A DNA stretch of 64,000 nt. Origin: Pseudoxanthomonas sp. SL93. Lineage in GTDB: Bacteria > Pseudomonadota > Gammaproteobacteria > Xanthomonadales > Xanthomonadaceae. Both the position numbers and the translations under genes were made by a program. Where the stretch lies: assembly GCF_026625825.1 (NCBI RefSeq), contig NZ_CP113065.1, forward strand, positions 2,356,001 to 2,420,000, in the 5' to 3' direction. Positions 1 through 64,000 of this stretch are shown here, one piece after another; position 1 is the first letter of the stretch; each line of letters begins with the position of its first letter. The notes beneath the pieces were generated by a model. It was not told the DNA's origin. It made no database searches and worked only from the letters and a program-made list of their open reading frames with translations.

Positions 1-1879
1 GGCCGTACGTGCTGTGGAGATAGGCGATGTAGGCCGGGTAGTTGATGGCCGGATAGGCGCTGGCGTTGATGCCGCCGGCCAGGTTGTCCAACGGATAGAG
101 GAAGTCCGGCGAGAACTGGGTGGCGATGCTGTTGCAGCCGCCGTTCCAGTAGCGGTTTTCGTAGTCGCTCGGGTCGGTGCCCGGGCACGCCCAGTAACTG
201 TTGCCGGTGCTGCGGTGGATGCCGCCATCGCGACCCTTGACCCCGAACTGGATCGACTCCAGGAACTTGCCGTCGTTGTACCAGGTGGTATCGATCTGCA
301 CGTACTTCTGTTCGGTGCTGTTGCGGGTCCACGACGAACCGGTCGAACCGAGGTCGACCTGCAGGATGCCATTCCGCAGGTTCTCCATCAGTTCCGGCGA
401 GAACGTCATCGTCGGCGTGCCGGTCAGATCCCACGAACTGGCGAAGTTGCCGTTCGTCCAGCTGCCGTCCGCATTCTGGCGGCGTGGCTTGAGGGGCACC
501 GCGAACTGCAGTTCGGGGCCGCCCTTGGCCCAGGTACGGCCGCCCTTGACGGAGATGTCCATCGACTCTCCCCGCCATTCGGCCGCGAAGTCGGCGGTCT
601 GCGACAACGATTCCTCGATGTTGTAGCTGCCGGTGATCTGCGGGGTCGGCACGGTGCAGTCGTCCGAGCCCCAGCCGCCCGGCGCCATGCCTGCGGCAGC
701 GGCCTCGGCCTCACTGCAGTAGTAGGTCTTGCCCGGGTGCAGGCTGTAGTCCGCGCCGGTCACGATGGTGCCGCTGGGGTCGAAGTGCAGGCGGTCGAGC
801 AGGCGGCCGCCGCGCCAGTTGCCGTCGCCGTAGTAGCGGGCGATGTTCCACTCCGGCACCTTCAGGGTGTTGGTCCGGGAATCCTGCGACAGGTCGAAGC
901 GGAAGTAGTTCGCCGTCAGCGTCAGGTTGTCGGTCGGCTTGAACTGCAGCGTGAACTGTCCGCCCTTGCGCTCACGCTCTTCTTCCTTGACGTTCAGATT
1001 GACCGACGTCGGCATCATGAAGCCGGTGTAGTACTGGCCGTTCTGGTCCCAGAAGCCGGTGCCGCCCCACCAGTTCGAATTGAAGTCGGAGGGTTGCCCG
1101 TTGACGTCGACTGCCGTGCCGCCTTCATCGCGGCCGTACCACTGCCAGCCCTCGGTGCTGGCACCCATGGTGCGCGTGGTGCGCTTCTGCTGGGTGTATC
1201 CGACGAAGACGCCGAAACGGTCGTCCTTGTCGTGCCAGGAATACGAGCCGGAGAACTGGCCGTCGGTCTTCTTGGTGGTATCGGCCCAGGTGCCGTCGAT
1301 CGAAACGAAGCCGCTGTTCGATTCCAGTTCCAGTGGCCGGCGCGTGTGCAGGATCACGGTGCCGCCGACCCCACCTTCATCGATGCGCGCTTCCGGCGTC
1401 TTGAACAGCTCGGCGCTGGACAGCATGTTCGAAGGCAGCAGCATGTAGTTGAACGAACGGGTCGGGTCGCCATTGGACTCGGCCGTGGCGATGTAGTTGC
1501 CGTTGAGCTGGGTGAGGGTCAGTTCGGAAGACAGGCCGCGGACGCTGACATTCTTTCCCTCGCCGCCGTCGCGGGTCACGATGACGCCCGGCACGCGCTG
1601 CAGCGCATCGGCCACGTTCTTGTCGGGGAACTTGCCCACGTCCTCGGCGGTGACCACCTCGACGATGGCGTTGGCGTTGCGCTTCTGGTCCAGGCTCTTT
1701 TCGATCGAATAGCGGTATCCGGTCACCGAAACCTGGTCGAGGTCCGTGGCGGCGGGCGCTTCCTGCGTGGTCGCCTGCTGCGCCAGCGCGATGCCCGGCA
1801 GGGCAGCGGCGGTCGCCAATGCGACGGCAATCGCCGTGGACAAGGAATTGCGGATGCGTACGTGTGGCGTGCCTTTCAT
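1..1879 (-). CDS. TonB-dependent receptor, N-terminal part (gene runs off window)
   Basis: Outer-membrane active transporter that takes up a ligand using TonB energy; the neighbours point to N-glycan oligosaccharides. About 626 codons are visible and the C-terminal barrel lies outside the window. The start ATG at 1879 opens a signal peptide (MKGTPHVRIRNSLSTAIAVA, cleavage near ALAQQ). A TonB-box-like stretch (DLDQVSVTGYR) comes next, then the plug (EVVTAEDVGKFPDKNVADAL, RVPGV, VRGL) and aromatic-rich barrel strands. The sequence fits the Xanthomonas/Caulobacter TonB receptor subfamily. It follows the GH92 gene in the same direction but has its own 342-bp upstream region with two operator-like palindromes, so it is probably co-induced from its own promoter. 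The ligand is inferred from context. Confidence 0.93.
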   Translation of the reverse strand, partial: MKGTPHVRIRNSLSTAIAVALATAAALPGIALAQQATTQEAPAATDLDQVSVTGYRYSIEKSLDQKRNANAIVEVVTAEDVGKFPDKNVADALQRVPGVIVTRDGGEGKNVSVRGLSSELTLTQLNGNYIATAESNGDPTRSFNYMLLPSNMLSSAELFKTPEARIDEGGVGGTVILHTRRPLELESNSGFVSIDGTWADTTKKTDGQFSGSYSWHDKDDRFGVFVGYTQQKRTTRTMGASTEGWQWYGRDEGGTAVDVNGQPSDFNSNWWGGTGFWDQNGQYYTGFMMPTSVNLNVKEEERERKGGQFTLQFKPTDNLTLTANYFRFDLSQDSRTNTLKVPEWNIARYYGDGNWRGGRLLDRLHFDPSGTIVTGADYSLHPGKTYYCSEAEAAAAGMAPGGWGSDDCTVPTPQITGSYNIEESLSQTADFAAEWRGESMDISVKGGRTWAKGGPELQFAVPLKPRRQNADGSWTNGNFASSWDLTGTPTMTFSPELMENLRNGILQVDLGSTGSSWTRNSTEQKYVQIDTTWYNDGKFLESIQFGVKGRDGGIHRSTGNSYWACPGTDPSDYENRYWNGGCNSIATQFSPDFLYPLDNLAGGINASAYPAINYPAYIAYLHSTYG

Positions 1880-1925
1880 TTCAATCACCCTCTCCCAAGA
1901 TTGATTAGCTGCTGACGCAAGAATA

Positions 1926-1941
1926 TTTGGATCGATCTAAA
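1926..1941. promoter_or_regulatory. Operator-like palindrome upstream of the TonB receptor
   Basis: TTTGGATCGATCTAAA, a 16-bp near-palindrome 47 bp upstream of the receptor start. It matches the perfect palindrome at 9636-9651 at 13 of 16 positions. LacI-family regulators bind palindromes of this kind; the regulator is not identified. Confidence 0.7.
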
Positions 1942-2043
1942 ATTTCGTTCCATGAAGCTGCTTTCGATGATGGGCGGTATGCCCGCAACCTCGGGCACGC
2001 GCGTCCTTTCTCCGCGCCTCCTCTCCCGCTTGCCCACCACCCC

Positions 2044-2067
2044 GGGAATTAGATCGTTCTAATTCCC
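2044..2067. promoter_or_regulatory. Second operator-like palindrome upstream of the TonB receptor
   Basis: Ten-base arms GGGAATTAGA and TCTAATTCCC flank the four bases TCGT. The core TTAGATCGTTCTAA follows the same pattern as the other four sites. It is centred 122 bp upstream of the site at 1926-1941, a spacing that could allow DNA looping. The rest of 1880-2221 holds no gene that I can see. Confidence 0.65.
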
Positions 2068-2221
2068 GTCGCTGGAATAATTACCATAATGTTTCCGCGC
2101 ACGCATGTTGCCGCGCAGCATCCGTTTCACTCACGCCAAAGCGCGGACGGTGGAGCGGTCCTTTCGCGCCCCGAATTGCTGCCCGCCCTCGTGGCGAGAC
2201 CGTGGGCGGCGCGGCGCACGT

Positions 2222-5200
2222 TCACGGCCGAGCGGCCAGCAGTTCCAGTTCGGCGATGTCGATCACCTGGCCGTTCGTGAACTGCAACCGGTACTCGCGG
2301 TAGTTCCCGGGCTTGCCGATACGGAACGGGCGCAGCTGCCGCGTCCACTGGAAGTCCTCGGCACGCCGTTGGTCCAGCGTCGTCCAGGCACCCGTCGTGT
2401 TGCGTCCCTGCAGACTCCAGCCCAGTCCGGCCAACGGCGCGCCACCACTGGTGATGGTGTAGTGACTCGCGCGGGTGGCTTCGCGAAAGCGGACATCCAC
2501 CAACGCCCGTGCCGGCAGTGGCAGCGAGGTGGTGGCATCGTCGTCGAACACGGCCGACGGCGTCTGCCCCGCCAGCGCGACGGACTCCGCGTTGCGCAAT
2601 GCATCCGCCATCCCTGCGGGAGCAATTCCCTTCCCGTTCATCGAAGGGGGTAGCGCATCGGACCCGCTTCCCCACGTGGATGGCGTGCTGCCCATGACGA
2701 ATTCCAGGACACCGCCATTGGCGATGTCGTCATGCCGCAGCCAAGCACGGCCCCACGGACGACCGTTGAGCTTCATCGACTGCACATAGACGTTGCGGTC
2801 GTCGTTGCCGTGCGCGATGACAGTGAGCGTATGCCCATTCTCAAGCTTCACGTCGACCCGCTTGAACGCGGGCGATCCGATGACGTACTCCGGCGCACCC
2901 ATCCGCAACGGATACAGCCCCAGCATGCCGAACAGGTACCACGCCGACATCTCGCCATTGTCCTCGTCGCCCGGATAACCCTGGCCGATCTCGCTTCCCA
3001 GGTAAAGCCGGCGCAGCACGTCACGGGTGATGCGCTGCGTCTTCCACGGCTCGCCCGCGGCGGCATACAGCCAGGGAATGTGGTGCGAAGGCTGGTTGCT
3101 GTGCGCGTACATGCCCATCCGCACGTCACGCGCTTCTGTCATCTCGTGGATGACGTTGCCGTAGGTGCCTGCGAACTCCCGGCCTGCGGTTTCCGGCGTG
3201 GCGAAGAACGTGTCAAGCCGGTCCGCCAGCGCCTTTTCTCCGCCCAGCAGCGTTGCCAGCCCAGCGACGTCATGCGGTACGGTGAAAGCGAACGTCCATG
3301 CATTGGCCTCGGTGTAGTCGCCGCCCCATATGCGCGGATCGAAGTCCGCCGCCGGCTGCCCCCAAGCACCCTTCGCATCGCGCCCGCGGAAGAAGCGGGT
3401 TGCGGGGTCGAACAAGTGGGCATAGTCGCTGGCGCGGGCCTGGAAGTATTCGGCCTCCTCGCGATAGCGCCGCGCGCGCGCCGGGTCATCCTCGGCGTCG
3501 GCCAATGCCCGGCCGAACTGGGCCAGGCCGAAGTCGTTGATCGCACCTTCCAGGGTCCACGACAGGCCCTCGTGCACGGCGTTGTCCGCGTAGCCGCGAT
3601 ACATCGAATGCGCGAGTCCCTTGCGCCCGACGTTGGACACGGGGGCGACGACCGTGCCGTTGCGCAGCGCCGCCTCGTAGGCTTCGGCGGCATCGAAGCC
3701 CCGCACGCCCTTGAGCCAGGCGTCGGTGAACGCGACATCGGAGCTGGTGCCAACCATCAGGTCCGCATAACCCGGTGACGACCAGCGGGCGATCCAGCCG
3801 CCGTCGCGGTACTGCTGCAGGAAGCCGTCGATCATGTCGCCCGCGCGTCCCGGTGCGAACAGCGCGTACGTGGGCCAGCTGGTGCGGAACGTGTCCCAGA
3901 AGCCGTTGTTGACGTAGATCCTGCCGGTACGGATCGGCGCGGACGTGCACAGTGCGTCGCCGCCGGCATTGTCCTTCGACCAGCTGTTCTGGTCGGCGTG
4001 CCGCCAGTCGGGCCGTTCGACGCTGCCGACGTTCTCATGCGCGATGTTGGGGTAAAGGAACAGGCGGTAGAGATTGGAGTAGACGGTCGTCAGCTGGTCC
4101 TCGTTCGCGCCGTCCACCGTCACCCGCCCGAGCAGCGCATCCCATGCCGCCTGCGCGCGTTCGCGCACGGCATCGAAGCCTGCCGTGCCGATTTCCTGCT
4201 CCAGGTTGCGTCGCGCCTGTTCCACCGAGATCAGCGAGGTGGCGATGCGCATGTTCACTTCATCACCATCGCCACGCGCGAACTTGATGTAGTGCGTGGG
4301 GCGTCCGGTCTGGATGGCACCGCTGCCGGCCCATGGCCGGTCGAAGACCGCGTAGACGAACATACGGGTGGCGCCATTGGACAGGCCGCTGCGGGTCTCG
4401 GTGTACCCGTGCAGCGTCTGCGTGCCGGGATCCAGCGTCAGGCCGGCGCGTGCATCGACGTTGTCGAACAGGAGGTTCGCATCCCCGCCTTGCGGGAAGC
4501 GAAACCGGAAGATCGCCGCGCGTTCGGTCGGCGCGATCTCGGCGCGGATGCCGTTGTCGAAGTCGACCCGGTAGGTATGCGGCCTGGCGAGCTCATTGTC
4601 GTGCGAGAACGACAGCGCCCGGCGCTCGCGGTCGCCTTCCGGCACGCCGCGCGTGGAGGATGGCATGACCTGGAAGGTCTGTCGGTCGCCCATCCACGGG
4701 CTCGGCTGGTGGCTGATCGACAGCGCCTGCAGGCGAGGCCGGTTGTCAGGCCCGTTGTGCTCGCTCCAGCGATAGAGCCATGCCAGCGTTCCGGCGTCGG
4801 TGACCGGCACCCAGAAGTTGAATCCATGCGGCATCGCGGTCGCGGGAATGTTGTTGCCGCGCGAGAACGTGCTGTTGGACTGCGTGCCGCGGTTGGTCAG
4901 CACCAGGTCGCTGGGGCGCCGCGCCGACGTGCGTGGCGCCTCTTCGATGGCGATGTCGTCGATCCAACCGCTCGCGCCAGCGCGCGAGCCGGGCTGCAGC
5001 TCCAGCTCGATGGCCTTGATGCGTCGCCCGTGCAGGGCAGGCAGGTCGCCCAGGCGGACCTGCTTCCGTGCCCATTGCTGGGGATACAGCGTCATGGATG
5101 CTGCCTGGCCGGCCGCACCGAGCGCGGCGCCATGCTGATCCTTCATGCCCGTGCTCGTCAGCCGCGTGCCATCGTCGAGCACCAGGTCCAGTGATACGCC

Positions 5201-5560
5201 GGTGGACGTGGAGACATCGCCGTCGACGATCTCCGGCAACACCATCCACGACAGCGTCGTGTCCTTGCCGATTTCGACATCGAGCGCGTACAGGCGTGTA
5301 CGCCCGGCCGTATCCCCCCTGTATTGCAGCGCATGCTGACCGCTGTAGCCCATGCCGCGCTTCGCCGCGTAGGGCTGCGCGGGACCGTTGCCCACGGTAA
5401 GGCGCATGCCGCCCGTATCCGGCAACACGGGGACGGGCTGCCCAGGTTCGAAGGAGGTTGAAAAAAGCGCCTCGCGCGCGCCGGCACCGCTGGAGGCCAG
5501 CAGCAGGAGCGCGGCAAGGGCGCCGCCGGATGCACCGCGGCGGTAGGCGGCGTCAGACAT
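2222..5560 (-). CDS. GH92 alpha-mannosidase with extra N- and C-terminal domains
   Basis: Exo-alpha-mannosidase that trims mannose from N-glycans, exported by the signal peptide in residues 1-28. At 1112 residues it is much longer than the second GH92 here (784). The N-terminal 230 residues look like a beta-sandwich binding module (SGWIDDIAIEEA). The GH92 core includes HHIPWLYAAAGEPWKT and the family signature GDEDNGEMSAWY at 864-875. The last 120 residues resemble a discoidin/F5-8C (CBM32-like) domain. The start ATG at 5560 overlaps the end of the epimerase/isomerase gene by 8 bp, so the two are translationally coupled. Linkage specificity (1,2, 1,3 or 1,6) cannot be read from sequence by eye. 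Confidence 0.93.
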   Translation of the reverse strand: MSDAAYRRGASGGALAALLLLASSGAGAREALFSTSFEPGQPVPVLPDTGGMRLTVGNGPAQPYAAKRGMGYSGQHALQYRGDTAGRTRLYALDVEIGKDTTLSWMVLPEIVDGDVSTSTGVSLDLVLDDGTRLTSTGMKDQHGAALGAAGQAASMTLYPQQWARKQVRLGDLPALHGRRIKAIELELQPGSRAGASGWIDDIAIEEAPRTSARRPSDLVLTNRGTQSNSTFSRGNNIPATAMPHGFNFWVPVTDAGTLAWLYRWSEHNGPDNRPRLQALSISHQPSPWMGDRQTFQVMPSSTRGVPEGDRERRALSFSHDNELARPHTYRVDFDNGIRAEIAPTERAAIFRFRFPQGGDANLLFDNVDARAGLTLDPGTQTLHGYTETRSGLSNGATRMFVYAVFDRPWAGSGAIQTGRPTHYIKFARGDGDEVNMRIATSLISVEQARRNLEQEIGTAGFDAVRERAQAAWDALLGRVTVDGANEDQLTTVYSNLYRLFLYPNIAHENVGSVERPDWRHADQNSWSKDNAGGDALCTSAPIRTGRIYVNNGFWDTFRTSWPTYALFAPGRAGDMIDGFLQQYRDGGWIARWSSPGYADLMVGTSSDVAFTDAWLKGVRGFDAAEAYEAALRNGTVVAPVSNVGRKGLAHSMYRGYADNAVHEGLSWTLEGAINDFGLAQFGRALADAEDDPARARRYREEAEYFQARASDYAHLFDPATRFFRGRDAKGAWGQPAADFDPRIWGGDYTEANAWTFAFTVPHDVAGLATLLGGEKALADRLDTFFATPETAGREFAGTYGNVIHEMTEARDVRMGMYAHSNQPSHHIPWLYAAAGEPWKTQRITRDVLRRLYLGSEIGQGYPGDEDNGEMSAWYLFGMLGLYPLRMGAPEYVIGSPAFKRVDVKLENGHTLTVIAHGNDDRNVYVQSMKLNGRPWGRAWLRHDDIANGGVLEFVMGSTPSTWGSGSDALPPSMNGKGIAPAGMADALRNAESVALAGQTPSAVFDDDATTSLPLPARALVDVRFREATRASHYTITSGGAPLAGLGWSLQGRNTTGAWTTLDQRRAEDFQWTRQLRPFRIGKPGNYREYRLQFTNGQVIDIAELELLAARP

Positions 5561-6833
5561 CGCGGCGCAACACTGCAAGCACGTCATGGCAGGCCCCCAT
5601 CGTGTGATAGTCCGTTTTCCCGGCGGGACTCTTGTCATCGTCATACTTGCGGTTCTCGCGATCGAGGATGCGGAACCACGCGCCGTGCTGATGGTCGACC
5701 ATGTGGCACCAGGCGTAATCCCATAGCCGGTCGTACCACGCCCAGTACCGCGCTTCGCCGGTGACGCGGGCCAATCGCGCCGCGCAGGCGAGTGACTCGG
5801 CCTGTACCCAGAAGTACTTGTCATCGTCGCAGATGAAATGGCGGCCATCGGGCAGTGACGGGCCCGCGATGTCCTTGCGCAGCGACTCCGGGGCGAAGCC
5901 ATAGAACAGGCCGCCGAACGCCGGGTCCCATGAGGCATCCATCGAGCGGCCGAACAACTCCGCGGCGCGTGGCACCAGCCAGTCTTCGGCCTTTCCCGCA
6001 TCGCGCAGGTGGCCATCGAGGATCACGAGCAGCTTCGCCCATTCGGTCTGGTGCCCGGGCTGGAAACCCCAGGGGCGGAACAGATGCCGGGGATCGTCGC
6101 GATGGTAGTCGGTGTCGACCTGCCAGTTCGCGTCGTAGTGCTCCCAGACCAGTCCTTCGGTCTGGGCCGCCTGCCGCCGCGTCATGTGGTCGGCCAGCTG
6201 CAATGCGCGCTCCAGGTAGCGGTGCTCGTGGCTGGCCTCGTAGGCAGCCAGCATGGCTTCGCACATGTGCATGTTGGCGTTCTGTCCGCGGTAGGGGCTG
6301 AACTGCCACTCGCGCGTGGCTTCGTCCCGGTACAGCCCGTACTCCGGTTCCCAGTAGCGAGTCTCCAGCAGCTCCCAGTGGGCATCCATCCAGGCCCGGC
6401 ACTCTTCCGCGCCTGCGCGCAGCGCGATGGAATACGCCAGCAGGACGAAGGCGGCACCGTAGCAATGCTGCGTGGTGTCTTCCGGCACGCCGTCGCGCAG
6501 CGTCCAGAAGTAGCCGCCGCTCTGCGGGTCGAGATGCCGTTCGCGCAGGAAGGCAAGCCCGTGATGCACGGCCTCCATGTACACATCGCGCAGCACGGGA
6601 TCTTCCTCTCCGAACTCGCGTGCCGCGGTGGCGTAGTTGAAGACGAATCGGGTGCTGCTGACCAGGTGGCGATGGGAGGCGTCGTAGACGCGCCCATCGT
6701 CCTTGAAATAGTGGAAGAAGCCACCCGCCGGATCGATGCAGCGCGGATGGTAGAACGCCATGGTCCTGCGGATGTGATCGCGCAGGAAGGCTTCGCTGCG
6801 GAAGTCGTCGTGCATGGGAACGGACTGCGTCAT
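5553..6833 (-). CDS. AGE-family sugar isomerase, probably mannose isomerase
   Basis: 426-residue (alpha/alpha)6-barrel enzyme of the N-acylglucosamine 2-epimerase family. The stretch RPWGFQPGHQTEWAKLL near residues 252-269 and DTDYHRDDP just before it resemble known mannose isomerases, which convert free mannose to fructose in the cytoplasm. No signal peptide is present, which fits a cytoplasmic step after mannosidase action. The start ATG at 6833 overlaps the GH2 stop (ATGA), and its end overlaps the GH92 start, so it is the middle gene of GH2-AGE-GH92. N-acetylglucosamine 2-epimerase or cellobiose epimerase activity is less likely given the neighbours. Confidence 0.85.
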   Translation of the reverse strand: MTQSVPMHDDFRSEAFLRDHIRRTMAFYHPRCIDPAGGFFHYFKDDGRVYDASHRHLVSSTRFVFNYATAAREFGEEDPVLRDVYMEAVHHGLAFLRERHLDPQSGGYFWTLRDGVPEDTTQHCYGAAFVLLAYSIALRAGAEECRAWMDAHWELLETRYWEPEYGLYRDEATREWQFSPYRGQNANMHMCEAMLAAYEASHEHRYLERALQLADHMTRRQAAQTEGLVWEHYDANWQVDTDYHRDDPRHLFRPWGFQPGHQTEWAKLLVILDGHLRDAGKAEDWLVPRAAELFGRSMDASWDPAFGGLFYGFAPESLRKDIAGPSLPDGRHFICDDDKYFWVQAESLACAARLARVTGEARYWAWYDRLWDYAWCHMVDHQHGAWFRILDRENRKYDDDKSPAGKTDYHTMGACHDVLAVLRRDV

Positions 6834-9538
6834 GGCGTCGGAAGGCTCCGGGGAAGGGGGGGATCGGAGGGAAGCGCATCGGCCAGCGAACGTATCCGCA
6901 GGGCGCTGCGCAGGGTATCGAGGTTTGCACCGGACGCGATCCGCAGTGACGTGCGTTCGCCCGGCAGCACTACCAGTGCATTGTCGGACAGGTCGGCGTC
7001 GACCTGGCCGAAGTCGACCCACACGGCGCGTGCCAGCGACGCGGCGGTGATATCGAGCATGTGATGGTCGCCTTCCTGCCGCAGGTGCGTGCGCAGGCCC
7101 GGATCGGGCCAGCGCATGTCCTTGGCTGCGGCGAAATGGACGACCTCGCGCGCGGCGGGTTCGCCGTCGGCGACCAGGTCGAACATCGCGACCGTCGCCG
7201 CTGGCGATGCGCCGCCCAGCAGTTCGGCATCGCTGTAGGTGGCCATGCGCGACGCCGACAGCGGTGCGATCTCGACACGCCGTGCCTCATCCCGCAGCAC
7301 GCGCCCGTCCAGGGTCATGACGCGGAGGCGCAGGGTGCCGCCGCGCGGCGTGGTCCGGTCGGAGATGAGGCTGACGGTGGTTCGTCCTTCCTTGCGCAGG
7401 GCGGCCACGGTCACCGGCGCGAAGAACCGGCGCGCATGGAACTGCAGCGCCTTCCAGCGCCCGAACCAGTCGATGCCCGACCACGACGCGCCGGGCCACA
7501 CATCGTTGAGCTGCCAGTACAGCGAACCCATCGTGTAGGGCCGGCTGGCGCGGTGGTGCCGTGCCGCCAGCCCGATGCCCTCGGCCTGCATCACCTGGCT
7601 GAGGTAGACGAAATCGCCGAAGTCGCGCGGTTCGCCGAATTCCATGCGCACATAATGCAGCAGACGCTCGTTGCCCTTGCCGGCCATGAACTTCTGGTGG
7701 GCCTCGATCACCGGCGCATCCACACGCTGCTCATCGCGCGCCACGAAATGATCGATCGTGCGTTGCACAGGCCACGCCTGCAGGCCGTACTCGGACATGA
7801 AGCGCGGGGTCACGTCCAGGTAGGCCGACGGCGGGCGCGCCGGATTGCCCCACACCTCCCAGTAGTGCATGTCGCCGCTGGACGGCGTGTTCGCCACCTC
7901 GGCCATGTCGTCGCTGGGCGAGCTCGGCCAGTAGGCGATCCCGCCGGCCTCTTCTTCCACGACCCTGCGCAGGTCATGGCCGAACAGCTGCGCGTAGCCG
8001 TCCCAGACCCGTTGCGCGAACACCGGATCGGCTTCCTTCAGCGCCTTGCCGTGGCCCCAGTATTTCCAGGCGATCTCTTCTTCGTTGTTGCCGCACCACA
8101 GCACGATGCTGGGATGGTTGCGCAGCCGCCGCACCTGGTCGCGGGCCTCGGCCACGACGTTGGCGCGGAACGCGGGGTCAAAGGCGGGCTGCATGCCACC
8201 CCCGAACATAAAGTCCTGCCAGACCAACAGGCCGAGTTCGTCCGCGATGTCGAAGAACGCATCGCTTTCGTAATAGCCGCCGCCCCAGTTGCGGATCATG
8301 TTCATGTTCGCGTCGACCGCCGACTGCAGCACGCGCCGCAGCTGCGCGGTGGTCACCCTGGGCTGGAACATGTCGAACGGGATCGCGTTCGCGCCCTTGG
8401 CGAAGATCGCGATGCCATTGACGGTGAAGGCAAAGCCCCTGCCCTTTTTATCCTCGTCACGGCGCAGCGCGACACTGCGCAGGCCTGTGCGTTCGCCCCG
8501 CGCATCGATCACCTGCGTGCGGTCGAGCATCTCCAGATCGAAGCGGTACAGCGGCTGTGCTCCATATCCGGCGGGAAACCAGCGCCGTGGCCTGTCGATA
8601 CCGAACGCTTGCGTAACCTGGTTGATGCCGGCCGCCAGCGATACCTGTTGCGTCGCCACAAGCGCGCGGGCGCCATCGGGGTCGGTTCGCCAGAGGCGTA
8701 CCGTGTAACGGCCCGCGCGCACTGCGTCGATGGCCGCGACCGCGGTGATGTCCGCGCGCTCTTCCGTGACGCGGTCCTGGCGCAACTGCACGTTGTCGAT
8801 CCGTGCACGGCTCCAGCTCTGCAGATGCACCGGCTTCCAGATGCCCGCCGTGACATAGCGCGGCCCCCAGTCCCAGCCGTAGTGGTAACCCGGTTTGCGC
8901 ACGAAGTTCGCGGTCATCGCGTCCTTCGGTTCGTCGCCGTAGGGCGAAGGATAGTTGCCGGCGATCCGGTGCGGCATCGCCTGCACCCGCGGCAGCAGCT
9001 TCGCGATCGGCGAGCGCAGGACCACGCGCAGTTCGTTGCTGCCCACGCGCAGCCGTTGCTGCACGGGCACGCGCCATGTCCGGAACGCATTGTCGGCGTC
9101 AAGGAGTTTCTCGCCGTTGAGGAAGACCTCGGCGAAGGTATCCAGCCCTTCGAACACCAGGTCGCTGCGGGGGGCGTCGCGTGCATCGCGGGATACGTCG
9201 AACGTCGTCCTGTATTCCCAGTCGGCCAGGCCGATCCACTGCAGCCCGGCCTCCGGGGCACCCCGGTAGGGATCAGCGATCAGGCCGTTGTCGAACAGGT
9301 CCGTGTGCACGGTGCCGGGCGTCGTTGCGCGATGCCATTGCCGTGCCTGGGCGGGGCCGGCGCTGGGCGTGCCATCCGCCAGTTGCCTGAATTCCCACCC
9401 CGCATCCAGCACGCGTTCGCTTACCGGCTGCGCCATTGCCTGCACGGACGCCGCAATCAGCGCGAGGATGCAGAGCACACGCACCGACCATCCGCGGCAA
9501 GGAATGCGGCCCGCCTTGTGCGTGATGAAGCGCGGCAT
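6830..9538 (-). CDS. GH2 beta-mannosidase
   Basis: Exo-beta-mannosidase that removes the core beta-1,4-mannose of an N-glycan. The 902-residue product has an N-terminal signal sequence (VRVLCILALIAASVQAMAQ), a jelly-roll sugar-binding domain, an immunoglobulin-like domain and the TIM barrel. The acid/base is Glu486 in LWCGNNEEEIAWKYWG and the nucleophile Glu583 in RFMSEYGLQAW; the WCGNNE form is typical of beta-mannosidases rather than beta-galactosidases. I chose the ATG at 9538 because GGGGAG lies five bases upstream; in-frame ATGs further upstream lack a ribosome binding site. It is the first gene of its operon, driven from the 9539-9820 intergenic region. Confidence 0.92.
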   Translation of the reverse strand: MPRFITHKAGRIPCRGWSVRVLCILALIAASVQAMAQPVSERVLDAGWEFRQLADGTPSAGPAQARQWHRATTPGTVHTDLFDNGLIADPYRGAPEAGLQWIGLADWEYRTTFDVSRDARDAPRSDLVFEGLDTFAEVFLNGEKLLDADNAFRTWRVPVQQRLRVGSNELRVVLRSPIAKLLPRVQAMPHRIAGNYPSPYGDEPKDAMTANFVRKPGYHYGWDWGPRYVTAGIWKPVHLQSWSRARIDNVQLRQDRVTEERADITAVAAIDAVRAGRYTVRLWRTDPDGARALVATQQVSLAAGINQVTQAFGIDRPRRWFPAGYGAQPLYRFDLEMLDRTQVIDARGERTGLRSVALRRDEDKKGRGFAFTVNGIAIFAKGANAIPFDMFQPRVTTAQLRRVLQSAVDANMNMIRNWGGGYYESDAFFDIADELGLLVWQDFMFGGGMQPAFDPAFRANVVAEARDQVRRLRNHPSIVLWCGNNEEEIAWKYWGHGKALKEADPVFAQRVWDGYAQLFGHDLRRVVEEEAGGIAYWPSSPSDDMAEVANTPSSGDMHYWEVWGNPARPPSAYLDVTPRFMSEYGLQAWPVQRTIDHFVARDEQRVDAPVIEAHQKFMAGKGNERLLHYVRMEFGEPRDFGDFVYLSQVMQAEGIGLAARHHRASRPYTMGSLYWQLNDVWPGASWSGIDWFGRWKALQFHARRFFAPVTVAALRKEGRTTVSLISDRTTPRGGTLRLRVMTLDGRVLRDEARRVEIAPLSASRMATYSDAELLGGASPAATVAMFDLVADGEPAAREVVHFAAAKDMRWPDPGLRTHLRQEGDHHMLDITAASLARAVWVDFGQVDADLSDNALVVLPGERTSLRIASGANLDTLRSALRIRSLADALPSDPPLPRSLPTP

Positions 9539-9635
9539 GTGGACTCCCCGGTTGATGGTCGATGCTTGCATTGTTCGACGACGGCGCATGTAGAGCTCGC
9601 CTGCCGGCCCATTGGCATCTTGCGAATATGCCCTG

Positions 9636-9651
9636 ATTGGATCGATCCAAT
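9636..9651. promoter_or_regulatory. Perfect 16-bp operator palindrome in the GH2/GH92 divergent promoter
   Basis: ATTGGATCGATCCAAT, the most symmetrical of five related sites. It sits 98 bp upstream of the beta-mannosidase start, in the 282-bp intergenic region shared with the divergent GH92 gene. Confidence 0.8.
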
Positions 9652-9794
9652 TGGATGGTTAAGATGTAGCACGCCGTGCCCGATGGCGCATGCTGCTGCG
9701 CAGCAGAACGCACTCGCACGGATGGCCGGCCCGGCCCGCGATCCCTCCACCACCTCGGGTGACCGGTCCCGCAGGCGTGTGCTAGCTTCCCCGA

Positions 9795-9810
9795 ATTCGA
9801 CCGATCCAAA
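9795..9810. promoter_or_regulatory. Operator-like palindrome next to the GH92 start
   Basis: ATTCGACCGATCCAAA ends ten bases before the ATG at 9821, just ahead of the AGGG ribosome binding site. A protein bound here would block transcription start or early elongation. It matches the perfect site at 9636 at 13 of 16 positions. Confidence 0.65.
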
Positions 9811-9820
9811 AGGGTGCAGG

Positions 9821-12175
9821 ATGGACATGCGTCACGCGACGAAGCTCTTGATACTGGCGGGTTTCGCGGCATGCACGATGGCGGTGGCCGGCAGTGCGTC
9901 GGCGGCGACGGCGGATGTCGGCGAGGCCGCATACGAGGCGGTCGACCCCTTCATCGGCACGGGCGGCGAAGGACACACCTACCCCGGCGCCACGGTTCCG
10001 TACGGCATGGTGCAGCTGTCGCCCGACACCCGCATCCAGCCACGCAAGGATGGCTACGGCTGGGCCGCGGGCTACCGCTACGACGACACCACCATCGTCG
10101 GTTTCTCGCACACGCATTTTTCCGGCACCGGTCATTCCGACCTGGGCGACCTGCTGCTGATGCCCACCACCGGCGAACTGAAACTCGAGCGCGGCGACCC
10201 CGACAAGCCCGGCAGCGGTTACACCTCGCGTTTCCGCCACGCCACCGAAACCGCCCAGCCCGGCTACTACGCCGTCACCCTGGACGACCACGACGTGCGC
10301 GTCGAACTTACCGCCAGCCCGCGCGCAGGCATGCACCGCTACCACTTCCCTGCCGGCAAGCCCGGGCATGTGGTGCTGGACCTGCGCACCAGCATGTACG
10401 ACTACCCTGGCAAGGTCTTGTGGTCGCGCGTGCGCGTGCGCGCCGACGGCACGGTCACCGGCTTCCGTGAAACGCGCGGCTGGGCGCCGGGCCGCCAGCT
10501 GTATTTCGCCCTGCGCTTCTCGCAGCCGGTCACCGGCCATGCGCTGCACAACACCGAACAGGACATCCCGTACAAGGGATTTCCGCCGCCCGGCGAGAAA
10601 GACCCGCGCCAGCGCGCGCAGATCGAAGGCCGGCAGCTGGTCGCGGCATTCGACCTCGCCCCGGGCGCCGGCAAACCCGTGCTGGTCAAGGTGGCCATCT
10701 CGCCGGTCAGCGAAGACAACGCCATCGCCAACCTGGATGCCGAATCGCCCGGCTGGGATTTCGATGGCATGCGCGCCGCCGCGAGGCAGCAGTGGCGCGA
10801 TGCGCTCGGTGCGGTGGATGCGCAGGGCGACGCGGCGCAGCGCACCCGCTTCTACACCGCCCTTTACCACACGCTGCTCGGCCCTACGCTGTTCATGGAC
10901 AGTGACGGCCGTTACCGCGGCCCCGACAATGCCGTGCACCAGGCTAAGGGCTGGACCAACTATTCCACGTTCTCCCTGTGGGACACCTATCGCGCCCTGC
11001 ATCCGCTGGCCACGCTGGTGCAGCCGCCGCAGCGCACGAACGACTTCGTCAATTCCCTGCTGGCCGCGCGTCGCGAGAGTCCGTATGGCGTACTGCCGGT
11101 GTGGTCGTTCCATGGGCAGGAGACGTGGTGCATGATCGGTTACCACGCGGTGCCGGTGATCGCCGATGCCTACATGAAGGGCATCCGCGGCTACGACGCC
11201 GAGGAAGCGCTGCAGGCGATGTTGGCCAGCGCCAACTACGGGCCGTACGACGGCATCGCGCAGTACCGCGAGCTGGGCTACGTGCCCATCGACGAGGAAG
11301 GCGAAGCCGCCAGCAAGACCCTGGAATACGCCTTCGACGACTGGACCGTGGCGCAGATGGCGCGGGCGATGGGCAAGGCCGATGTCGCGGCGACCTTCGA
11401 GAAGCGCGCCGCCAACTGGAAGCATGCGTTCGATCCCGGCACCGGCTTCATGCGCGCGCGCAAGCGCGATGGCAGCTTCCGCACGCCGTTCGACCCCAGC
11501 GCCAGTGGCTACGGCACCGACTACACCGAAGGCAATGCGTGGCAGTACTCGTGGTACGTGCCGCAGGACGTCGCCGGCCTGGCGGCGGCGCATGGCGGCG
11601 ACGATGCGCTGCTGGCGCGGCTGGACGCGGTGTTCGATGCGAAGGTGGATGCGTCCGTGTTCGCGCACATGGAGGACATCACCGGCCTGATCGGCTGGTA
11701 TGCGCACGGCAACGAACCCAGCCACCACGTGGCCTACCTGTACGCCTACGCCGGCCAGCCCTGGCGCACCCAAGCACGCTTGCAGCGGATCATGGCCACG
11801 CAGTACGCGGCGCGCCCGGACGGGCTGGCGGGCAATGACGACCTCGGCCAGATGTCGGCGTGGTACGTGTTCACCGCACTTGGGTTCTATCCGGTCACGC
11901 CGGGCAGCAACCAGTACATCATCGGCCGCCCCTTCCTGCCGCGCGCGACGCTGCACCTGCCCAACGGCAAGCACTTCACGATCATCGCCGACGGGCTGGA
12001 CGACGCGCATGCCTACGTGGGCAGCGCGAGCCTCAACGGCAAGCCGCTGACACGCGCGTACCTGACCCATGACGAGATCCTCGCCGGTGGTGAACTGCGC
12101 TTCGTGATGCAGGCCGAACCGGACACCACCTGGGCCACGGATCCCGCCCAGCGGCCATACTCGATGTCCCGCTAG
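9821..12175 (+). CDS. GH92 alpha-mannosidase (compact form)
   Basis: 784-residue secreted exo-alpha-mannosidase. The signal peptide is MDMRHATKLLILAGFAACTM with cleavage near ASAA. The N-terminal GH92 beta-sandwich opens with VDPFIGTGGEGHTYPGATVP. The catalytic (alpha/alpha)6 barrel carries GNDDLGQMSAWY at 671-682 and SHHVAYLYAYAGQPW just upstream. It lacks the extra modules of the GH92 at 2222-5560, so the two probably take different linkages or locations. ATG 9821 has AGGG six bases upstream; ATG 9827 is also possible. Its stop TAG overlaps the cutC stop from the opposite strand by three bases, so there is no terminator between these convergent genes. Confidence 0.93.
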   Translation: MDMRHATKLLILAGFAACTMAVAGSASAATADVGEAAYEAVDPFIGTGGEGHTYPGATVPYGMVQLSPDTRIQPRKDGYGWAAGYRYDDTTIVGFSHTHFSGTGHSDLGDLLLMPTTGELKLERGDPDKPGSGYTSRFRHATETAQPGYYAVTLDDHDVRVELTASPRAGMHRYHFPAGKPGHVVLDLRTSMYDYPGKVLWSRVRVRADGTVTGFRETRGWAPGRQLYFALRFSQPVTGHALHNTEQDIPYKGFPPPGEKDPRQRAQIEGRQLVAAFDLAPGAGKPVLVKVAISPVSEDNAIANLDAESPGWDFDGMRAAARQQWRDALGAVDAQGDAAQRTRFYTALYHTLLGPTLFMDSDGRYRGPDNAVHQAKGWTNYSTFSLWDTYRALHPLATLVQPPQRTNDFVNSLLAARRESPYGVLPVWSFHGQETWCMIGYHAVPVIADAYMKGIRGYDAEEALQAMLASANYGPYDGIAQYRELGYVPIDEEGEAASKTLEYAFDDWTVAQMARAMGKADVAATFEKRAANWKHAFDPGTGFMRARKRDGSFRTPFDPSASGYGTDYTEGNAWQYSWYVPQDVAGLAAAHGGDDALLARLDAVFDAKVDASVFAHMEDITGLIGWYAHGNEPSHHVAYLYAYAGQPWRTQARLQRIMATQYAARPDGLAGNDDLGQMSAWYVFTALGFYPVTPGSNQYIIGRPFLPRATLHLPNGKHFTIIADGLDDAHAYVGSASLNGKPLTRAYLTHDEILAGGELRFVMQAEPDTTWATDPAQRPYSMSR

Positions 12176-12921
12176 CGCGGGTTCACGGCATCCAGCGTCG
12201 CGCGAAGCGCACTGACGCGCGCCGGATCGGTTTCCGACCAGTCCGGCGCCAGTCCGTGCAACGCCGGATTGTGGAAGGCCATCGAGGAAACGCGCGCCGC
12301 CTTGGCCGAGGCATGGAATTCGCGTGCACCGGTCAGTGTCGCCAGCGCGGCGACATTGCCGGCATCGATGCCGGCGCCCGGCATCACCGTCACGCGGCCC
12401 GCGGCCTGGCGCACCAGGGCAGCGATGCGGTCCGCGCCTTCCATCGCCGTGGCCTGCCCGCCTGACGTCAGCACGCGCTGGCAACCCAGGGCGATCACCT
12501 GTTCCAGCGCCTGCGCCTGATCACGTGCCGCGTCGAAGGCGCGGTGGAACGTCACCTGCAACGACCCCGCTGCGGCGACCAGTCGCTCGCACAACGGCAG
12601 GTCGATGCCGCCATCGGCCTGCAGCGCGCCGATCACCACTCCATCGCAGCCCAGCCGTACGCACATCTCGATGTCGCGCAGCATCGCCTCGGTGTCGCGC
12701 GCGTCGTAGAGGAAATCCCCCGCGCGTGGCCTCACCAGCACGAACAACGGAATCCGCATGTGCTCGCGCGCCAGCGCCAGCGTGCCGTAGGACGGCGTGG
12801 TGCCGCCGGACGACAGGCCTTCGCACAGTTCCACCCGGTCGGCGCCGGCTGCCTGCGCCGCCAGCGCGGAACCCAGCGAACCCGCGGCGATCTCGAGCGT
12901 CAGCGCGTTGCGCCCGCTCAT
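12172..12921 (-). CDS. cutC: CutC-family TIM-barrel protein
   Basis: 249 residues matching the CutC family: LEIAAGSLGSALAAQAAGADRVELCE at the N terminus, VTFHRAFD, RVLTSGG and MPGAGI in the barrel. CutC was named for copper homeostasis in E. coli, but that role is disputed and no metal-binding cluster is evident here. Its start overlaps the glycosylasparaginase stop by 4 bp, making it the last gene of glk-asparaginase-cutC. That position in a glycan-degradation operon suggests a role in sugar or amide metabolism, which is inference only. Family call is firm; function is not. Confidence 0.88.
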   Translation of the reverse strand: MSGRNALTLEIAAGSLGSALAAQAAGADRVELCEGLSSGGTTPSYGTLALAREHMRIPLFVLVRPRAGDFLYDARDTEAMLRDIEMCVRLGCDGVVIGALQADGGIDLPLCERLVAAAGSLQVTFHRAFDAARDQAQALEQVIALGCQRVLTSGGQATAMEGADRIAALVRQAAGRVTVMPGAGIDAGNVAALATLTGAREFHASAKAARVSSMAFHNPALHGLAPDWSETDPARVSALRATLDAVNPR

Positions 12922-13928
12922 GCGTTTTCGCCGTAGACAGCGTCGGATGGCAACAACGCGTCCTGCGTCCGTGCGTCGCAGACCGCGTAGACGAACCCCT
13001 GGTGCAGCGCGAACGCGCCCACTTCACCATGCCTGTTCAACGCCAGGAAACAGACCTGCAACGACCTGCTAGCTTGCGGCCGCTTGCGCACCACCCGCTC
13101 GATGGCTTCCCGGCACGCCTCCATCGGCGAACGACCCTGCCGCATCAGTTCCACCACCAGGAAGCTCGCCGCGTTGCGGATCATTTCCTCGCCCACGCCC
13201 GAAGCCGTGGCGGCGCCCACGTCGTTGTCCACGTACAGGCCCGCGCCGATGATGGGGCTGTCGCCCACCCGACCGTGCAGCTTCCACGCCATGCCGCTGG
13301 TGGTACACGCCCCCGCGAGGCGTCCGTGGCGGTCGATCGCCAGCATGCCGAGCGTGTCGTGGTTGTCGCGGTCGCCCGGCCGCTGCCTGCGCTCGGCATT
13401 GATCTCCGGCTTGTACTCGGCGCGCGCACGCCACTCGCGCCATGCCTGTTCCGCCTGCGGCGTCAGCAGGCGTTGTTTCTCGAAGCCCTGTTCCACCGCG
13501 AACTGCTGCGCGCCATCGCCGACCAGCATCACGTGAGGCGTTTTCTCCATCACGCGCCGCGCCACGCTGATGGGGTGGTCGATGTCCTCCAGTGCCGCCA
13601 CAGCGCCACAGCGGCCATCGCCATCCATGATGCTGGCGTCCAGGGTCAGGATGCCGTCGCGATCAGGATTGCCGCAGCGGCCAACCGTGGGATTGCACAG
13701 GTCCGTCTCGGCCCAGCGCGCACCCTGTTCGACGGCATCGAGAGCACCACCACCCGCCGCCAGGACCTTCCACGCCGACTGGTTGGCCTGCACGCCGAAA
13801 TCCCAGGTGGACACCACGCGCGCGCCCACCGCCGTCTCGTTCGCCGGCTGTCCCGCCAGCCGGGCGGACAATGCCAGTGCGCCTGCCGACAGCGTCGCCT
13901 GGCCAAGGAATCTTCTTCTGCCGTTCAT
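12918..13928 (-). CDS. N4-(beta-N-acetylglucosaminyl)-L-asparaginase (glycosylasparaginase)
   Basis: N-terminal nucleophile hydrolase that cuts the GlcNAc-Asn bond, the last protein-linked bond of an N-glycan. The 336-residue precursor would self-cleave before Thr192 in NHDTLGMLAID; downstream GGVYTTSGM-like glycine-rich residues (GACTTSGMAWK) belong to the beta chain. It starts MNGRRRFLGQATLSAGALAL, a twin-arginine-like signal, implying periplasmic location. It overlaps the glucokinase stop by 4 bp upstream and the cutC start by 4 bp downstream. Context and active-site motif agree. Confidence 0.92.
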   Translation of the reverse strand: MNGRRRFLGQATLSAGALALSARLAGQPANETAVGARVVSTWDFGVQANQSAWKVLAAGGGALDAVEQGARWAETDLCNPTVGRCGNPDRDGILTLDASIMDGDGRCGAVAALEDIDHPISVARRVMEKTPHVMLVGDGAQQFAVEQGFEKQRLLTPQAEQAWREWRARAEYKPEINAERRQRPGDRDNHDTLGMLAIDRHGRLAGACTTSGMAWKLHGRVGDSPIIGAGLYVDNDVGAATASGVGEEMIRNAASFLVVELMRQGRSPMEACREAIERVVRKRPQASRSLQVCFLALNRHGEVGAFALHQGFVYAVCDARTQDALLPSDAVYGENA

Positions 13929-14950
13929 GCCTGCTCCTCAGGTATCGGTTCGACGCGCGCCAGCCGCGCGGGCCAATGCGTGCGCGCATGCATCGCGGCA
14001 CCCACCAGTCCCAGTTGCCCATGGTCGATGCGCCACAACGGGGGTGGCGTACGCGCGCCGGTGAACTTTTCCGCATAGCGCCGTGCGAAGTCGCCCTGGT
14101 GCAGGAACGGCGCGATGTGGCGGGTCACGCCGCCGGCCAGGTAGGCCTGCCGCGCGCCAACGGTCAGCACCAGATCACCGACCAGGCTGCCAAGCCATCC
14201 GCAGAACACATCCAGCGTCTCCCGTGCCAGCGCGTCATCGCCCTGGGCGGCGGCCTCCACCAGCGGCGCGACGTGGCGCCAGCGCGGCACGGCGCCGCGC
14301 AGGTCGGCCAGCGCGTCATACAGATGCATCAAACCGGTGCCGGACAGGACGCGTTCGTTGTCCACGTGCGGCCAGCGCCGGGACAGACGTTGCAGCACTT
14401 CGAGTTCGGTCGCGGTACCGGCGGCCAGCGCAGCGTGGCCGGCTTCGCTCAGCAACACCTCGCGCCCCTCCGCATCCAGGCACAGCGCCGCGCCCATGCC
14501 GGTGCCCGGCCCCAGCACGAGGGCGGGCGACTGCATGCCGGGATCGTCCTGTGCGGTCAGCGGCACCAGCAGGCTGCGCCGCACGCCGGGGATGGCGCGC
14601 GCGACGGCCTCGAAATCGTTGATCACCTGCAGCGACGCCAACCCGGCGTCATGCGCCGTGCGCCGTACCGACACTTCCCACGGCAGGTTGGCGTTGACCA
14701 GGCGGTCGCCGTCGAGAAACCCTGCGATGGCGACCACCGCGGACCGCACCCGCACGCCGGGCTGCAGCGCGTGCAAGCGCCGCAGGTAGTCATGCAGGAT
14801 GGCGCCGAGCGAAGCGTGCTCCGCACCGCGACAGGTTTCCACGTCGTGCACGTCGATCGCACCGTCGGCACGCGCCCAGCCCAGTCGCGCATGCGTGCCG
14901 CCCACATCGGCCACCAGGCAGGCATCGATCAGGGACTGCGCAAACTCCAT
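13925..14950 (-). CDS. glk: Glucokinase-type sugar kinase
   Basis: 341-residue ATP-dependent hexokinase of the Glk family. The phosphate-binding motif ADVGGTHARLG lies at 14-24, followed by INDFEAVA and the glycine-rich LGPGTGMGAALC. It lacks a signal peptide and acts in the cytoplasm. As the first gene of glk-asparaginase-cutC it has an operator-like site 55-70 bp upstream. With the mannose isomerase, its likely job is to phosphorylate sugars released from the glycan; whether it prefers glucose, mannose, fructose or GlcNAc is open. Confidence 0.88.
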   Translation of the reverse strand: MEFAQSLIDACLVADVGGTHARLGWARADGAIDVHDVETCRGAEHASLGAILHDYLRRLHALQPGVRVRSAVVAIAGFLDGDRLVNANLPWEVSVRRTAHDAGLASLQVINDFEAVARAIPGVRRSLLVPLTAQDDPGMQSPALVLGPGTGMGAALCLDAEGREVLLSEAGHAALAAGTATELEVLQRLSRRWPHVDNERVLSGTGLMHLYDALADLRGAVPRWRHVAPLVEAAAQGDDALARETLDVFCGWLGSLVGDLVLTVGARQAYLAGGVTRHIAPFLHQGDFARRYAEKFTGARTPPPLWRIDHGQLGLVGAAMHARTHWPARLARVEPIPEEQA

Positions 14951-15004
14951 GGAAAGCTCGTCGGCGACCGCATCGGCATCGGGAAGGCCGCACTATACGA
15001 TTGT

Positions 15005-15020
15005 CTTGGATCGGTTCAAA
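15005..15020. promoter_or_regulatory. Operator-like palindrome upstream of glk
   Basis: CTTGGATCGGTTCAAA, matching the perfect site at 9636 at 12 of 16 positions. It lies in the 188-bp gap between glk and the M23-like gene, both on the minus strand, and ties the glk operon to the same putative regulon. Confidence 0.6.
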
Positions 15021-15138
15021 ACATTCGACGCCCCGCGCGGTTGGATACCGCGGTAGCGCCGCCGCCGGACACTGTCGTCGCGTGATGCGAACACACAGGA
15101 CGGGCACCAGGGCGCGACGCGTTGAGCCTGCAGCGCCG

Positions 15139-16290
15139 CTAATCGCCGAACATCACCACACTGTTGCCCGCCGGCAGTTCGCGCTCGCGCGTTGGCTCGC
15201 CGTCACCGCGCGGGACCCAGGGAACGCTGCCAACATCACCGATGCGCATGTAGCGGCCCAGTGAACGGAAGCGGTCGATGGCGAATGGCAGGCCTTCGCT
15301 GCCCAGCGCGCTGGCGGCGTCGGCCAGGTTGAAGTGCAGCTGCGGGTTGGACGCGCTGCCCGTGAAACCCACCTCGGCGATCTTCTGTCCCCTGCGCACG
15401 CGTTGCCCGGCTAAGACGCGCGTGCTGCCCGGACGCAGGTGACCGTAGTGCGCGAAGCGTCCACCGCCCAGGTCGAGCACGACGGTGTTGCCGCCGCCGG
15501 TGGCGAGCGCGTGGTCGGAGCGTTCGCTAAGGCGTCGCCGTTCCGGCAGGCCGTCGCGCACGCTCGCGACCGTCGCGTCGGCAACGGCCAGCACGTCTTC
15601 GCCATGGCTGTAGGCCTGCGCGACGGAATCGCCAGCGCGGGCTGACTTGCGGCCCTGCGCATCCAGCTTCACCCAGTCGACCGCAAAGCGTCCGGGCGTG
15701 CGCGCCTTGCCATCGATGGCATAGAGCACGCGACGATGACCCCGCTCCCACGCGGGATCGTGGATCGCGATCCACGGGCCGCCGCGCAGTGGCGGACCCA
15801 GCGTCATCGCAGGTTCGCGCTCGACGGCCACCCTGGCGCCTTCCACGCGGGACGCATCGCCTTCATCGGCGGCTGCGCGGTAGTCGATGCGATGCATCAG
15901 GGCGGCGGGCATGGCGGTGCCGGGAGGCAAAGCCAGTTCGAAGAACACGATCCCGCGACGCCCCGGCTCGATCGGCGCGCCGGCCGTCGCCTTCCATTGC
16001 AGGCCGGAGCGGTCCAGCTGCCGTTCCAGCGCGTCGCCTTCGAACGTGGCCAGCAGGGTGCCCGACGCGGCATCGAGCACCTCGACACGCACCGGGTCCA
16101 GCGACTGCCGCGAGAAGTTGCTCAGGTGCAGTTCGTAGAACAGGCGCGTCTGCCCGTCGATGGCGACCGGCGTGGGCGGCATGGGCACGTGCAGGTCGAA
16201 GGATTCCTGCAGCGTCTGCGCCTGCACGGGCGTGGCCAGCCACAGCAGGCAGAGGGACGCATACAGGCGGAACAGGTTGGGGGGCGTCAT
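15139..16290 (-). CDS. Secreted M23-like (LytM-fold) protein with altered zinc site
   Basis: 383 residues with a signal peptide (LYASLCLLWLATPVQAQ). A beta-sandwich-like N-terminal half is followed by an M23 domain: DVLAVADATVASVRDG, NTVVLDLGGGRFAHYGHLRPGS and GQKIAEVGFTGSASNPQLHF. M23 peptidases normally end in an HxH zinc motif; here the first histidine is Gln (PQLHF), and the upstream His-to-Asp motif is also not standard. It may be a non-catalytic amidase activator or carrier, or a divergent peptidase. It sits upstream of glk on the same strand but is separated by 188 bp, so I do not place it in the glycan operon. Confidence 0.8.
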   Translation of the reverse strand: MTPPNLFRLYASLCLLWLATPVQAQTLQESFDLHVPMPPTPVAIDGQTRLFYELHLSNFSRQSLDPVRVEVLDAASGTLLATFEGDALERQLDRSGLQWKATAGAPIEPGRRGIVFFELALPPGTAMPAALMHRIDYRAAADEGDASRVEGARVAVEREPAMTLGPPLRGGPWIAIHDPAWERGHRRVLYAIDGKARTPGRFAVDWVKLDAQGRKSARAGDSVAQAYSHGEDVLAVADATVASVRDGLPERRRLSERSDHALATGGGNTVVLDLGGGRFAHYGHLRPGSTRVLAGQRVRRGQKIAEVGFTGSASNPQLHFNLADAASALGSEGLPFAIDRFRSLGRYMRIGDVGSVPWVPRGDGEPTRERELPAGNSVVMFGD

Positions 16291-16452
16291 GCGTTCGACA
16301 GTCCGGACCAGGAGCTTGCCATGCTACGCATCGCCGTCAGGCAACCACGTTCGTCCCGCCGCTTCTTTGCCACGGCATGGCGCAAGGAAGGTTCGTGATG
16401 ACGGTTCGTGCCCTTCTTGACCGCCGAACCGATCTCTGATTAAAGTCAGGTA

Positions 16453-17355
16453 ATGAAAGACATGCAGATTGATGCCGTCCGCCGGTTCAACCGCGCGGTC
16501 ACCCGCCGCATCGGCGTACTGACGGATAACTACCTGGGGCGTGACCGGCCGTGGGCGGAGTCGCGCCTGATCTTCGAGGTGGGCCGAGATGGCGCCGATG
16601 TCCGCACGTTGCGCGAACGGCTCGCCCTGGATTCGGGTTACCTCAGCCGCCTGCTCCGTTCGCTGGAGGCGCAAGGCCTGGTGGCATCGCAGGCCGCGAA
16701 ACACGATGCCCGCGTGCGCCGGGTGTCGTTGACGGCGAAAGGCATCCGCGAGTGGAAGGTCCTGGAAGCCCGCTCGGACGACATCGCCTCGATGCTGCTG
16801 GCGCCCTTGAGCGATGCGCAACGCCAGCGGCTGCTGGACGCCATGGCCGATGTCGCCCGGTTGCTCAGCGCCAGCGCGGTGACGGTCGAACCGGCGGATC
16901 CCGCAGGTGCCGAGGCGCGTGCCTGCATCGATGCCTACGTGCAGGAACTGGAACAACGCCTCGGCATCGCGTTCGACCCCACGCGCGGCCCCACCGCCAA
17001 GGCCGATGAACTGACGCCGCCGAACGGCATCTTCCTGCTGGCCCGCCTCGACGGGGTGCCTATCGGATGCATCGGCCTGAAGGTCATCGGCAAGGGCGTT
17101 GGCGAGATCAAGCGCATGTGGGTGGATCCGACCTGCCGTGGCCTGGGCGTCGCCCGTCGGCTGCTGGCCGCCGCGGAAACGCATGCCGCCGAGATGGCGC
17201 TGCGCCGCCTGCGGTTGGACACGAGCAATCGCCAGGAAGAGGCGCTCAGCCTGTATCGCCACAGTGGTTACCGCGAGATCGCGCCCTACAACGACAACCC
17301 GTACGCCAGCTACTGGTTCGAAAAACGCCTGGGCACGAAACGCACCCCGGCCTAG
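16453..17355 (+). CDS. MarR-type regulator fused to a GNAT acetyltransferase
   Basis: 300 residues in two parts. Residues 1-140 form a MarR winged helix (LRERLALDSGYLSRLLRSLEAQGLV, then DARVRRVSLTAKG). Residues 150-300 form a GNAT domain with the acetyl-CoA loop MWVDPTCRGLGVARRLL and LYRHSGYREIAPY. Such bifunctional MarR/GNAT proteins are widespread; the acetylation target is unknown. Just upstream, CTGATTAAAGTCAG (16436-16449) is a partial inverted repeat that could be an autoregulatory site. The ribosome binding site is weak. Confidence 0.9.
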   Translation: MKDMQIDAVRRFNRAVTRRIGVLTDNYLGRDRPWAESRLIFEVGRDGADVRTLRERLALDSGYLSRLLRSLEAQGLVASQAAKHDARVRRVSLTAKGIREWKVLEARSDDIASMLLAPLSDAQRQRLLDAMADVARLLSASAVTVEPADPAGAEARACIDAYVQELEQRLGIAFDPTRGPTAKADELTPPNGIFLLARLDGVPIGCIGLKVIGKGVGEIKRMWVDPTCRGLGVARRLLAAAETHAAEMALRRLRLDTSNRQEEALSLYRHSGYREIAPYNDNPYASYWFEKRLGTKRTPA

Positions 17356-17400
17356 CGTCGCCACCGACATCAGCTCCGCCGCCCTTCAACGAGCCGCCGC

Positions 17401-18681
17401 ATGCATCGCATCGTTCTTCTCCTCCTGCTCATGCTCGGCACGCTGGGCGCCACACACGCACACGCGTGTCCCGCCGGTGTCTACACGTCGGCGGCCGGTG
17501 ATTTCGTGGTGCTGGTGCCGGTGCCGACCATCCCCTCCCCCGGGTTGCGCTATCTGTTCCGCGACGGTCGCCGCGGCAGCACGCTCGACGCCGATGCACC
17601 GCTCCAATGCGAGCAGGGCAAGGTCTCCGTGCGCGCGACGGACATCCCGGCAACACCGTGGTCACGGTTGCCGCTGGTCGAAACCGATGCGACGTTCTCC
17701 AGCCTGGGCACGGCGCTGGCAGGCCGGCTGATCGAGCCGCGGATCGCCGACGCGCACCTTCCCCTGGTGGTGATGGTGCACGGATCGGAACGCAGCCCTG
17801 CGCTTGCCAGTCCGTACGCCTACGCGCTGGCCGCGCAGGGCATCCGGGTATTCGTGTACGACAAGCGCGGGACTGGTGCCTCGCAGGGCGAGTACACGCA
17901 GAACTTCGAACTGCTGGCCGACGACGCGGCCGCGGCACTCAGGCAGGCGCGGGCGATGGCGCAGGGTCGCTACGCGCGCGCGGGTTACTACGGCGGCAGC
18001 CAGGGCGGATGGGTGGCGCCCCTGGCCGCCACGCGTGCGCCGGCGGACTTCGTGGCCGTGGGCTTCGGCCTGGTGGTGTCGCCCATCGACGAAGACCGCG
18101 AGCAGATGATCGATGAAGCACGCGCGGCCGGCCTGGGTGCCGACGCCGAGGCCGCCATCAACCGGCTGTCGGACGCCACCGCGCGTCTGCTCACCACGCA
18201 TTTCGAGGACGGCTTCGAGCCGCTGGAGCAGCTACGGCGCGATCTGGCCAAGCAGCCCTGGATCGACAAGATCCACGGCGAGCACAGCGGCGCGATGCTG
18301 CGCACCTCCGACGCCGACCTGCGGCGTGTCGGTCGTGCCCGCTTCGACAATCTGGAACTGATCTGGGACTACGACGCGCTCGCCGCGCTGGAACGCCTCC
18401 AGGCGCCGCTGCTGTGGGTGCTTGCCGCGCAGGATCGCGAAGCCCCCATCGAACGCACCCGCGATGCGCTGGCGGCGCTCGCCGCCGCGGGCAAGCCGAT
18501 CGACCTCTATGTCTTCCCCGACACCGACCACGGCATGTTCGAATTCACCACCCGCGCGGACGGCTCACGCCAGCCCACGCGGGTGACCGATGGCTACCTG
18601 CGCCTGCTCGGCGACTGGATCAAGGGAACGCCCGATGCAAGCTATGGACGCGGCATCCCCCTGACCGGCAAGCATCGGTAG
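17401..18681 (+). CDS. Secreted alpha/beta hydrolase
   Basis: 426 residues with a signal peptide (VLLLLLMLGTLGATHAHA). The alpha/beta-hydrolase fold is clear: the oxyanion segment VVMVHGSE, the nucleophile elbow GGSQGG, an acid in AAQDREAP and the catalytic His in DTDHGMFEF. An insertion between strands carries a helical cap (residues about 215-310). Related proteins are annotated as dienelactone hydrolase-like or acyl-CoA thioester hydrolase-like. It starts 45 bp after the MarR-GNAT stop and may be cotranscribed. The substrate cannot be inferred. Confidence 0.85.
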   Translation: MHRIVLLLLLMLGTLGATHAHACPAGVYTSAAGDFVVLVPVPTIPSPGLRYLFRDGRRGSTLDADAPLQCEQGKVSVRATDIPATPWSRLPLVETDATFSSLGTALAGRLIEPRIADAHLPLVVMVHGSERSPALASPYAYALAAQGIRVFVYDKRGTGASQGEYTQNFELLADDAAAALRQARAMAQGRYARAGYYGGSQGGWVAPLAATRAPADFVAVGFGLVVSPIDEDREQMIDEARAAGLGADAEAAINRLSDATARLLTTHFEDGFEPLEQLRRDLAKQPWIDKIHGEHSGAMLRTSDADLRRVGRARFDNLELIWDYDALAALERLQAPLLWVLAAQDREAPIERTRDALAALAAAGKPIDLYVFPDTDHGMFEFTTRADGSRQPTRVTDGYLRLLGDWIKGTPDASYGRGIPLTGKHR

Positions 18682-18794
18682 TGCGAGGATGCACTCCGCG
18701 CGATATCCATCCACCCCGACGTCCACCGCCCGGTGGCGATGGCAACCGTGTCGGGCGTGGTGACGGCACGTATTCAACCCAGAGGGAACACACG

Positions 18795-19208
18795 ATGACA
18801 CGCGAGTACACGGGCAGCTGCCACTGCGGTGCCGTCAGGTTCACGGTCCGCTTCGATATCGCCAAGGGCACCAGCAAGTGCAACTGCACGTTCTGCTGGA
18901 AGCAGCGCAACTGGAATATCCCGGGCCTGAAGTCGGAGGATTTCCAGCTGCTCGCCGGTGACGACCACCTGGCCAGCTACAGCAAGTCAGGCGAAGGCTT
19001 CGAAGTGCATCACCGGTTCTGCCAACGCTGCGGCACCGCCACGCACGGGCACGGTTATCTGGAACAGGTGGGCGGCCCGTTCCTGTCCGTCCGCGTGGCC
19101 GCGCTCGATGACCTCGACGTCGATAGCCTGGTCTCTGCGCCAACCACGCATTGCGACGGCCGCAACGACAACTGGTGGAATCCGCCCGCGGAAACGCGCC
19201 ACCTCTGA
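18795..19208 (+). CDS. GFA-family (formaldehyde-activating-like) zinc protein
   Basis: 137 residues of the GFA/CENP-V fold. Zinc ligands appear as CHCGAVRF near residue 10, CNCTFCW near 35 and FCQRCGT near 76. Family members include glutathione-dependent formaldehyde-activating enzyme, but most have unknown substrates. The ATG at 18795 has AGAGGGA upstream. It stands alone, 113 bp after the hydrolase. Confidence 0.88.
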   Translation: MTREYTGSCHCGAVRFTVRFDIAKGTSKCNCTFCWKQRNWNIPGLKSEDFQLLAGDDHLASYSKSGEGFEVHHRFCQRCGTATHGHGYLEQVGGPFLSVRVAALDDLDVDSLVSAPTTHCDGRNDNWWNPPAETRHL

Positions 19209-19284
19209 GCAGGGTGACAGGCACGCGTCGTCAACGTCGGCGCGCGCGCCCCGCGGCGTCCACCGCCGGAAATCGGTGGCTGGC

Positions 19285-19527
19285 TCACGCCGGACTGTCG
19301 TGCAGCGCCACGTTCAGCCGGTCCACCACCATCGCCCAGTCGGCATCGTCGCGACGTTCCTCGCGCAGCAGCTGCGATTGCGCAGGCGACCAGAATGGGG
19401 CCTCTTCCAGGCGCATGCCGTTGGGCAGCGGGGAATGGGTGGCGATGAACTGCTGGATGCTGGCGTTGTCGTTGGGCAGGCCCAACTGCGCGAACAGTTC
19501 GGAGAAGGGGTGGACGGTCGATTCCAT
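19285..19527 (-). CDS. DUF2789 family small protein
   Basis: 80-residue cytoplasmic protein. The pattern HPFSELFAQLGLPNDNASIQQFI, PLPNGMRLEEAPFWSPAQ and DWAMVVDRLN is that of the DUF2789 family found across gammaproteobacteria. AAGGA lies six bases before the ATG. Function unknown. The 257 bp between it and the M28 gene show nothing else. Confidence 0.85.
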   Translation of the reverse strand: MESTVHPFSELFAQLGLPNDNASIQQFIATHSPLPNGMRLEEAPFWSPAQSQLLREERRDDADWAMVVDRLNVALHDSPA

Positions 19528-19784
19528 GGCGGTTCCTTTGTGGGGGAAAGCACCAGCCTATCCGTGAATGCGTGAAGCCGGCGGATGACGGCGTGGCCAA
19601 GCCCGGAGCCGCAATCCGGTTGGGGCCGGAGGGCCAGGTGTGGATCGCCCCGGGCATGCTGCGCTCACTCGGGCTGCATTGCGCCGACAAGGTCCGCATG
19701 CCGCCCCTCCGGCACGCGAGGACCGTCCGCCAAAGTGGTAGCGTGGCAACCGTAACGCCGCAGGCCGTCATCCGGGGGGATGCC

Positions 19785-21227
19785 ATGATGAAACTGTTCT
19801 TGCTGGGTCCAACGCTGCTGCTCTCCCTGTTGATCAGCTTCTTCCTGCTGCGATCGGACACGCTGCGGGCGGTGCAGGCACCCGGCATGCGTACGCAGGC
19901 CGCTTCCCCTGCCCCCGGATCCCAGCCGCGCCTGGCAGGCGCCGCGCAGACGCCGGCCGCGCGTCCCGCGCAGGCAGACGCGGCGTCCGCCCCGCCCGCA
20001 GCGGCGGCGGCGCAGGCCGACCCGTTCGCCCCGGTGTACATCGTCACCTCCCGCGAGACGTGGCAGGGTATCCGCGGCCTGACCCGTGCCGCGGTCGCGC
20101 GACGCGACAGCACCGGCGCGACCGTGCTGATTTCCGAAACCCGGGCCGACCGCCTCGGCGACATCAGCGACTACGTGCATGCCAACGAGCGCCGCTGCGG
20201 CGGCTATTTCGCGTTCCCCAGCCGCGCGCAGGCCGAGGCCTTCGTCAGCGCGGATGGCGCGAAGCAGGCGATGGCGAAATCGATGCTGGCCGGCTACACG
20301 CTCGACAACCAGGCCACCGTCAGCCGCTGGTTGCCCCAGGTGCAGGAACAGCGCCTCTACGCCACCATCAACCACCTCTCCAGCTACCGCAACCGCTACT
20401 ACGCCAGCACGCATGGCCGGACCTCGGCCGAATGGATCCGCAACCACTGGCAATCGCTGGCCGCCGGCCGCGACGACGTCACCACCGAGCTGTTCACCGC
20501 CTGCGCCACCTGCGGCACGCAGCCGTCGATCATCCTCACCATCCGTGGCTGGGACCTGCCCAATGAAGTCGTGGTGCTGGGCGCGCACCTGGACTCGATC
20601 AACGGCGGCAACCGCAACGACCCCGAACAGCACGCACCGGGTGCCGACGACGATGCGTCGGGCATCGCCACGCTCACCGAAACGCTGCGCATCGCGCTGG
20701 CCGACGGCTGGCAGCCGCGGCGCACGGTGAAGTTCATGGGCTATGCCGCCGAGGAAGTCGGCCTGCGCGGTTCCAATGCCATCGCGCAGTCGTTCCGCGC
20801 CAGCGGCGTCAACGTGGTCAGCGTGCTGCAGGTGGACATGACCAACTACAAGGCCGGCGCGGTCACCGACATGAAGCTGATCAGCGACTACTCCAACGCC
20901 GACCTGAAGAACTTCTTCATCACCCTGTTCGACACCTACCTGGCGCCGATGGGCCTGACGCGCGGCAGCGTGGCCTGCGGTTACGCCTGTTCGGACCATG
21001 CGTCGTGGACGAACGCCGGCTATCCCGCCGCGATGATGTTCGAGGCCGGCGACCCGGGCGGCAGCTTCCCCTATATCCACACGTCGTACGACACGCTGGC
21101 GACCATGGGCGAATCCGCGCAGCACAGCGTCAAGTTCACCCAGTTCGCCCTGGCGTATCTTGGCGAAACCGCCAAGACGCGCACGCGGGTCACCGGCGGA
21201 CCCGCGCAGGTGCTGCCGGTGCCGTGA
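19785..21227 (+). CDS. Secreted M28 aminopeptidase
   Basis: 480-residue zinc aminopeptidase related to the Vibrio leucyl aminopeptidase. It opens with a hydrophobic signal segment (LLGPTLLLSLLISFFLL) and an Ala/Pro-rich linker to about residue 85. The dinuclear zinc site is visible as VLGAHLDSI, PGADDDASG, YAAEEVGLRGS, VDMTNY and YIHTSYDT. An N-terminal propeptide region precedes the catalytic domain. The start was set at the ATGATG after GGGGGG; the frame stays open upstream but has no ribosome binding site. Probably supplies amino acids from extracellular peptides. Confidence 0.92.
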   Translation: MMKLFLLGPTLLLSLLISFFLLRSDTLRAVQAPGMRTQAASPAPGSQPRLAGAAQTPAARPAQADAASAPPAAAAAQADPFAPVYIVTSRETWQGIRGLTRAAVARRDSTGATVLISETRADRLGDISDYVHANERRCGGYFAFPSRAQAEAFVSADGAKQAMAKSMLAGYTLDNQATVSRWLPQVQEQRLYATINHLSSYRNRYYASTHGRTSAEWIRNHWQSLAAGRDDVTTELFTACATCGTQPSIILTIRGWDLPNEVVVLGAHLDSINGGNRNDPEQHAPGADDDASGIATLTETLRIALADGWQPRRTVKFMGYAAEEVGLRGSNAIAQSFRASGVNVVSVLQVDMTNYKAGAVTDMKLISDYSNADLKNFFITLFDTYLAPMGLTRGSVACGYACSDHASWTNAGYPAAMMFEAGDPGGSFPYIHTSYDTLATMGESAQHSVKFTQFALAYLGETAKTRTRVTGGPAQVLPVP

Positions 21228-21233
21228 GCCTGG

Positions 21234-21321
21234 GTAGCCCGGGTAGGGCCGAAGGCCACACCCGGGGACCGGAACCGTCACGTGCAAGGCGCCGCGGGTG
21301 CGCTGCGCTTACCCGGGCTAC
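21234..21321. repeat. 88-bp palindromic repeat, copy 1
   Basis: Outer arms begin GTAGCCCGGGTAGGGCC and end in CTTACCCGGGCTAC, enclosing a second pair of arms around CACCCGGGG and GCGGGTGCGC. Lies between the M28 and PPOX genes (both +). Confidence 0.85.
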
Positions 21322-21349
21322 GCGACTGCAAGCCCCTTTGGAGAAGAAG

Positions 21350-21931
21350 ATGAGACACGCGTTCGCCCATATCGCCTTCACCCCCGCGGTACGCGACGTG
21401 CAGGCACGCGACGGCAGCCGTGCGCAGTACGCGCGGGCCTTCGAGTCCGGCGACGAGGTCCGCAATGCCGAACTCGGGGCCGACGAGGCCGCCTTCATCC
21501 ATGCCCAGCGCAGTTTCTACATGGCCACCGTGTCCGAAACCGGTTGGCCGTACGTGCAGCACCGCGGCGGCACGCCCGGTTTCCTGCGGGTGGTCGATGC
21601 CACGACGCTGTCGTTCACCGACCTGCCCGGCAACCGGCAGTTCATCAGCGTGGGCAATCTGGCGCAGGACGATCGCGTGGCGTTGATCCTGATGGACTAC
21701 ACGCACCGGCAGCGGCTGAAGCTGTTGGGCCGTTTGAGCGTGGAGGAGTCACCGGGCGCGGGACGTACCGAGCGCACGATGACGATCCATGTGGAAGCTT
21801 TCGACTGGAATTGCCCGAAGTACATCCCGGTCCGCTTCGAAGCGGAAGACGTGCAGCGTGCGCTGGACGAACGCGACAAGCGGATCGCGCAGCTGGAGGC
21901 GCAGTTGGCGCAGGCCCGGCAACAGACGTAA
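21350..21931 (+). CDS. Pyridoxamine 5'-phosphate oxidase family (PPOX) flavoprotein
   Basis: 193 residues of the FMN-binding split-barrel fold. Recognisable are AAFIHAQRSFYMATVSETGWPYVQHRGG, LPGNRQFISVGNL and VALILMDYTHRQRLKLLG, followed by a helical tail. The family binds flavin or heme and acts on small substrates; this branch is close to those often labelled pyridoxamine phosphate oxidase-like. GAGAAGAAG precedes the ATG at 21350. It is monocistronic, flanked by a palindromic repeat on its left. Confidence 0.85.
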   Translation: MRHAFAHIAFTPAVRDVQARDGSRAQYARAFESGDEVRNAELGADEAAFIHAQRSFYMATVSETGWPYVQHRGGTPGFLRVVDATTLSFTDLPGNRQFISVGNLAQDDRVALILMDYTHRQRLKLLGRLSVEESPGAGRTERTMTIHVEAFDWNCPKYIPVRFEAEDVQRALDERDKRIAQLEAQLAQARQQT

Positions 21932-22126
21932 CGCGTAGGGTGGGACTTCGCACACCACTGGGTGGCTGACGGGCGATGGTCGGCTTGAACCCCCCCGACG
22001 CCCTGTGTATAAGGAATCGCCGATCCGCGTCTCGCGGCGGTGTTGCAAGCCTGAATGGTCATGACCCAGGCCACGGACTCTCCCTCTCTGAGGGGACCGG
22101 ATTCTCATCCTGTCTTGGAGTCCATC

Positions 22127-22456
22127 ATGAAGCTCAAAACTCTTCGCGAACGCGCCTTCGTCCGTCAGCAAGGGCGTTGTTATTACTGCAGTGCACGCAT
22201 GTGGCAGATTTCTCCCGAAGAACTCGGCCTCCACCGCAAGTCTTCGCGTCTACTCCAGTGCACCGCCGAGCACCTGATCGCTCGGCGCGATGGCGGTGGG
22301 GATACCTGCGACAACATCGTAGCGGCGTGCCACTACTGCAACTGGCTTCGCCATGCGCGAAGAAACGCGGCGCTCGCGCCGGAAGTCTATGCCGCTCGTG
22401 TCCGCAAGCGGGTGGCGCGTGGCACTTGGCATGCACCTTTCGCGATCTTCGAGTAG
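22127..22456 (+). CDS. Small HNH endonuclease-like protein
   Basis: 109 residues. The zinc-finger nuclease pattern is CYYC near residue 18, then CTAEHLIARRDGGGDTCDNIVAACHYCNWLRH, with the His of AEH as the likely general base and paired CxxC zinc ligands. I chose the ATG at 22127, where GGAG lies six bases upstream, over an earlier in-frame ATG. Free-standing HNH proteins occur in restriction, intron and repair settings; no partner is visible here. Confidence 0.82.
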   Translation: MKLKTLRERAFVRQQGRCYYCSARMWQISPEELGLHRKSSRLLQCTAEHLIARRDGGGDTCDNIVAACHYCNWLRHARRNAALAPEVYAARVRKRVARGTWHAPFAIFE

Positions 22457-22466
22457 ATGAAGCGGC

Positions 22467-22555
22467 CTAGCCTGGGTAAGCCTAACGGCCGCACCCGGGG
22501 TCTTTATGCATCACGTGCGAGGTGCCCCGGGTGCGCTGCGCTTACCCGGGGCTAC
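22467..22555. repeat. 88-bp palindromic repeat, copy 2
   Basis: Sits between the convergent HNH and FKBP genes, with the right arm CTTACCCGGGGCTAC. The hairpin could end both transcripts. Confidence 0.85.
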
Positions 22556-22560
22556 GCGGC

Positions 22561-22914
22561 TCAGGTGCCCAGCAGTTCGACGTCGAACTTCAACGTGGCG
22601 TTGGGCGGGATGACGCCGCCGGCGCCGCGTGCGCCGTAGCCGAGGTTGGCGGGGATGATCAGGGTGCGCTGGCCGCCCACCTTCATACCCTGCACGCCTT
22701 CGTCCCAGCCCTTGATGACCATGCCGCCGGCGAGCGGAAAGATGAAGGGTTCGCCGCGATCCTTGCTGGAATCGAACTTGGCGCCCTGTTCGCCGTTCTC
22801 GTAAAGCCAGCCGGTGTAGTGCACGGTGACGTTGTTGCCGGGCTTGGCCTCTACGCCGCTGCCGACGACGGTGTCTTCGAACTGCAGGCCGGAAGCGGTG
22901 GTGGTGAATGCCAT
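22561..22914 (-). CDS. FKBP-type peptidyl-prolyl cis-trans isomerase
   Basis: 117-residue single-domain FKBP. Family residues are present: VTVHYTGWLYENGEQGAKFDSS, PFIFPLAGGMVIKGWDEGV, MKVGGQRTLIIPANLGYG and FDVELL. There is no signal peptide, so it is cytoplasmic. AAGGA precedes the ATG at 22914. It helps protein folding by proline isomerisation. Confidence 0.93.
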   Translation of the reverse strand: MAFTTTASGLQFEDTVVGSGVEAKPGNNVTVHYTGWLYENGEQGAKFDSSKDRGEPFIFPLAGGMVIKGWDEGVQGMKVGGQRTLIIPANLGYGARGAGGVIPPNATLKFDVELLGT

Positions 22915-22983
22915 GGTGTGTTCCTTGTGGGGACCGGATATTCGGGGCGCATAGTTTATCGCTCGCCCGGCCGAGGAAGTTGC

Positions 22984-23018
22984 GTAGCCCCGGTAAGACC
23001 GAAGGTCGCACTCGGGTG
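22984..23018. repeat. Half copy of the palindromic repeat (copy 3)
   Basis: Only the left arm is present: GTAGCCCCGGTAAGACCG, then AAGGTCGCACTCGGGTGC. Located upstream of the FKBP gene. Confidence 0.7.
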
Positions 23019-23118
23019 CACGGAAGGGTGACGTGTAGATAGGGTCGGCCTCGGCCAACCTTACGGGATCCTGGATTGTCGTCGGGAAGGTGTGCTGAAG
23101 CCCCCCCTGCGGAAAATG

Positions 23119-23538
23119 TCACGCGCGATGGGGGGCGAACCAGCGCCGGACAGACGGCAGGAACAGTAATGCACCTACGGCGATCCGCAGCACCGCCGCC
23201 AGGAAGGCCGGCCACCGAGCCATCGACACGCCGCGCCACAACATACTGCCCAGGAGGAAGAGGGTGAGTACCGTAGTGATCACGAGCCACACCCTGGCCC
23301 ATTGTTGTCTTCGCCAGAGTGCGAAGCACATGACCACACCGTAGACGCCGATGGTCACCATTATGGGCGTGAAAAATTCGATGTTCGCGACGGGCGCCCG
23401 GTATACCGCAATGATTTCGAACGCGTAATGCGCCAGGTAGAGCGCAAGAATGACCCACATCGCTGGCGGCGTTCTTTCTTGCTTAGGCTGCCGGAGCATC
23501 GCACGCGGGGCTTCATAGGGATTGAACGATTCGCTCAC
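23119..23538 (-). CDS. Small membrane protein of unknown function
   Basis: 139 residues with about four predicted membrane helices (MWVILALYLAHYAFEIIAVY, then helices near 55, 80 and 105). The N terminus carries NPYEAP, a short motif common at the start of small bacterial membrane proteins. The start is GTG at 23538 and overlaps the stop of the upstream membrane gene by 4 bp, so the two are coupled. No known family recognised. Confidence 0.7.
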   Translation of the reverse strand: MSESFNPYEAPRAMLRQPKQERTPPAMWVILALYLAHYAFEIIAVYRAPVANIEFFTPIMVTIGVYGVVMCFALWRRQQWARVWLVITTVLTLFLLGSMLWRGVSMARWPAFLAAVLRIAVGALLFLPSVRRWFAPHRA

Positions 23539-24215
23539 GACGGTTCACGCTCCCGTCGTCCCTTCATCGCCAGCGCTTCGGACAGCAGGGATTCGTAGAG
23601 CTGCAGGCGAATGCGCTTGAGGTTAGCAACCATCATGACGAAGTACAGCAGAATCAATCCGAAGCCGATCATGATCTGCCAGTACGGCATGTCCATCAGC
23701 TCGTCCCAGTTGCGGAAGAACAGATAGGCCGACGCCAGCACGGGCAGCAGACCAAGTCGTTCCAGACCTCCCGTAAACATTCCGATCTTCACGGACATCT
23801 GATTCAGCACAAGCCGCGCTACGCGCTGATGCTCCTCCAGTACGGTACGCGGACGCTGGCTCAGCCACATCAGGATCGTACGGAACAATGGCGTGTCGTG
23901 GTCGAGCTGACTGACCTGATCTGCGCGCCACGTCCACAACGACCAACCCAGCACACCATAGGAACGGACGATGCCGGGCATCAGTGCGAGCAGGAATATC
24001 GAGAAACTGATCTGCGCCCACATGATCATCCATCTGCCCGGCGTCATGACGTGAACGAGAAGAAAGGGAATCAACATGAAGACCGCCGCGGCTGCGCCAA
24101 CCATGTTGGCAAACCGATACATCCGCGGGGTATCGAGGATCGACGCCGGCCCATCCGGCATCTCTCGCAGGCGGCGATCCAGTTCGGTGAAGCTCAGTGC
24201 GTCGTTGGATGACAT
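23535..24215 (-). CDS. Membrane protein of unknown function
   Basis: 226 residues. A soluble N-terminal stretch of 40 residues is followed by two helices near 45-100 and two near 155-205 (LPVLASAYLFF, IMIGFGLILLYFVMM). The C terminus is basic. I set the start at ATG 24215 (MSSNDALSF); upstream codons are proline-rich and unlikely. It is the first gene of a two-gene unit with the NPYEAP protein. Function not recognised. Confidence 0.7.
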   Translation of the reverse strand: MSSNDALSFTELDRRLREMPDGPASILDTPRMYRFANMVGAAAAVFMLIPFLLVHVMTPGRWMIMWAQISFSIFLLALMPGIVRSYGVLGWSLWTWRADQVSQLDHDTPLFRTILMWLSQRPRTVLEEHQRVARLVLNQMSVKIGMFTGGLERLGLLPVLASAYLFFRNWDELMDMPYWQIMIGFGLILLYFVMMVANLKRIRLQLYESLLSEALAMKGRREREPS

Positions 24216-24323
24216 GCCACGGGTCCTTGTGATGGCGAGGCCGATTGCGTCAGGAAGAGGGGGCTTGGGTGGCGGCGGCAAGCCCGCGCCGCTCAGCGTG
24301 GCTGGAGGCCAGCAGCAGAGATG

Positions 24324-24677
24324 TCATTGCAGCTTGTTCCACAGCGCCCAAACGATCGTACCGACGATGCCCGTCAACGATGTCACCAGCACCCACAGGA
24401 TGGACATACGTCGCGAGCCACGCATCAGTGCGAATGGGTCCTGCCGCATCGCAGCCATCGCTTCCACGGCATCGCCCTTGAACTGTTTTCTGACGGCGTG
24501 CCAACGCATCGCCGCGTAGCCGACGCCAGATACCAGACACCAAGCGCCCGCGACGACGCTGTACGTTTCGCCTTCGTCCAGCAGTATGCCAATGACAAGC
24601 GCGATCGGAAGCAGTGCCAGCGCCATGCCCCCAGCGAAGCGCCACCAGCTGAGGCTGGGTTTTCCCTGCAGGTACAT
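24324..24677 (-). CDS. Small membrane protein of unknown function
   Basis: 117 residues with helices near 12-32, 42-60 and 95-113 and a basic middle loop. The ATG at 24677 has GGAG seven bases upstream. It lies 108 bp upstream of the two membrane genes on the same strand and might share their transcript. No family recognised. Confidence 0.65.
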   Translation of the reverse strand: MYLQGKPSLSWWRFAGGMALALLPIALVIGILLDEGETYSVVAGAWCLVSGVGYAAMRWHAVRKQFKGDAVEAMAAMRQDPFALMRGSRRMSILWVLVTSLTGIVGTIVWALWNKLQ

Positions 24678-24790
24678 CGTCGTGCTCCGTGGGGACCGGG
24701 GGCAAGCTTCCCACACCACCCGGCCGATTTGCAGCCCAGCTCTGGCATCGCAGGCGGGCTGGCCCACCGTGCGCGGGCGCGGACATCCGC

Positions 24791-24878
24791 GTAGCCCGGC
24801 TAAGGCCAACGGCCGCACCCGAGGTCTTGATGGACCACGTGCAAGGCACCCCGGGTGCGCTGCGCTTACCCGGGCTAC
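24791..24878. repeat. 88-bp palindromic repeat, copy 4
   Basis: Arms GTAGCCCGGCTAAGGCC and CTTACCCGGGCTAC. It follows the HxlR gene stop and could act as its terminator. Confidence 0.85.
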
Positions 24879-24892
24879 GCGGGCTCCACGCC

Positions 24893-25249
24893 CTACCCCG
24901 TCTGTCGCCTACCCCGCATGAATTCCAGCATCGCTTCGAACACCGGGTGCAGGCGGGCGGCCTGGCCGGTGATTTCGTATTCCACGCGCGGGGGGATTTC
25001 GGGGTAGAGGGTGCGGCGTACCAAGCCGTCGCTTTCCAGCTCACGCAGCTGCGCGGTCAGCATGTGCTGGGTCACGCCGGGGATGGCGCGGCGCAGTTCG
25101 TTGAAGCGGTGCATGCGCTGGTGCAGCAGCCAGAGGATTTCCAGTTTCCATTTGCCGCCGAAGATGGCGACGGCCTTCCTGATGTCGCCATGCACTTCAT
25201 CGATGTTGTCGGCGATGCCGGCGCACGTCTGCTCAGTATGGTTTTGCAT
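24893..25249 (-). CDS. HxlR-family transcriptional regulator
   Basis: 118-residue winged-helix repressor. Typical HxlR residues are GGKWKLEILWLLHQRMHRFNELRRAIPGVTQHMLTAQLRELESDGLVRR and YPEIPPRVEYEIT. A single Cys near the N terminus (QTCAG) could sense electrophiles or oxidants, as in related regulators. It is divergent from azoR with 130 bp between starts. By family precedent it represses azoR and responds to quinones or aldehydes; that is inference. Confidence 0.93.
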   Translation of the reverse strand: MQNHTEQTCAGIADNIDEVHGDIRKAVAIFGGKWKLEILWLLHQRMHRFNELRRAIPGVTQHMLTAQLRELESDGLVRRTLYPEIPPRVEYEITGQAARLHPVFEAMLEFMRGRRQTG

Positions 25250-25379
25250 ACCTGGTACTCAAATCAATCCTTCTTGTTGGCACGACTATACGCCACTAGA
25301 TTTTCGCGACGCGGTGGCAGCGGCGTCACGGAGACGTTCGACATGCGGCCGCACTTCCTTCCCCACCAGGCACCTGCCC

Positions 25380-25997
25380 ATGAAGATCCTGCATATCGAT
25401 TCCAGCATCACCGGCGACGATTCGGTCAGCCGCACGTTGACCGCGGCGGTGGTCGCGCGCCTGGTCGCGCTCAGCCCCGACGCCGACATCACCTACCGCG
25501 ACCTCGCCGCGCAGCCGCTGCCGCAGGCATCCGCGCCGTTGCTGGCGGTGGCGGCGGGCGCTGACGTGCCCGCGCACGACAGCGCACTGCAGGCGGACGT
25601 GTCGGTGGTGGGCCGTGTGCTGGACGAAGTGCTGGCGGCGGATGTCATCGTCATCGGCGCGCCGATGTACAACTTCAGCGTGCCCAGCCAGCTGAAGGCG
25701 TGGCTGGATGCGATCGCGGTGCCGGGCAGGACGTTCCGCTACGACGCGCAGGGCGTGCAGGGGTTGCTGGGCGAGAAGCGCGTGATCATCGCGTCGGCGC
25801 GCGGCAACGTCTACGCGGCGGTTTCGCCGGTGGCGGCGTACGAGCACCACGAGTCCTACCTGCGCAGCTTCCTGGATTTCCTGGGCGTGACCCGCATCGA
25901 GGTGGTGCGTGCCGAGGGCGTGCGGCTGGGCCCGGAGCACGCGCAGGCCGCGATGGCCGGTGCGCTGGCGCAGGCGGAGCAGCTGGAAGCGGCGTGA
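25380..25997 (+). CDS. azoR: FMN-dependent NADH-azoreductase
   Basis: 205-residue flavodoxin-fold quinone/azo reductase. The FMN-binding residues are visible in HIDSSITGDDSVSR, APMYNFSVPSQLKAWLD and ASARGN; FLDFLGV near 160 is also family-typical. Reduces quinones and azo dyes with NADH in the cytoplasm. Divergent from the HxlR regulator, the usual arrangement for such detoxification genes. Confidence 0.93.
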   Translation: MKILHIDSSITGDDSVSRTLTAAVVARLVALSPDADITYRDLAAQPLPQASAPLLAVAAGADVPAHDSALQADVSVVGRVLDEVLAADVIVIGAPMYNFSVPSQLKAWLDAIAVPGRTFRYDAQGVQGLLGEKRVIIASARGNVYAAVSPVAAYEHHESYLRSFLDFLGVTRIEVVRAEGVRLGPEHAQAAMAGALAQAEQLEAA

Positions 25998-26030
25998 TCA
26001 GGCGCGCTGTCCGCGTGTTTCAGAAATGAA

Positions 26031-26209
26031 GAGCGGGCCGATGGCCCGCTCCGTGGTGCGTTGATGCCGGTGGCCGTCAGGTGGACGGTTCGGGTTCTTC
26101 TTGCGTGCGCCGCTTGCGGTCGAAGCGGGCACCCAGCGCCTGCCGCAGGGTATGAAGGCCGTCGCCGCGGCCGACTACCTTTGCGAAAAGGTACGCTGAC
26201 CCTTGTTTT
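26031..26209 (-). pseudogene. Duplicated 175-bp gene-end module, copy A
   Basis: The minus strand reads GRGDGLHTLRQALGARFDRK, then RRTQEEPEPST and a stop, followed by the hairpin AGCGGGCC-GAT-GGCCCGCT (26032-26050). Only the last 30 or so codons of some gene are left. The same module lies at 28771-28948. The other end carries TTTGCGAAAAGGTACGCTGA, a decayed form of a CTCTGACCCC repeat. I do not recognise the parent gene. The rest of 25998-26386 shows no other gene. Confidence 0.6.
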
Positions 26210-26386
26210 GGCATGTGCAGGGTGGGCCTTGGCCCACCTTGCGGGGATACGCAGAGCTCGCGCGGCGCTGCTGATCGGCCCGGCCTGGGGTGTACGATGC
26301 GCCACAGGGGAAGCCTGGCTCGTCGGGGCGCCGTGCATCGGTGCGACGGTGGGCTGCGACATTCAGATGCTCTGCGGAGATGCCCG

Positions 26387-26857
26387 ATGAAGCACGCGCT
26401 GCACGTACTGCTGTTGATGGTGGCCCTGCTCGCGCCGGCCCACGCCCATGCCGATGACGCGCCGCCTTCGGTGCAGGCGCAGGTGATGCCGTTGCTTGAC
26501 GAGATGATGGCGGCGGCCAATGCGCACGATACGGACCGGTTCATGGCGCTCTATTCGCGCGGCGATGCGCTGGTCGTGCAGTTCGACGACCAGACGCTGC
26601 GCGGGTGGCAGACGGTGCGGGACCAGCAGGACGAATGGTGGGCCGGCGGCACGTCCGACGCCGTGTACCGCTACCGGTCGGCGCCGGAGATCACCGTGAT
26701 CGCGCCGGATGTGGTCAGCACGCTGCAATCGATGGAGGTGGCCAGCACGATGCCCGATGGCAAGAAGGGTAACGTGCAAGTGGTGGCGACGTCTGTGTGG
26801 CGGAAGCTGCCGGAGGGGTGGCGCATCGTGGTGGCGCACGAGTCGTTGATTCAGTAG
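26387..26857 (+). CDS. Secreted SnoaL/NTF2-like (DUF4440-type) protein
   Basis: 156 residues with a signal peptide (LHVLLLMVALLAPAHAHA). The rest fits the NTF2-like cone fold used by SnoaL and DUF4440 proteins: LLDEMMAAANAHDTDRFMALYS, LRGWQTVRDQQDEWW and VWRKLPEGWRIVVAHES. GGAG precedes the ATG. The fold is used for many small-molecule activities; no specific one is evident. Confidence 0.8.
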   Translation: MKHALHVLLLMVALLAPAHAHADDAPPSVQAQVMPLLDEMMAAANAHDTDRFMALYSRGDALVVQFDDQTLRGWQTVRDQQDEWWAGGTSDAVYRYRSAPEITVIAPDVVSTLQSMEVASTMPDGKKGNVQVVATSVWRKLPEGWRIVVAHESLIQ

Positions 26858-27024
26858 CGCGCTCGCAGGAGCAGGCGGGAAACCTACGCTGACCGCTGTC
26901 TTGCGGATGGGATGCGGGCGCCTTGCGCTTGGGGAGTCATGCACAGCGCGAGTGGCTCTGGGCTCGGAATGTCGTCTCATGGATCACCGCTTGCACCGGG
27001 TGCCGGATACAGGGGGGCGCGAAC

Positions 27025-27231
27025 ATGCATTGGCATATCTATCTGGTGCTCGCGGTAGCGGGCGCCTGCGTGGTGATCCTCGATCTGGCGTTGGGGCGCT
27101 GGGCGCGGGCGGGTGCGCTGTCTCTGCTGGTCGCTTCCATCGCGCTTGCCGCCTGGAACGGGCGCGAGGAAGAAAGGAAGACGCGCGCCGTGGAGCGTGA
27201 GGCCCACGACCCCAACGCGCCGCACGAGTGA
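27025..27231 (+). CDS. Small membrane protein of unknown function
   Basis: 68 residues: two short hydrophobic segments (LVLAVAGACVVILDLALG and AGALSLLVASIALAAW) and a charged tail. GGGGGG lies upstream of the ATG. Nothing in the neighbourhood suggests a role. Coding status rests on the ribosome binding site and the protein-like hydropathy. Confidence 0.5.
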   Translation: MHWHIYLVLAVAGACVVILDLALGRWARAGALSLLVASIALAAWNGREEERKTRAVEREAHDPNAPHE

Positions 27232-27235
27232 ACCG

Positions 27236-27323
27236 GTAGCCCGGGTAAGGCCGAAGGCCGCACCGGGGATTCGGAACGTATCCGTGCGCCGCGCCCCGGG
27301 TGCGCTGCGCTTACCTGGGCTAC
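27236..27323. repeat. 88-bp palindromic repeat, copy 5
   Basis: Between convergent genes. Its right end supplies the TAG stop codon of the 27320-27682 gene. Confidence 0.85.
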
Positions 27324-27682
27324 ATGGGCGGCTTGAGTCCGCCCTGCCCGCCCGCACTGTCAGGTGCGGCGCCGGTTGTCGCGCGGAGTGCGCTGTCCAA
27401 TGCCATGCGGACGTAGCATTGCAGCGGCGGTGCCTGCTCGCAATGGCTGATGATCCGGTCTAGCAGGTTCGCCAGTGCATCCGGACGAAGGCTGGCATGG
27501 GCACCCCATACGCGATGCTGGATCTCGTTGAGCCATTTGAGCGCATTGAGCTGCGCGGCGGCATCAAGTGTTTTGTCGCTCCAGATGGCGCGGCCGGCGA
27601 TCGTCAGCTCGAACCAGAGGCGCGTGCAGAACTTCTTGGCCTGTGTTCCGTCGAGTGCAACGACGTGGGTTCTCATGTCCAT
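27320..27682 (-). CDS. Conserved-looking hypothetical protein
   Basis: 120 residues, soluble, helical in appearance (LDAAAQLNALKWLNEIQHRVW, ALANLLDRIISHCEQAPPLQ). No family recognised. Its last codon before TAG abuts the palindromic repeat, so the C terminus (GGQGGLKPPM) may have been reshaped when the repeat arrived. Confidence 0.6.
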   Translation of the reverse strand: MDMRTHVVALDGTQAKKFCTRLWFELTIAGRAIWSDKTLDAAAQLNALKWLNEIQHRVWGAHASLRPDALANLLDRIISHCEQAPPLQCYVRMALDSALRATTGAAPDSAGGQGGLKPPM

Positions 27683-27770
27683 GGTTCTCTCTTTCCGAAG
27701 TGCAAGGTGCCAGCGACATCGGGGACGATGCCGTCAGGCGGCGACGAGGTCGGCGAGGTAGACGAAGCCC

Positions 27771-27856
27771 GTAGCCCTGGTAAGGCCAACGGCCGCACCC
27801 GGGATCGGATCAGTTCAGTTAGGAGCGCCCCGGGTGCGCTGCGCTTACCCGGGCTA
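27771..27856. repeat. 88-bp palindromic repeat, copy 6
   Basis: Arms GTAGCCCTGGTAAGGCC and CTTACCCGGGCTAC, placed between the lipoprotein gene end and the 27320-27682 gene start. Confidence 0.85.
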
Positions 27857-27888
27857 CGGTGCTTGGTTCAAGCGCCGAACCAAAGCCG

Positions 27889-28560
27889 TCACGACCTGAA
27901 ACCCTGCGCTTTGGGATCCCCGTGCAGGCGAGGCATCTTCAGCCAGTGCCAGTATCCATCGTTGATTTTCCTGGTCTTATCTTCACTGTCCGTACCCGAA
28001 TAGTCGATCCGGATCGCCAGCACCAGTTCGTCGTCCGCCGTGCGCGCGACATAGTCGGTTTGCACGATGTTTACCGGTTCTTCCACGTCAAGTTCCAATA
28101 CGCGGGCGGCGGCGTCGTTCAATGAATGGTTGCGGGTCGCAATCCGCCGCCAACCGTGTCCAACGCAGGGTGCCTGCGTGTCGTCCAGTGTCGTGTATCC
28201 CGCCGCCGACGACGACGCACCAGCACCAGCACCAGGAATCCGGTCGGTGAGGTAGAACACCGTTTCCAATGGTCGCGGTTCAATCGCGATGTAGGACCGT
28301 GTACTAGCCGAGAGGCCGAACAGGTAGGGCGCAAACCAGCGGAAGTGCGGAACCAGCTCGCCATCTTCCTGCACCAGCGATCCAGCCGACAGATCGGACA
28401 GGTGCCAGACGCCCTCGATGGTGGGGCAAGCGGAGAAGAGCGACGTTTCCACCGCGCCGAACTGGTCGCCGTAGGCGTTGGCAACGTCTGGCACGGCGCC
28501 GACGCAACCGGTCAACCCGAGCACGGCAACCAGCACTGAACCAAGAAGGGCCCGACGCAT
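27889..28560 (-). CDS. Putative lipoprotein of unknown function
   Basis: 223 residues. The lipobox VLGLTGC at about 13-19 marks an export and lipidation signal. The mature protein has a segment rich in Gly/Ala/Ser (GAGAGASSSAAGY) and no recognised domain. The ATG at 28560 has AGGA upstream; the upstream in-frame extension runs through a palindromic element and is unlikely to be coding. Confidence 0.7.
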   Translation of the reverse strand: MRRALLGSVLVAVLGLTGCVGAVPDVANAYGDQFGAVETSLFSACPTIEGVWHLSDLSAGSLVQEDGELVPHFRWFAPYLFGLSASTRSYIAIEPRPLETVFYLTDRIPGAGAGASSSAAGYTTLDDTQAPCVGHGWRRIATRNHSLNDAAARVLELDVEEPVNIVQTDYVARTADDELVLAIRIDYSGTDSEDKTRKINDGYWHWLKMPRLHGDPKAQGFRS

Positions 28561-28615
28561 GTGATGTCCTGTTGAATTTGAAGCCGGTAGCTTACGCGAC
28601 GATTGGACAAAAAAT

Positions 28616-28672
28616 GGGGGGTCAGAGTGCCTTTCCCGTAGCGCCACGGCGCAAAAACGTACTCTGACCCCT
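28616..28672. repeat. GGGGTCAGAGT inverted-repeat element
   Basis: Perfect 11-bp arms GGGGTCAGAGT (28618-28628) and ACTCTGACCCC (28661-28671) enclose 32 bp with an inner GCGCC-AC-GGCGC hairpin. Motifs like this often flank REP-associated Y1 transposase genes; no transposase is present, so it would be a non-autonomous remnant. Fragments recur at 28932-28960 and, decayed, at 26190-26200. Confidence 0.6.
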
Positions 28673-28770
28673 GTCTTCAAACCCCTGTTTTCTGGGGGCG
28701 ACAACAAGCCGCCAAAGCGAGACCAGGGTGCAGCAGCGGCCCTCGCCTTGATTGCGACCTTCCAAATAAA

Positions 28771-28948
28771 AAGCGGGCCGATGGCCCGCTCCGTGGTGCG
28801 TTGATGGGGGTGGCCGTCAGGTCGACAGTTCGGATGCTTCTTCCGTGCGCCGCTTGCGGTCTAAGCGGGCGCCCAGCGCCTGGCGCAGGGTGTCCAGGCA
28901 GTCGCCGCGGCCGGCCACCTTTGCGAAAAGATACTCTGACCCCTGTTT
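28771..28948 (-). pseudogene. Duplicated 175-bp gene-end module, copy B, with terminator
   Basis: The minus strand reads GRGDCLDTLRQALGARLDRK, then RRTEEASELST and a stop, ending in the hairpin AGCGGGCC-ATC-GGCCCGCT and TTTTTATTT, a good Rho-independent terminator. It is colinear with copy A at 26031-26209 over the whole length. The parent gene is not recognised. No other gene is seen in 28561-28985. Confidence 0.6.
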
Positions 28949-28985
28949 CTGCTGACCCCTGTTTCTGCTAACGATCTCACGGCCC

Positions 28986-29828
28986 CTACTTCATATCCAA
29001 CTCGGGGCGGCTCAGCCACACGTTGCGGCTTGGATCGCTAGAGCCGCCAAGTTCCTCGGTGGTGTACGCACGAGGTAGTAACGAGTCCCACTGCCGTTGT
29101 GCAATCACTTCGGCCGAAAAGAGGCAATTCGCTAAGTTCTGCACGCGCCCCTTGTAGTAGTTGGCGGCATAGTATGTTGGTGATAGTTGCTCATGAAGAT
29201 TGCAATACACCGACAACTCCATGAGGAGTCGCCTTTCTTTGTCAAAGTAGATGTTCCAATCGCTTTGCACAGCCGCGCGGTTGTCGCTGAAAACCTGCAT
29301 CCCACGTGGACCGATCATGGCGTTGTCCAGAAGCTCCAACGTCCCCTCTTCATCGACCACCACAGATTTCGATTCCCTGGTATGGGTTCTTCTGAGCGCG
29401 CCTGAGTCTTCGACTCCGATGTAGAAGCCGCCCGGCAAGGTGCCGCCAAGAAGCTCCTTGATCTCACTAACAATGGCTTCCATGCATCGTTCAATCTCCT
29501 GAAGCTTTGCGGACTTTTGCGTTTCGTCCAGCTCTTGCTTGAGAAGCCTGTTCTGCTCCTTCATCTCCTTACGCGTGGTCTCTGACTCTTCTTTCGTTAT
29601 CTCTAAGGTTCGCAGAACCAGAAGAACCGTTATGAATCCAATGAAAGGATTCATGATTCCGCCAATGTAGTCGCCGAAAGTTCCCCAATCCGTCTTGTTG
29701 TCTGAAACGTCGGGACCAAACGTGAAGGTGTAGTAGAGAACGGCGACCAGGGTCACTACCAGCACCGCAACTGTTGCAAGCCAATCGGTATTTCTCTTCT
29801 TTCCTTCTTCCTTGTCTTCTTCACTCAT
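28986..29828 (-). CDS. Two-helix coiled-coil membrane protein, PutAbiC-like
   Basis: 280 residues. Helix one spans about 15-37; after the loop motif DWGTFGDYIGGIMNPFIGF helix two spans about 55-75; a charged coiled coil follows (76-115) and then a soluble domain. The WGxFGDxxGGxxNP loop plus helix and coiled coil is the layout of proteins annotated as putative phage abortive infection proteins. GGAGGATCCAGC precedes the ATG, a strong ribosome binding site. Base composition is visibly more AT-rich than in the flanking chromosome. Assignment to that family is by resemblance and is moderate. Confidence 0.6.
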   Translation of the reverse strand: MSEEDKEEGKKRNTDWLATVAVLVVTLVAVLYYTFTFGPDVSDNKTDWGTFGDYIGGIMNPFIGFITVLLVLRTLEITKEESETTRKEMKEQNRLLKQELDETQKSAKLQEIERCMEAIVSEIKELLGGTLPGGFYIGVEDSGALRRTHTRESKSVVVDEEGTLELLDNAMIGPRGMQVFSDNRAAVQSDWNIYFDKERRLLMELSVYCNLHEQLSPTYYAANYYKGRVQNLANCLFSAEVIAQRQWDSLLPRAYTTEELGGSSDPSRNVWLSRPELDMK

Positions 29829-29886
29829 GCTGGATCCTCCAGTAGGGCTCGACGAACCAGAAATATGACACCTATGGCGGCATGCG

Positions 29887-30104
29887 TCAGGCGGTCACCG
29901 CGGCGACGATGCGGTCGGCGGTGTCGGCCAGGTGGGTGAAGCGGTGGGCCAGGCCGGCGCGGGGCAGCAGCAGGTCTTCGGGATGTTCGGTTTCGGGGGG
30001 CTGAGCTGGGCCAGCAGGTGCAGGTGGTCGCGCAGGGCCTGCAGTTCGGCGTGAGCCTCAGTGGGCAGGTTGTAGCCGGGGTCGATGAGCGTTCCGTGCG
30101 TCAT
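29887..30104 (-). pseudogene. Small gene (about 71 codons) broken by a one-base deletion in a C run
   Basis: From ATG 30104 the frame reads MTHGTLIDPGYNLPTEAHAE, continuing to LLAQLSPP. At 29995-30000 a run of six G (plus strand) shifts the frame; adding one base restores ETEHPEDLLLPRAGLAHRFT, continuing in protein-like sequence to a TGA at 29887. In the present frame a proline/threonine-rich tail without sense follows. A true frameshift and a homopolymer sequencing error cannot be told apart here. GGAC precedes the start. Family unknown; it may be a small regulatory or antitoxin-sized protein. Confidence 0.6.
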
Positions 30105-30138
30105 GGCGATGTCCTTCCGCGTGCGGGTGCTAGGCGTG

Positions 30139-30165
30139 CCTGCGGGCGCTCTGTGCGCCCGCAGG
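30139..30165. other. Strong hairpin in the leader of the small broken gene
   Basis: CCTGCGGGCGC and GCGCCCGCAGG pair perfectly (11 bp) around the loop TCTGT, 35-61 bases upstream of ATG 30104. It may stop transcription or control translation. 30166-30284 shows no gene. Confidence 0.5.
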
Positions 30166-30284
30166 GTGTCGGGAGGGTCGAAGCTGTAATCAGCCAGCCG
30201 GGCGTATTTCCCTTTCGGGTGTTCTATTCCGCCCCCTCCCGACGTAGAACGGACTGCGTCGGAAGCGCCCAGTGTATGGGGCAC

Positions 30285-30313
30285 AAAAAACCCACCTGAG
30301 TTGCCGGGGTGGG
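30285..30313 (-). terminator. Rho-independent terminator downstream of the NTPase gene
   Basis: Read on the minus strand, CCCACC pairs with GGTGGG and six T follow. It lies 155 bp past the end of the KAP-like NTPase gene and probably ends the island transcript. Confidence 0.6.
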
Positions 30314-30467
30314 TGCCGCTGAATATCGGAGATTCGACGCTCCTTGGAGACAAGTTTGCGTCGGGGATGGCGTGGTGTCTATTTACATTCTTGGGGCGGA
30401 GCTCAGTATATGGCTTACGCCTCGGCTCGGTTAGCCAAGCTCTGCTCGGACACGCGATGCCCTAAGG

Positions 30468-32228
30468 CTATCCAGCCTCGCCAGAATCAGCAGTCTCAAT
30501 GCCTTCTTCCAGAGCCAGTCTGGCCACCCTGATCTGGTCAAGCCGATTGCTTCGAGAAATCAGTCTCAGCGCCGCACCAAGCTTTCTCTTCGCGGCACTC
30601 GCGCTAGCCACTGGGTAAGGATCAAGAATCCCCTTGATAGAGCTCCTAAGTTCGGCGCCTTTTGTCTCGATTAGCCAATCTCTAATCTCCTCTACTGACG
30701 ACGAGGCGACGACGGCATATGAACCCTCTTGATCGTCCAAACGCGAAGAAATATTGGACATAGCTTCCCGGAGCGTGACGGTTGACTGAGCATCATTCCG
30801 GGCTTTCTCGACTCTCGCCCTAAACCATGCATCTCGGATCGGCCTGAACAGCTCAATCTCCTTCATCTGAAACATGGGTCCCGCTAGAGGCAATCTTGAG
30901 GCAACCCATGCAGCGCCGCACTCTTCTGCCCAGGCATCTTTATCGAGCTCCCTAAGCAGACATATGCTCGAATCTATATTCAGTGCACTCTCGTACTGAG
31001 CAGAAGCGAGTGTCGCCTCATAAAACCTGCCTGCAAAAAGTTCTGCGTCGCCGCCGTAGCCGTCGTGAAACTCAGACCAAACCGCACTGTAAACAGCGGC
31101 GACATCCTCGGCACGATGCTTCCGATCAAAATCTTTCAACAAACTCCGATACTCAGCCGGAAAGTATCCGTCCGAAACAAACTTAGCGAAGCACTGATCA
31201 ATCTGATCCGGGTAGTAGGCCACATCATCCAAGATTCCATCCCAAGCTTTCTCGTCCGAACTCCTATCATCATTACCTAGTGCGGCAGCCACGCCAGACC
31301 AATGACCGTGCTTGAGTGCACGCGATACTGGCGGCGCCCCTTCTGCTCTTCCCTCATGGCAATAGGTCAGTACGGCAATAGATTTCGCCATTGCCCGCTT
31401 TGCACCCTCATGCAACTCGGGATCAGACTCAGCCAATGCAGCATCTACATTCGATATGACGCGGGACGCAATCCTCAAATTGCTACTTTTAAGCTTCTCT
31501 AGAATCACGAGCGCCTCACGTTGGCACTCATCACTTGGCTCACCAAAGGCGGCCCTGATCGCAGCGCCAACTTCCGGCGCATAAGTCATCGCGCGATCTA
31601 CAACCTTTTCCCGATGCTCCGCCCAAATGATCCTATCTTGCGCATTCAGCTGCTCTACATTCGAAATAATGAGAACGGCGCAGCCTTTCTCGACGGCCAA
31701 CTGAGAAACAACACCCAGAACATCCTTGAGCAGGAGACCATCACCGCGTCGTTCCAAATCATCCAGACAGACAAGGTGATCCTTGAACATCCCATAGGCA
31801 ACACTGGACCACTGATCCCCTAGGCTTCCAGTCCATGGATTTGAAAGTCTTGATAGGGCACCGGTACTTTTCCTGATGGGATTTTCCTTCCAGAAATTCC
31901 TCAACGTCTCGATATTGAAAGACTGATCAACGCTAGGCCGATGAGCATCGGACGAAGGAATCGACCTCTCAAACAGGCTTCGCTTCAGATCCGAAAGAGA
32001 ATTCAATCCAAACAAAGATACATAACAGTACTTCGCCATCCCAAAACCGGTCGAAGTCCTAAGCAATGATTGCCATAGGTGCGTCTTTCCTCGCCCCCAC
32101 TTTCCTTGTAGAGCAAGTACGGATGGAGTCTTTTGAAGAATAAACTTTTGTAGCGCTCGCACTTGAGGCTTGGTGCTGTCATCGAGAACTAAGGACAACG
32201 GATATTCCGCAGACAGCGTGGCACTCAT
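30468..32228 (-). CDS. KAP-like P-loop NTPase
   Basis: 586 residues, no signal peptide. Walker A is GKWGRGKT at 42-49 and Walker B HLVCLDDLER at 151-160, followed by AVLIISNVEQL. This order (GKWGxGKT, then LDDLER) is that of KAP and STAND-type NTPases, several of which act in phage defence. The C-terminal 350 residues are helical with no known domain. I chose ATG 32228 with GAGGGG upstream over a TTG at 32243. It is the last gene of the four-gene minus-strand cluster, 62 bp after the coiled-coil gene. A hydrolase or effector domain is not visible, so the output of the NTPase is unknown. Confidence 0.75.
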   Translation of the reverse strand: MSATLSAEYPLSLVLDDSTKPQVRALQKFILQKTPSVLALQGKWGRGKTHLWQSLLRTSTGFGMAKYCYVSLFGLNSLSDLKRSLFERSIPSSDAHRPSVDQSFNIETLRNFWKENPIRKSTGALSRLSNPWTGSLGDQWSSVAYGMFKDHLVCLDDLERRGDGLLLKDVLGVVSQLAVEKGCAVLIISNVEQLNAQDRIIWAEHREKVVDRAMTYAPEVGAAIRAAFGEPSDECQREALVILEKLKSSNLRIASRVISNVDAALAESDPELHEGAKRAMAKSIAVLTYCHEGRAEGAPPVSRALKHGHWSGVAAALGNDDRSSDEKAWDGILDDVAYYPDQIDQCFAKFVSDGYFPAEYRSLLKDFDRKHRAEDVAAVYSAVWSEFHDGYGGDAELFAGRFYEATLASAQYESALNIDSSICLLRELDKDAWAEECGAAWVASRLPLAGPMFQMKEIELFRPIRDAWFRARVEKARNDAQSTVTLREAMSNISSRLDDQEGSYAVVASSSVEEIRDWLIETKGAELRSSIKGILDPYPVASASAAKRKLGAALRLISRSNRLDQIRVARLALEEGIETADSGEAG

Positions 32229-32290
32229 TCCCCGACCCCTCAATTACTTCGAACAGTCTGTAGAGCAAAAAGAGTAAGCCTTTCGTACCC

Positions 32291-33760
32291 CTAGACAGGC
32301 TTTTTCTCGACCTCGTCATTAGCAGCAAGTCCTTCTTCAATCTTGGTATCTTGCTCCTTCAGAATGACATCACGCCGCGCTGCTAGCTTTTTCGCGAGAG
32401 CGGCCATTCCAGGAATTTTGGACAGGGCATCGACCGACTCCGAGAGGCGCGCACTCTTCTCAAGTACGTCCATAAGAGGGTGATCAGCCTTGCCGTAATC
32501 GGTGATTAGCTTCCCCGGATTCTCAGCACTGACTTGCAGGACGTTAAACAACAGACGGGTGCGCAATTCTTCCTTCACAAGGCTCTCATGAGGGAGAGTT
32601 TCAATTTGATTGGAGAGACCTGAGAATGTCTTTCCAAGAACCGCTTTGTGCGTGTACTCCTCGATCAATCTCTTTGAGAGGTTAAGACGCTTATTTGCCG
32701 AGTAGGCCAGCCAGAGAACCGGAAAATATAGAGGAAGAATCGCAAAGATCAGTTTTGGCGCATCTCTTAAGACATCTGCGAGCGTGGCGCCGCCAACGAG
32801 CAGATACACATCCACACCAAAAGGGATCAGTGATATTAGTACCAGGCCGACTACGGCGAACCTGAAGTTTCGCTCGTGGGATGAGAGTGACGAGCACTCC
32901 TCCTCCTTCTTTGCCTCATAGGCGGCGCTAAGCCCTGCCGCCAAGCCACCCGGAAGCAAAGCCTTCAATTGGCCCACCACGTCATCGAGTTCTACGCGGC
33001 CGCCTTTTAGCAAGCTAGCAAACTCTTCAGTTTGCGCCTCCCGAAGACGAAGCTGATCCGCCTCGACCTTAGCAACCTTCTGATCAACCTCTTCGTCAAG
33101 CACAACCACTCGGCTGTTTAGACCCTCAAAAGCCTTGTTCAATTCGTCTCGCAGCCCATCCACTCGCTCTACGTTTCCTTGATCATCCTCAACATCATGA
33201 CCAAGAACCTCCTTGTGAACCTCGTCGAGCTCCATTTTTCTTTTCACTGAGTGCGACAATAAGCTTCTAATGTTTTCGCTTGATGCATTTGCATCAAGCA
33301 CCTGCTTATTGAGATTTTCGAGAGAAGGTGGAATTTCTTGAGCTTGTGCAAGAAACCGCTCGACCTCCTCAATCCGCTCTTGGACCGTGTTTACAAGCTT
33401 CTGGGTGGACTGCTCAGCAACTTCCATCTTCTCAAAAAGCGCAATCGACTCACTCGCCTTGCGCCTCAAGGACTCTGCATCCTGCAGGTAATCGTTACGA
33501 GATGAAGAAACTTCCGCCAGATTATCTTGTACTTGCCCCTTCGCTTTTCTCACATCCTCAATGGCAGCCTGCATTTCTTCGGCAAGCGATTCAACTTTCG
33601 CCCTACTAGCCTCGGCGGCGATTAATGCACGCTGCGCATCGATGGCAGATTCGTTAGCAGTCGCTGTTACCTGCTTTTCAAGGCTGGCAATTCTCTCTAC
33701 TGTCCAAGCCCTTAGCTTTTCGTATTCCGCAGGATCAACGCCCTTATCAAACAGCCCCAT
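32291..33760 (-). CDS. Long coiled-coil protein with two membrane helices
   Basis: 489 residues. Residues 15-265 are almost continuous heptad-like coiled coil rich in Glu, Lys and Ala. Helix one lies at about 300-324 (FAVVGLVLISLIPFGVDVYL) and helix two at 336-354, then a soluble helical tail containing NLSKRLIEEYTHKAVLGKTF. The layout suggests a membrane-anchored sensor or scaffold. I set the start at ATG 33760, with GGAGGG five bases upstream, rather than ATG 33772. It sits between the alarmone-synthetase pair and the NTPase. Family not recognised. Confidence 0.7.
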   Translation of the reverse strand: MGLFDKGVDPAEYEKLRAWTVERIASLEKQVTATANESAIDAQRALIAAEASRAKVESLAEEMQAAIEDVRKAKGQVQDNLAEVSSSRNDYLQDAESLRRKASESIALFEKMEVAEQSTQKLVNTVQERIEEVERFLAQAQEIPPSLENLNKQVLDANASSENIRSLLSHSVKRKMELDEVHKEVLGHDVEDDQGNVERVDGLRDELNKAFEGLNSRVVVLDEEVDQKVAKVEADQLRLREAQTEEFASLLKGGRVELDDVVGQLKALLPGGLAAGLSAAYEAKKEEECSSLSSHERNFRFAVVGLVLISLIPFGVDVYLLVGGATLADVLRDAPKLIFAILPLYFPVLWLAYSANKRLNLSKRLIEEYTHKAVLGKTFSGLSNQIETLPHESLVKEELRTRLLFNVLQVSAENPGKLITDYGKADHPLMDVLEKSARLSESVDALSKIPGMAALAKKLAARRDVILKEQDTKIEEGLAANDEVEKKPV

Positions 33761-33895
33761 TTCACCCTCCATCCTTTGAATGAGAAATCAATCTTCGGCT
33801 CCGGATCAGGCACTTCCCTGCAAGGGAATTTTTATATCTCCTAGTAAGGCTCCACTCCATCAAGCGCCGCTGCGCGCGCGTTAGCTCATCCCCAT

Positions 33896-34159
33896 TTAAC
33901 TGCTGGATGGCTTCCGATTGATTTGATCAATTGAATCACCCATCTGCCGCACATCCCTAAAGTATCGGCTATGACTTTTCCGAAGCGCATCTTCAGACGC
34001 CGCTTCCAGAACGACGACTTCTCGCGTAAGACCTTTCGTCATTAGCGAGATCTCAAGCTCCAGCCTGGCTTTAGACGCCTGCTCACGACAAGTCGAGTCG
34101 AACACCTCAAGAGAAACCAACTGCCCAGCGGAGCGATCGTATTCCAAGAGAAAGATCAT
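33896..34159 (-). CDS. 87-residue protein overlapping the alarmone synthetase
   Basis: Small soluble protein: strands at the N terminus (MIFLLEYDRSAGQLVSLEVF), a helix (CREQASKARLELEISLM) and a second helix ending RDVRQMGDSIDQIN. Its ATG overlaps the stop of the RelA/SpoT gene (ATGA), so the two are translated together. Size and coupling match the antitoxin of a toxSAS pair, but I recognise no antitoxin family, so the role is inferred. No gene is seen in 33761-33895. Confidence 0.65.
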   Translation of the reverse strand: MIFLLEYDRSAGQLVSLEVFDSTCREQASKARLELEISLMTKGLTREVVVLEAASEDALRKSHSRYFRDVRQMGDSIDQINRKPSSS

Positions 34160-34920
34160 GCGACTGTCTCCAACTGGAACTCCGCAGATCTAAAGTCAAC
34201 TTCGTCTCGGACGTTTTGCAAGAATCCAGTCAATCGTTCGCGCCCATCGAAGAAGCGACGATCCGTCTCTCGAAGATCTTTTTTGATTCTTTTCCTAATT
34301 CTGGGGTTCGTACGGGATCCATCCATTGCGGCCATCAAGGCGAGGCGCCTCCCCTCGGCTCGCTCAATTCCGTCAATGGAATCCGAGATATTCTGAAGAA
34401 AGCGAAGGGCGTCAGGATCTCCGATCCCGTACTTGAGCCCGGGATCTACCACGTCAGAGAGCCGTTCCGAGATTTCAGCCCAGAGATGCTGAAGCCTGGT
34501 CCGCAGCTGCACCTCCACCTTAACTCCATCGAAGCTTGCAACTAGGTGGATGGCCCGGTAGCCATGACTAGGCTGACTGCGTCGGTCAAAAACTTGCGGG
34601 TCATCCAGATATACCTGCATTGCGCCTAGCGCCCTGCGCTGTTGAATGATGTCTTCGACAACCACCCGACAACCCGCAATGTCTTGCATTTGGCTAAGTC
34701 GAGAGGACTGTCTCTTCAGCTTGTCAACGATAGCGCCAGTCGATTTTGCAGGCCTACCAGTCACCTCATGCCGCAGCTCAGAGAGACGCTCACACACGTG
34801 CGCATAGGCCGGACCAAACGAATTTCTATAAGCCTCCAACTCCGTCAACACCTTAGCGTCGACTAGCCCTTCGCGGAGACGGTCGCCAAGTTTGTCGATC
34901 TGGGTTCTTGAGTGCTGCAT
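34156..34920 (-). CDS. RelA/SpoT-domain nucleotide pyrophosphokinase (small alarmone synthetase or toxSAS)
   Basis: 254 residues with a stand-alone RelA/SpoT synthetase domain. Key residues are in place: GRPAKSTGAIVDKLKR (55-70) with the ATP-binding basic residues, QDIAGCRVV (79-87), HGYRAIHLV (119-127) and VEVQLRTRLQHLWAEISERL (135-154) with the catalytic Glu136. There is no HD hydrolase domain, so it cannot degrade its product. Housekeeping RelA and SpoT are far longer. Synthetases of this type make (p)ppGpp or ppApp, or pyrophosphorylate tRNA. It begins 18 bp after nrdJb and has a weak ribosome binding site. Which product it makes cannot be told from sequence. Confidence 0.85.
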   Translation of the reverse strand: MQHSRTQIDKLGDRLREGLVDAKVLTELEAYRNSFGPAYAHVCERLSELRHEVTGRPAKSTGAIVDKLKRQSSRLSQMQDIAGCRVVVEDIIQQRRALGAMQVYLDDPQVFDRRSQPSHGYRAIHLVASFDGVKVEVQLRTRLQHLWAEISERLSDVVDPGLKYGIGDPDALRFLQNISDSIDGIERAEGRRLALMAAMDGSRTNPRIRKRIKKDLRETDRRFFDGRERLTGFLQNVRDEVDFRSAEFQLETVA

Positions 34921-34938
34921 GTCCGAACTAAGGGCAGC

Positions 34939-35739
34939 TCAACCGCACTTCGAATAACCACAGTTCAAGCACGTCGCACACCCGTCCATGATGACGAGCG
35001 CCTTGGTGTTGCACTTGTGGCAGAGCGTGGCGGTGGGCGGGAAGCTGGCGCCGTCGCCGGTGACGGCGATGTCTTCGGCGGCGCCTTGGGCGGGCGCGGC
35101 CGGTGCGGCGGCGGGGGCCGCGCTTACGTCAGAGTTTTTTTTTGCGCGGTCTTCGTACTGCTTGCGCTTCTCGGACAGGATGGCGCGCTGGTGGTCGCTC
35201 ATCTGCGGGTCGTGGATCAGGCCGATGGACTTCATGTGCTCTTCGACGATGGCGCCCAGCTCGGCCACCAGCGACGGCATGTACACGCCACCGGCCTTGA
35301 AGTAGCCACCGCGCGGGTCGAACACGGCCTTCATCTCGTCCACCAGGAACGTCACGTCGCCGCCCTTGCGGAACACGGCGGACATGATGCGCGTCAGCGC
35401 CACGATCCACTGGAAGTGCTCCATGGACTTGCTGTTGACGAAGATCTCGAACGGACGGCGCAGCTCGTGCTCGGTGCCCGCGTTCAACACGATGTCGTTG
35501 ATGGTCACGTACATGGCGTGTTCCACCAGCGGCGACTTGATCTTGTAGGTGCTGCCGATGAGGACTTCCGGGCGCTCGATGCGCTCGTGCATCTGGATGA
35601 TGTTGTCCTGCGGCAGCTCCGCTTCCACCGTGGCGCGGCTCACCGACGCGGCCGTGACGGCCTGCGCGGCCTCGCGGGCCTTGTCTTCCGGGGTGAGGAC
35701 GCTGTAGCCCTTGATTTTCTTGTCGATCTTGACGGCCAT
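34939..35739 (-). CDS. nrdJb: Class II ribonucleotide reductase, small component NrdJb
   Basis: 266 residues. It carries the part of the class II reductase that is fused in other bacteria: RRPFEIFVNSKSMEHFQWIV and GGYFKAGGVYMPSLVAELG, an Ala/Pro linker, then a cysteine ribbon at the C terminus (CHKCN, CATCLNCGYSKCG). As in Pseudomonas aeruginosa, NrdJa and NrdJb together reduce ribonucleotides with adenosylcobalamin. The start ATG at 35739 has a weak ribosome binding site. A histone-like gene separates it from nrdJa. The low-GC island begins 18 bp downstream. Confidence 0.9.
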   Translation of the reverse strand: MAVKIDKKIKGYSVLTPEDKAREAAQAVTAASVSRATVEAELPQDNIIQMHERIERPEVLIGSTYKIKSPLVEHAMYVTINDIVLNAGTEHELRRPFEIFVNSKSMEHFQWIVALTRIMSAVFRKGGDVTFLVDEMKAVFDPRGGYFKAGGVYMPSLVAELGAIVEEHMKSIGLIHDPQMSDHQRAILSEKRKQYEDRAKKNSDVSAAPAAAPAAPAQGAAEDIAVTGDGASFPPTATLCHKCNTKALVIMDGCATCLNCGYSKCG

Positions 35740-35847
35740 GACGGTGGAATCCTGTTCTTGTCTTGTTATGGGTGACGGGGCGGGTAGGCGCTGAGGGCCT
35801 GCCCCCACCCCAACCCTCCCCCGCGGACGGGGGAGGGAGTGGAGCAC

Positions 35848-36465
35848 TTACTTACGGGCCGCTTTTTTTGCTGCTTTCTTCGCGGCTTTCTTCGGGGCTG
35901 CCTTGCGGACGGCTTTCTTGGCCGCCTTCTTGGGTGCGGCCTTCCTGGCCGCTTTCTTCACCGGCGCCTTGCGGGCGACCTTCTTGGCTGCTTTCTTCAC
36001 CGACTTCCTGGCGACGACCTTCTTGGCCGTGGCCTTCTTGGCGACCTTCTTGGTGGCCTTCTTCACCGTCTTCTTGGCGGTGGCCTTCTTGGCGGTCGCC
36101 TTCTTGGCCGTTTTCTTGGTGGCTTTCTTCGCCGTCTTCTTGGCGGGCTTCTTGCCGGTCACCTTCTTCTGCAGGCTGGCCGCTTCGGCCTTGGCGCTGG
36201 CACTGGCGGCGGCCAGCTTCTTCTTGGCCGTGGCGACGGTCTTCTTGACCGCCTTGGTAGCCTTGTCGGTGCGCTTGGCCACGGCCTTCTTCGCCTTGGC
36301 GAGGTCGGCCTTCACCGTCTTCTGTGCTTTCTTGGCGGCCTTCTTCGCCTTGGCCACCGTGGCACTGGCCGTGCTGGCCACTGCTTCGCCGATCTCCACG
36401 GCCTTGTCCTTCACACTCTCGGCGGCGCCGGAGAGCGTCGCCGTGACACCATTACCGTTGCTCAT
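35848..36465 (-). CDS. Histone H1-like lysine/alanine-rich DNA-binding protein
   Basis: 205 residues. The first 70 form a helix rich in Ala and Val; the rest is a low-complexity tail of AAKK, ATKK, AAPKK and VARK repeats, about one third Lys. This matches the HctB/H1-like proteins of betaproteobacteria and gammaproteobacteria that condense DNA. AGGAGG lies five bases before ATG 36465, an excellent ribosome binding site. It lies in the same direction between nrdJa and nrdJb. Tail length is likely to vary between strains because it is repeat-built. Confidence 0.88.
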   Translation of the reverse strand: MSNGNGVTATLSGAAESVKDKAVEIGEAVASTASATVAKAKKAAKKAQKTVKADLAKAKKAVAKRTDKATKAVKKTVATAKKKLAAASASAKAEAASLQKKVTGKKPAKKTAKKATKKTAKKATAKKATAKKTVKKATKKVAKKATAKKVVARKSVKKAAKKVARKAPVKKAARKAAPKKAAKKAVRKAAPKKAAKKAAKKAARK

Positions 36466-36564
36466 GCTGCCCTCCTGTTGGGCGTAGGTTGTGACGCTGC
36501 CGATGCTATACCCGATTGCGCGGGGTGGAACGGTGAAGGCGATGAATCGAAGCTTGCCGGGTAA

Positions 36565-36895
36565 GCCCCTTCCTCCGCGTGCGGGGGAAGGTGGGGAGGG
36601 GCGCTGTTCGCATTGAGCAGACGTTACTCGCTGCGCTCGCTCCCCTCTCCCGCCCCTTCGGGGCACCCTCTCCCGCAGGGGGAGAGGGGTAATGCATTCC
36701 TTGTTTCGTTGCTCCCTTTCCTCATGAGAGGGAGGGAGGTACTGCCTTGGTTTTCCCTTCTCCCCTTGAGGGAGAAGGTGGCCGAAGGACGGAAGAGGGG
36801 TGCTTTTCGCGGGGAGCAAGAGCAACTCGCTGCGCTCGCCCCCCCTCACCTGCCCTCCGGGCATCCTCTCCCCACAGGCGGGGAGAGGGGTGACG
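36565..36895. repeat. Cluster of GC-rich palindromic repeats between nrdJa and the histone-like gene
   Basis: Three hairpin units in a row: CCCCTCTCCC with GGGAGAGGGG (36642-36689), CCTTCTCCC-CTTGA-GGGAGAAGG (36756-36778), and a third around CATCCTCTCCCC and GGGGAGAGGGG (36840-36890). CTCGCTGCGCTCGC appears twice, before units one and three. Similar short units flank 35805-35840. No coding region is seen in 36466-36902. Confidence 0.75.
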
Positions 36896-36902
36896 CCGTG
36901 GA

Positions 36903-39053
36903 TCAGAACTTGCCGTAATAGCCTTCCTTGAGCGCGTCGAACAGGTTGGCGGCGGTGTGCATTTCGCCGTCGTATTCGATCTGCTCGTTGCCCTTCACTT
37001 CGATGACGTTGCCGTCTTCCAGCTCGAAGCGGTAGGTGGTGTTTTCCAGGTCGGCTTCCTTCACCAGCACGCCCTGGAAGGCGGCGGGGTTGAAGCGGAA
37101 CGTGGTGCAGCCCTTCAGGCCCTGCTGGTGGGCGTAGCGGTAGATGTCCTTGAACTGCTCGTACGGGTAGTCCGTGGGCACGTTGGCGGTCTTGGAGATG
37201 GAGCTGTCCACCCACTTCTGCGCGGCGGCCTGCACGTCGACGTGTTCCTTGGGGCTGATGTCGTCGGCGGAGATGAAGTAATCCGGCAGCCTGGCGTCGG
37301 CGTCATCGCTGAACGGCATGGCCTTGGGGTTGACCAGTTCGCGGTAGGCCAGCAGCTCGTACGACCAGACGTCGACCTTTTCCTTGGACTTCTTGCCTTC
37401 GCGGATCACGTTGCGGCTGTAGTGGTGCGCGAACGAGGGCTCGATGCCGTTGCTGGCGTTGTTGGCCAGCGACAGGCTGATGGTGCCGGTGGGCGCGATG
37501 GAGCTGTGGTGGGTGAAGCGGCTGCCCACTTCGGCCAGTTCGTCCACCAGGTCGGGGGCGACGCTGGCCACGCGCTGCATGTAGCGGCTGTACTTGGCGT
37601 GCAGCACCTTGCCGGGGATCTCCTGGCCCAGCTTCCAGCCGTCCTTCGCCATTTCCGGGCGCTGGCGCAGCATGGCGGCGGTGACGGTGAACAGCTCGTC
37701 CATGATCGGGGCGGCGCCCTTTTCCTTCGCCAGGGCCAGGCCCATTTCCCAGCCGGCCACGGCCATGTCGCGGGCGATGGCTTCGGTGAACTCGCAGGAT
37801 TCGGGGCTGCCGTACTTGTGCTTGAGCATGGTCAGCGTGCTGCCCAGGCCCAGGAAGCCCATGCCGTGGCGGCGCTTGCGCAGGATCTCGGCGCGCTGCT
37901 GTTCCAGCGGCAGGCCGTTCACTTCGACCACGTTGTCGAGCATGCGTGTGAACACGCGCACGACTTCCTTGTATTCCTCCCAGTCGAAGCTGGCCTGGTC
38001 GGTGAACGGGTTGCGCACGAAGGTGGTCAGGTTGACCGAGCCCAGCAGGCAGGCGCCGTAGGGCGGCAGGGGCTGCTCGCCGCACGGGTTGGTGGCGCGG
38101 ATGGTCTCGCACCACCAGTTGTTGTTCATCTCGTTGACGCGGTCGATCAGGATGAAACCCGGCTCGGCGTAGTCATACGTGGACACCATGATCATGTCCC
38201 ACAGGTGCCGCGCGCGGATGTGGCCGTAGATCTTGCAGGCCACCAGGCCGTCGTCGCGGACGATGTAGTTCTTGTGGGTGGGCCACTCGCGCCAGACCAC
38301 CTGGGCGGCGTCCTCGACGTCGATGTCGCCCTTCTCCTTGATGTTCACCGGGAACACCAGCGGCCAGTCGGCGTCGGTGTCCACGGCTTCCATGAAGCCG
38401 TCGGTGATCAGCAGCGACAGGTTGAACTGGCGCAGGCGGCCGTCTTCGCGCTTGGCGCGGATGAAGTCCTTGACGTCGGGGTGGGAGATTTCGAACGTGC
38501 CCATCTGCGCGCCGCGGCGGCCACCGGCCGACGAGACGGTGAAGCACATCTTGTCGTAGATATCCATGAAGGACATGGGGCCGGAGGTGTACGCGCCGGC
38601 GCCGGCGACGAAGGCACCCTTCGGGCGCAGCGTGCTGAACTCGTAGCCGATGCCGCAGCCGGCCTTCAGGGTCAGGCCGGCTTCGTGGACCTTGTCCAGG
38701 ATGCCGTCCATCGAGTCCTCGATGGTGCCGGACACGGTGCAGTTGATGGTGCTGGTGGCCGGCTTGTGCTGCTGGGCGCCGGCGTTGGAGGTGATGCGGC
38801 CGGCGGGAATGGCCCCGCGGCGCAGCGCCCACACGAAACGCTCGTACCAGTAGGCACGCTTCTCGGGGGTGGTCTCGGCGTCGGCCAGGGCACGGGCCAC
38901 GCGCTGGTAGGTGCCGTCGATGTCGGCGTCCAGGGCCTCGCCCTGCTTGGTCTTCAACCGGTACTTCTTGTCCCAGATGTCCTGGGAGGCCGGCTGCATG
39001 GGAATCAGCGCGGGGTGTTCCGTCTTGACCGCCTCGAGGCGCACCGTACTCAT
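36903..39053 (-). CDS. nrdJa: Class II (adenosylcobalamin-dependent) ribonucleotide reductase NrdJa
   Basis: 716-residue catalytic component. Active-site elements are visible: TINCTVSGTIEDSMDGI, the substrate loop in AGCGIGYEFSTLRP, TSGPMSFMDIYDKM, and the radical/cysteine motif ATNPCGEQPLPPYGACLLGS near residue 340. The C-terminal redox domain is missing and is supplied by NrdJb, as in Pseudomonas. It makes deoxyribonucleotides with or without oxygen, using coenzyme B12. The ATG at 39053 has AGGAG about eleven bases upstream. Its leader contains two hairpins (39340-39416). Confidence 0.95.
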   Translation of the reverse strand: MSTVRLEAVKTEHPALIPMQPASQDIWDKKYRLKTKQGEALDADIDGTYQRVARALADAETTPEKRAYWYERFVWALRRGAIPAGRITSNAGAQQHKPATSTINCTVSGTIEDSMDGILDKVHEAGLTLKAGCGIGYEFSTLRPKGAFVAGAGAYTSGPMSFMDIYDKMCFTVSSAGGRRGAQMGTFEISHPDVKDFIRAKREDGRLRQFNLSLLITDGFMEAVDTDADWPLVFPVNIKEKGDIDVEDAAQVVWREWPTHKNYIVRDDGLVACKIYGHIRARHLWDMIMVSTYDYAEPGFILIDRVNEMNNNWWCETIRATNPCGEQPLPPYGACLLGSVNLTTFVRNPFTDQASFDWEEYKEVVRVFTRMLDNVVEVNGLPLEQQRAEILRKRRHGMGFLGLGSTLTMLKHKYGSPESCEFTEAIARDMAVAGWEMGLALAKEKGAAPIMDELFTVTAAMLRQRPEMAKDGWKLGQEIPGKVLHAKYSRYMQRVASVAPDLVDELAEVGSRFTHHSSIAPTGTISLSLANNASNGIEPSFAHHYSRNVIREGKKSKEKVDVWSYELLAYRELVNPKAMPFSDDADARLPDYFISADDISPKEHVDVQAAAQKWVDSSISKTANVPTDYPYEQFKDIYRYAHQQGLKGCTTFRFNPAAFQGVLVKEADLENTTYRFELEDGNVIEVKGNEQIEYDGEMHTAANLFDALKEGYYGKF

Positions 39054-39339
39054 GGTTGTGTTCTTCTCCTAAAAACGACTGGAACGTGTTGTCTGGGAAC
39101 GTGCTGTCTGGAAGCGGGTGTTGTCTTGAAACCGGGTGATTCAACCATCTGTCGCCGGACGGCCATGACGCCGGACCGGGCGGGGTACCTCACGAAGCAG
39201 GACGGCAGCGACGGCTCCGCAGGCAGCCGCACAGGATGCGTCGCCCAGGTTGCCGGAATGTGTTGGTGGGCCCTGCAATCGCTCGCTTACCCACAGCCAC
39301 CCTCGCCGCATGCGCCAATCCCCAGATGGCGCCCGAATT

Positions 39340-39416
39340 CCCAAGCATATTGCCGGAGGAAAACACCAGTGCTTGGGTCCGCTTCGTGCTGGACCGCAAC
39401 ATGTAGTGGCAGCACG
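39340..39416 (-). ncRNA. Candidate structured leader RNA of nrdJa
   Basis: Two consecutive hairpins at the 5' end of the nrdJa transcript. The first pairs CGTGCTG with CAGCACG (39416-39385, 18-nt loop); the second pairs CCCAAGCA with TGCTTGGG (39377-39340, 22-nt loop). They begin within about ten bases of the expected transcription start. nrdJ genes in some bacteria have conserved leader RNAs; whether this is one needs comparison. The rest of the 290-nt leader has no clear structure to my eye. Confidence 0.55.
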
Positions 39417-39424
39417 AGGAAAGC

Positions 39425-39453
39425 AAACTACGCCCGGGGGTTGCGGCTGTCAA
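39425..39453 (-). promoter_or_regulatory. Sigma70-type promoter of nrdJa
   Basis: On the minus strand, TTGACA (39453-39448) and TAGTTT (39430-39425) are 17 bp apart. A perfect -35 and a moderate -10 place the start near 39418, one turn before the first leader hairpin. Confidence 0.6.
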
Positions 39454-39634
39454 CCGGATTGACAGGATTTTTTCTGCCGTCCGTCACACCGGCCGGGCAT
39501 GAGCAGTAGGGGCCGGGCGGATGAACTTCATTGCCGGTTTAGGGGTCGATGCGCAGACTCATTCAGCTTGGAAGGCCGCCCTGCCAAGGCCGGCCGACCT
39601 CTTCTTTCCCTGCCCGACACGACGCCTACCGGAC

Positions 39635-41110
39635 ATGAAACGATCGCTGCGCCCGTTCCCGACCCTGATGGCCCTGACCGCGGCCGCCGCCTTTGGTGGC
39701 TTTGCCGCCACCGGACTGAATGACCTGATGCAGAAACCGGCCCTGGCCGCGCCGCCGGCCGCGGCGGTGCCCGCGGCCGCCGCGCTGCCGGCGTCAGTCA
39801 ACGGCCAGTCGCTGCCGTCGCTGGCACCGATGCTGAAGCAGGTCACCCCGGCGGTGGTCAGCGTGTACAGCCGGCAGACGGTGCGGGTGGCCAGCCCGCT
39901 GGGGCCGCTGGCGGACGATCCGTTCTTCCGCCGCTTCTTCGGCATCCCCGACATGCCGCGCGAACGGGTGGAGCGCGCGCTGGGCTCGGGCGTGATCGTC
40001 GATGCCGCCAACGGCTACGTGCTGACCAACCACCACGTGATCGAGAACTCCGACGGCGTGTCGGTCACGCTGAGCGACGGCCGCACGCTGGAAGCGGAGT
40101 TCATCGGCTCGGACCCGGACACCGACGTGGCGCTGATCCGCATCCCGGCCGGCAACCTGACCGCCATCCCGCTGGCCGACAGCGACCAGCTGCAGGTGGG
40201 TGACTTCGTGGTGGCGATGGGCAACCCGTACGGACTGGGCCAGACGGTCACCTCGGGCATCGTGTCGGCGGTGGGCCGCAGCGGGATTCCGGTGGCGGGC
40301 TTCCAGAACTTCATCCAGACCGACGCGTCGATCAATCCGGGCAATTCCGGCGGCGCGCTGGTCAACCTGCAGGGCCAGTTGGTGGGCATCAATACCGCCA
40401 GCTTTAATCCGCGCGGCAGCATGGCCGGCAACATCGGCCTGGGCTTCGCCATTCCGATCAACCTGGCGCGCAACATCAAGGACCAGCTGGTCGCCAACAA
40501 CGGCGTGGTCCGCCGCGGCACGCTGGGGGTGGAATCGCAGGACGTGGACGAGCGCATGGCGCGGGGCCTGGGCCTGGACGTGCCGCGTGGCGCGCTGGTG
40601 GCGCGGGTGTACCCCGGCTCGGCGGCGGCGGCGGCCGGCGTGCAGGCCGGCGACGTGGTGCTGGCCGCCAATGGCCAGCGCGTGGACAACCGCGCGGCGC
40701 TGCACAACTTCGAAGGCCTGCAGCCGGTGGGCAGCCGCGTGACGCTGGACGTGCGCCGCGACGGCAAGCCGCTGCAGCTGGTGGCCACGCTGAAGGAAGG
40801 CGTGCGCGATGCCGACGGCGCCACGCTGGACCCGCGCCTGACCGGGGCGTCGTTCAAGGAACTGGATGAGGCGTCGCGGCAGGTGCTGCGCAGCATGGTG
40901 CGTAGCCAGGGCGGCATCCAGGTGAGCAACGTGGCGCGCAACAGCCGGGCCTGGAACAGTGGCCTGCGCCCGGGCGACCTGGTGATCGCCGGCAGCAATG
41001 GCGAGTTCGCCGACCTGGCCGGCTTCCGCGCCAGCTTCGAACGCAAGCCGGAGCAACTGGTGCTGCAGATCCTGCGCGGACGCAGCAGCGGCCGCCTGCT
41101 GATGCAGTGA
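39635..41110 (+). CDS. Periplasmic Do-like serine protease (DegP/DegQ family)
   Basis: 491 residues with a signal or anchor segment (LMALTAAAAFGGFAATGL) and a Pro/Ala linker. The trypsin-like domain has His134 in TNHHVIEN, Asp164 in DTDVALIRI and Ser238 in NPGNSGGAL. Two PDZ domains follow (about 290-385 and 410-490). Degrades or refolds damaged envelope proteins. The start ATG at 39635 was chosen for its signal peptide; an earlier in-frame ATG gives a non-signal-like leader. The region upstream is shared with the divergent nrdJa promoter. Confidence 0.93.
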   Translation: MKRSLRPFPTLMALTAAAAFGGFAATGLNDLMQKPALAAPPAAAVPAAAALPASVNGQSLPSLAPMLKQVTPAVVSVYSRQTVRVASPLGPLADDPFFRRFFGIPDMPRERVERALGSGVIVDAANGYVLTNHHVIENSDGVSVTLSDGRTLEAEFIGSDPDTDVALIRIPAGNLTAIPLADSDQLQVGDFVVAMGNPYGLGQTVTSGIVSAVGRSGIPVAGFQNFIQTDASINPGNSGGALVNLQGQLVGINTASFNPRGSMAGNIGLGFAIPINLARNIKDQLVANNGVVRRGTLGVESQDVDERMARGLGLDVPRGALVARVYPGSAAAAAGVQAGDVVLAANGQRVDNRAALHNFEGLQPVGSRVTLDVRRDGKPLQLVATLKEGVRDADGATLDPRLTGASFKELDEASRQVLRSMVRSQGGIQVSNVARNSRAWNSGLRPGDLVIAGSNGEFADLAGFRASFERKPEQLVLQILRGRSSGRLLMQ

Positions 41111-41116
41111 TATGAC

Positions 41117-41146
41117 GCGGAACGGGCATAACAGCCCGTTCACCGC
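41117..41146 (+). terminator. Hairpin after the Do-like protease gene
   Basis: AACGGGC-ATAACA-GCCCGTT, extended by GCGG and CCGC, begins seven bases past the stop. The T tract after it is weak (GTTGCTTT). Confidence 0.5.
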
Positions 41147-41189
41147 GTTGCTTTAGAGTGGCACCATCCCTCACCCGCAGGAGAGCACG

Positions 41190-41558
41190 ATGAGCACCCC
41201 CACTTCCACCGATGCGCTGAAGTCCAACCTGAGCGAAGCCGGTTCGCACCTGAAGTCGGCCGCTTCGGCCGCCAGCGAAGCGATCAAGGGCGCGGCCAGC
41301 GCGGCCGGCGACGAGCTGAAGCTCGGCAAGGCCAACGTGAAATCCGAACTGGCCGACGGTGCGCTGTCGGGCCTGGCGGCCGCCGAGGCCGGCGGTGGCG
41401 CCGCGCGCGAACAGATGGACGTACTGATGGACAAGGGCCGCGACCTGGTCGACAGCGCGGCGGAACTGATCCGCGAGCGTCCGCTGACCTCGTTCGGCGT
41501 GGCCTTCGCCGCCGGCTGGATCATCGCCAAGCTGGCACGCGGCAGTAGCGACAAGTAA
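41190..41558 (+). CDS. ElaB/YqjD/DUF883-like inner-membrane protein
   Basis: 122 residues: an amphipathic helical Ala/Ser-rich N-terminal part and a C-terminal anchor after the family motif (IRERPLTSFGVAFAAGWIIAKL). YqjD and ElaB bind ribosomes and sit in the inner membrane in stationary phase. GGAG precedes ATG 41190. It heads a trio with YqjE- and YqjK-like genes. Confidence 0.8.
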   Translation: MSTPTSTDALKSNLSEAGSHLKSAASAASEAIKGAASAAGDELKLGKANVKSELADGALSGLAAAEAGGGAAREQMDVLMDKGRDLVDSAAELIRERPLTSFGVAFAAGWIIAKLARGSSDK

Positions 41559-41570
41559 TCCGCCCACGCC

Positions 41571-42074
41571 GTGAGCGACGCCCCGCGCGATCCCACTTCG
41601 CCTGACGACGAGCGTCCGGCCCCCCCGGGGCTGGACGAGACGCTCCGCGTGGTCGGCGGCGCAGGACGCGAGGCCTACCGCTCCGCGAAGGACACCGGCC
41701 GGGCGTTCCGTGCGCTGATGTCAGCCGACTTCGCGCTGGCGCGCAGTGCGTTCGGCCGCGGGCTGGCCTGGGCGTGCGTGGCGATCATCTTCGGTGCCTC
41801 GGGCTGGCTGCTGGTCACCGGCGCGATGATCGCGCTGATGCAGCGGTCCGGCTTCTCGTGGCTGCAGTCGTTGTCGCTGGCGGCGTTCCTCAGCCTGGTG
41901 GTGACGGTGTTCGCCGCCTGGAAGGTGGGACGCTACTTCGACTACACCGGCATGCATGCGACGCGTCGCCAGCTGTCGCGGATGGGACTGTTCGAAGAGG
42001 ACGAGATCGTCGAGGACGATCCGCCGCCCGGCACCGCGCACGACCCGCGCGCCGCCGACCACGGAGGCGCGTGA
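41571..42074 (+). CDS. YqjE/phage-holin-superfamily-like membrane protein
   Basis: 167 residues with two central helices (ACVAIIFGASGWLLVTGAMIAL and LQSLSLAAFLSLVVTVFAAW) and acidic ends. The order after the YqjD-like gene and the two-helix form match YqjE. It starts at GTG 41571, 12 bp after the upstream stop. Confidence 0.7.
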   Translation: MSDAPRDPTSPDDERPAPPGLDETLRVVGGAGREAYRSAKDTGRAFRALMSADFALARSAFGRGLAWACVAIIFGASGWLLVTGAMIALMQRSGFSWLQSLSLAAFLSLVVTVFAAWKVGRYFDYTGMHATRRQLSRMGLFEEDEIVEDDPPPGTAHDPRAADHGGA

Positions 42075-42508
42075 TGCGCTTCGAACGCCTGCTCGACAAC
42101 GTGCAACGCGCCGAACAGCGGGTCGAGCGCCGCGCCGTGCACACGCAGGTGCAGTGGACGACGTTGAAGGCCGCGTGGCGCGCCGGCTGGACGCCGGGCC
42201 GCATCGTCATCGCCGGGCTGGTCAGCGGTTTCGTGGTGGGGCGTGCGGAACCGCTGGGCGCGTTGACGGGTGCGCGCTGGATGCAGATGTTCGCGGCGGT
42301 CTCCAGCCTGATGGCCAGCACGCAGGCGGCCAGCGCCGCCGAGCAGGCCGAACAGGCCGCCGATACCGCGCAGGATGCGCAGGCCCACGCCGAAGGCGAC
42401 TATTACGCCGGCGAGGAGCCCGCGGTGGAGCAGGCCTTCGACGAGGACGAGGTGGTCGTCACCGCCCCGCGCCCGGCGGAAGCGGCGACCGAGCTGTCCG
42501 AGCGCTGA
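42074..42508 (+). CDS. YqjK-like protein
   Basis: 144 residues: a basic N-terminal half (MRFERLLDNVQRAEQRVERR), a short hydrophobic part (RIVIAGLVSGFVVGR) and a Glu/Ala-rich tail. Its ATG overlaps the YqjE-like stop by one base. Assigned mainly by position in the trio. Confidence 0.65.
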   Translation: MRFERLLDNVQRAEQRVERRAVHTQVQWTTLKAAWRAGWTPGRIVIAGLVSGFVVGRAEPLGALTGARWMQMFAAVSSLMASTQAASAAEQAEQAADTAQDAQAHAEGDYYAGEEPAVEQAFDEDEVVVTAPRPAEAATELSER

Positions 42509-42604
42509 CCGGCCGCCGCGCATTCGCGCCGGCATCGTGGCGACTCACGCCTTCCGCACAATCGGTGTGGTCATAATCGCCCACCTTCCGCGTACAGGCA
42601 GTCC

Positions 42605-43717
42605 ATGAGTATTCCGTCCGCTCCCGACGACCTGCTGCCCGACGACATCCAACCGCTGCCCGACCCCACCGCACAGCCCCCGCGCCCGCGCGCTTCGATG
42701 CCGCTGATGGTGCTGGCGGTGCTGGCGGTGGGCTACACCCTGTGGGCGGCGCAGGACGTGGTACTGCCGGTGCTGCTGGCGATGTTCTTCGCGCTGGTGG
42801 GCAACCCGATCATCCGCGTGCTGCGCCGGCTGTACGTGCCGCGCTTCGTGGGCGCGCTGATCGTGCTGGTCGGCGGGATGACCGTGGCCGGGTTGCTGGC
42901 GAACAAGATGCTGCCGTCGGCGATGGAATGGGCACAGCAGGCACCGCGCGAGATGCGGCAGTTGGCGCCCAAGCTGCGCGAGCTGACCAAGCCCGTGCAG
43001 GACGCGAACAAGGCGGCGGAGAGCTTCGCGCGCGCGGCGGGCGGGCAGACCGGCAAGCAACCGCAGATCGTGCACACCGAGGAAGACCCGTATCGCAAGC
43101 TGCTGGCGACGCCGCGCGTGGTGGCCTCGCTGCTGGCGGTGGTGCTGCTGACGTTCTTCTTCATGGTCTATGGCGAGAACCTGCAACGCAACGCGATCGC
43201 GCTGTTGCCCGGACGGCAGCAGAAGAAGTTCACGGTGGACATCCTGCAGTCGATCGAGCGCGAGGTCTCGCGCTACGTGCTGACCATCAGCGTGATCAAC
43301 ACGGTGGTGGGCCTGGTGTTCTCCGCGGCGCTGTACCTGCTGGGCCTGCCGCTGGCCGAGGCGCTGCTGTGGGGCACGATGGCGGCGCTGCTGAACTTCG
43401 CGCCCTACGTGGGCCCGCTGATCGGGATGGTGGCGATGCTGCTGGTGGGGTTCATCAGTTTCGAGGAGCCGTTCCAGTCGATGTTGCCGGCCATCGTCTA
43501 CCTGGTGCTGCACACGATCGAGGGGCAGATCGTCACGCCGATCATCCTGGGCCGGCGGATGGCGCTGTCGCCGCTGGTGCTGATCCTGGCGCTGATGCTG
43601 TTCGGTTGGCTGTGGGGCATCGTGGGGCTGTTGCTGGCGGTGCCGTTGCTGGTGTGCGTGAAGCTGGTGCTGGCGCGGGTGGAGGGCATGGAGGGGTGGG
43701 CGCGGTTGCTGGAGTGA
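42605..43717 (+). CDS. AI-2E family transporter (PerM-like)
   Basis: 370-residue membrane protein with about seven to eight helices. N-terminal helices run from LMVLAVLAVGYTLWAAQDVV; a soluble stretch of about 70 residues (about 105-170) precedes FFFMVYGENLQRN; GPLIGMVAMLLVGFIS, IVTPIILGRRMALSPLVL and LWGIVGLLLAVPLLV are family-typical. The family exports AI-2, permits or osmolytes in different species; the substrate here is unknown. Confidence 0.88.
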   Translation: MSIPSAPDDLLPDDIQPLPDPTAQPPRPRASMPLMVLAVLAVGYTLWAAQDVVLPVLLAMFFALVGNPIIRVLRRLYVPRFVGALIVLVGGMTVAGLLANKMLPSAMEWAQQAPREMRQLAPKLRELTKPVQDANKAAESFARAAGGQTGKQPQIVHTEEDPYRKLLATPRVVASLLAVVLLTFFFMVYGENLQRNAIALLPGRQQKKFTVDILQSIEREVSRYVLTISVINTVVGLVFSAALYLLGLPLAEALLWGTMAALLNFAPYVGPLIGMVAMLLVGFISFEEPFQSMLPAIVYLVLHTIEGQIVTPIILGRRMALSPLVLILALMLFGWLWGIVGLLLAVPLLVCVKLVLARVEGMEGWARLLE

Positions 43718-43887
43718 ATCCTGCGTTCTTGAGCCATCTTCCTGCGGTTGTGGTGAGGGGCACCGAGTCAGCCAACCCCGATAAGCCGGCGTTCTGACAA
43801 CATCCGCGACTGACTGAAAACGCCCACCTGCGATGAACCGGTTGCGTGCATCTTCCGGTGTGTCTGCTTTAGGTCACGCATGGTGCC

Positions 43888-44367
43888 GCTCGCCGCGGGG
43901 GCCCTACTTTCTTTGCTTGTGCAAAGAAAGTAGGCAAAGAAACACACCCCAGGCGGCACGCCCTCCGCGCTGCGCGCTCCGGGTCCGCGAGCGGGCCGGG
44001 AATTTTCGTAAGGCACATCCTGTGCCATACGAAAACGCCGCCATCCATGGCGGCGCCCTTCGGGTTTTACCCGGCCCACTCGCCGTGCCTCAAGGGAGCC
44101 CAAAGGCAAGAGCAAAAACCAAGCCCGCTCACGATGTTTCGCGTGCGGCTCCTGGGGCCCTTGAGGTCCGGCAGTCCCGGCGGGTAAAACCCCAACGGGG
44201 CGGCGCACAGGACGTGCGCCGTTTTCGTATGGGCCAGGATGGCCCTTACGAAAATTCCCGCCGGGACTGCGCACCCGCCGCTTTGCGGCGGGCGGACCGC
44301 CGGGGTGTGCTTTCTTTTGCCTACTTTTCTTTGCACAAGCAAAGAAAAGTAGGGCCCCGCGGCGAGC
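43888..44367. repeat. 480-bp imperfect inverted repeat with terminal hairpins
   Basis: Left and right ends are inverted copies: GCTCGCCGCGGGG with the mirror CCCCGCGGCGAGC. Just inside each end lies a strong hairpin: CTACTTTCTTTGC-TTGT-GCAAAGAAAGTAG (43904-43933) and CTACTTTTCTTTGC-ACAA-GCAAAGAAAAGTAG (44321-44352). Inner stretches also mirror (CGGGTAAAAC, TACGAAAA). No coding capacity. A half copy lies at 51950-52170. The whole 43718-44578 gap holds no gene. Confidence 0.88.
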
Positions 44368-44578
44368 GCGCCATGCTGGCGTACTAAAACAACCATCCCG
44401 CCAGGCCCAAGACCCTAAAGCGACGATGCGCCCTTGGACACGCTCAAGGTCCGCACAGGCGGGCTTCGTCACCCCCAACCCCTCTCTCCCACAGGACTTC
44501 CTTCGGTCGCCGCAGGGAAATGGGCTCGATCCGCGCCGGATGAGGGGCAAAGCGGGACTGGGGTGTAAAATCGCCTCG

Positions 44579-45319
44579 ATGAGCTTTCCTGTCCGCGCCA
44601 TCACCCTCGACCTCGACGACACCCTGTGGCCGTTCGCCCCCATCGGCGCGCGCATCGAACGCGTGCTCGACGACTGGCTGCGCGAACACAGCCCCGCCAC
44701 CGCCTCCATGTTCCCGGTCGAACGCATGCGCGCCCTGCGCGATGAGGTGTTCGGCAACCACCCGCAGCTGGTCCATGACCTCAGCGCCCTGCGGCGCATG
44801 ACCCTGCAGCGCGCACTGCAGGAAAGTGGCGCCGACATGGCCCTGCTGGAACCGGCCTACGAGACCTTCTACGCCGCCCGCAACCAGGTGGAGTACTACC
44901 CCGACAGCCTCGACGCGTTGCAGCGCATCGCCGCGCGCCTGCCGATCGCCGCGGTGACCAACGGCAATGCCGACCTGCAGCGGATCGGGCTGGACCACCT
45001 GTTTGCCCACAAGATCCACTCCCGCGAGCACGGCGCGGCCAAGCCCGAGGCGAGCATCTTCCATGCCGCCTGCGACCTGCTGGGCGTGCCACCTGCCGAA
45101 GTGCTGCATGTGGGGGACCACATCGAGATGGATGTGGTGGGTGCCTTGCGCGCCGGCCTGCGCAGCTGCTGGATCAACCGGCCCGAGGATCACCACGGGC
45201 AAGCGCGCGCCTGGCCGCATGACGCACTCCGCCCGGACCTGGAATTCGACACCCTGACCGCACTGGCCGACTGGCTGGACGCGCACCCTTCTTTCGCCAC
45301 GGAACACGCCGCCGCATGA
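44579..45319 (+). CDS. HAD-family phosphatase (YigB-like)
   Basis: 246 residues. The HAD nucleophile motif is ITLDLDDTLW at the N terminus; motif II AVTNGNADL, motif III Lys in GAAKPEASIF and motif IV VGDHIEMDVVGA follow. A helical cap lies between motifs I and II. YigB dephosphorylates FMN and similar phosphates. It overlaps the aminopeptidase start by 4 bp. Confidence 0.88.
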   Translation: MSFPVRAITLDLDDTLWPFAPIGARIERVLDDWLREHSPATASMFPVERMRALRDEVFGNHPQLVHDLSALRRMTLQRALQESGADMALLEPAYETFYAARNQVEYYPDSLDALQRIAARLPIAAVTNGNADLQRIGLDHLFAHKIHSREHGAAKPEASIFHAACDLLGVPPAEVLHVGDHIEMDVVGALRAGLRSCWINRPEDHHGQARAWPHDALRPDLEFDTLTALADWLDAHPSFATEHAAA

Positions 45320-46686
45320 CTGCCGCCCTCGCCTACACCGATTCCTCCGCCAATGCGCGCCCGTTGCATGTGCTGGAACGCACGCAGCTGGCCGGCTGGC
45401 GCGCGACGCAGTCGCCGGCGGTCAATGCCTGGCTCGACGCGCAGAATTTCACGGCGGCGCCGGGTTCGCTGCTGCTGCTGCCGGGCGACGCCGGGCTGGC
45501 GGGTGCGGTGATGGGCATCGGCGATCCGCTCGACGCGTATTCGTACGGACATGCACCGTTCGGCCTGCCGGCAGGCGACTGGCAGCTGGCCACCGACCTG
45601 CCCGGCGACGCACGCACGGCATTGCAGCTCGGCTGGGGCCTGGGCAGCTACCGGTTCGACCGCTACAAGACCCCGCCGCGCAAGCCTGCGCGCCTGGTGC
45701 TGGTGCAGGCCGAAGCCGAAGCCCTGGACCTGCTGGCCGCCAGCGTGCGCGTGCGCGACCTGGTCAACACGCCGACCGAGCACATGGGCCCGGATGACCT
45801 GGAAGCCACCACGCGCGAGCTGGCGCAGCTGCATGGCGCCGAGGTCGAGGTGATCGCCGGCGATGCGCTGCTGGCGCAGAACTTCCCCGCCATCCACGCC
45901 GTCGGCCGCGCCTCGCACCGTGCACCGCGCCTGATCGCGCTGCGCTGGGGCGATGCCGCGCATCCGCATGTCGCGCTGGTCGGCAAGGGCGTGTGCTTCG
46001 ACACCGGCGGGCTGGACATCAAGCCGGCCGACGGCATGCGCAACATGAAGAAGGACATGGGCGGTGCCGCGCATGCCATCGCGCTGGCACAGCTGGTGAT
46101 GGCGCGCCGGCTGCCGGTGCGGCTGACGCTGCTGGTGCCTGCGGTGGAGAACAGCATCGGTCCGAATGCGTTCCGTCCCGGCGAAGTGATCGCCACCCGC
46201 AAGGGCGTCAGCGTGGAAATCGACAACACCGACGCCGAAGGCCGCGTGATCCTGTGCGATGCGCTCACCTATGCCGGCGAGCAGTCCCCCGAGCTGCTGC
46301 TGGATTTCGCCACGCTCACTGGCGCGGCGCGCATCGCGCTGGGGCCGGACCTGCCGGCGCTGTTCGCCAACGACGACGCGCTGGCCCACGACTGGATCAG
46401 CGCCGGCGAGCGCACGCGCGACCCGGTGTGGCGCATGCCGTTGTGGCGCCCCTACCTGCGCTACCTGACCAGCGGCATCGCCGACCTGGCCAACGCAGGC
46501 TCGCGCATGGCTGGCGCCGTCACCGCCGCGCTGTACCTGGAGCGCTTCGTGCCGGAAGGCATGAAGTGGGCGCACCTGGACGTGTATGCCTGGAACGACA
46601 GCGACCGCGCCGGTCGCCCCGCCGGCGGCGAAGCGCTGGCCCTGCGCAGTGCCTACGCGATGCTGAAGGCGCGTTACGGCGGTTGA
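45316..46686 (+). CDS. Leucyl aminopeptidase family M17
   Basis: 456-residue dizinc aminopeptidase. Catalytic elements are visible: KGVCFDTGGLDIKPADGM, MKKDMGGAAHAI, NTDAEGRVILCDAL and DFATLTGAARIALG. Cytoplasmic peptide turnover. ATG overlaps the HAD stop by 4 bp (ATGA), so the pair is one operon. It is somewhat shorter than E. coli PepA and closer to the short branch of the family. Confidence 0.92.
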   Translation: MTAALAYTDSSANARPLHVLERTQLAGWRATQSPAVNAWLDAQNFTAAPGSLLLLPGDAGLAGAVMGIGDPLDAYSYGHAPFGLPAGDWQLATDLPGDARTALQLGWGLGSYRFDRYKTPPRKPARLVLVQAEAEALDLLAASVRVRDLVNTPTEHMGPDDLEATTRELAQLHGAEVEVIAGDALLAQNFPAIHAVGRASHRAPRLIALRWGDAAHPHVALVGKGVCFDTGGLDIKPADGMRNMKKDMGGAAHAIALAQLVMARRLPVRLTLLVPAVENSIGPNAFRPGEVIATRKGVSVEIDNTDAEGRVILCDALTYAGEQSPELLLDFATLTGAARIALGPDLPALFANDDALAHDWISAGERTRDPVWRMPLWRPYLRYLTSGIADLANAGSRMAGAVTAALYLERFVPEGMKWAHLDVYAWNDSDRAGRPAGGEALALRSAYAMLKARYGG

Positions 46687-46728
46687 CCAAAGGTGTCGTG
46701 CGTTGTGGGAGCGACATCCCGGGATCTC

Positions 46729-47331
46729 CTACAACCACCCCCGCTGCCGCGCCAGCCGGTAGGCTTCGATGCGGTTGGCGACACCCAGCTTGCCGATGGC
46801 TTCGGACAGGTAGTTGCGCACGGTGCCCTGCGACAGGTTGAGCTGCCGGGCGATGTCGCCGGCGGACTGCCCTTCCCCGGCCAGCCGCAGCACCTGGCGC
46901 TCGCGGTCGTTGAGCGGGTCGGCATCGGACCAGGCTTCCACCGCCAGCTGCGGATCGATGGCGCGGCCACCGCGATGCACCTTGCGCAGCGCCTCCGCGA
47001 GGTCCTCGGCGGGTGCATCCTTCAGCAGGTAACCCGACACGCCGGCATCCAGCGCGCGGCGCAGGAAGCCGCTGCGCGCGAACGTGGTGACGATGACCAC
47101 CTTGCACGGCAGTTCCTGCCGCTGGATGCGCTGGGCCAGTTCCAGACCGGTCAGGCCGGGCATTTCGATGTCAGTGACCAGCAGGTCGGGCTTCAGGCGC
47201 TGCAGTTCGCGCCAGGCGGCCTCGCCGTCCGCAGCGGCGCCGACCACCTCGATGTCGTCTTCCATGCCCAGCAACGCGGACAGCGCGCCGCGCACCATGG
47301 CCTGGTCTTCAGCAAGCAGCACGCGGATCAT
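46729..47331 (-). CDS. LuxR-type response regulator (DesR-like)
   Basis: 200 residues. The receiver domain has the acidic pair near the start (AEDQ), the phosphoacceptor Asp54 in LLVTDIEMPG and Lys in LLKDAP. The C-terminal helix-turn-helix is LNDRERQVLRLAGEGQSAGDIARQLN. It pairs with the histidine kinase upstream on the same strand (150-bp gap) and is expected to control the ABC exporter at 48713-50388, by analogy with DesK/DesR systems. Confidence 0.92.
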   Translation of the reverse strand: MIRVLLAEDQAMVRGALSALLGMEDDIEVVGAAADGEAAWRELQRLKPDLLVTDIEMPGLTGLELAQRIQRQELPCKVVIVTTFARSGFLRRALDAGVSGYLLKDAPAEDLAEALRKVHRGGRAIDPQLAVEAWSDADPLNDRERQVLRLAGEGQSAGDIARQLNLSQGTVRNYLSEAIGKLGVANRIEAYRLARQRGWL

Positions 47332-47481
47332 CGGAAGGCCGGAACGGGAAGGTCGGCAACACGCTAGCAAATCAGACCGGGGAAGTGGAACGCGCGTTGT
47401 CGGAGCGACGTGAGTCGCGAGTGCAGGCCCCAAGCCATGTACCCCTCAGCACCCCTGACCCTTCTTTCTTGCGATCGCGAC

Positions 47482-48684
47482 TTACGTCGCTCCCACGCTA
47501 CGCTTCACGACGTGCTGTTCGTCGGGCGCCTCTGCGCCATCCGCCGATGGCAGCGGCAGCGTGATCTCGACGCACGTGCCCTGGCGGAGCGTGGAATCGA
47601 TGCGCAGGCGACCGCCACGCGATTCCACCCGCTCGCGCATGCCGGTCAGTCCGTTGCCGGGCACGGTGGCGCTGCCCACGCCGTTGTCGCGGATGCGCAG
47701 CTGCACGTGGTCGGCGGTCGAGGCCAGGATCACCTCGGCAAGGGTGGCGCGTGCATGGCGCTGGATGTTGGTCACCGCCTCGCGCAGGGCGAGGGCGAGG
47801 ACGGTCTCGAGGTCAGGCGGTACCACCACCTCCCGGGCTTCGTAGCGCAGCGTGACGCCGTCCGATTCCAGCAGCAGCTTCGCCGATGCCAGTTCCGCCG
47901 CCAGGCCGGCCGCGCGGATGCCGGTCACGGCGCGCCTGACCTGTGCCAGCGCATCGCGGGCGACGCGGCTGACTTCGATGATCTCGTTGCGCGCGGCTTG
48001 CGGGTCGCGCTCGATCAGGCGCCCGGCCAAGTCGGACTTCAGCGCCACCAGCGACAGCGTGTGGCCGAGCAGGTCGTGCAGGTCGCGGCCGATGCGCTCG
48101 CGTTCGGCCAGCGCGGCCAGGCGGCGGACTTCATCGTGCGAAAGCTTGAGTTCGGCGCGCTTGCGCACGGTCTCGGCCTGGAAATAGTTGCCGCTGAACA
48201 CCGCGACCGACACGATGGCCGTCACCGCCGGCACGAACGCCGGGAACACGAGCCATGCCGCCATCGCGCAGTACGCGGCCAGCAGCAGCGCCAGCGCGCC
48301 CAGCCGCGTCCACATCGAGCCCGGCAGCAGTGCGGCGAACGCGGCGGCGTAGATCACGTACGTGTTGGAGAACGCGTTGAACGGCATCAGGCCGTAGCCC
48401 AGCGCGGCGATGCCCAGCGTGCACAGCACCCGCGTCATCGCGCTGCCGCGGTACGCAAGGAAGTACATCGGCAGGAACACCGCGATCGACACCAGCGTGG
48501 GCCACAGGTACCAGCGCACGCCCTCGCCCCAGTCGGCGTTCGACGGCACCAGCACGGGTACGAACAGGAACAGCAGGTAGCCCAGCAGCAGCAGCGGCAT
48601 CCAGCCCAGCCCCAGGGCCTCGGGCACCAAGCGGTCGCGCAACCGGGTGAGCACGCGCATCAGCGATGAGGAAGGCAGGTGCAT
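47482..48684 (-). CDS. Membrane histidine kinase (DesK-like, HisKA_3)
   Basis: 400 residues. About five helices fill residues 30-165. The dimerisation/phosphotransfer box is ERERIGRDLHDLLGHTLS with His203, followed by the ATP-binding domain (AVTNIQRHA, RIRDNGVGS, GNGLTGMRERV). A membrane-stress or lipid signal is plausible from its family. AAGGAG lies six bases before ATG 48684. It begins 28 bp after the permease gene. Confidence 0.92.
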   Translation of the reverse strand: MHLPSSSLMRVLTRLRDRLVPEALGLGWMPLLLLGYLLFLFVPVLVPSNADWGEGVRWYLWPTLVSIAVFLPMYFLAYRGSAMTRVLCTLGIAALGYGLMPFNAFSNTYVIYAAAFAALLPGSMWTRLGALALLLAAYCAMAAWLVFPAFVPAVTAIVSVAVFSGNYFQAETVRKRAELKLSHDEVRRLAALAERERIGRDLHDLLGHTLSLVALKSDLAGRLIERDPQAARNEIIEVSRVARDALAQVRRAVTGIRAAGLAAELASAKLLLESDGVTLRYEAREVVVPPDLETVLALALREAVTNIQRHARATLAEVILASTADHVQLRIRDNGVGSATVPGNGLTGMRERVESRGGRLRIDSTLRQGTCVEITLPLPSADGAEAPDEQHVVKRSVGAT

Positions 48685-48712
48685 GGACGGCTCCTTGTGG
48701 CGGTGCGACGGT

Positions 48713-49471
48713 TCAGCGCGACAGTCGGCGCTGCGCCCAGGCGAAGAAGACCACGGTCACCAGCGTCAGCACGCCGACATGCAGCAGCATCGGCTTGCCT
48801 GCGTCCATGCCGACGCCCTTCAGGGCCAGTTGCGCCAGATGATACGCCGGCCACGCGGGGGCCAAGTGCTGCAGTACCGGAGGCAGCATCGACAGCGGCA
48901 CCCACAGGCCGGACAGGAACGCCATCGGCAGGTACACCAGGTTGACCAGCGCCGGCGCGCCGCGACCCCCGATCAGGCTGCCCAGCCAGAGGCCCAGCGC
49001 GCTGAAGGGCAGCACGCCCAGCAGCACCACGACGGCCAGCCACGCCCATTGCGAGGCCGACAGGCGCACGCCGGCGAACGTCACCGCCAGGAGTGCCAGC
49101 AACGCCAGGATGATCGCGCCGAACAGCAGCGCCATTGCCATCTTCGCCACCAGGTAGGCGCCCATCGGCATCGGCTGCGCGCGCTTGAGCGTCAGCAGCC
49201 CCTGGTCGCGATCCATCGCCACGGTCACGCCGAAGCCGAACAGCGCCACGCCCATCACGCCGAACACGGCATAGCCCGCCAGCATGTACTGCGCGGCACT
49301 GGGGCCGCCCTTGCCCCCCAGCAGCACGCCGAACAGCAGGTAGAACACCGGCGGGAACAACAGGCATGGCAGCGAGAACGACGGCGTGCGCAGCAGGCGC
49401 AGGAATTCATAGCGCGCTTCCAGCAGGTAGGCGCGCCATGGGGAGTACGTGGAGATCGTCAGGGTGTTCAT
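48713..49471 (-). CDS. ABC-2 type transporter permease
   Basis: 252 residues with six helices and the ABC-2 pattern (LLFPPVFYLLFGVLLGG, VNLVYLPMAFLSGLWVPLSMLP). Its ATG overlaps the ATPase stop by one base. With the ATPase it forms an exporter of the Dra/Nod/antibiotic-resistance type, likely regulated by the adjacent kinase and regulator. Confidence 0.9.
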   Translation of the reverse strand: MNTLTISTYSPWRAYLLEARYEFLRLLRTPSFSLPCLLFPPVFYLLFGVLLGGKGGPSAAQYMLAGYAVFGVMGVALFGFGVTVAMDRDQGLLTLKRAQPMPMGAYLVAKMAMALLFGAIILALLALLAVTFAGVRLSASQWAWLAVVVLLGVLPFSALGLWLGSLIGGRGAPALVNLVYLPMAFLSGLWVPLSMLPPVLQHLAPAWPAYHLAQLALKGVGMDAGKPMLLHVGVLTLVTVVFFAWAQRRLSR

Positions 49472-50388
49472 CAGGCAGCCTCGGCCAGGGGAGAGGAGCG
49501 GGTCAGATGGATGAAGGCATCGGCCAGGCCGGCGCGCTGCACTTCCAGTTCGGACAGCGCCGGGTCTTCGTCCAGCAGGCGGCGCACGACCGGTTCCGCG
49601 TGGTCCGCGACGATCTCCAGCCGTTCGCCGACGTGGCGCGCGTCCTGCACGCCCGGCCAAGCCGATACGGTGGCTGCCGGCAGCGACGACAGGCAGCCGA
49701 TGCGTCGCTGCGAAACGCGCGCGCGGACCTGCGCGACGCTGCCTTCGGCGACCACGCGGCCCTGGTTCACCACCACCACGCGGTCGGCGAGTGCCTCGGC
49801 CTCTTCCAGGTAATGGGTGGTCAGCAGCACCGCGCATCCCTGCGCCACCAGCTCGCGGATCGCCTTCCACAAGCCTTGGCGCGCTTCGATGTCCAGGCCG
49901 GTGGTGGGCTCGTCGAGGAACAGCAGCTGCGGGCGCCCGCACACCGCCAGCGCGAACTGCACACGGCGCTGCTGGCCACCGGAGAGCTGGCCGTAGCGGC
50001 GCTCCATCAGACCGTCCAGTCCCGCCAGCGCCACGCAGTCGGCCACGCTGCGCGGCTCCGGGTAGTAACTGCGGGTCAGTTCGATCAGCTCACGCACCTT
50101 CAGCGTGTCCTGGATGCCGGCCGACTGCAGCATCACGCCGATGCGCCGGCGCGCCTCCAGCAGGCGCGGCGACATGCCGAACAGCTCCGCACGTCCTGCA
50201 TCGGGGCATTGCAGCCCCAATAGCAGGCTGATGGCCGTGGTCTTGCCGGCACCGTTGGGGCCCAGCAGTGCCAGCACCTGTCCGGCCGGCACCTCCAGGT
50301 CCAGCGCATCCAGCGCGCGGGTCTTGCCGTAGTGGTGCCGGACGCCGCGCAGGCGCGCCAGGACAGGGGTGGGAGCGACTGCGTTCAT
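49471..50388 (-). CDS. ABC transporter ATP-binding protein
   Basis: 305 residues. Walker A GPNGAGKT at 43-50, signature LSGGQQRRV, Walker B LLFLDEPTTGLD and an H-loop in TTHYLEEAE are all present. First gene of the unit ATPase-permease-kinase-regulator. ATG 50388 opens the domain; a longer in-frame leader is cysteine- and histidine-rich and unlikely to be coding. Confidence 0.93.
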   Translation of the reverse strand: MNAVAPTPVLARLRGVRHHYGKTRALDALDLEVPAGQVLALLGPNGAGKTTAISLLLGLQCPDAGRAELFGMSPRLLEARRRIGVMLQSAGIQDTLKVRELIELTRSYYPEPRSVADCVALAGLDGLMERRYGQLSGGQQRRVQFALAVCGRPQLLFLDEPTTGLDIEARQGLWKAIRELVAQGCAVLLTTHYLEEAEALADRVVVVNQGRVVAEGSVAQVRARVSQRRIGCLSSLPAATVSAWPGVQDARHVGERLEIVADHAEPVVRRLLDEDPALSELEVQRAGLADAFIHLTRSSPLAEAA

Positions 50389-50623
50389 GCCGATGCCTCG
50401 TGATGGGTGTGGCCACGATAGGCAGCACGCGGGGCCGTGATCAGTGGCGCCCCTCATGCGAATCGGATGACAGGTGTCACTTGGCTGCGGCATTGCCCGC
50501 GGGCAACCTGTGCATCGTGCCGCCCGCTGCCGCCGACGGCGTGGGGCATAAAGTGACTTCCGGCAACTAGGCTCGGTTACCCTACCCGGTCACACTTTCC
50601 CGCATTCACCGTCTGGATACGCG

Positions 50624-51865
50624 ATGAACTCTTCTGCTGACCTGTTGAAGGAACTCCGCATCGACCGCAAGGCGCCGCCACCGGAGCCGACGTCCCGGCG
50701 TGGCCTGTGGATCGGCCTGGGCATCGCCGCGGCCGTCGTGCTGGCGGTCGGCGCATGGGTGCTGCTGGGCAGAGAGAAGGCCATCGAAGTACGGACGGCA
50801 CCGGTCGCGGCGCTGGGCAACGGCAATGCCGCCGCCACGGTGCTTGATGCATCGGGCTACGTGGTGGCGCGCCGCATGGCCACCGTGTCGGCCAAGATCA
50901 CCGGCAAGGTCCGCGAAGTCCTGATCGAGGAAGGCATGAAGGTCGAAGCGGGCCAGGTGATGGCCACGCTTGATCCGGTCGACGCGGATGCGGGCCGTGC
51001 GCTGTCGCAGGCGCAGGTCGAGGCCGCGCGCTCGCAGGTGGCCAACGTGCAGGCGCAACTGACGGAGGCCGAGGCCAATGCGCGTCGCCTGTCCTCGCTG
51101 GTGCAGCAACAGCTGGTTGCACGCGCGCAATACGACCAGGCCGTCGCCACGCGCGACGCCCTGCGCGCGCAGCTGCAGGCCGCCCAGCGCAACGTCAGCG
51201 TCGCCAACCGCAACCTGGCGATTTCCGACAACGGCGTGGACAACACCATTGTCCGTGCCCCCTTCGCCGGCGTGGTGATCGCCAAGGCCGCGCAGCCGGG
51301 CGAGATCGTCTCGCCGCTGGCCACCGGTGGCTTCACCCGCACCGGCATCGGCACCATCGTCGACATGGATTCGCTGGAAGTGGAGGTGGAGGTCAACGAG
51401 TCCTTCATCGGCCGCGTGCAGCCGAAGATGCCCATCCAGGCCACGTTGAACGCGTATCCGGAGTGGCAGATCCCCGGCGAGGTGATCGCCATCATCCCCA
51501 CCGCCGACCGCAGCAAGGCGACGGTGAAGGTGCGCGTGGCGCTGAACGTGAAGGATCCGCGCGTGGTGCCGGACATGGGTGTGCGCGTGAGCTTCCTGGA
51601 GTCGGCCAAGCCGCAGGCCACGCAGGCGCCGAAGGGCGTGCGCGCGCCCGCCGCCGCCGTCAGCGAACGCGACGGCGCACAGGTCGCCTTCGTGGTCGGC
51701 GACGACGACACGGTCGAACAGCGCACGCTGAAGGTTGGCGGCAAGCTGGGCGACGACGACCTCCAGGTCACCGACGGCCTGGTGGCCGGCGAGACCGTCG
51801 TCATCGACGCCCCGGCCGAACTGAAGGACGGCGCCAAGGTGAAGCTGGCCGAAGACGCCGAATAA
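50624..51865 (+). CDS. MacA-like periplasmic adaptor (HlyD/RND family)
   Basis: 413 residues: an N-terminal membrane anchor (LWIGLGIAAAVVLAVGAWVLL), the barrel-sandwich halves (GYVVARRMATVSAKITGKV and TIVRAPFAGVVIAKAAQPGEIVSP) around a coiled-coil hairpin, then beta-barrel domains. It links an inner-membrane exporter to an outer-membrane channel. It is the first gene of a MacAB-like set, separated by 508 bp from the ATPase gene, most of it repeat sequence. Divergent from the 49471-50388 ATPase. Confidence 0.92.
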   Translation: MNSSADLLKELRIDRKAPPPEPTSRRGLWIGLGIAAAVVLAVGAWVLLGREKAIEVRTAPVAALGNGNAAATVLDASGYVVARRMATVSAKITGKVREVLIEEGMKVEAGQVMATLDPVDADAGRALSQAQVEAARSQVANVQAQLTEAEANARRLSSLVQQQLVARAQYDQAVATRDALRAQLQAAQRNVSVANRNLAISDNGVDNTIVRAPFAGVVIAKAAQPGEIVSPLATGGFTRTGIGTIVDMDSLEVEVEVNESFIGRVQPKMPIQATLNAYPEWQIPGEVIAIIPTADRSKATVKVRVALNVKDPRVVPDMGVRVSFLESAKPQATQAPKGVRAPAAAVSERDGAQVAFVVGDDDTVEQRTLKVGGKLGDDDLQVTDGLVAGETVVIDAPAELKDGAKVKLAEDAE

Positions 51866-51949
51866 GACCCACCGAAACGGCGCGCGTGAGGAAACCCACG
51901 CCGCGACGAATCACCGGGTTTGCTGTTGTATTTCAGCGCTTTGCTTGAA

Positions 51950-52170
51950 CGGGCCCCATTAGGTACGGCAAGCGGAGCGGGTAAAACCCGCAGGGCGGCG
52001 CACAGGACGTGCGCCGTTTCCGGATGACACAGGATGTGTCTTCCGGAAATTCTCGTTCCGGTTGCGGACCCTGCGCGCTTGGCGTGCAGGGCGTGCCGCC
52101 TGGGGTGTGCTTTCTTTGGTCCTTTCTTTGCACAAGCAAAGAAAGGACGCCCCGCGGCGAGCGCGTGGAA
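51950..52170. repeat. Half copy of the long inverted-repeat element
   Basis: Matches the right half of 43888-44367 in order: CGGGTAAAAC, GGCGGCGCACAGGACGTGCG, CCTGGGGTGTGCTTTCTTT, the hairpin GTCCTTTCTTTGC-ACAA-GCAAAGAAAGGAC (52119-52148), then CCCCGCGGCGAGCGCG. The left half is missing. It lies inside the macA-macB-like gap; 51866-52373 has no gene. Confidence 0.8.
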
Positions 52171-52373
52171 ATCGATCGTCACCCGCATTTGATTCACAAC
52201 CCGCGTCAATCACGCCCGCGAACAATCGCCAACGTGTCGATAACCGCCTCCCCGCTTCGTCGTACGGAAAGACTTCGCACCAACGCCCATCAGGTCAGAA
52301 CCCGCCCTGATTGCCCGCAATGCTCACCGTCCCGCGCACACCATTCCCGAACACCACCGAAGGAAAACGCCCC

Positions 52374-53063
52374 ATGTCCTCCCTGGTCTCCCTCCGCAAC
52401 CTCACCAAGACCTACCAGCGCGGCCCCGAAAAGGTGCAGGTGCTGCACGGCATCGACCTGGACATCCCGCACGGCGACTTCGTCGCCCTGATGGGCCCGT
52501 CCGGTTCCGGCAAGACCACGCTGCTCAACCTGATCGGCGGCCTGGACACGCCCAGCGGCGGCGAGATCGAGATCGAAGGCCAGCGCATCGACCGCATGAA
52601 CGATGCCCAGCTCGCCCAATGGCGCAGCCACCACGTCGGCTTCGTCTTCCAGTTCTACAACCTGATGCCCACGCTGACCGCGCAGAAGAACGTCGAACTG
52701 CCGCTGCTGCTGACCAAGCTGGGCGCCAGCCAGCGCAAGCGCAACGCCGAGATCGCCCTGCAGCTGGTGGGCCTGGCCGAACGCGGCTCGCACCGGCCGA
52801 ACGAACTTTCCGGCGGCCAGCAGCAGCGCGTGGCGATCGCCCGCGCCATCGTCTCCGACCCCACGTTCCTGATCTGCGACGAGCCCACCGGCGACCTGGA
52901 CCGTCATTCGGCGGAGGAAATCCTCAACCTGCTGCAGATGCTCAACAAGGAACACGGCAAGACCATCATCATGGTCACCCATGACCCGAAGGCGGCCGAG
53001 TACGCCACCCACACCATCCACCTGGACAAGGGCGAGCTGGCCGATACCCCGGCAGCGCACTGA
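52374..53063 (+). CDS. MacB-like ABC exporter ATPase
   Basis: 229 residues of the LolD/MacB ATPase family. Walker A GPSGSGKT at 41-48, Q-loop FQFYNLMP, signature LSGGQQQRV and Walker B FLICDEPTGDLD are present. Works with the two FtsX-type permeases downstream (11 and 12 bp gaps). Confidence 0.95.
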   Translation: MSSLVSLRNLTKTYQRGPEKVQVLHGIDLDIPHGDFVALMGPSGSGKTTLLNLIGGLDTPSGGEIEIEGQRIDRMNDAQLAQWRSHHVGFVFQFYNLMPTLTAQKNVELPLLLTKLGASQRKRNAEIALQLVGLAERGSHRPNELSGGQQQRVAIARAIVSDPTFLICDEPTGDLDRHSAEEILNLLQMLNKEHGKTIIMVTHDPKAAEYATHTIHLDKGELADTPAAH

Positions 53064-53074
53064 CGGAGGCGGTC

Positions 53075-54235
53075 ATGAAATATTTCTCGTTGATATGGGC
53101 CGCGCTGTTCCGCAGCAAGACGCGTACCGCGCTGACGCTGCTGTCGGTGGTGGCGGCGTTCCTGCTGTTCGGGCTGCTCGACTCGGTGCGCGTAGCATTC
53201 ACGTCCGGTGGCGGCGTTGCCGGCGCGGATCGCCTGGTGGTGTCGTCGCGGCTGTCGCTGACGCAGATGCTGCCGCTGAACCTGGAGCAGAAGATCGCGT
53301 CCACCCCCGGGGTCAAGAAGGTGGCCTACGCCGCGTGGTTCGGCGGCATCTACAAGGACCCGAAGAACTTCTTCCCCAACTTCTCCGTCAGCGACAACTA
53401 CCTGTCGCTGTACCCGGAGTACGTGGTGGACGACGCGCAGATGAAGGCCTGGCAGAACGACCGCACCGGTGCGATCGTCGGCGAGTCGCTGGCGAAGAAG
53501 TTCGGCTGGAAAGTGGGTGACACCATCCCGCTGCAGGCCACCATCTTTCCGCAGAAGGATGGCAGCAACGCCTGGCCGCTGACACTGCGCGGCACCTTCG
53601 TGGTCGCCGATGACAAGAAGAAGGGCGAAGAAAACCAGCTGCTGTTCCACTGGAAGTACTTCGACGAGGCCAACCAGTACGTCAACGGCCAGGTCGGCTG
53701 GTACATGGTGAAGCTGGACAACGTGGACCACGCCACGCGCGTGGCGAAGGCCATCGATGCGATCTCGGAGAACTCGGACCGGGAAACCAAATCGCAGACG
53801 GAACAGGCATTCAACCAGTCCTTCCTCAAGCAGTTCGCCGACATCGGCTTCATCGTCACCGCCATCATGGGCGCGGTGTTCTTCACCCTGCTGCTGCTGA
53901 CCGGCAACACGATGGCGCAGGCCGTGCGCGACCGCGTACCGGAGCTGGCCATCCTGAAGACGCTGGGCTTCACCAATGGCAGCGTGCTGGCGCTGGTCCT
54001 GGCCGAATCGGTACTGCTGGTGATGCTGGGCGGCCTGGTCGGCATGGGCCTGGCCGCCGTCCTGGTCCCGATCCTGGGCGCGCTGACCGGCGGTGCGCTG
54101 CCGGTCGGCGCGATTCCGATCGAAACCTGGGCCGTGGGTCTCGCGCTGATGCTGGGCATCGGGCTGGTGGTGGGGGCATTGCCCTCGCTGCGGGCGATGC
54201 GCCTGAAGATCGTCGATGCACTGGCTGGCCGCTGA
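53075..54235 (+). CDS. MacB-like permease, first copy
   Basis: 386 residues with one N-terminal helix (TALTLLSVVAAFLLFGLL), a large periplasmic domain (about 40-250) and three C-terminal helices with the FtsX motif RVPELAILKTLGF. Not fused to an ATPase, unlike E. coli MacB. It makes a heterodimer with the next gene. Confidence 0.92.
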   Translation: MKYFSLIWAALFRSKTRTALTLLSVVAAFLLFGLLDSVRVAFTSGGGVAGADRLVVSSRLSLTQMLPLNLEQKIASTPGVKKVAYAAWFGGIYKDPKNFFPNFSVSDNYLSLYPEYVVDDAQMKAWQNDRTGAIVGESLAKKFGWKVGDTIPLQATIFPQKDGSNAWPLTLRGTFVVADDKKKGEENQLLFHWKYFDEANQYVNGQVGWYMVKLDNVDHATRVAKAIDAISENSDRETKSQTEQAFNQSFLKQFADIGFIVTAIMGAVFFTLLLLTGNTMAQAVRDRVPELAILKTLGFTNGSVLALVLAESVLLVMLGGLVGMGLAAVLVPILGALTGGALPVGAIPIETWAVGLALMLGIGLVVGALPSLRAMRLKIVDALAGR

Positions 54236-54247
54236 GGAGACCACGTC

Positions 54248-55561
54248 ATGAAGAAGAATTTCTGGATCGGCAATCTGATCGCCGTGGTCTGCATCGCGCT
54301 GGGGCTGATCGGCTGGATCATGCTGCCCTGGCAAGGGGTACTGGGTGCGGTCGTGCTGCTGGTGCTCTGGCTGGGCTTCACGCGCACCGGCCGGGTCGCA
54401 CTGGCGGCCACGAAGATCGGCATCGCCAGCCTGCCGCAGCGCTGGGGTGCGTCGTCGGTGATCATCGTCGGCATCGCCGGCGTGGTCGGCGTGCTGGTGG
54501 CCATGCTGGCGATGGGCGCAGGCTTCGAGGCCACGCTCAAGCAGACCGGCAACGACACCACGGCCATCCTGCTGCGCGGCGGTTCGCAGGCGGAAACCAA
54601 TTCCGTCATCACCCGCGACCAGTCGCCGCTGATCGGCAGCCTGCCCGGCATCCGCAAGGATGCGCAGGGTCGTGCGGTGATCTCGGCGGAACTGTCGCAG
54701 GTGGTCAACCTGCCCACGGCCAGCACGGGTGAGGATGCCAACGCCCAGTTCCGCGGCGTCAGCGATGCGGCGTGGGCCATCCGCCCGAACATCAAGATCA
54801 TCGAGGGTCGCAAGTTCAACGTCGGCGTGCGCGAGATCGTGGTCGGCCAGGGCGCGAAAGGCCAGTACCGCGGCCTGGACGTGGGCAAGACCATCACGCT
54901 GGGCAACCAGGACTGGACGGTGGTGGGCGTGTTCGCTGCCGGCGATGCCTTCGACTCGGAACTGTGGACGGACATCGAGACGCTGTCCTCGGCTTACGAC
55001 CGCCGTGCCTACCAGTCCATCACGGTGGGGCTGGACGGCAAGGACGGCTTCAGCCAGTTGAAGACGGCGCTGGAAAACGACCCGCGCCTCAAGCTGGATG
55101 TACAGACCACGCAGGACTACTACTCCAAGCAGACACGCCAGCTGACCACGATCATCAAATGGCTGAGCATCGTCATCGGCGCCATCATGGCCATCGGCGC
55201 GGTGTTCGGCGCACTGAACACCATGTACGCCGCCGTCGCCGGGCGTGCGCGGGAAATCGCCACGATGCGCGCGATCGGTTTCCGCGGGTTGCCGGTGGTG
55301 ATGGCGGTGATGCTGGAGACCATGCTGCTGGCGCTGCTGGGTGGCGTGCTGGGCGGACTGATCGCCTGGGCCATCTTCAACGGCTACAGCGTGGCGACAC
55401 TGGGATCGAACTTCAGCCAGGTGGTGTTCCAGTTCAAGGTCACGCCGGAACTGCTGTGGAGCGGGCTGAAGTGGGCGTTGGGCATCGGCCTGGTGGGCGG
55501 CCTTTTCCCCGCGCTGCGCGCCGCACGTCTGCCGATCACGCAGGCCCTGCGCGCGATCTGA
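54248..55561 (+). CDS. MacB-like permease, second copy
   Basis: 437 residues of the FtsX permease type. An extra N-terminal helix pair precedes the standard one (IAGVVGVLVAMLAMGAGF); the periplasmic domain spans about 100-300; the FtsX helices follow REIATMRAIGFRGLP. A long palindromic terminator lies 23 bp past the stop. Confidence 0.92.
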   Translation: MKKNFWIGNLIAVVCIALGLIGWIMLPWQGVLGAVVLLVLWLGFTRTGRVALAATKIGIASLPQRWGASSVIIVGIAGVVGVLVAMLAMGAGFEATLKQTGNDTTAILLRGGSQAETNSVITRDQSPLIGSLPGIRKDAQGRAVISAELSQVVNLPTASTGEDANAQFRGVSDAAWAIRPNIKIIEGRKFNVGVREIVVGQGAKGQYRGLDVGKTITLGNQDWTVVGVFAAGDAFDSELWTDIETLSSAYDRRAYQSITVGLDGKDGFSQLKTALENDPRLKLDVQTTQDYYSKQTRQLTTIIKWLSIVIGAIMAIGAVFGALNTMYAAVAGRAREIATMRAIGFRGLPVVMAVMLETMLLALLGGVLGGLIAWAIFNGYSVATLGSNFSQVVFQFKVTPELLWSGLKWALGIGLVGGLFPALRAARLPITQALRAI

Positions 55562-55583
55562 TCGTCCAACGTGCGTCATCATG

Positions 55584-55609
55584 GAAGGGCCGGACATGTC
55601 CGGCCCTTC
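55584..55609. terminator. Palindromic terminator between convergent genes
   Basis: GAAGGGCCGGACA and TGTCCGGCCCTTC form a perfect 26-bp palindrome followed by TTCGTTCC. It can end the exporter transcript (+) and the mocA transcript (-). Confidence 0.75.
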
Positions 55610-55634
55610 TTCGTTCCACCGGCGAGCGGATGCG

Positions 55635-56258
55635 TTACGCGTTGCTCCCGGAGGCTGAAGGGTCCAGCCAGCCTTGCGCGATGGCATGTGCGACATTGGC
55701 CGGCGTATCCAGGTCATGCGCCAGTCCTGGCGCGTCGTGCCACGCCAGGCCGTCCTGCGGCAGCGCGTTGAGGATGTCGCGGAAACCGCGGTCGCCGCGC
55801 AGGCTGTGGGCGGTGCGCAGCACCGACGGCGACAGCACCACGGGAATGCCGGGCCGATCTTGATGCCGCGTGACGGCGCAGCCCGATGTGGCCGACGCTG
55901 CCGACGACAGCAGCGCCAGCAGGTCCGACGCCGCCAGCAGCGGCTGGTCGCAGCCGACGATCAACGTGGGCGCGTCATGGCGTGCGAGTGCACAGGCCGC
56001 GATGCGCAGGCTGCTGGCCAGGCCTTCCTGCCATTCGGTGTTCACCAGCAGCTCGACAGGCAGGTCTTCCACCGCCGCGTGGATGTCGTCCACGCGTGCC
56101 CCCCCGATCACCAGCACGCGCGATGCACCGGACTCCAGCACGAGCCGCGTGGTGCGACGGACCAGGGTCTCGCCGTGGCGCATCAACAGCTGCTTGGGCT
56201 GACCCAGTCGTACGCTGCCGCCCGCCGCCAGCACCACGGCGGCATGCGCAGGCCTCAT
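55635..56258 (-). CDS. MocA/MobA-like molybdenum cofactor nucleotidyltransferase
   Basis: 207 residues. The NTP-transferase motif VVLAAGGSVRLGQPKQLL is at the N terminus; NTEWQEGLASSL, VGCDQPLLAASDL and RPGIPVVLSPSVL follow as in MocA. It attaches CMP to molybdopterin for hydroxylases of the xanthine dehydrogenase type. ATG 56258 overlaps the xdhC stop by 4 bp. Confidence 0.92.
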   Translation of the reverse strand: MRPAHAAVVLAAGGSVRLGQPKQLLMRHGETLVRRTTRLVLESGASRVLVIGGARVDDIHAAVEDLPVELLVNTEWQEGLASSLRIAACALARHDAPTLIVGCDQPLLAASDLLALLSSAASATSGCAVTRHQDRPGIPVVLSPSVLRTAHSLRGDRGFRDILNALPQDGLAWHDAPGLAHDLDTPANVAHAIAQGWLDPSASGSNA

Positions 56259-57217
56259 GACGCCTCGCCGGAATGCCACGCCTGCAGCTGCGCGGCGATG
56301 CTCAGCACGATGGCTTCAGGCCCCTGCCCGCCCAGCTTCAGGCCGATGGGGGAACGCAGGCGCGTTGCCAGCGTGTCATGCAGTCGCGCCGGGATGACGC
56401 GCAGAAGGTCTTCACGACGACGCACCGGGCCAAGCAGGCCGATGAAGGGCACCGCGCTTTCCGCCAGGGCCACCAGTGCTTCGCGGTCGTGTTCGAAATG
56501 ATGGTGCATCACCAGCGCGGCATCGGGCAGAGGATGCAGCGCCTGCAGCGCGTCCTCGGGGGAATGCATCAGCCACGCGTCGGCGATGTCGGTGTCGGGA
56601 ATCCAGCGCGCGCGACGCTCCACCACACTGACATGCCAGCCGAGTTGCCGCAGCCATTCCACCAGCAATGCGGTTTCCGGGCCCGCACCGAAGATCGCCA
56701 CGCGCGGCGGCGACGGCACGGAGATCCGGCTGTCGCCTTCAGGCGCCGCATCGGAAGACAGCGTCCGCAACGACCATGCCAAGCGCAGGCCACCGACCAC
56801 CGCCTCCACGTTGCCGTCGCCCGAGATCGTCAACGCGAGGGTCCCGTCGCCCCGCCACCAGGCCTGCACCACCTGCGACCATCCCGGCAGAAGGTCGAGC
56901 GGCAGCAGCGCCAGCCGCAGGCGGCCCCGGCATCCGACGGCCGAACCCGACAGCAGGACATCGTCGTCGCGGGTATCGATGTCCATCCAGTCGATGCCAC
57001 CGTGCTCGGCGGCATGCCGTGCACGCTTGCCGATTTCAGGCTCCAGGCAGCCGCCACTGAGCCAACCGACCTGCTGCCCGTCGCTTCCGAACAGCACCAT
57101 CGCGCCCGGTCGTTCGTAGGTGGAACCCTCGGTCGCCACCACCACGGCCAGCGCCGCACGGCACGCGTCGTCGCTGGCGCGCGCGGAGGCTTCGAGCAGA
57201 TGGCGATGGGCCGACAT
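56255..57217 (-). CDS. XdhC-family molybdenum cofactor maturation protein
   Basis: 320 residues. The N-terminal XdhC/CoxI domain is VVVATEGSTYERPGAMVLF and SGGCLEPEI; the C-terminal Rossmann domain is VAIFGAGPETALLVEWLRQLGWHVSVVE with FIGLLGPVRRRE. Binds and sulfurates the cofactor for hydroxylases. The start was set at ATG 57217; upstream codons are not domain-like. Divergent from the iorA-type gene it most likely serves. Confidence 0.92.
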   Translation of the reverse strand: MSAHRHLLEASARASDDACRAALAVVVATEGSTYERPGAMVLFGSDGQQVGWLSGGCLEPEIGKRARHAAEHGGIDWMDIDTRDDDVLLSGSAVGCRGRLRLALLPLDLLPGWSQVVQAWWRGDGTLALTISGDGNVEAVVGGLRLAWSLRTLSSDAAPEGDSRISVPSPPRVAIFGAGPETALLVEWLRQLGWHVSVVERRARWIPDTDIADAWLMHSPEDALQALHPLPDAALVMHHHFEHDREALVALAESAVPFIGLLGPVRRREDLLRVIPARLHDTLATRLRSPIGLKLGGQGPEAIVLSIAAQLQAWHSGEAS

Positions 57218-57405
57218 GGCACCACGATGGCGCAAGCACGAGGCGATTGGCAACCCGTGGTGCATTGCTGCCGACCCGACGGTGACCGGCGCGGGCGTGC
57301 GCGCAAATCCTGCAGGATCAGGCAAGCATCGGCGAGCGCGGGTGATTGGCAAGCGTCATCTTCTGGTAGTACTGTCACTCCCTCCCAAGCCGACGCCAGG
57401 GGAAG

Positions 57406-57864
57406 ATGATGAAGCTGCACGTCAACGGTTCCGAGCGCGACGTCGATGCGCCACCGGACATGCCACTGCTCTGGGTCCTGCGCGACCTAATGAATCTCAC
57501 CGGCACCAAGTTCGGCTGCGGCATCGCCCAGTGCGGCGCGTGCACGGTGCATATCGACGGGGCGCCACTGCGCGCCTGCGTCACGCCGGTCTCGGCGGTG
57601 GCGGGGAAGAAGATCACCACCATCGAAGGCCTGTCCGCCGATGGCTCGCATCCCGTGCAGAAGGCATGGGCCGAGCTCGACGTCGTGCAGTGCGGCTACT
57701 GCCAGTCCGGCCAGATCATGTCCGCGGTGGCGCTGCTGGCCAAGGTGCCGACGCCGTCCGATACCGATATCGACCAGGCCCTGTCCGGCAACATCTGCCG
57801 TTGCGGCACGTATCCGCGCATCCGCGCGGCGGTGCACCACGCGGCCAAGCTCGGCAAGGGCTGA
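57406..57864 (+). CDS. (2Fe-2S) subunit of a molybdenum hydroxylase, IorA-like
   Basis: 152 residues. The plant-type ferredoxin cluster is CGIAQCGAC (38-46) with Cys58; the second cluster uses CGYC (96-99) and CRC (131-133). Passes electrons from the molybdenum subunit. AGGGG precedes ATG 57406; ATG 57409 has a better spacing and is equally likely. Confidence 0.93.
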
Positions 57865-57924
57865 CACGTTCCCGCATCGTCCTCTCCGGCCGTCACCGGC
57901 CGCATCGTTCAACGGAGTACCGCC

Positions 57925-60132
57925 GTGGACAACACGCCTTCCGCTTCGCGTCGCCAGTTCCTGAAAACCAGCGCCGTCCTCGGCGGCGGCCTGGTGATCG
58001 GCTTCGTGGTGCCGCTCGCCAACCGGCTCGCCAACGCACAGACCGGCGCCGGCGCCGGCGCTGCGGTCGCCGCGCCGTTCGCACCCAATGCCTTCCTGCG
58101 CATCGCCGCGGACGACAGCGTCACCGTGCTGCTCGCGCATTCGGAAATGGGCCAGGGCGTCTGGACCACCTTGCCGATGCTGATCGCCGAGGAACTGGAC
58201 GCCGACTGGTCCAGGATGAAGGTGGAACATGCGCCCGCCGCGCCGGCGTATTTCAATCCCGTGTTCCGCATGCAGGGCACGGGGGGTTCCACCTCCACAT
58301 GGTCGGCGTTCGACCGCTACCGGCAGGCCGGCGCCGCCGCGCGCGCGATGCTGCTGCAGGCGGCGTCAGAGCGGCTCGGCGTGCCGGTGGCCGAACTGCG
58401 CACCGAGAACGGCGCCGTCGTGGCGGGCACGCAGCGGCTGCGCTACGGCGAACTCGCCGATGCCGCCGGCAAGCTGACGGCGCCCGACCCGGCCAAACTG
58501 GTGCTGAAGGAACCCAAGGACTGGCGGATCATCGGCAAGCCCACCAAGCGCCTGGACACGCCTGAAAAAATCACCGGCCGCGCGAAGTTCGGCATGGACG
58601 TGCAGTTCGACGGCCTGCTGACCGCCGTGGTCGCACGCAGTCCGGTGTTCGGCGGCAAGGTGAAGTCGTTCCTCGCCACTGCGACCAAGGCGGTGCCGGG
58701 GGTACGCGACGTGGTGCAGGTGCCTACCGGTGTGGCCGTCATTGCCGACCATTACTGGGCGGCGAAGCTGGGACGTGATGCGCTGCAGGTGGTGTGGGAA
58801 GCCGGCGATGGCGCCACGCTCGACAGCGCGGCGTTGCGCACCCAGTTCATCGAGCTGGCCGCCAAGCCCGGCACCCAGGTCGCCAAGGCCGGTGATGCGG
58901 CCGGTGCCGTGGGCAAGGCCGCCAAGCAGATCGACGCGACTTACGCCGTTCCCTACCTGGCGCATGCGCCGATGGAGCCGTTGAACTGCACGGTGAAGAT
59001 CACCGCCGACCGCTGCGACATCTGGACCGGCACGCAGTTCCAGACCATCGACCAGATGCAGGGCGCCGCGGTCACCGGCTTGAAGCCGGAGCAGGTGTTC
59101 GTGCACACGATGTTCCTGGGCGGCGCTTTCGGCCGCCGCGCCACGCCGACGTCCGACTTCGTCACCGAAGCGCTGCACGTGGCCAAGGCGGCCGGTGCAC
59201 CGGTGAAGACGGTATGGTCGCGCGAGGACGATACGCGCGGCGGTTACTACCGTTCTGCCTTCGTCCATCGCGCGCGGGTCGGCCTTGCCGAGGACGGCAC
59301 GCCGCAGGCGCTGGAACACGTGATCGTCGGCCAGTCGCTGGCCGCCGGCACGCCGCTGGAACCCATGCTGGTGCACAACGGCGTCGACCACACCTCGACC
59401 GAAGGCGTGGGGGATTCGCCGTACTTGGCGTCATTTCCCAACCATCACGTCAGCCTGCACTCACCGGTCACGCCGATACCCGTGCTGTGGTGGCGCTCCG
59501 TCGGCCACAGCCATACCGGCTTCGTGATGGAGTCGCTGGTGGACGAGATGGCCCACGCCACCGGCAAGGATCCGCTGGAGTACCGGCGGACCCTGCTGAA
59601 GGACCAGCCGCGCCACCTGGCCGCGCTCAACCTGGCGGCCGAGAAAGCCGGCTGGGGCACGCCACTGCCGAAGGGACGCGCGCGGGGGATCGCCGTGCAT
59701 GCGTCGTTTGGCAGCTACTGCGCGCACGTGGCGGAAGTTTCGGTGGAGAACAACGCCATCCGCGTGCACCGCGTGGTCTGCGCGGTGGACTGCGGGCCCG
59801 CGGTGAACCCCGAGATGATTGCCGCACAGATGGAATCGGCGGTTGCATTCGGCCTGAGCGCCGCGCTGCATGGCAAGCTGACGTTGTCGGAAGGACGGGT
59901 GCTGGAGTCCAACTACCACGACTATCCCGTGCTGCGACTCAACGAGATGCCGGCGGTGGAAACACACATCGTGCCCAGCACCGAAAAGATGGGCGGCATC
60001 GGTGAGACCGGCGTTCCCCCCGTCGCCCCGGCCGTGGCCAACGCGGTGTTCGCGCTCACCGGCCAGCGGCTGCGTGAGCTGCCGTTGCAACTTTCCACCA
60101 CCACGCCGGCCGCCGCGCCGACGGCCGCCTGA
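57925..60132 (+). CDS. Molybdopterin-binding subunit of a molybdenum hydroxylase, IorB-like
   Basis: 735 residues with a twin-arginine signal (SRRQFLKTSAVLGGGLVIGF), so the cofactor-loaded protein is exported. The family motifs are GQGVWTTLPMLIAEELDADW, MQGTGGSTSTW, GGAFGRRATP and the C-terminal catalytic Glu in GGIGETGVPP. Known relatives oxidise N-heterocycles or aldehydes. It starts at GTG 57925 with GGAG upstream, 60 bp after the iron-sulfur gene. Substrate unknown. Confidence 0.93.
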   Translation: MDNTPSASRRQFLKTSAVLGGGLVIGFVVPLANRLANAQTGAGAGAAVAAPFAPNAFLRIAADDSVTVLLAHSEMGQGVWTTLPMLIAEELDADWSRMKVEHAPAAPAYFNPVFRMQGTGGSTSTWSAFDRYRQAGAAARAMLLQAASERLGVPVAELRTENGAVVAGTQRLRYGELADAAGKLTAPDPAKLVLKEPKDWRIIGKPTKRLDTPEKITGRAKFGMDVQFDGLLTAVVARSPVFGGKVKSFLATATKAVPGVRDVVQVPTGVAVIADHYWAAKLGRDALQVVWEAGDGATLDSAALRTQFIELAAKPGTQVAKAGDAAGAVGKAAKQIDATYAVPYLAHAPMEPLNCTVKITADRCDIWTGTQFQTIDQMQGAAVTGLKPEQVFVHTMFLGGAFGRRATPTSDFVTEALHVAKAAGAPVKTVWSREDDTRGGYYRSAFVHRARVGLAEDGTPQALEHVIVGQSLAAGTPLEPMLVHNGVDHTSTEGVGDSPYLASFPNHHVSLHSPVTPIPVLWWRSVGHSHTGFVMESLVDEMAHATGKDPLEYRRTLLKDQPRHLAALNLAAEKAGWGTPLPKGRARGIAVHASFGSYCAHVAEVSVENNAIRVHRVVCAVDCGPAVNPEMIAAQMESAVAFGLSAALHGKLTLSEGRVLESNYHDYPVLRLNEMPAVETHIVPSTEKMGGIGETGVPPVAPAVANAVFALTGQRLRELPLQLSTTTPAAAPTAA

Positions 60133-60142
60133 GGAGCCCGCC

Positions 60143-60745
60143 ATGCGCATCGCACTGACGTTGACCGCGCTCCTGCTGCTCACCGCCTGCAGCCCCCGCA
60201 TCAGCGAGGAGCAGAAGGCACAGGCCCTCACCGCCTTCGCCACGGTGGAAAAGGTCTTCCAGCACCCGCGCTGCAGCAACTGCCACATTCCGGGCGACCA
60301 GCCGCTGCAGTTCGACAGCCAGACGCCGCATGCGATGAACGTCGTGCGCGGCCCGGAAGGCAAGGGCGCGCCCGGTCTTCCCTGCGCCACCTGCCACGCC
60401 GAATCGAATCCGCCCGCCACCTACGGCCCGCATGCGCCGCCGGGAGCACCGCACTGGTCGCTGCCGCCGCCCGACCACAAGATGGCCTGGATCGGCCTGC
60501 CGGCTGCCGAGCTGTGCGCGATGATCCAGGACAAGAAGCGCAACGGCGGCCGCGACTTCGCCGCGCTCACCAAGCACGTGGCCGAAGACAAGCTGGTGCT
60601 GTGGGGCTGGAATCCCGGCGGCGAGCGCGCGCCGGTGCCGGTACCGCACGACCAGTTCGTGGCGGCGTTCAAGACCTGGGCCGATGCAGGGGGTCCCTGC
60701 CCCGCACCGGGAACCAGCGTCGCCAAGGGTGATGCCGGCGGTTGA
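60143..60745 (+). CDS. Lipoprotein with two CxxCH heme motifs
   Basis: 200 residues. Lipobox LLTAC with Cys16. Heme sites are CSNCH (44-48) and CATCH (81-85). It begins 10 bp after the molybdenum subunit and probably takes its electrons in the periplasm, passing them to the respiratory chain. The pairing of this protein with an IorAB-type hydroxylase is inferred from the tight operon. Confidence 0.88.
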   Translation: MRIALTLTALLLLTACSPRISEEQKAQALTAFATVEKVFQHPRCSNCHIPGDQPLQFDSQTPHAMNVVRGPEGKGAPGLPCATCHAESNPPATYGPHAPPGAPHWSLPPPDHKMAWIGLPAAELCAMIQDKKRNGGRDFAALTKHVAEDKLVLWGWNPGGERAPVPVPHDQFVAAFKTWADAGGPCPAPGTSVAKGDAGG

Positions 60746-60787
60746 CCCGCACGCGCGTGAGGCGCCGGTACGCAGGATGCGTCGGCG

Positions 60788-61696
60788 CTACGCGGCGGGC
60801 ACCACGACCCGGTTGCGCGAACGCCACAGGCCATCGCTGGCGAAGATCAGCAGGCCCAGCCAGATGGCGGCGAAACCGATCATGCGCTCCGGGCCGAACG
60901 CTTCCTTGAACACCAGCACGCCGATCAGCAGCTGGATGGTCGGGGCGATGTACTGCAGCAGGCCGACGATCGACAGCGGGATGCGGCGCACGCCGTAGGC
61001 GAATCCGATCAGCGGCACCGCCGTCACCACGCCGCCGAACACCAGCAGCAGGTCGTTCTTCCAGCCGAAGCCGTGCACGAATCCACCGCCGTGGCCCAGT
61101 TCGCCCCACACCACGAACGCCAGCGCGGGCAGGACCAGATAGGCGCTTTCCACGCCCAGCCCGGCCACCGGGTCGACCGAGATCAGCTTGCGCACCAGCC
61201 CGTAGAGGCCGAACGAGAATGCCAGGCCCAGCGCGATCCACGGCGGCGAGCCCGACTGCAGCGTCAGCCACGCCACGCCCAGCAGGGCGAACGCCACCGC
61301 CACCCATTGCGCGGGCGACAGGCGTTCGCGCAGCACCAATACGCCCAGCACCACGTTGATCAGCGGATTGATGAAATACCCCAGGCTGGTTTCCACCACG
61401 TGCCCGGCATTCACCGCCCAGATGTAGAGGCCCCAGTTGAACGCGATCAGCAGGCTGCTGATGCCCAGCAGGGGCAAGGCGCGCGGCTGCGCGCTGATTT
61501 GCCGCCACCAGGAAGGGCCGTTCTTCAACAGCAGCCAACCCAGCACCAGCACGGCGCTCCAGACGATGCGGTGCGCGATGATCTGCAGCGACGGCACCGC
61601 CTTCAGCAGATGCCAGTACAACGGCACCACGCCCCACAGGAAGAACGTGCCGGCGGTGATCGCCAGGCCCTTGCGGTCGATCGCCGCGGGATTCAT
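60788..61696 (-). CDS. rarD: EamA-family transporter, RarD-like
   Basis: 302 residues with ten helices in two EamA repeats (LAITAGTFFLWGVVPLYWHLL and IALGLAFSFGLYGLVRKL). RarD form is supported by WLLLKNG, NWGLYIWAVNAGHVVETSLGYFINPL and GLLQYIAPTIQLLIGVL. The substrate is unknown. It overlaps the upstream EamA gene by 4 bp. Confidence 0.9.
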   Translation of the reverse strand: MNPAAIDRKGLAITAGTFFLWGVVPLYWHLLKAVPSLQIIAHRIVWSAVLVLGWLLLKNGPSWWRQISAQPRALPLLGISSLLIAFNWGLYIWAVNAGHVVETSLGYFINPLINVVLGVLVLRERLSPAQWVAVAFALLGVAWLTLQSGSPPWIALGLAFSFGLYGLVRKLISVDPVAGLGVESAYLVLPALAFVVWGELGHGGGFVHGFGWKNDLLLVFGGVVTAVPLIGFAYGVRRIPLSIVGLLQYIAPTIQLLIGVLVFKEAFGPERMIGFAAIWLGLLIFASDGLWRSRNRVVVPAA

Positions 61697-62604
61697 GCGG
61701 TCTTCCTCGCACGCGCCAGCGTGATGATCACCACGCCCGCCAGGATCACGCCCATCGCCCCCAGGTCATGCGAGGTGAAGGTCTCCTTGCCGATCCATGC
61801 GCCCAGCGCCACCGCGATGACCGGATTGACGTAGGCATAGCTGCCTACCAGTACCGGCCGCGCATGGTGCAGCAGCCAGACGTAGGCGGTGAACGCGATG
61901 ATGGAACCGAACACCGCCAGGTAGGCCACCGCCAGCGCGCCCTGCAGCGTCCAGTCGGCGACGTTGAAACGCTCGCCATGCAACGCGCCGGCCACCATCA
62001 GCATCACGCCCGCCGCCAGCATCTGCGCGGCGGCCGTCATGAAGGGCGACGGCAGGTCGCGCCCACGCGACCACACCGAACCGTAGGCCCAGGCGATGGG
62101 TGCGATCAACAGCAGCACCAGGCCCACCGGCGAGCCGGTCAGCGAACTGCCCGCGTTGAGCCAGACCACGCCGCCGAAGCCGACGATGATGCCCAGCCAT
62201 TCGCCACGCGTGGCGTGCTGCCCGCGCAGCGCGCCGAACAGGCCCATCCACAACGGCATCGAGGCCACGGCCACGGCCGCCAAGCCCGAGGAGACGGTCT
62301 CTTCCGCCAGCACCACCATGCCGTTGCCCATCAGCAACAGCAGCGCGCCCATCACCAGCAGGTTCTTCCACTGTGCGCGCGTCGGCGCCGCCACGCCGCG
62401 CCAGCTGAGGAACGCGAACAGCACCGCGCCTGCCACCACGAAGCGGCTGCCGGACACCATCAGCAACGGCGGGAAGCCGCCTTCCAGCGCGAAGCGGATG
62501 CCCAGGTACGTCGAGCCCCACACCAGGTACACGATGGCCAGGGCGGCAGCGACGGCAAGACCGCCACGCGCGGGCGCGGCAGCGGCGGAAACGGAGGAGG
62601 TCAT
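61693..62604 (-). CDS. EamA-family drug/metabolite transporter (YedA-like)
   Basis: 303 residues, ten helices. First repeat: LAIVYLVWGSTYLGIRFALEGG and LLVMGALLLLMGNGMVVLAEE; second: LLLIAPIAWAYGSVWSR and YAYVNPVIAVALGAWIGKE. An exporter of amino acids or metabolites by family. Coupled to the RarD-like gene by a 4-bp overlap. Confidence 0.9.
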   Translation of the reverse strand: MTSSVSAAAAPARGGLAVAAALAIVYLVWGSTYLGIRFALEGGFPPLLMVSGSRFVVAGAVLFAFLSWRGVAAPTRAQWKNLLVMGALLLLMGNGMVVLAEETVSSGLAAVAVASMPLWMGLFGALRGQHATRGEWLGIIVGFGGVVWLNAGSSLTGSPVGLVLLLIAPIAWAYGSVWSRGRDLPSPFMTAAAQMLAAGVMLMVAGALHGERFNVADWTLQGALAVAYLAVFGSIIAFTAYVWLLHHARPVLVGSYAYVNPVIAVALGAWIGKETFTSHDLGAMGVILAGVVIITLARARKTA

Positions 62605-62739
62605 GGGGAGTGGGGTATGCGGTGTGGAGTAATTCTAGGCCAGCCAAGGGCAGCGGGCGTGACCGGGATGTCCGCGGGAACTTGAAACCTTTCCGGCCCG
62701 GCTTGAATCCCCCTCAAGGCTCGGCGCCCGTTCCGGCGG

Positions 62740-63609
62740 TCAGCCGCGCTCGCGCTCCAGCAGTTGCTGCTTGCGTGGCAGGCCCCAGCGATAACCGCCC
62801 AACGAGCCATCGACGCGGATCACGCGATGGCACGGCACCACGACGGCGATGCGGTTGTGCGCGCAGGCGCTGGCCACGGCACGCGCCGCGCGCGGCGCGC
62901 CCAACTGCTCGGCCAGCCCGGCATAGCTGACGGTGTCGCCGACCGGAATCTTCATCAAGGCCTGCCATACCCGTTGCTGGAAGCTGGTACCGATCAGGTC
63001 CACCGGCACGTCGCTTTCCAGCCCGGCGAGGCGGTCGGCCACCGCACGCAGTCGTGGCGCGAGGAACTCGTCGCTGCCAGCCTCTACGCGTTCCACCTGC
63101 GCCCGCGGGAATTCGGCGCGCAACCGCTGCTCCAGTCCGGTCTCGTCATCGCCCAGCTCGATCGCGCAGATGCCGCGCTCGGTGGTCGCGACCAGCGCCT
63201 TGCCCAGCACGGTCTCCACCATGCCCCAGCGGATCTGCACGCCGCGCCCGCCCGCGCGGTAGGTGGCGGGCGTCATGCCGAGTTTCGCCGAACTCTGCTC
63301 GTAGACACGCGACGGCGAACCATAACCGGCGTCGTACAGCGCCGTGGTCACGTCGCGGCCCTCGCGCAGGGCCGACTTGAGCGCACCCAGTTTCTTCTGC
63401 GCCAGGTATTCGGCCGGACTCAGGCCATAACGTGCACGGAAACGCCGCTGCAGGTGCGAGGCACTAAGTCCCGTCTGCAAGGCGAGTTCGTTCAAGGTGG
63501 GTTCTCCCGCGTCGAGCAGGTCGCGGGCACGCGCCAGCGCATCGCGACCCGAGGGGTCGCGCGGCGCATCGGCAGGGGGGCGGGGAGAGCGGTGCGGCAT
63601 CGTGTTCAT
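62740..63609 (-). CDS. AraC-type DNA-binding domain fused to O6-alkylguanine-DNA alkyltransferase (Ada-like, lacking N domain)
   Basis: 289 residues. An AraC helix-turn-helix (LNELALQTGLSASHLQRRFRARYGLSPAEYL) is followed by the methyltransferase domain with the acceptor Cys in VVPCHRVIR and FQQRVWQALMKIPVGDTVSYA. Ada of E. coli starts with a zinc domain whose Cys38 senses methyl phosphotriesters; that domain is absent, so it cannot sense damage in the classical way. ATG 63609 is the start used. Confidence 0.9.
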   Translation of the reverse strand: MNTMPHRSPRPPADAPRDPSGRDALARARDLLDAGEPTLNELALQTGLSASHLQRRFRARYGLSPAEYLAQKKLGALKSALREGRDVTTALYDAGYGSPSRVYEQSSAKLGMTPATYRAGGRGVQIRWGMVETVLGKALVATTERGICAIELGDDETGLEQRLRAEFPRAQVERVEAGSDEFLAPRLRAVADRLAGLESDVPVDLIGTSFQQRVWQALMKIPVGDTVSYAGLAEQLGAPRAARAVASACAHNRIAVVVPCHRVIRVDGSLGGYRWGLPRKQQLLERERG

Positions 63610-63699
63610 GCGCCCATCGTAGGCCGCGATGCCGGCGCCAGCTATCCGGATCTTGCGCGTCGGCCGGTCGTCAGTACGACCGGCCTGCACGGCACCGGC

Positions 63700-64000
63700 T
63701 TACTCGGCCCAGCGGCCCGGGCCCGGTGATTCGGGCAACACCTGCGCGGACAGCTTGCGGTCCTGGCCCAGCACTTCGATGGCGTCGGCGAGGATGGCGG
63801 CCGATTCACGCAACAGCGGATCGGGGCGCTTCTCGGCGAGCTTCTCGCGCTGGGCATCCTTCACGATGTCGCGTTCGGATGCACCCAGGCCATCGTCGGC
63901 CAGGTCCTCGGCCAGCGGGTCGAGGGCCAGGCCCAACGCCTTGCGCTCGGTCTGGCGCTGCTTGCGCTGGAGGTCCTGCTTGTCGCGTTCGGCACGGCGT
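63700..64000 (-). CDS. C-terminal end of a probable tail-specific protease (Prc/Tsp)
   Basis: About 99 codons are visible; the gene begins beyond the window. The sequence is charged and helical (RRAERDKQDLQRKQRQTERK, then DPLLRESAAILADAIEVLGQ). It resembles the C-terminal extension of proteobacterial Prc proteases, but the catalytic part is outside the window, so the call is tentative. Confidence 0.5.
   Translation of the reverse strand, partial: RRAERDKQDLQRKQRQTERKALGLALDPLAEDLADDGLGASERDIVKDAQREKLAEKRPDPLLRESAAILADAIEVLGQDRKLSAQVLPESPGPGRWAE

Follow-up and report, generated by a model that had tools for sequence, protein, structure and literature searches.

What does the low-GC segment downstream of an nrdJb-like gene in Pseudoxanthomonas sp. 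SL93 represent: one undescribed defence system, or independent modules that have accumulated at a single site? The window analyzed here is a 64,000-nucleotide stretch of contig NZ_CP113065.1 (positions 2,356,001 to 2,420,000, forward strand), and all coordinates below refer to it. An initial annotation, made from the sequence alone, described a single AT-rich island with five genes in one direction. All five ORFs were recovered where they had been placed, on the minus strand. The drop in base composition is likewise real, with a GC content of 0.49–0.55 over 30.5–35.0 kb and of 0.55 over the gene p280, compared with 0.58–0.74 in the remaining 500-base intervals of 20–45 kb; GC3 is 0.51–0.63 in the five genes (rel, s87, cc, kap, and p280) and 0.94 and 0.91 in nrdJ and nrdJb, respectively. 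The low GC of the island therefore stands, but its continuity does not: two patches (rel–s87–cc–kap at 34920–30468 and p280 at 29828–28986) are separated by a conserved piece (approximately 29884–30389) that holds the small RNA sRNA-Xcc1. The 493-codon (cc) and 591-codon (kap) ORFs are not due to chance: when the segment was shuffled 300 times under a first-order Markov model, the longest run free of stops had a mean of 187 codons and a maximum no greater than 354. The reality of the other three ORFs is based on homology. The likely starts of cc (ATG at 33760; 489 aa) and kap (ATG at 32228; 586 aa) were chosen by combining a reading of the ORFs with the lengths of P0001 and P0121. The features are as follows.

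34939 to 35739, minus strand: nrdJb-like TSCPD gene encoding 266 aa, the conserved boundary on the left of the hotspot (Pfam TSCPD, 6.8e-7; conserved in relatives)
34156 to 34920, minus strand: rel, predicted toxSAS-type toxin (254 aa; PF04607, 5.8e-14; PDC-S33, 2.7e-29; conserved catalytic columns)
33896 to 34159, minus strand: s87, predicted antitoxin-type partner (87 aa; PDC-S33 positions 265–342; hhalign to CapRel 286–373; HSRYF motif)
32291 to 33760, minus strand: cc, coiled-coil, two-helix membrane family (homologues, alignment, hydropathy)
30468 to 32228, minus strand: kap, KAP-type P-loop NTPase, PDC-S49-like (KAP_NTPase, PDC-S49, Walker motifs)
30160 to 30243, minus strand: sRNA-Xcc1, bounding the exchanged segment on the right (RF02221, 67.8 bits)
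28986 to 29828, minus strand: p280, two-helix membrane protein beyond the exchanged segment (phrog_8999, 5.4e-20; two hydrophobic stretches)

By homology, rel and s87 are predicted to form a bicistronic toxSAS module, toxin plus antitoxin, belonging to the PhRel–ATphRel/CapRel group. The rel gene starts 18 nt past the nrdJb stop, and s87 overlaps it by ATGA. The RelA/SpoT synthetase proposed initially is borne out by both profile matches listed above for rel: PF04607 (RelA_SpoT) covers residues 58–150, with no other Pfam family matching up to an E value of 1, and the PADLOC single-protein candidate PDC-S33 matches rel with its positions 7–216 and s87 with its C-terminal part. PDC-S33 takes in the CapRel family, because CapRel-SJ46 (from phage SJ46) matches it from end to end (7e-87), and s87 is the counterpart of the antitoxin part at its C terminus. 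In agreement, hhalign comparison of an s87 profile (22 sequences) with 12 fused-type proteins placed s87 on the same end of CapRel (probability, 90–93; E values of 1.5e-6 and 5.6e-8 under two settings). The 37-row s87 alignment (A2) contains an HxRYF motif in which H, R, and F are invariant and Y is nearly so; this region reads LRKSHSRYF in the window and LKRTHSRYF in gp30 of mycobacteriophage Phrann, the ATphRel antitoxin. On the toxin side, the columns of CapRel K81, R116, Y155 (G-loop), R184, and Q188 are invariant in 23/23 split and 12/12 fused rows chosen, and the R79 column is not, being occupied by Pro in both the window rel and PhRel.

The predicted structure of s87 has a mean pLDDT of 84 (approximately 95 or more for residues 1–60) and the element order strand-strand-helix-strand-helix. 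This modeled order is in keeping with the CapRel antitoxin domain, described in the relevant passage of PMC9712102 as a three-stranded sheet with a connecting helix. For a PhRel/ATphRel-type antitoxin, a pseudo-zinc-finger fold would be expected, and a fold search with the s87 model returned CapRel only among weak, tied rows. PMC9712102 also states that the adenine site is blocked in CapRel by a YXXY motif. PhRel:ATphRel is presented, in the part of PMC11559606 that concerns it, as a bipartite pair with narrow-spectrum phage defence, and PhRel, PhRel2, CapRel, and FaRel2 are reported there to pyrophosphorylate tRNA 3'-CCA ends; prevention of superinfection by PhRel is reported in a section of PMC7591505.

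A scan of genome contigs with rel as the query yielded 89 loci, the best 80 of which were analyzed, many of them short or ended by a contig edge. Among these best 80 of 89, an HMM built from the 37 s87 sequences of A2 placed s87 beside rel in 46 of the 48 nearest loci, the other two (L008 and L046) stopping at a contig edge. Among the 32 more distant loci of the same best 80 of 89, the HMM matched 26, 25 of these within one long reading frame (347–390 codons) and hence as part of fused CapRel-type proteins. In the split loci, which occur in phyla including Pseudomonadota, Planctomycetota, Acidobacteriota, and Gemmatimonadota, rel and s87 mostly overlap or nearly touch, often via ATGA. A tree of 35 synthetase domains (23 split and 12 fused rows) contains one branch, with 100/100 support, that parts the split forms, together with PhRel, from the fused-type proteins, together with CapRel; PhRel falls on the split side, but on a long branch (3.55) that leaves its place unsure. 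The nearest row to the window rel comes from L001, a metagenome-assembled genome of an uncultured member of the Xanthomonadaceae (60% identity over 189 columns).

The place occupied by the pair was characterized by comparing 41 genomes, 24 of them from the same genus besides that of the window. Among the matches listed, those of relatives fall on nrdJb and on the piece at 29884–30389 and leave the interior (30390–34930) uncovered. The region following nrdJb was taken from 20 of the 24 same-genus genomes (i.e., all but G300, G301, G304, and G310); tblastn detected nrdJb in 20/20 of these regions and cc in one (L125), and gave no match to rel, s87, or kap in any of the 20. PADLOC was then applied to the first cargo genes of 17 relatives, leaving out L130 (contig edge), L133, and L139. 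Strong matches were obtained in 8 of the 17: SIR2 and HerA (L121), Drt3a and Drt3b (L122), a CBASS cyclase and phospholipase (L123), PtuA (L124), a ThsA-like SIR2 (L126), DarT and DarG (L128), PDC-M36A, itself a candidate only (L129), and LmuA and LmuB (L132). Matches were weak in five (L127, L136, L137, L138, and L140), and the first cargo genes of four (L125, L131, L134, and L135) had no PADLOC match. In 15 of the 17, the first cargo ORF lies on the same strand as nrdJb and starts within approximately 140 bp of it (starts taken mechanically); the exceptions are L126, with cargo on the opposite strand, and L132, with cargo beginning approximately 780 bp on. Judged from these comparisons, the post-nrdJb site behaves as a defence hotspot, that is, a fixed chromosomal place carrying different defence cargo in relatives, which agrees with the defence location proposed initially. 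The far edge is marked by sRNA-Xcc1, the sole Rfam match over the whole window, which is present in a single copy in this genome and was located past the cargo in 6 of the 10 relatives examined for it. With 9/17 cargoes lacking a strong PADLOC match, the nrdJb–sRNA-Xcc1 interval is a ready place to seek new defence systems.

The p280 gene lies beyond the exchanged segment, past the edge marked by sRNA-Xcc1. Its initial description as PutAbiC-like is weakly backed: no Pfam family so named matched up to an E value of 1, and of three plasmid records matched, one is annotated as a "putative phage abortive infection protein" (37% of the query aligned, at 32% identity).

The four genes between the edges share a strand, have equally low GC, are separated by small gaps, and are flanked by two conserved edges; moreover, other genomes, too, have cc-like or rel–s87 homologues immediately after nrdJb. 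These features would suit a single four-gene system, with rel–s87 as the effector, cc as the membrane part, and kap as the sensor NTPase. The co-occurrence of the proteins in other genomes, a check suggested in the initial annotation, argues strongly against it. With tblastn, none of the 80 rel loci (the best 80 of 89, many of them short or contig-ended) yielded cc, kap, or p280, and an HMM likewise detected cc in none of these best 80 of 89. Neither cc nor s87 was matched in any of 14 kap neighborhoods inspected, and the 15 kb around a cc homologue on a Vibrio plasmid contain neither an annotated KAP or RelA/SpoT gene nor any match to rel, s87, or kap. In L001, the same site carries rel–s87 directly after nrdJb with no cc or kap match. 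With rel–s87 alone in L001, cc-like genes first in L125 and L177, and kap without a cc or s87 match in 14 neighborhoods, the genes are found apart. Independent scatter in relatives, which had been named beforehand as evidence against a combined system, is thus what was observed, and the single four-gene system was rejected on this co-occurrence evidence as very improbable. Of the initial interpretation, the defence location and the RelA/SpoT-type toxin remain; the one undescribed system of this combination does not, because rel–s87 is a known kind of module and the other genes occur apart from it in relatives. The explanation that we favor, and hold to be very probable, is that independent defence-type cargo has been stacked immediately after nrdJb, where phage-defence systems are exchanged in this genus, with rel–s87 as a PhRel–ATphRel-type toxSAS pair; it draws on homology and conservation, on the order of the genes, on the exchange seen at this site, and on the occurrence of the modules apart.

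Within this stacked cargo, cc and kap are best read as modules separate from rel–s87. The kap gene conforms to the initial description as a KAP-like NTPase: it scores 22.6 bits against Pfam KAP_NTPase (cut-off, 20), matches PADLOC PDC-S49 at 9.3e-20, and has a Walker A motif (GKWGRGKT) and a Walker-B-like motif (LVCLDDL). In many KAP NTPases, the P-loop domain is interrupted by membrane helices; the hydropathy profile of kap shows at most one weak hydrophobic window (170–188). Homologues number 64 at E values of ≤0.001 among the candidates scored, mostly with <35% identity. Matches occurred in 7/369 class genomes and 13/395 family genomes, that of the window included in each, and viral contigs held no stretch matching the patterns. 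Besides the window's genome, 17 genomes have a kap match, and the 14 neighborhoods were inspected in these (leaving out G313, G825, and G888); the 14 kap-like proteins include distant ones, and that of L183 gave no match in plain tblastn. The genes next to kap in these neighborhoods were mostly unrelated. From its sequence, kap may be an NTPase defence candidate.

Since cc and kap are adjacent, with a gap of approximately 60 nt and similar composition, and since cc has predicted membrane helices where kap has at most the one weak window, the two could also form a two-gene system (a membrane coiled coil plus an NTPase) beside an unrelated PhRel pair. We consider this unlikely: cc was matched in none of the 14 neighborhoods drawn from the 17 other genomes (L178, L182, and L183 being short on one side owing to a contig end), and in two 395-genome family samples, apparently the same, kap was found in 13 and cc in 14 (mostly weakly), with the window's genome alone in both. 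A conserved pairing of KAP with a membrane coiled-coil neighbor, suggested by L181, was discarded, as that neighbor is RmuC.

The part of the island that could be new is cc. It fits the coiled-coil, two-helix membrane protein of the initial annotation, with a long N-terminal helix and, by hydropathy, two hydrophobic helices at 307–325 and about 338–359 (numbering of the 493-aa ORF), and the C-terminal half is highly conserved (alignment A1). Among the candidates scored, 865 homologues had E values of ≤0.01, those named including proteins from Stenotrophomonas, Pseudomonas, Undibacterium, and the Neisseriaceae. No Pfam family exceeded its cut-off for cc, PADLOC matches were weak and confined to the coiled coil, and PHROG gave one match, of unknown function (1.4e-4). 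A relationship to SMC, JetC, or LmuB was rejected, the PADLOC and NCBIfam matches being weak and lying within the coiled coil. The structure model (pTM, 0.29; mean pLDDT, 70) is too poor to base a fold search on. A full-length score was reached only by the window's genome in the class and family genome samples; viral contigs contained one locus, with cc running to the contig edge, and plasmids contained one (Vibrio).

Members or distant relatives of cc are post-nrdJb cargo in three genomes, namely, that of the window, L125 (G235, same genus; HMM E value, 2e-22), and L177 (G170, same family; 1e-17), a cc-like protein being the first gene after nrdJb in the latter two; in L174, a distant relative adjoins the cas4 gene within a type I-C cas locus.

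Judging by the searches described above, the cc family appears to be undescribed, and its architecture suggests that the protein may act on membranes as an effector, with the coiled coil as its sensor. Tentatively, and with appreciable doubt, it might constitute a single-gene anti-phage family with an N-terminal coiled-coil sensor, a two-helix membrane effector, and a highly conserved NLSKRLIEEYTHKAVLGKTFSGLSNQI-type core; on this reading, cc in the window perhaps works together with kap.

For the rel–s87 pair, we infer toxicity, neutralization, trigger, and phage phenotype along the following lines. Because rel starts 18 nt past nrdJb, it is probably transcribed from the nrdJ–nrdJb transcript. 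The s87 protein would dock onto the synthetase domain of rel, and the HxRY motif of s87, equivalent to YXXY in fused CapRel, would block the ATP site; a phage product might then bind s87, or otherwise free rel. Housekeeping synthetases are also matched by the rel domain (NCBIfam PRK10872, 3.6e-7; YjbM chains, 2e-5), and rel could instead make (p)ppGpp or (p)ppApp and serve as a stress regulator or a nucleotide-depleting toxin rather than as a tRNA-modifying defence toxin. This alternative has little probability: the best solved-structure matches of rel are CapRel (1.3e-7), its partner is an antitoxin-type protein, and it sits at a defence hotspot, with a sister clade within type I restriction-modification (R-M) operons; in addition, tRNA modification is reported for PhRel and CapRel toxSAS in the pertinent part of PMC11559606.

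That sister clade was recognized in 9 of the best 80 of 89 rel loci (L036–L040 and L042–L045), in which hsdM directly precedes rel–s87; hsdS follows in eight and hsdR in eight, L043 ending soon after. An AAA gene, which we take to be PrrC-like, is present in five of the nine, and Pfam assigns N6_Mtase/HsdM_N, Methylase_S, AAA_13, and HSDR in L037. The s87 proteins of this clade have an extra C-terminal hydrophobic stretch (seen in the alignment and measured on L036). A Shewanella plasmid carries a related operon in which hsdM overlaps hsdS with nothing between. PrrC guards against restriction inhibitors, and rel–s87 in type I operons could do so in a PrrC-like manner. A literature search (toxSAS plus type I restriction; small alarmone synthetase plus hsdM; KAP plus PifA) returned no report of rel–s87 or toxSAS in hsd operons. 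The restriction passage of PMC10440598 concerns RloB, and a portion of PMC12255303 describes DarTG2 embedded within a type I system of EPEC.

Two-gene PhRel-type toxSAS pairs, so far tested in a mycobacteriophage, are thus spread over many phyla, with one such pair at a chromosomal defence hotspot and one clade built into type I restriction operons; by its sequence features, the window rel–s87 is a further putative example of the known PhRel/CapRel toxSAS module. Its island companion kap resembles the PDC-S49 and KAP NTPases in matching PDC-S49 and, above the cut-off, Pfam KAP_NTPase, and differs in having few homologues, most of them below 35% identity. DarTG2 in type I R-M systems resembles the rel–s87 sister clade in being a toxin–antitoxin pair within an hsd operon (9 of the best 80 of 89 loci); however, DarTG2 sits between hsdS and hsdR, whereas the sister clade sits after hsdM and before hsdS, the toxin family is different, and the window pair itself is not in an hsd operon. 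CapRel-SJ46 (PDC-S33) shares both domains and their order with the window pair, s87 matching its antitoxin end (residues 286–373), but it is a single fused ORF rather than two ATGA-overlapping ORFs, and the first Tyr of its YXXY motif is His in the split family. Compared with PhRel–ATphRel (gp29–gp30 of Phrann), the window pair is chromosomal, occurs in a Gram-negative bacterium, is distant in sequence, and overlaps by ATGA, whereas gp29 and gp30 are 7 nt apart; nevertheless, both consist of two genes with the toxin first, a short RelA_SpoT toxin and a small partner with HSRYF, and both fall on the split side of the tree.

The exchanged segment of defence-type cargo that follows nrdJb ends, on its far side in the window, at a small RNA gene:

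30160-30243, sRNA-Xcc1 (RF02221)

This gene is present as a single copy in the genome, and in 6 of the 10 relatives scanned for it, it likewise lies past the cargo. Among the same-genus regions screened with the PADLOC defence-system models, the cargo after nrdJb had a weak match or none in L127, L131, L134, L135, L136, L137, L138, and L140, and these genes represent candidate unknown defence genes. Elsewhere in the window, a DNA search against the window's own genome revealed a repeat pair (28764-28948 and 26024-26208; 89% identical), and the region between nrdJ and nrdJb (about 35848-36487) encodes a Lys/Ala-rich stretch that, judged by eye, resembles histone H1.

In other genomes, rel (the predicted toxSAS-type toxin gene) and its small antitoxin-type partner, s87, directly follow hsdM within type I restriction-modification operons at nine loci (L036-L040 and L042-L045). 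The rel gene lies at position 8001 in most of these loci (4809 in L038 and 3946 in L039), their s87 proteins have an additional hydrophobic stretch at the C-terminal end, and five of the nine also carry an AAA gene that we take to be PrrC-like. In three further loci (L008, L021, and L030), rel directly follows thiC, a second housekeeping gene that rel comes right after.

A protein resembling cc, the coiled-coil two-helix membrane protein of the window's cargo, is encoded in L174 (4673-6124), where it adjoins type I-C cas genes (cas4, cas7, csd1, and cas5) as well as a repeat-rich stretch. In a type I-C cas locus, cas1-cas2 would be expected at the place that the cc-like protein occupies.
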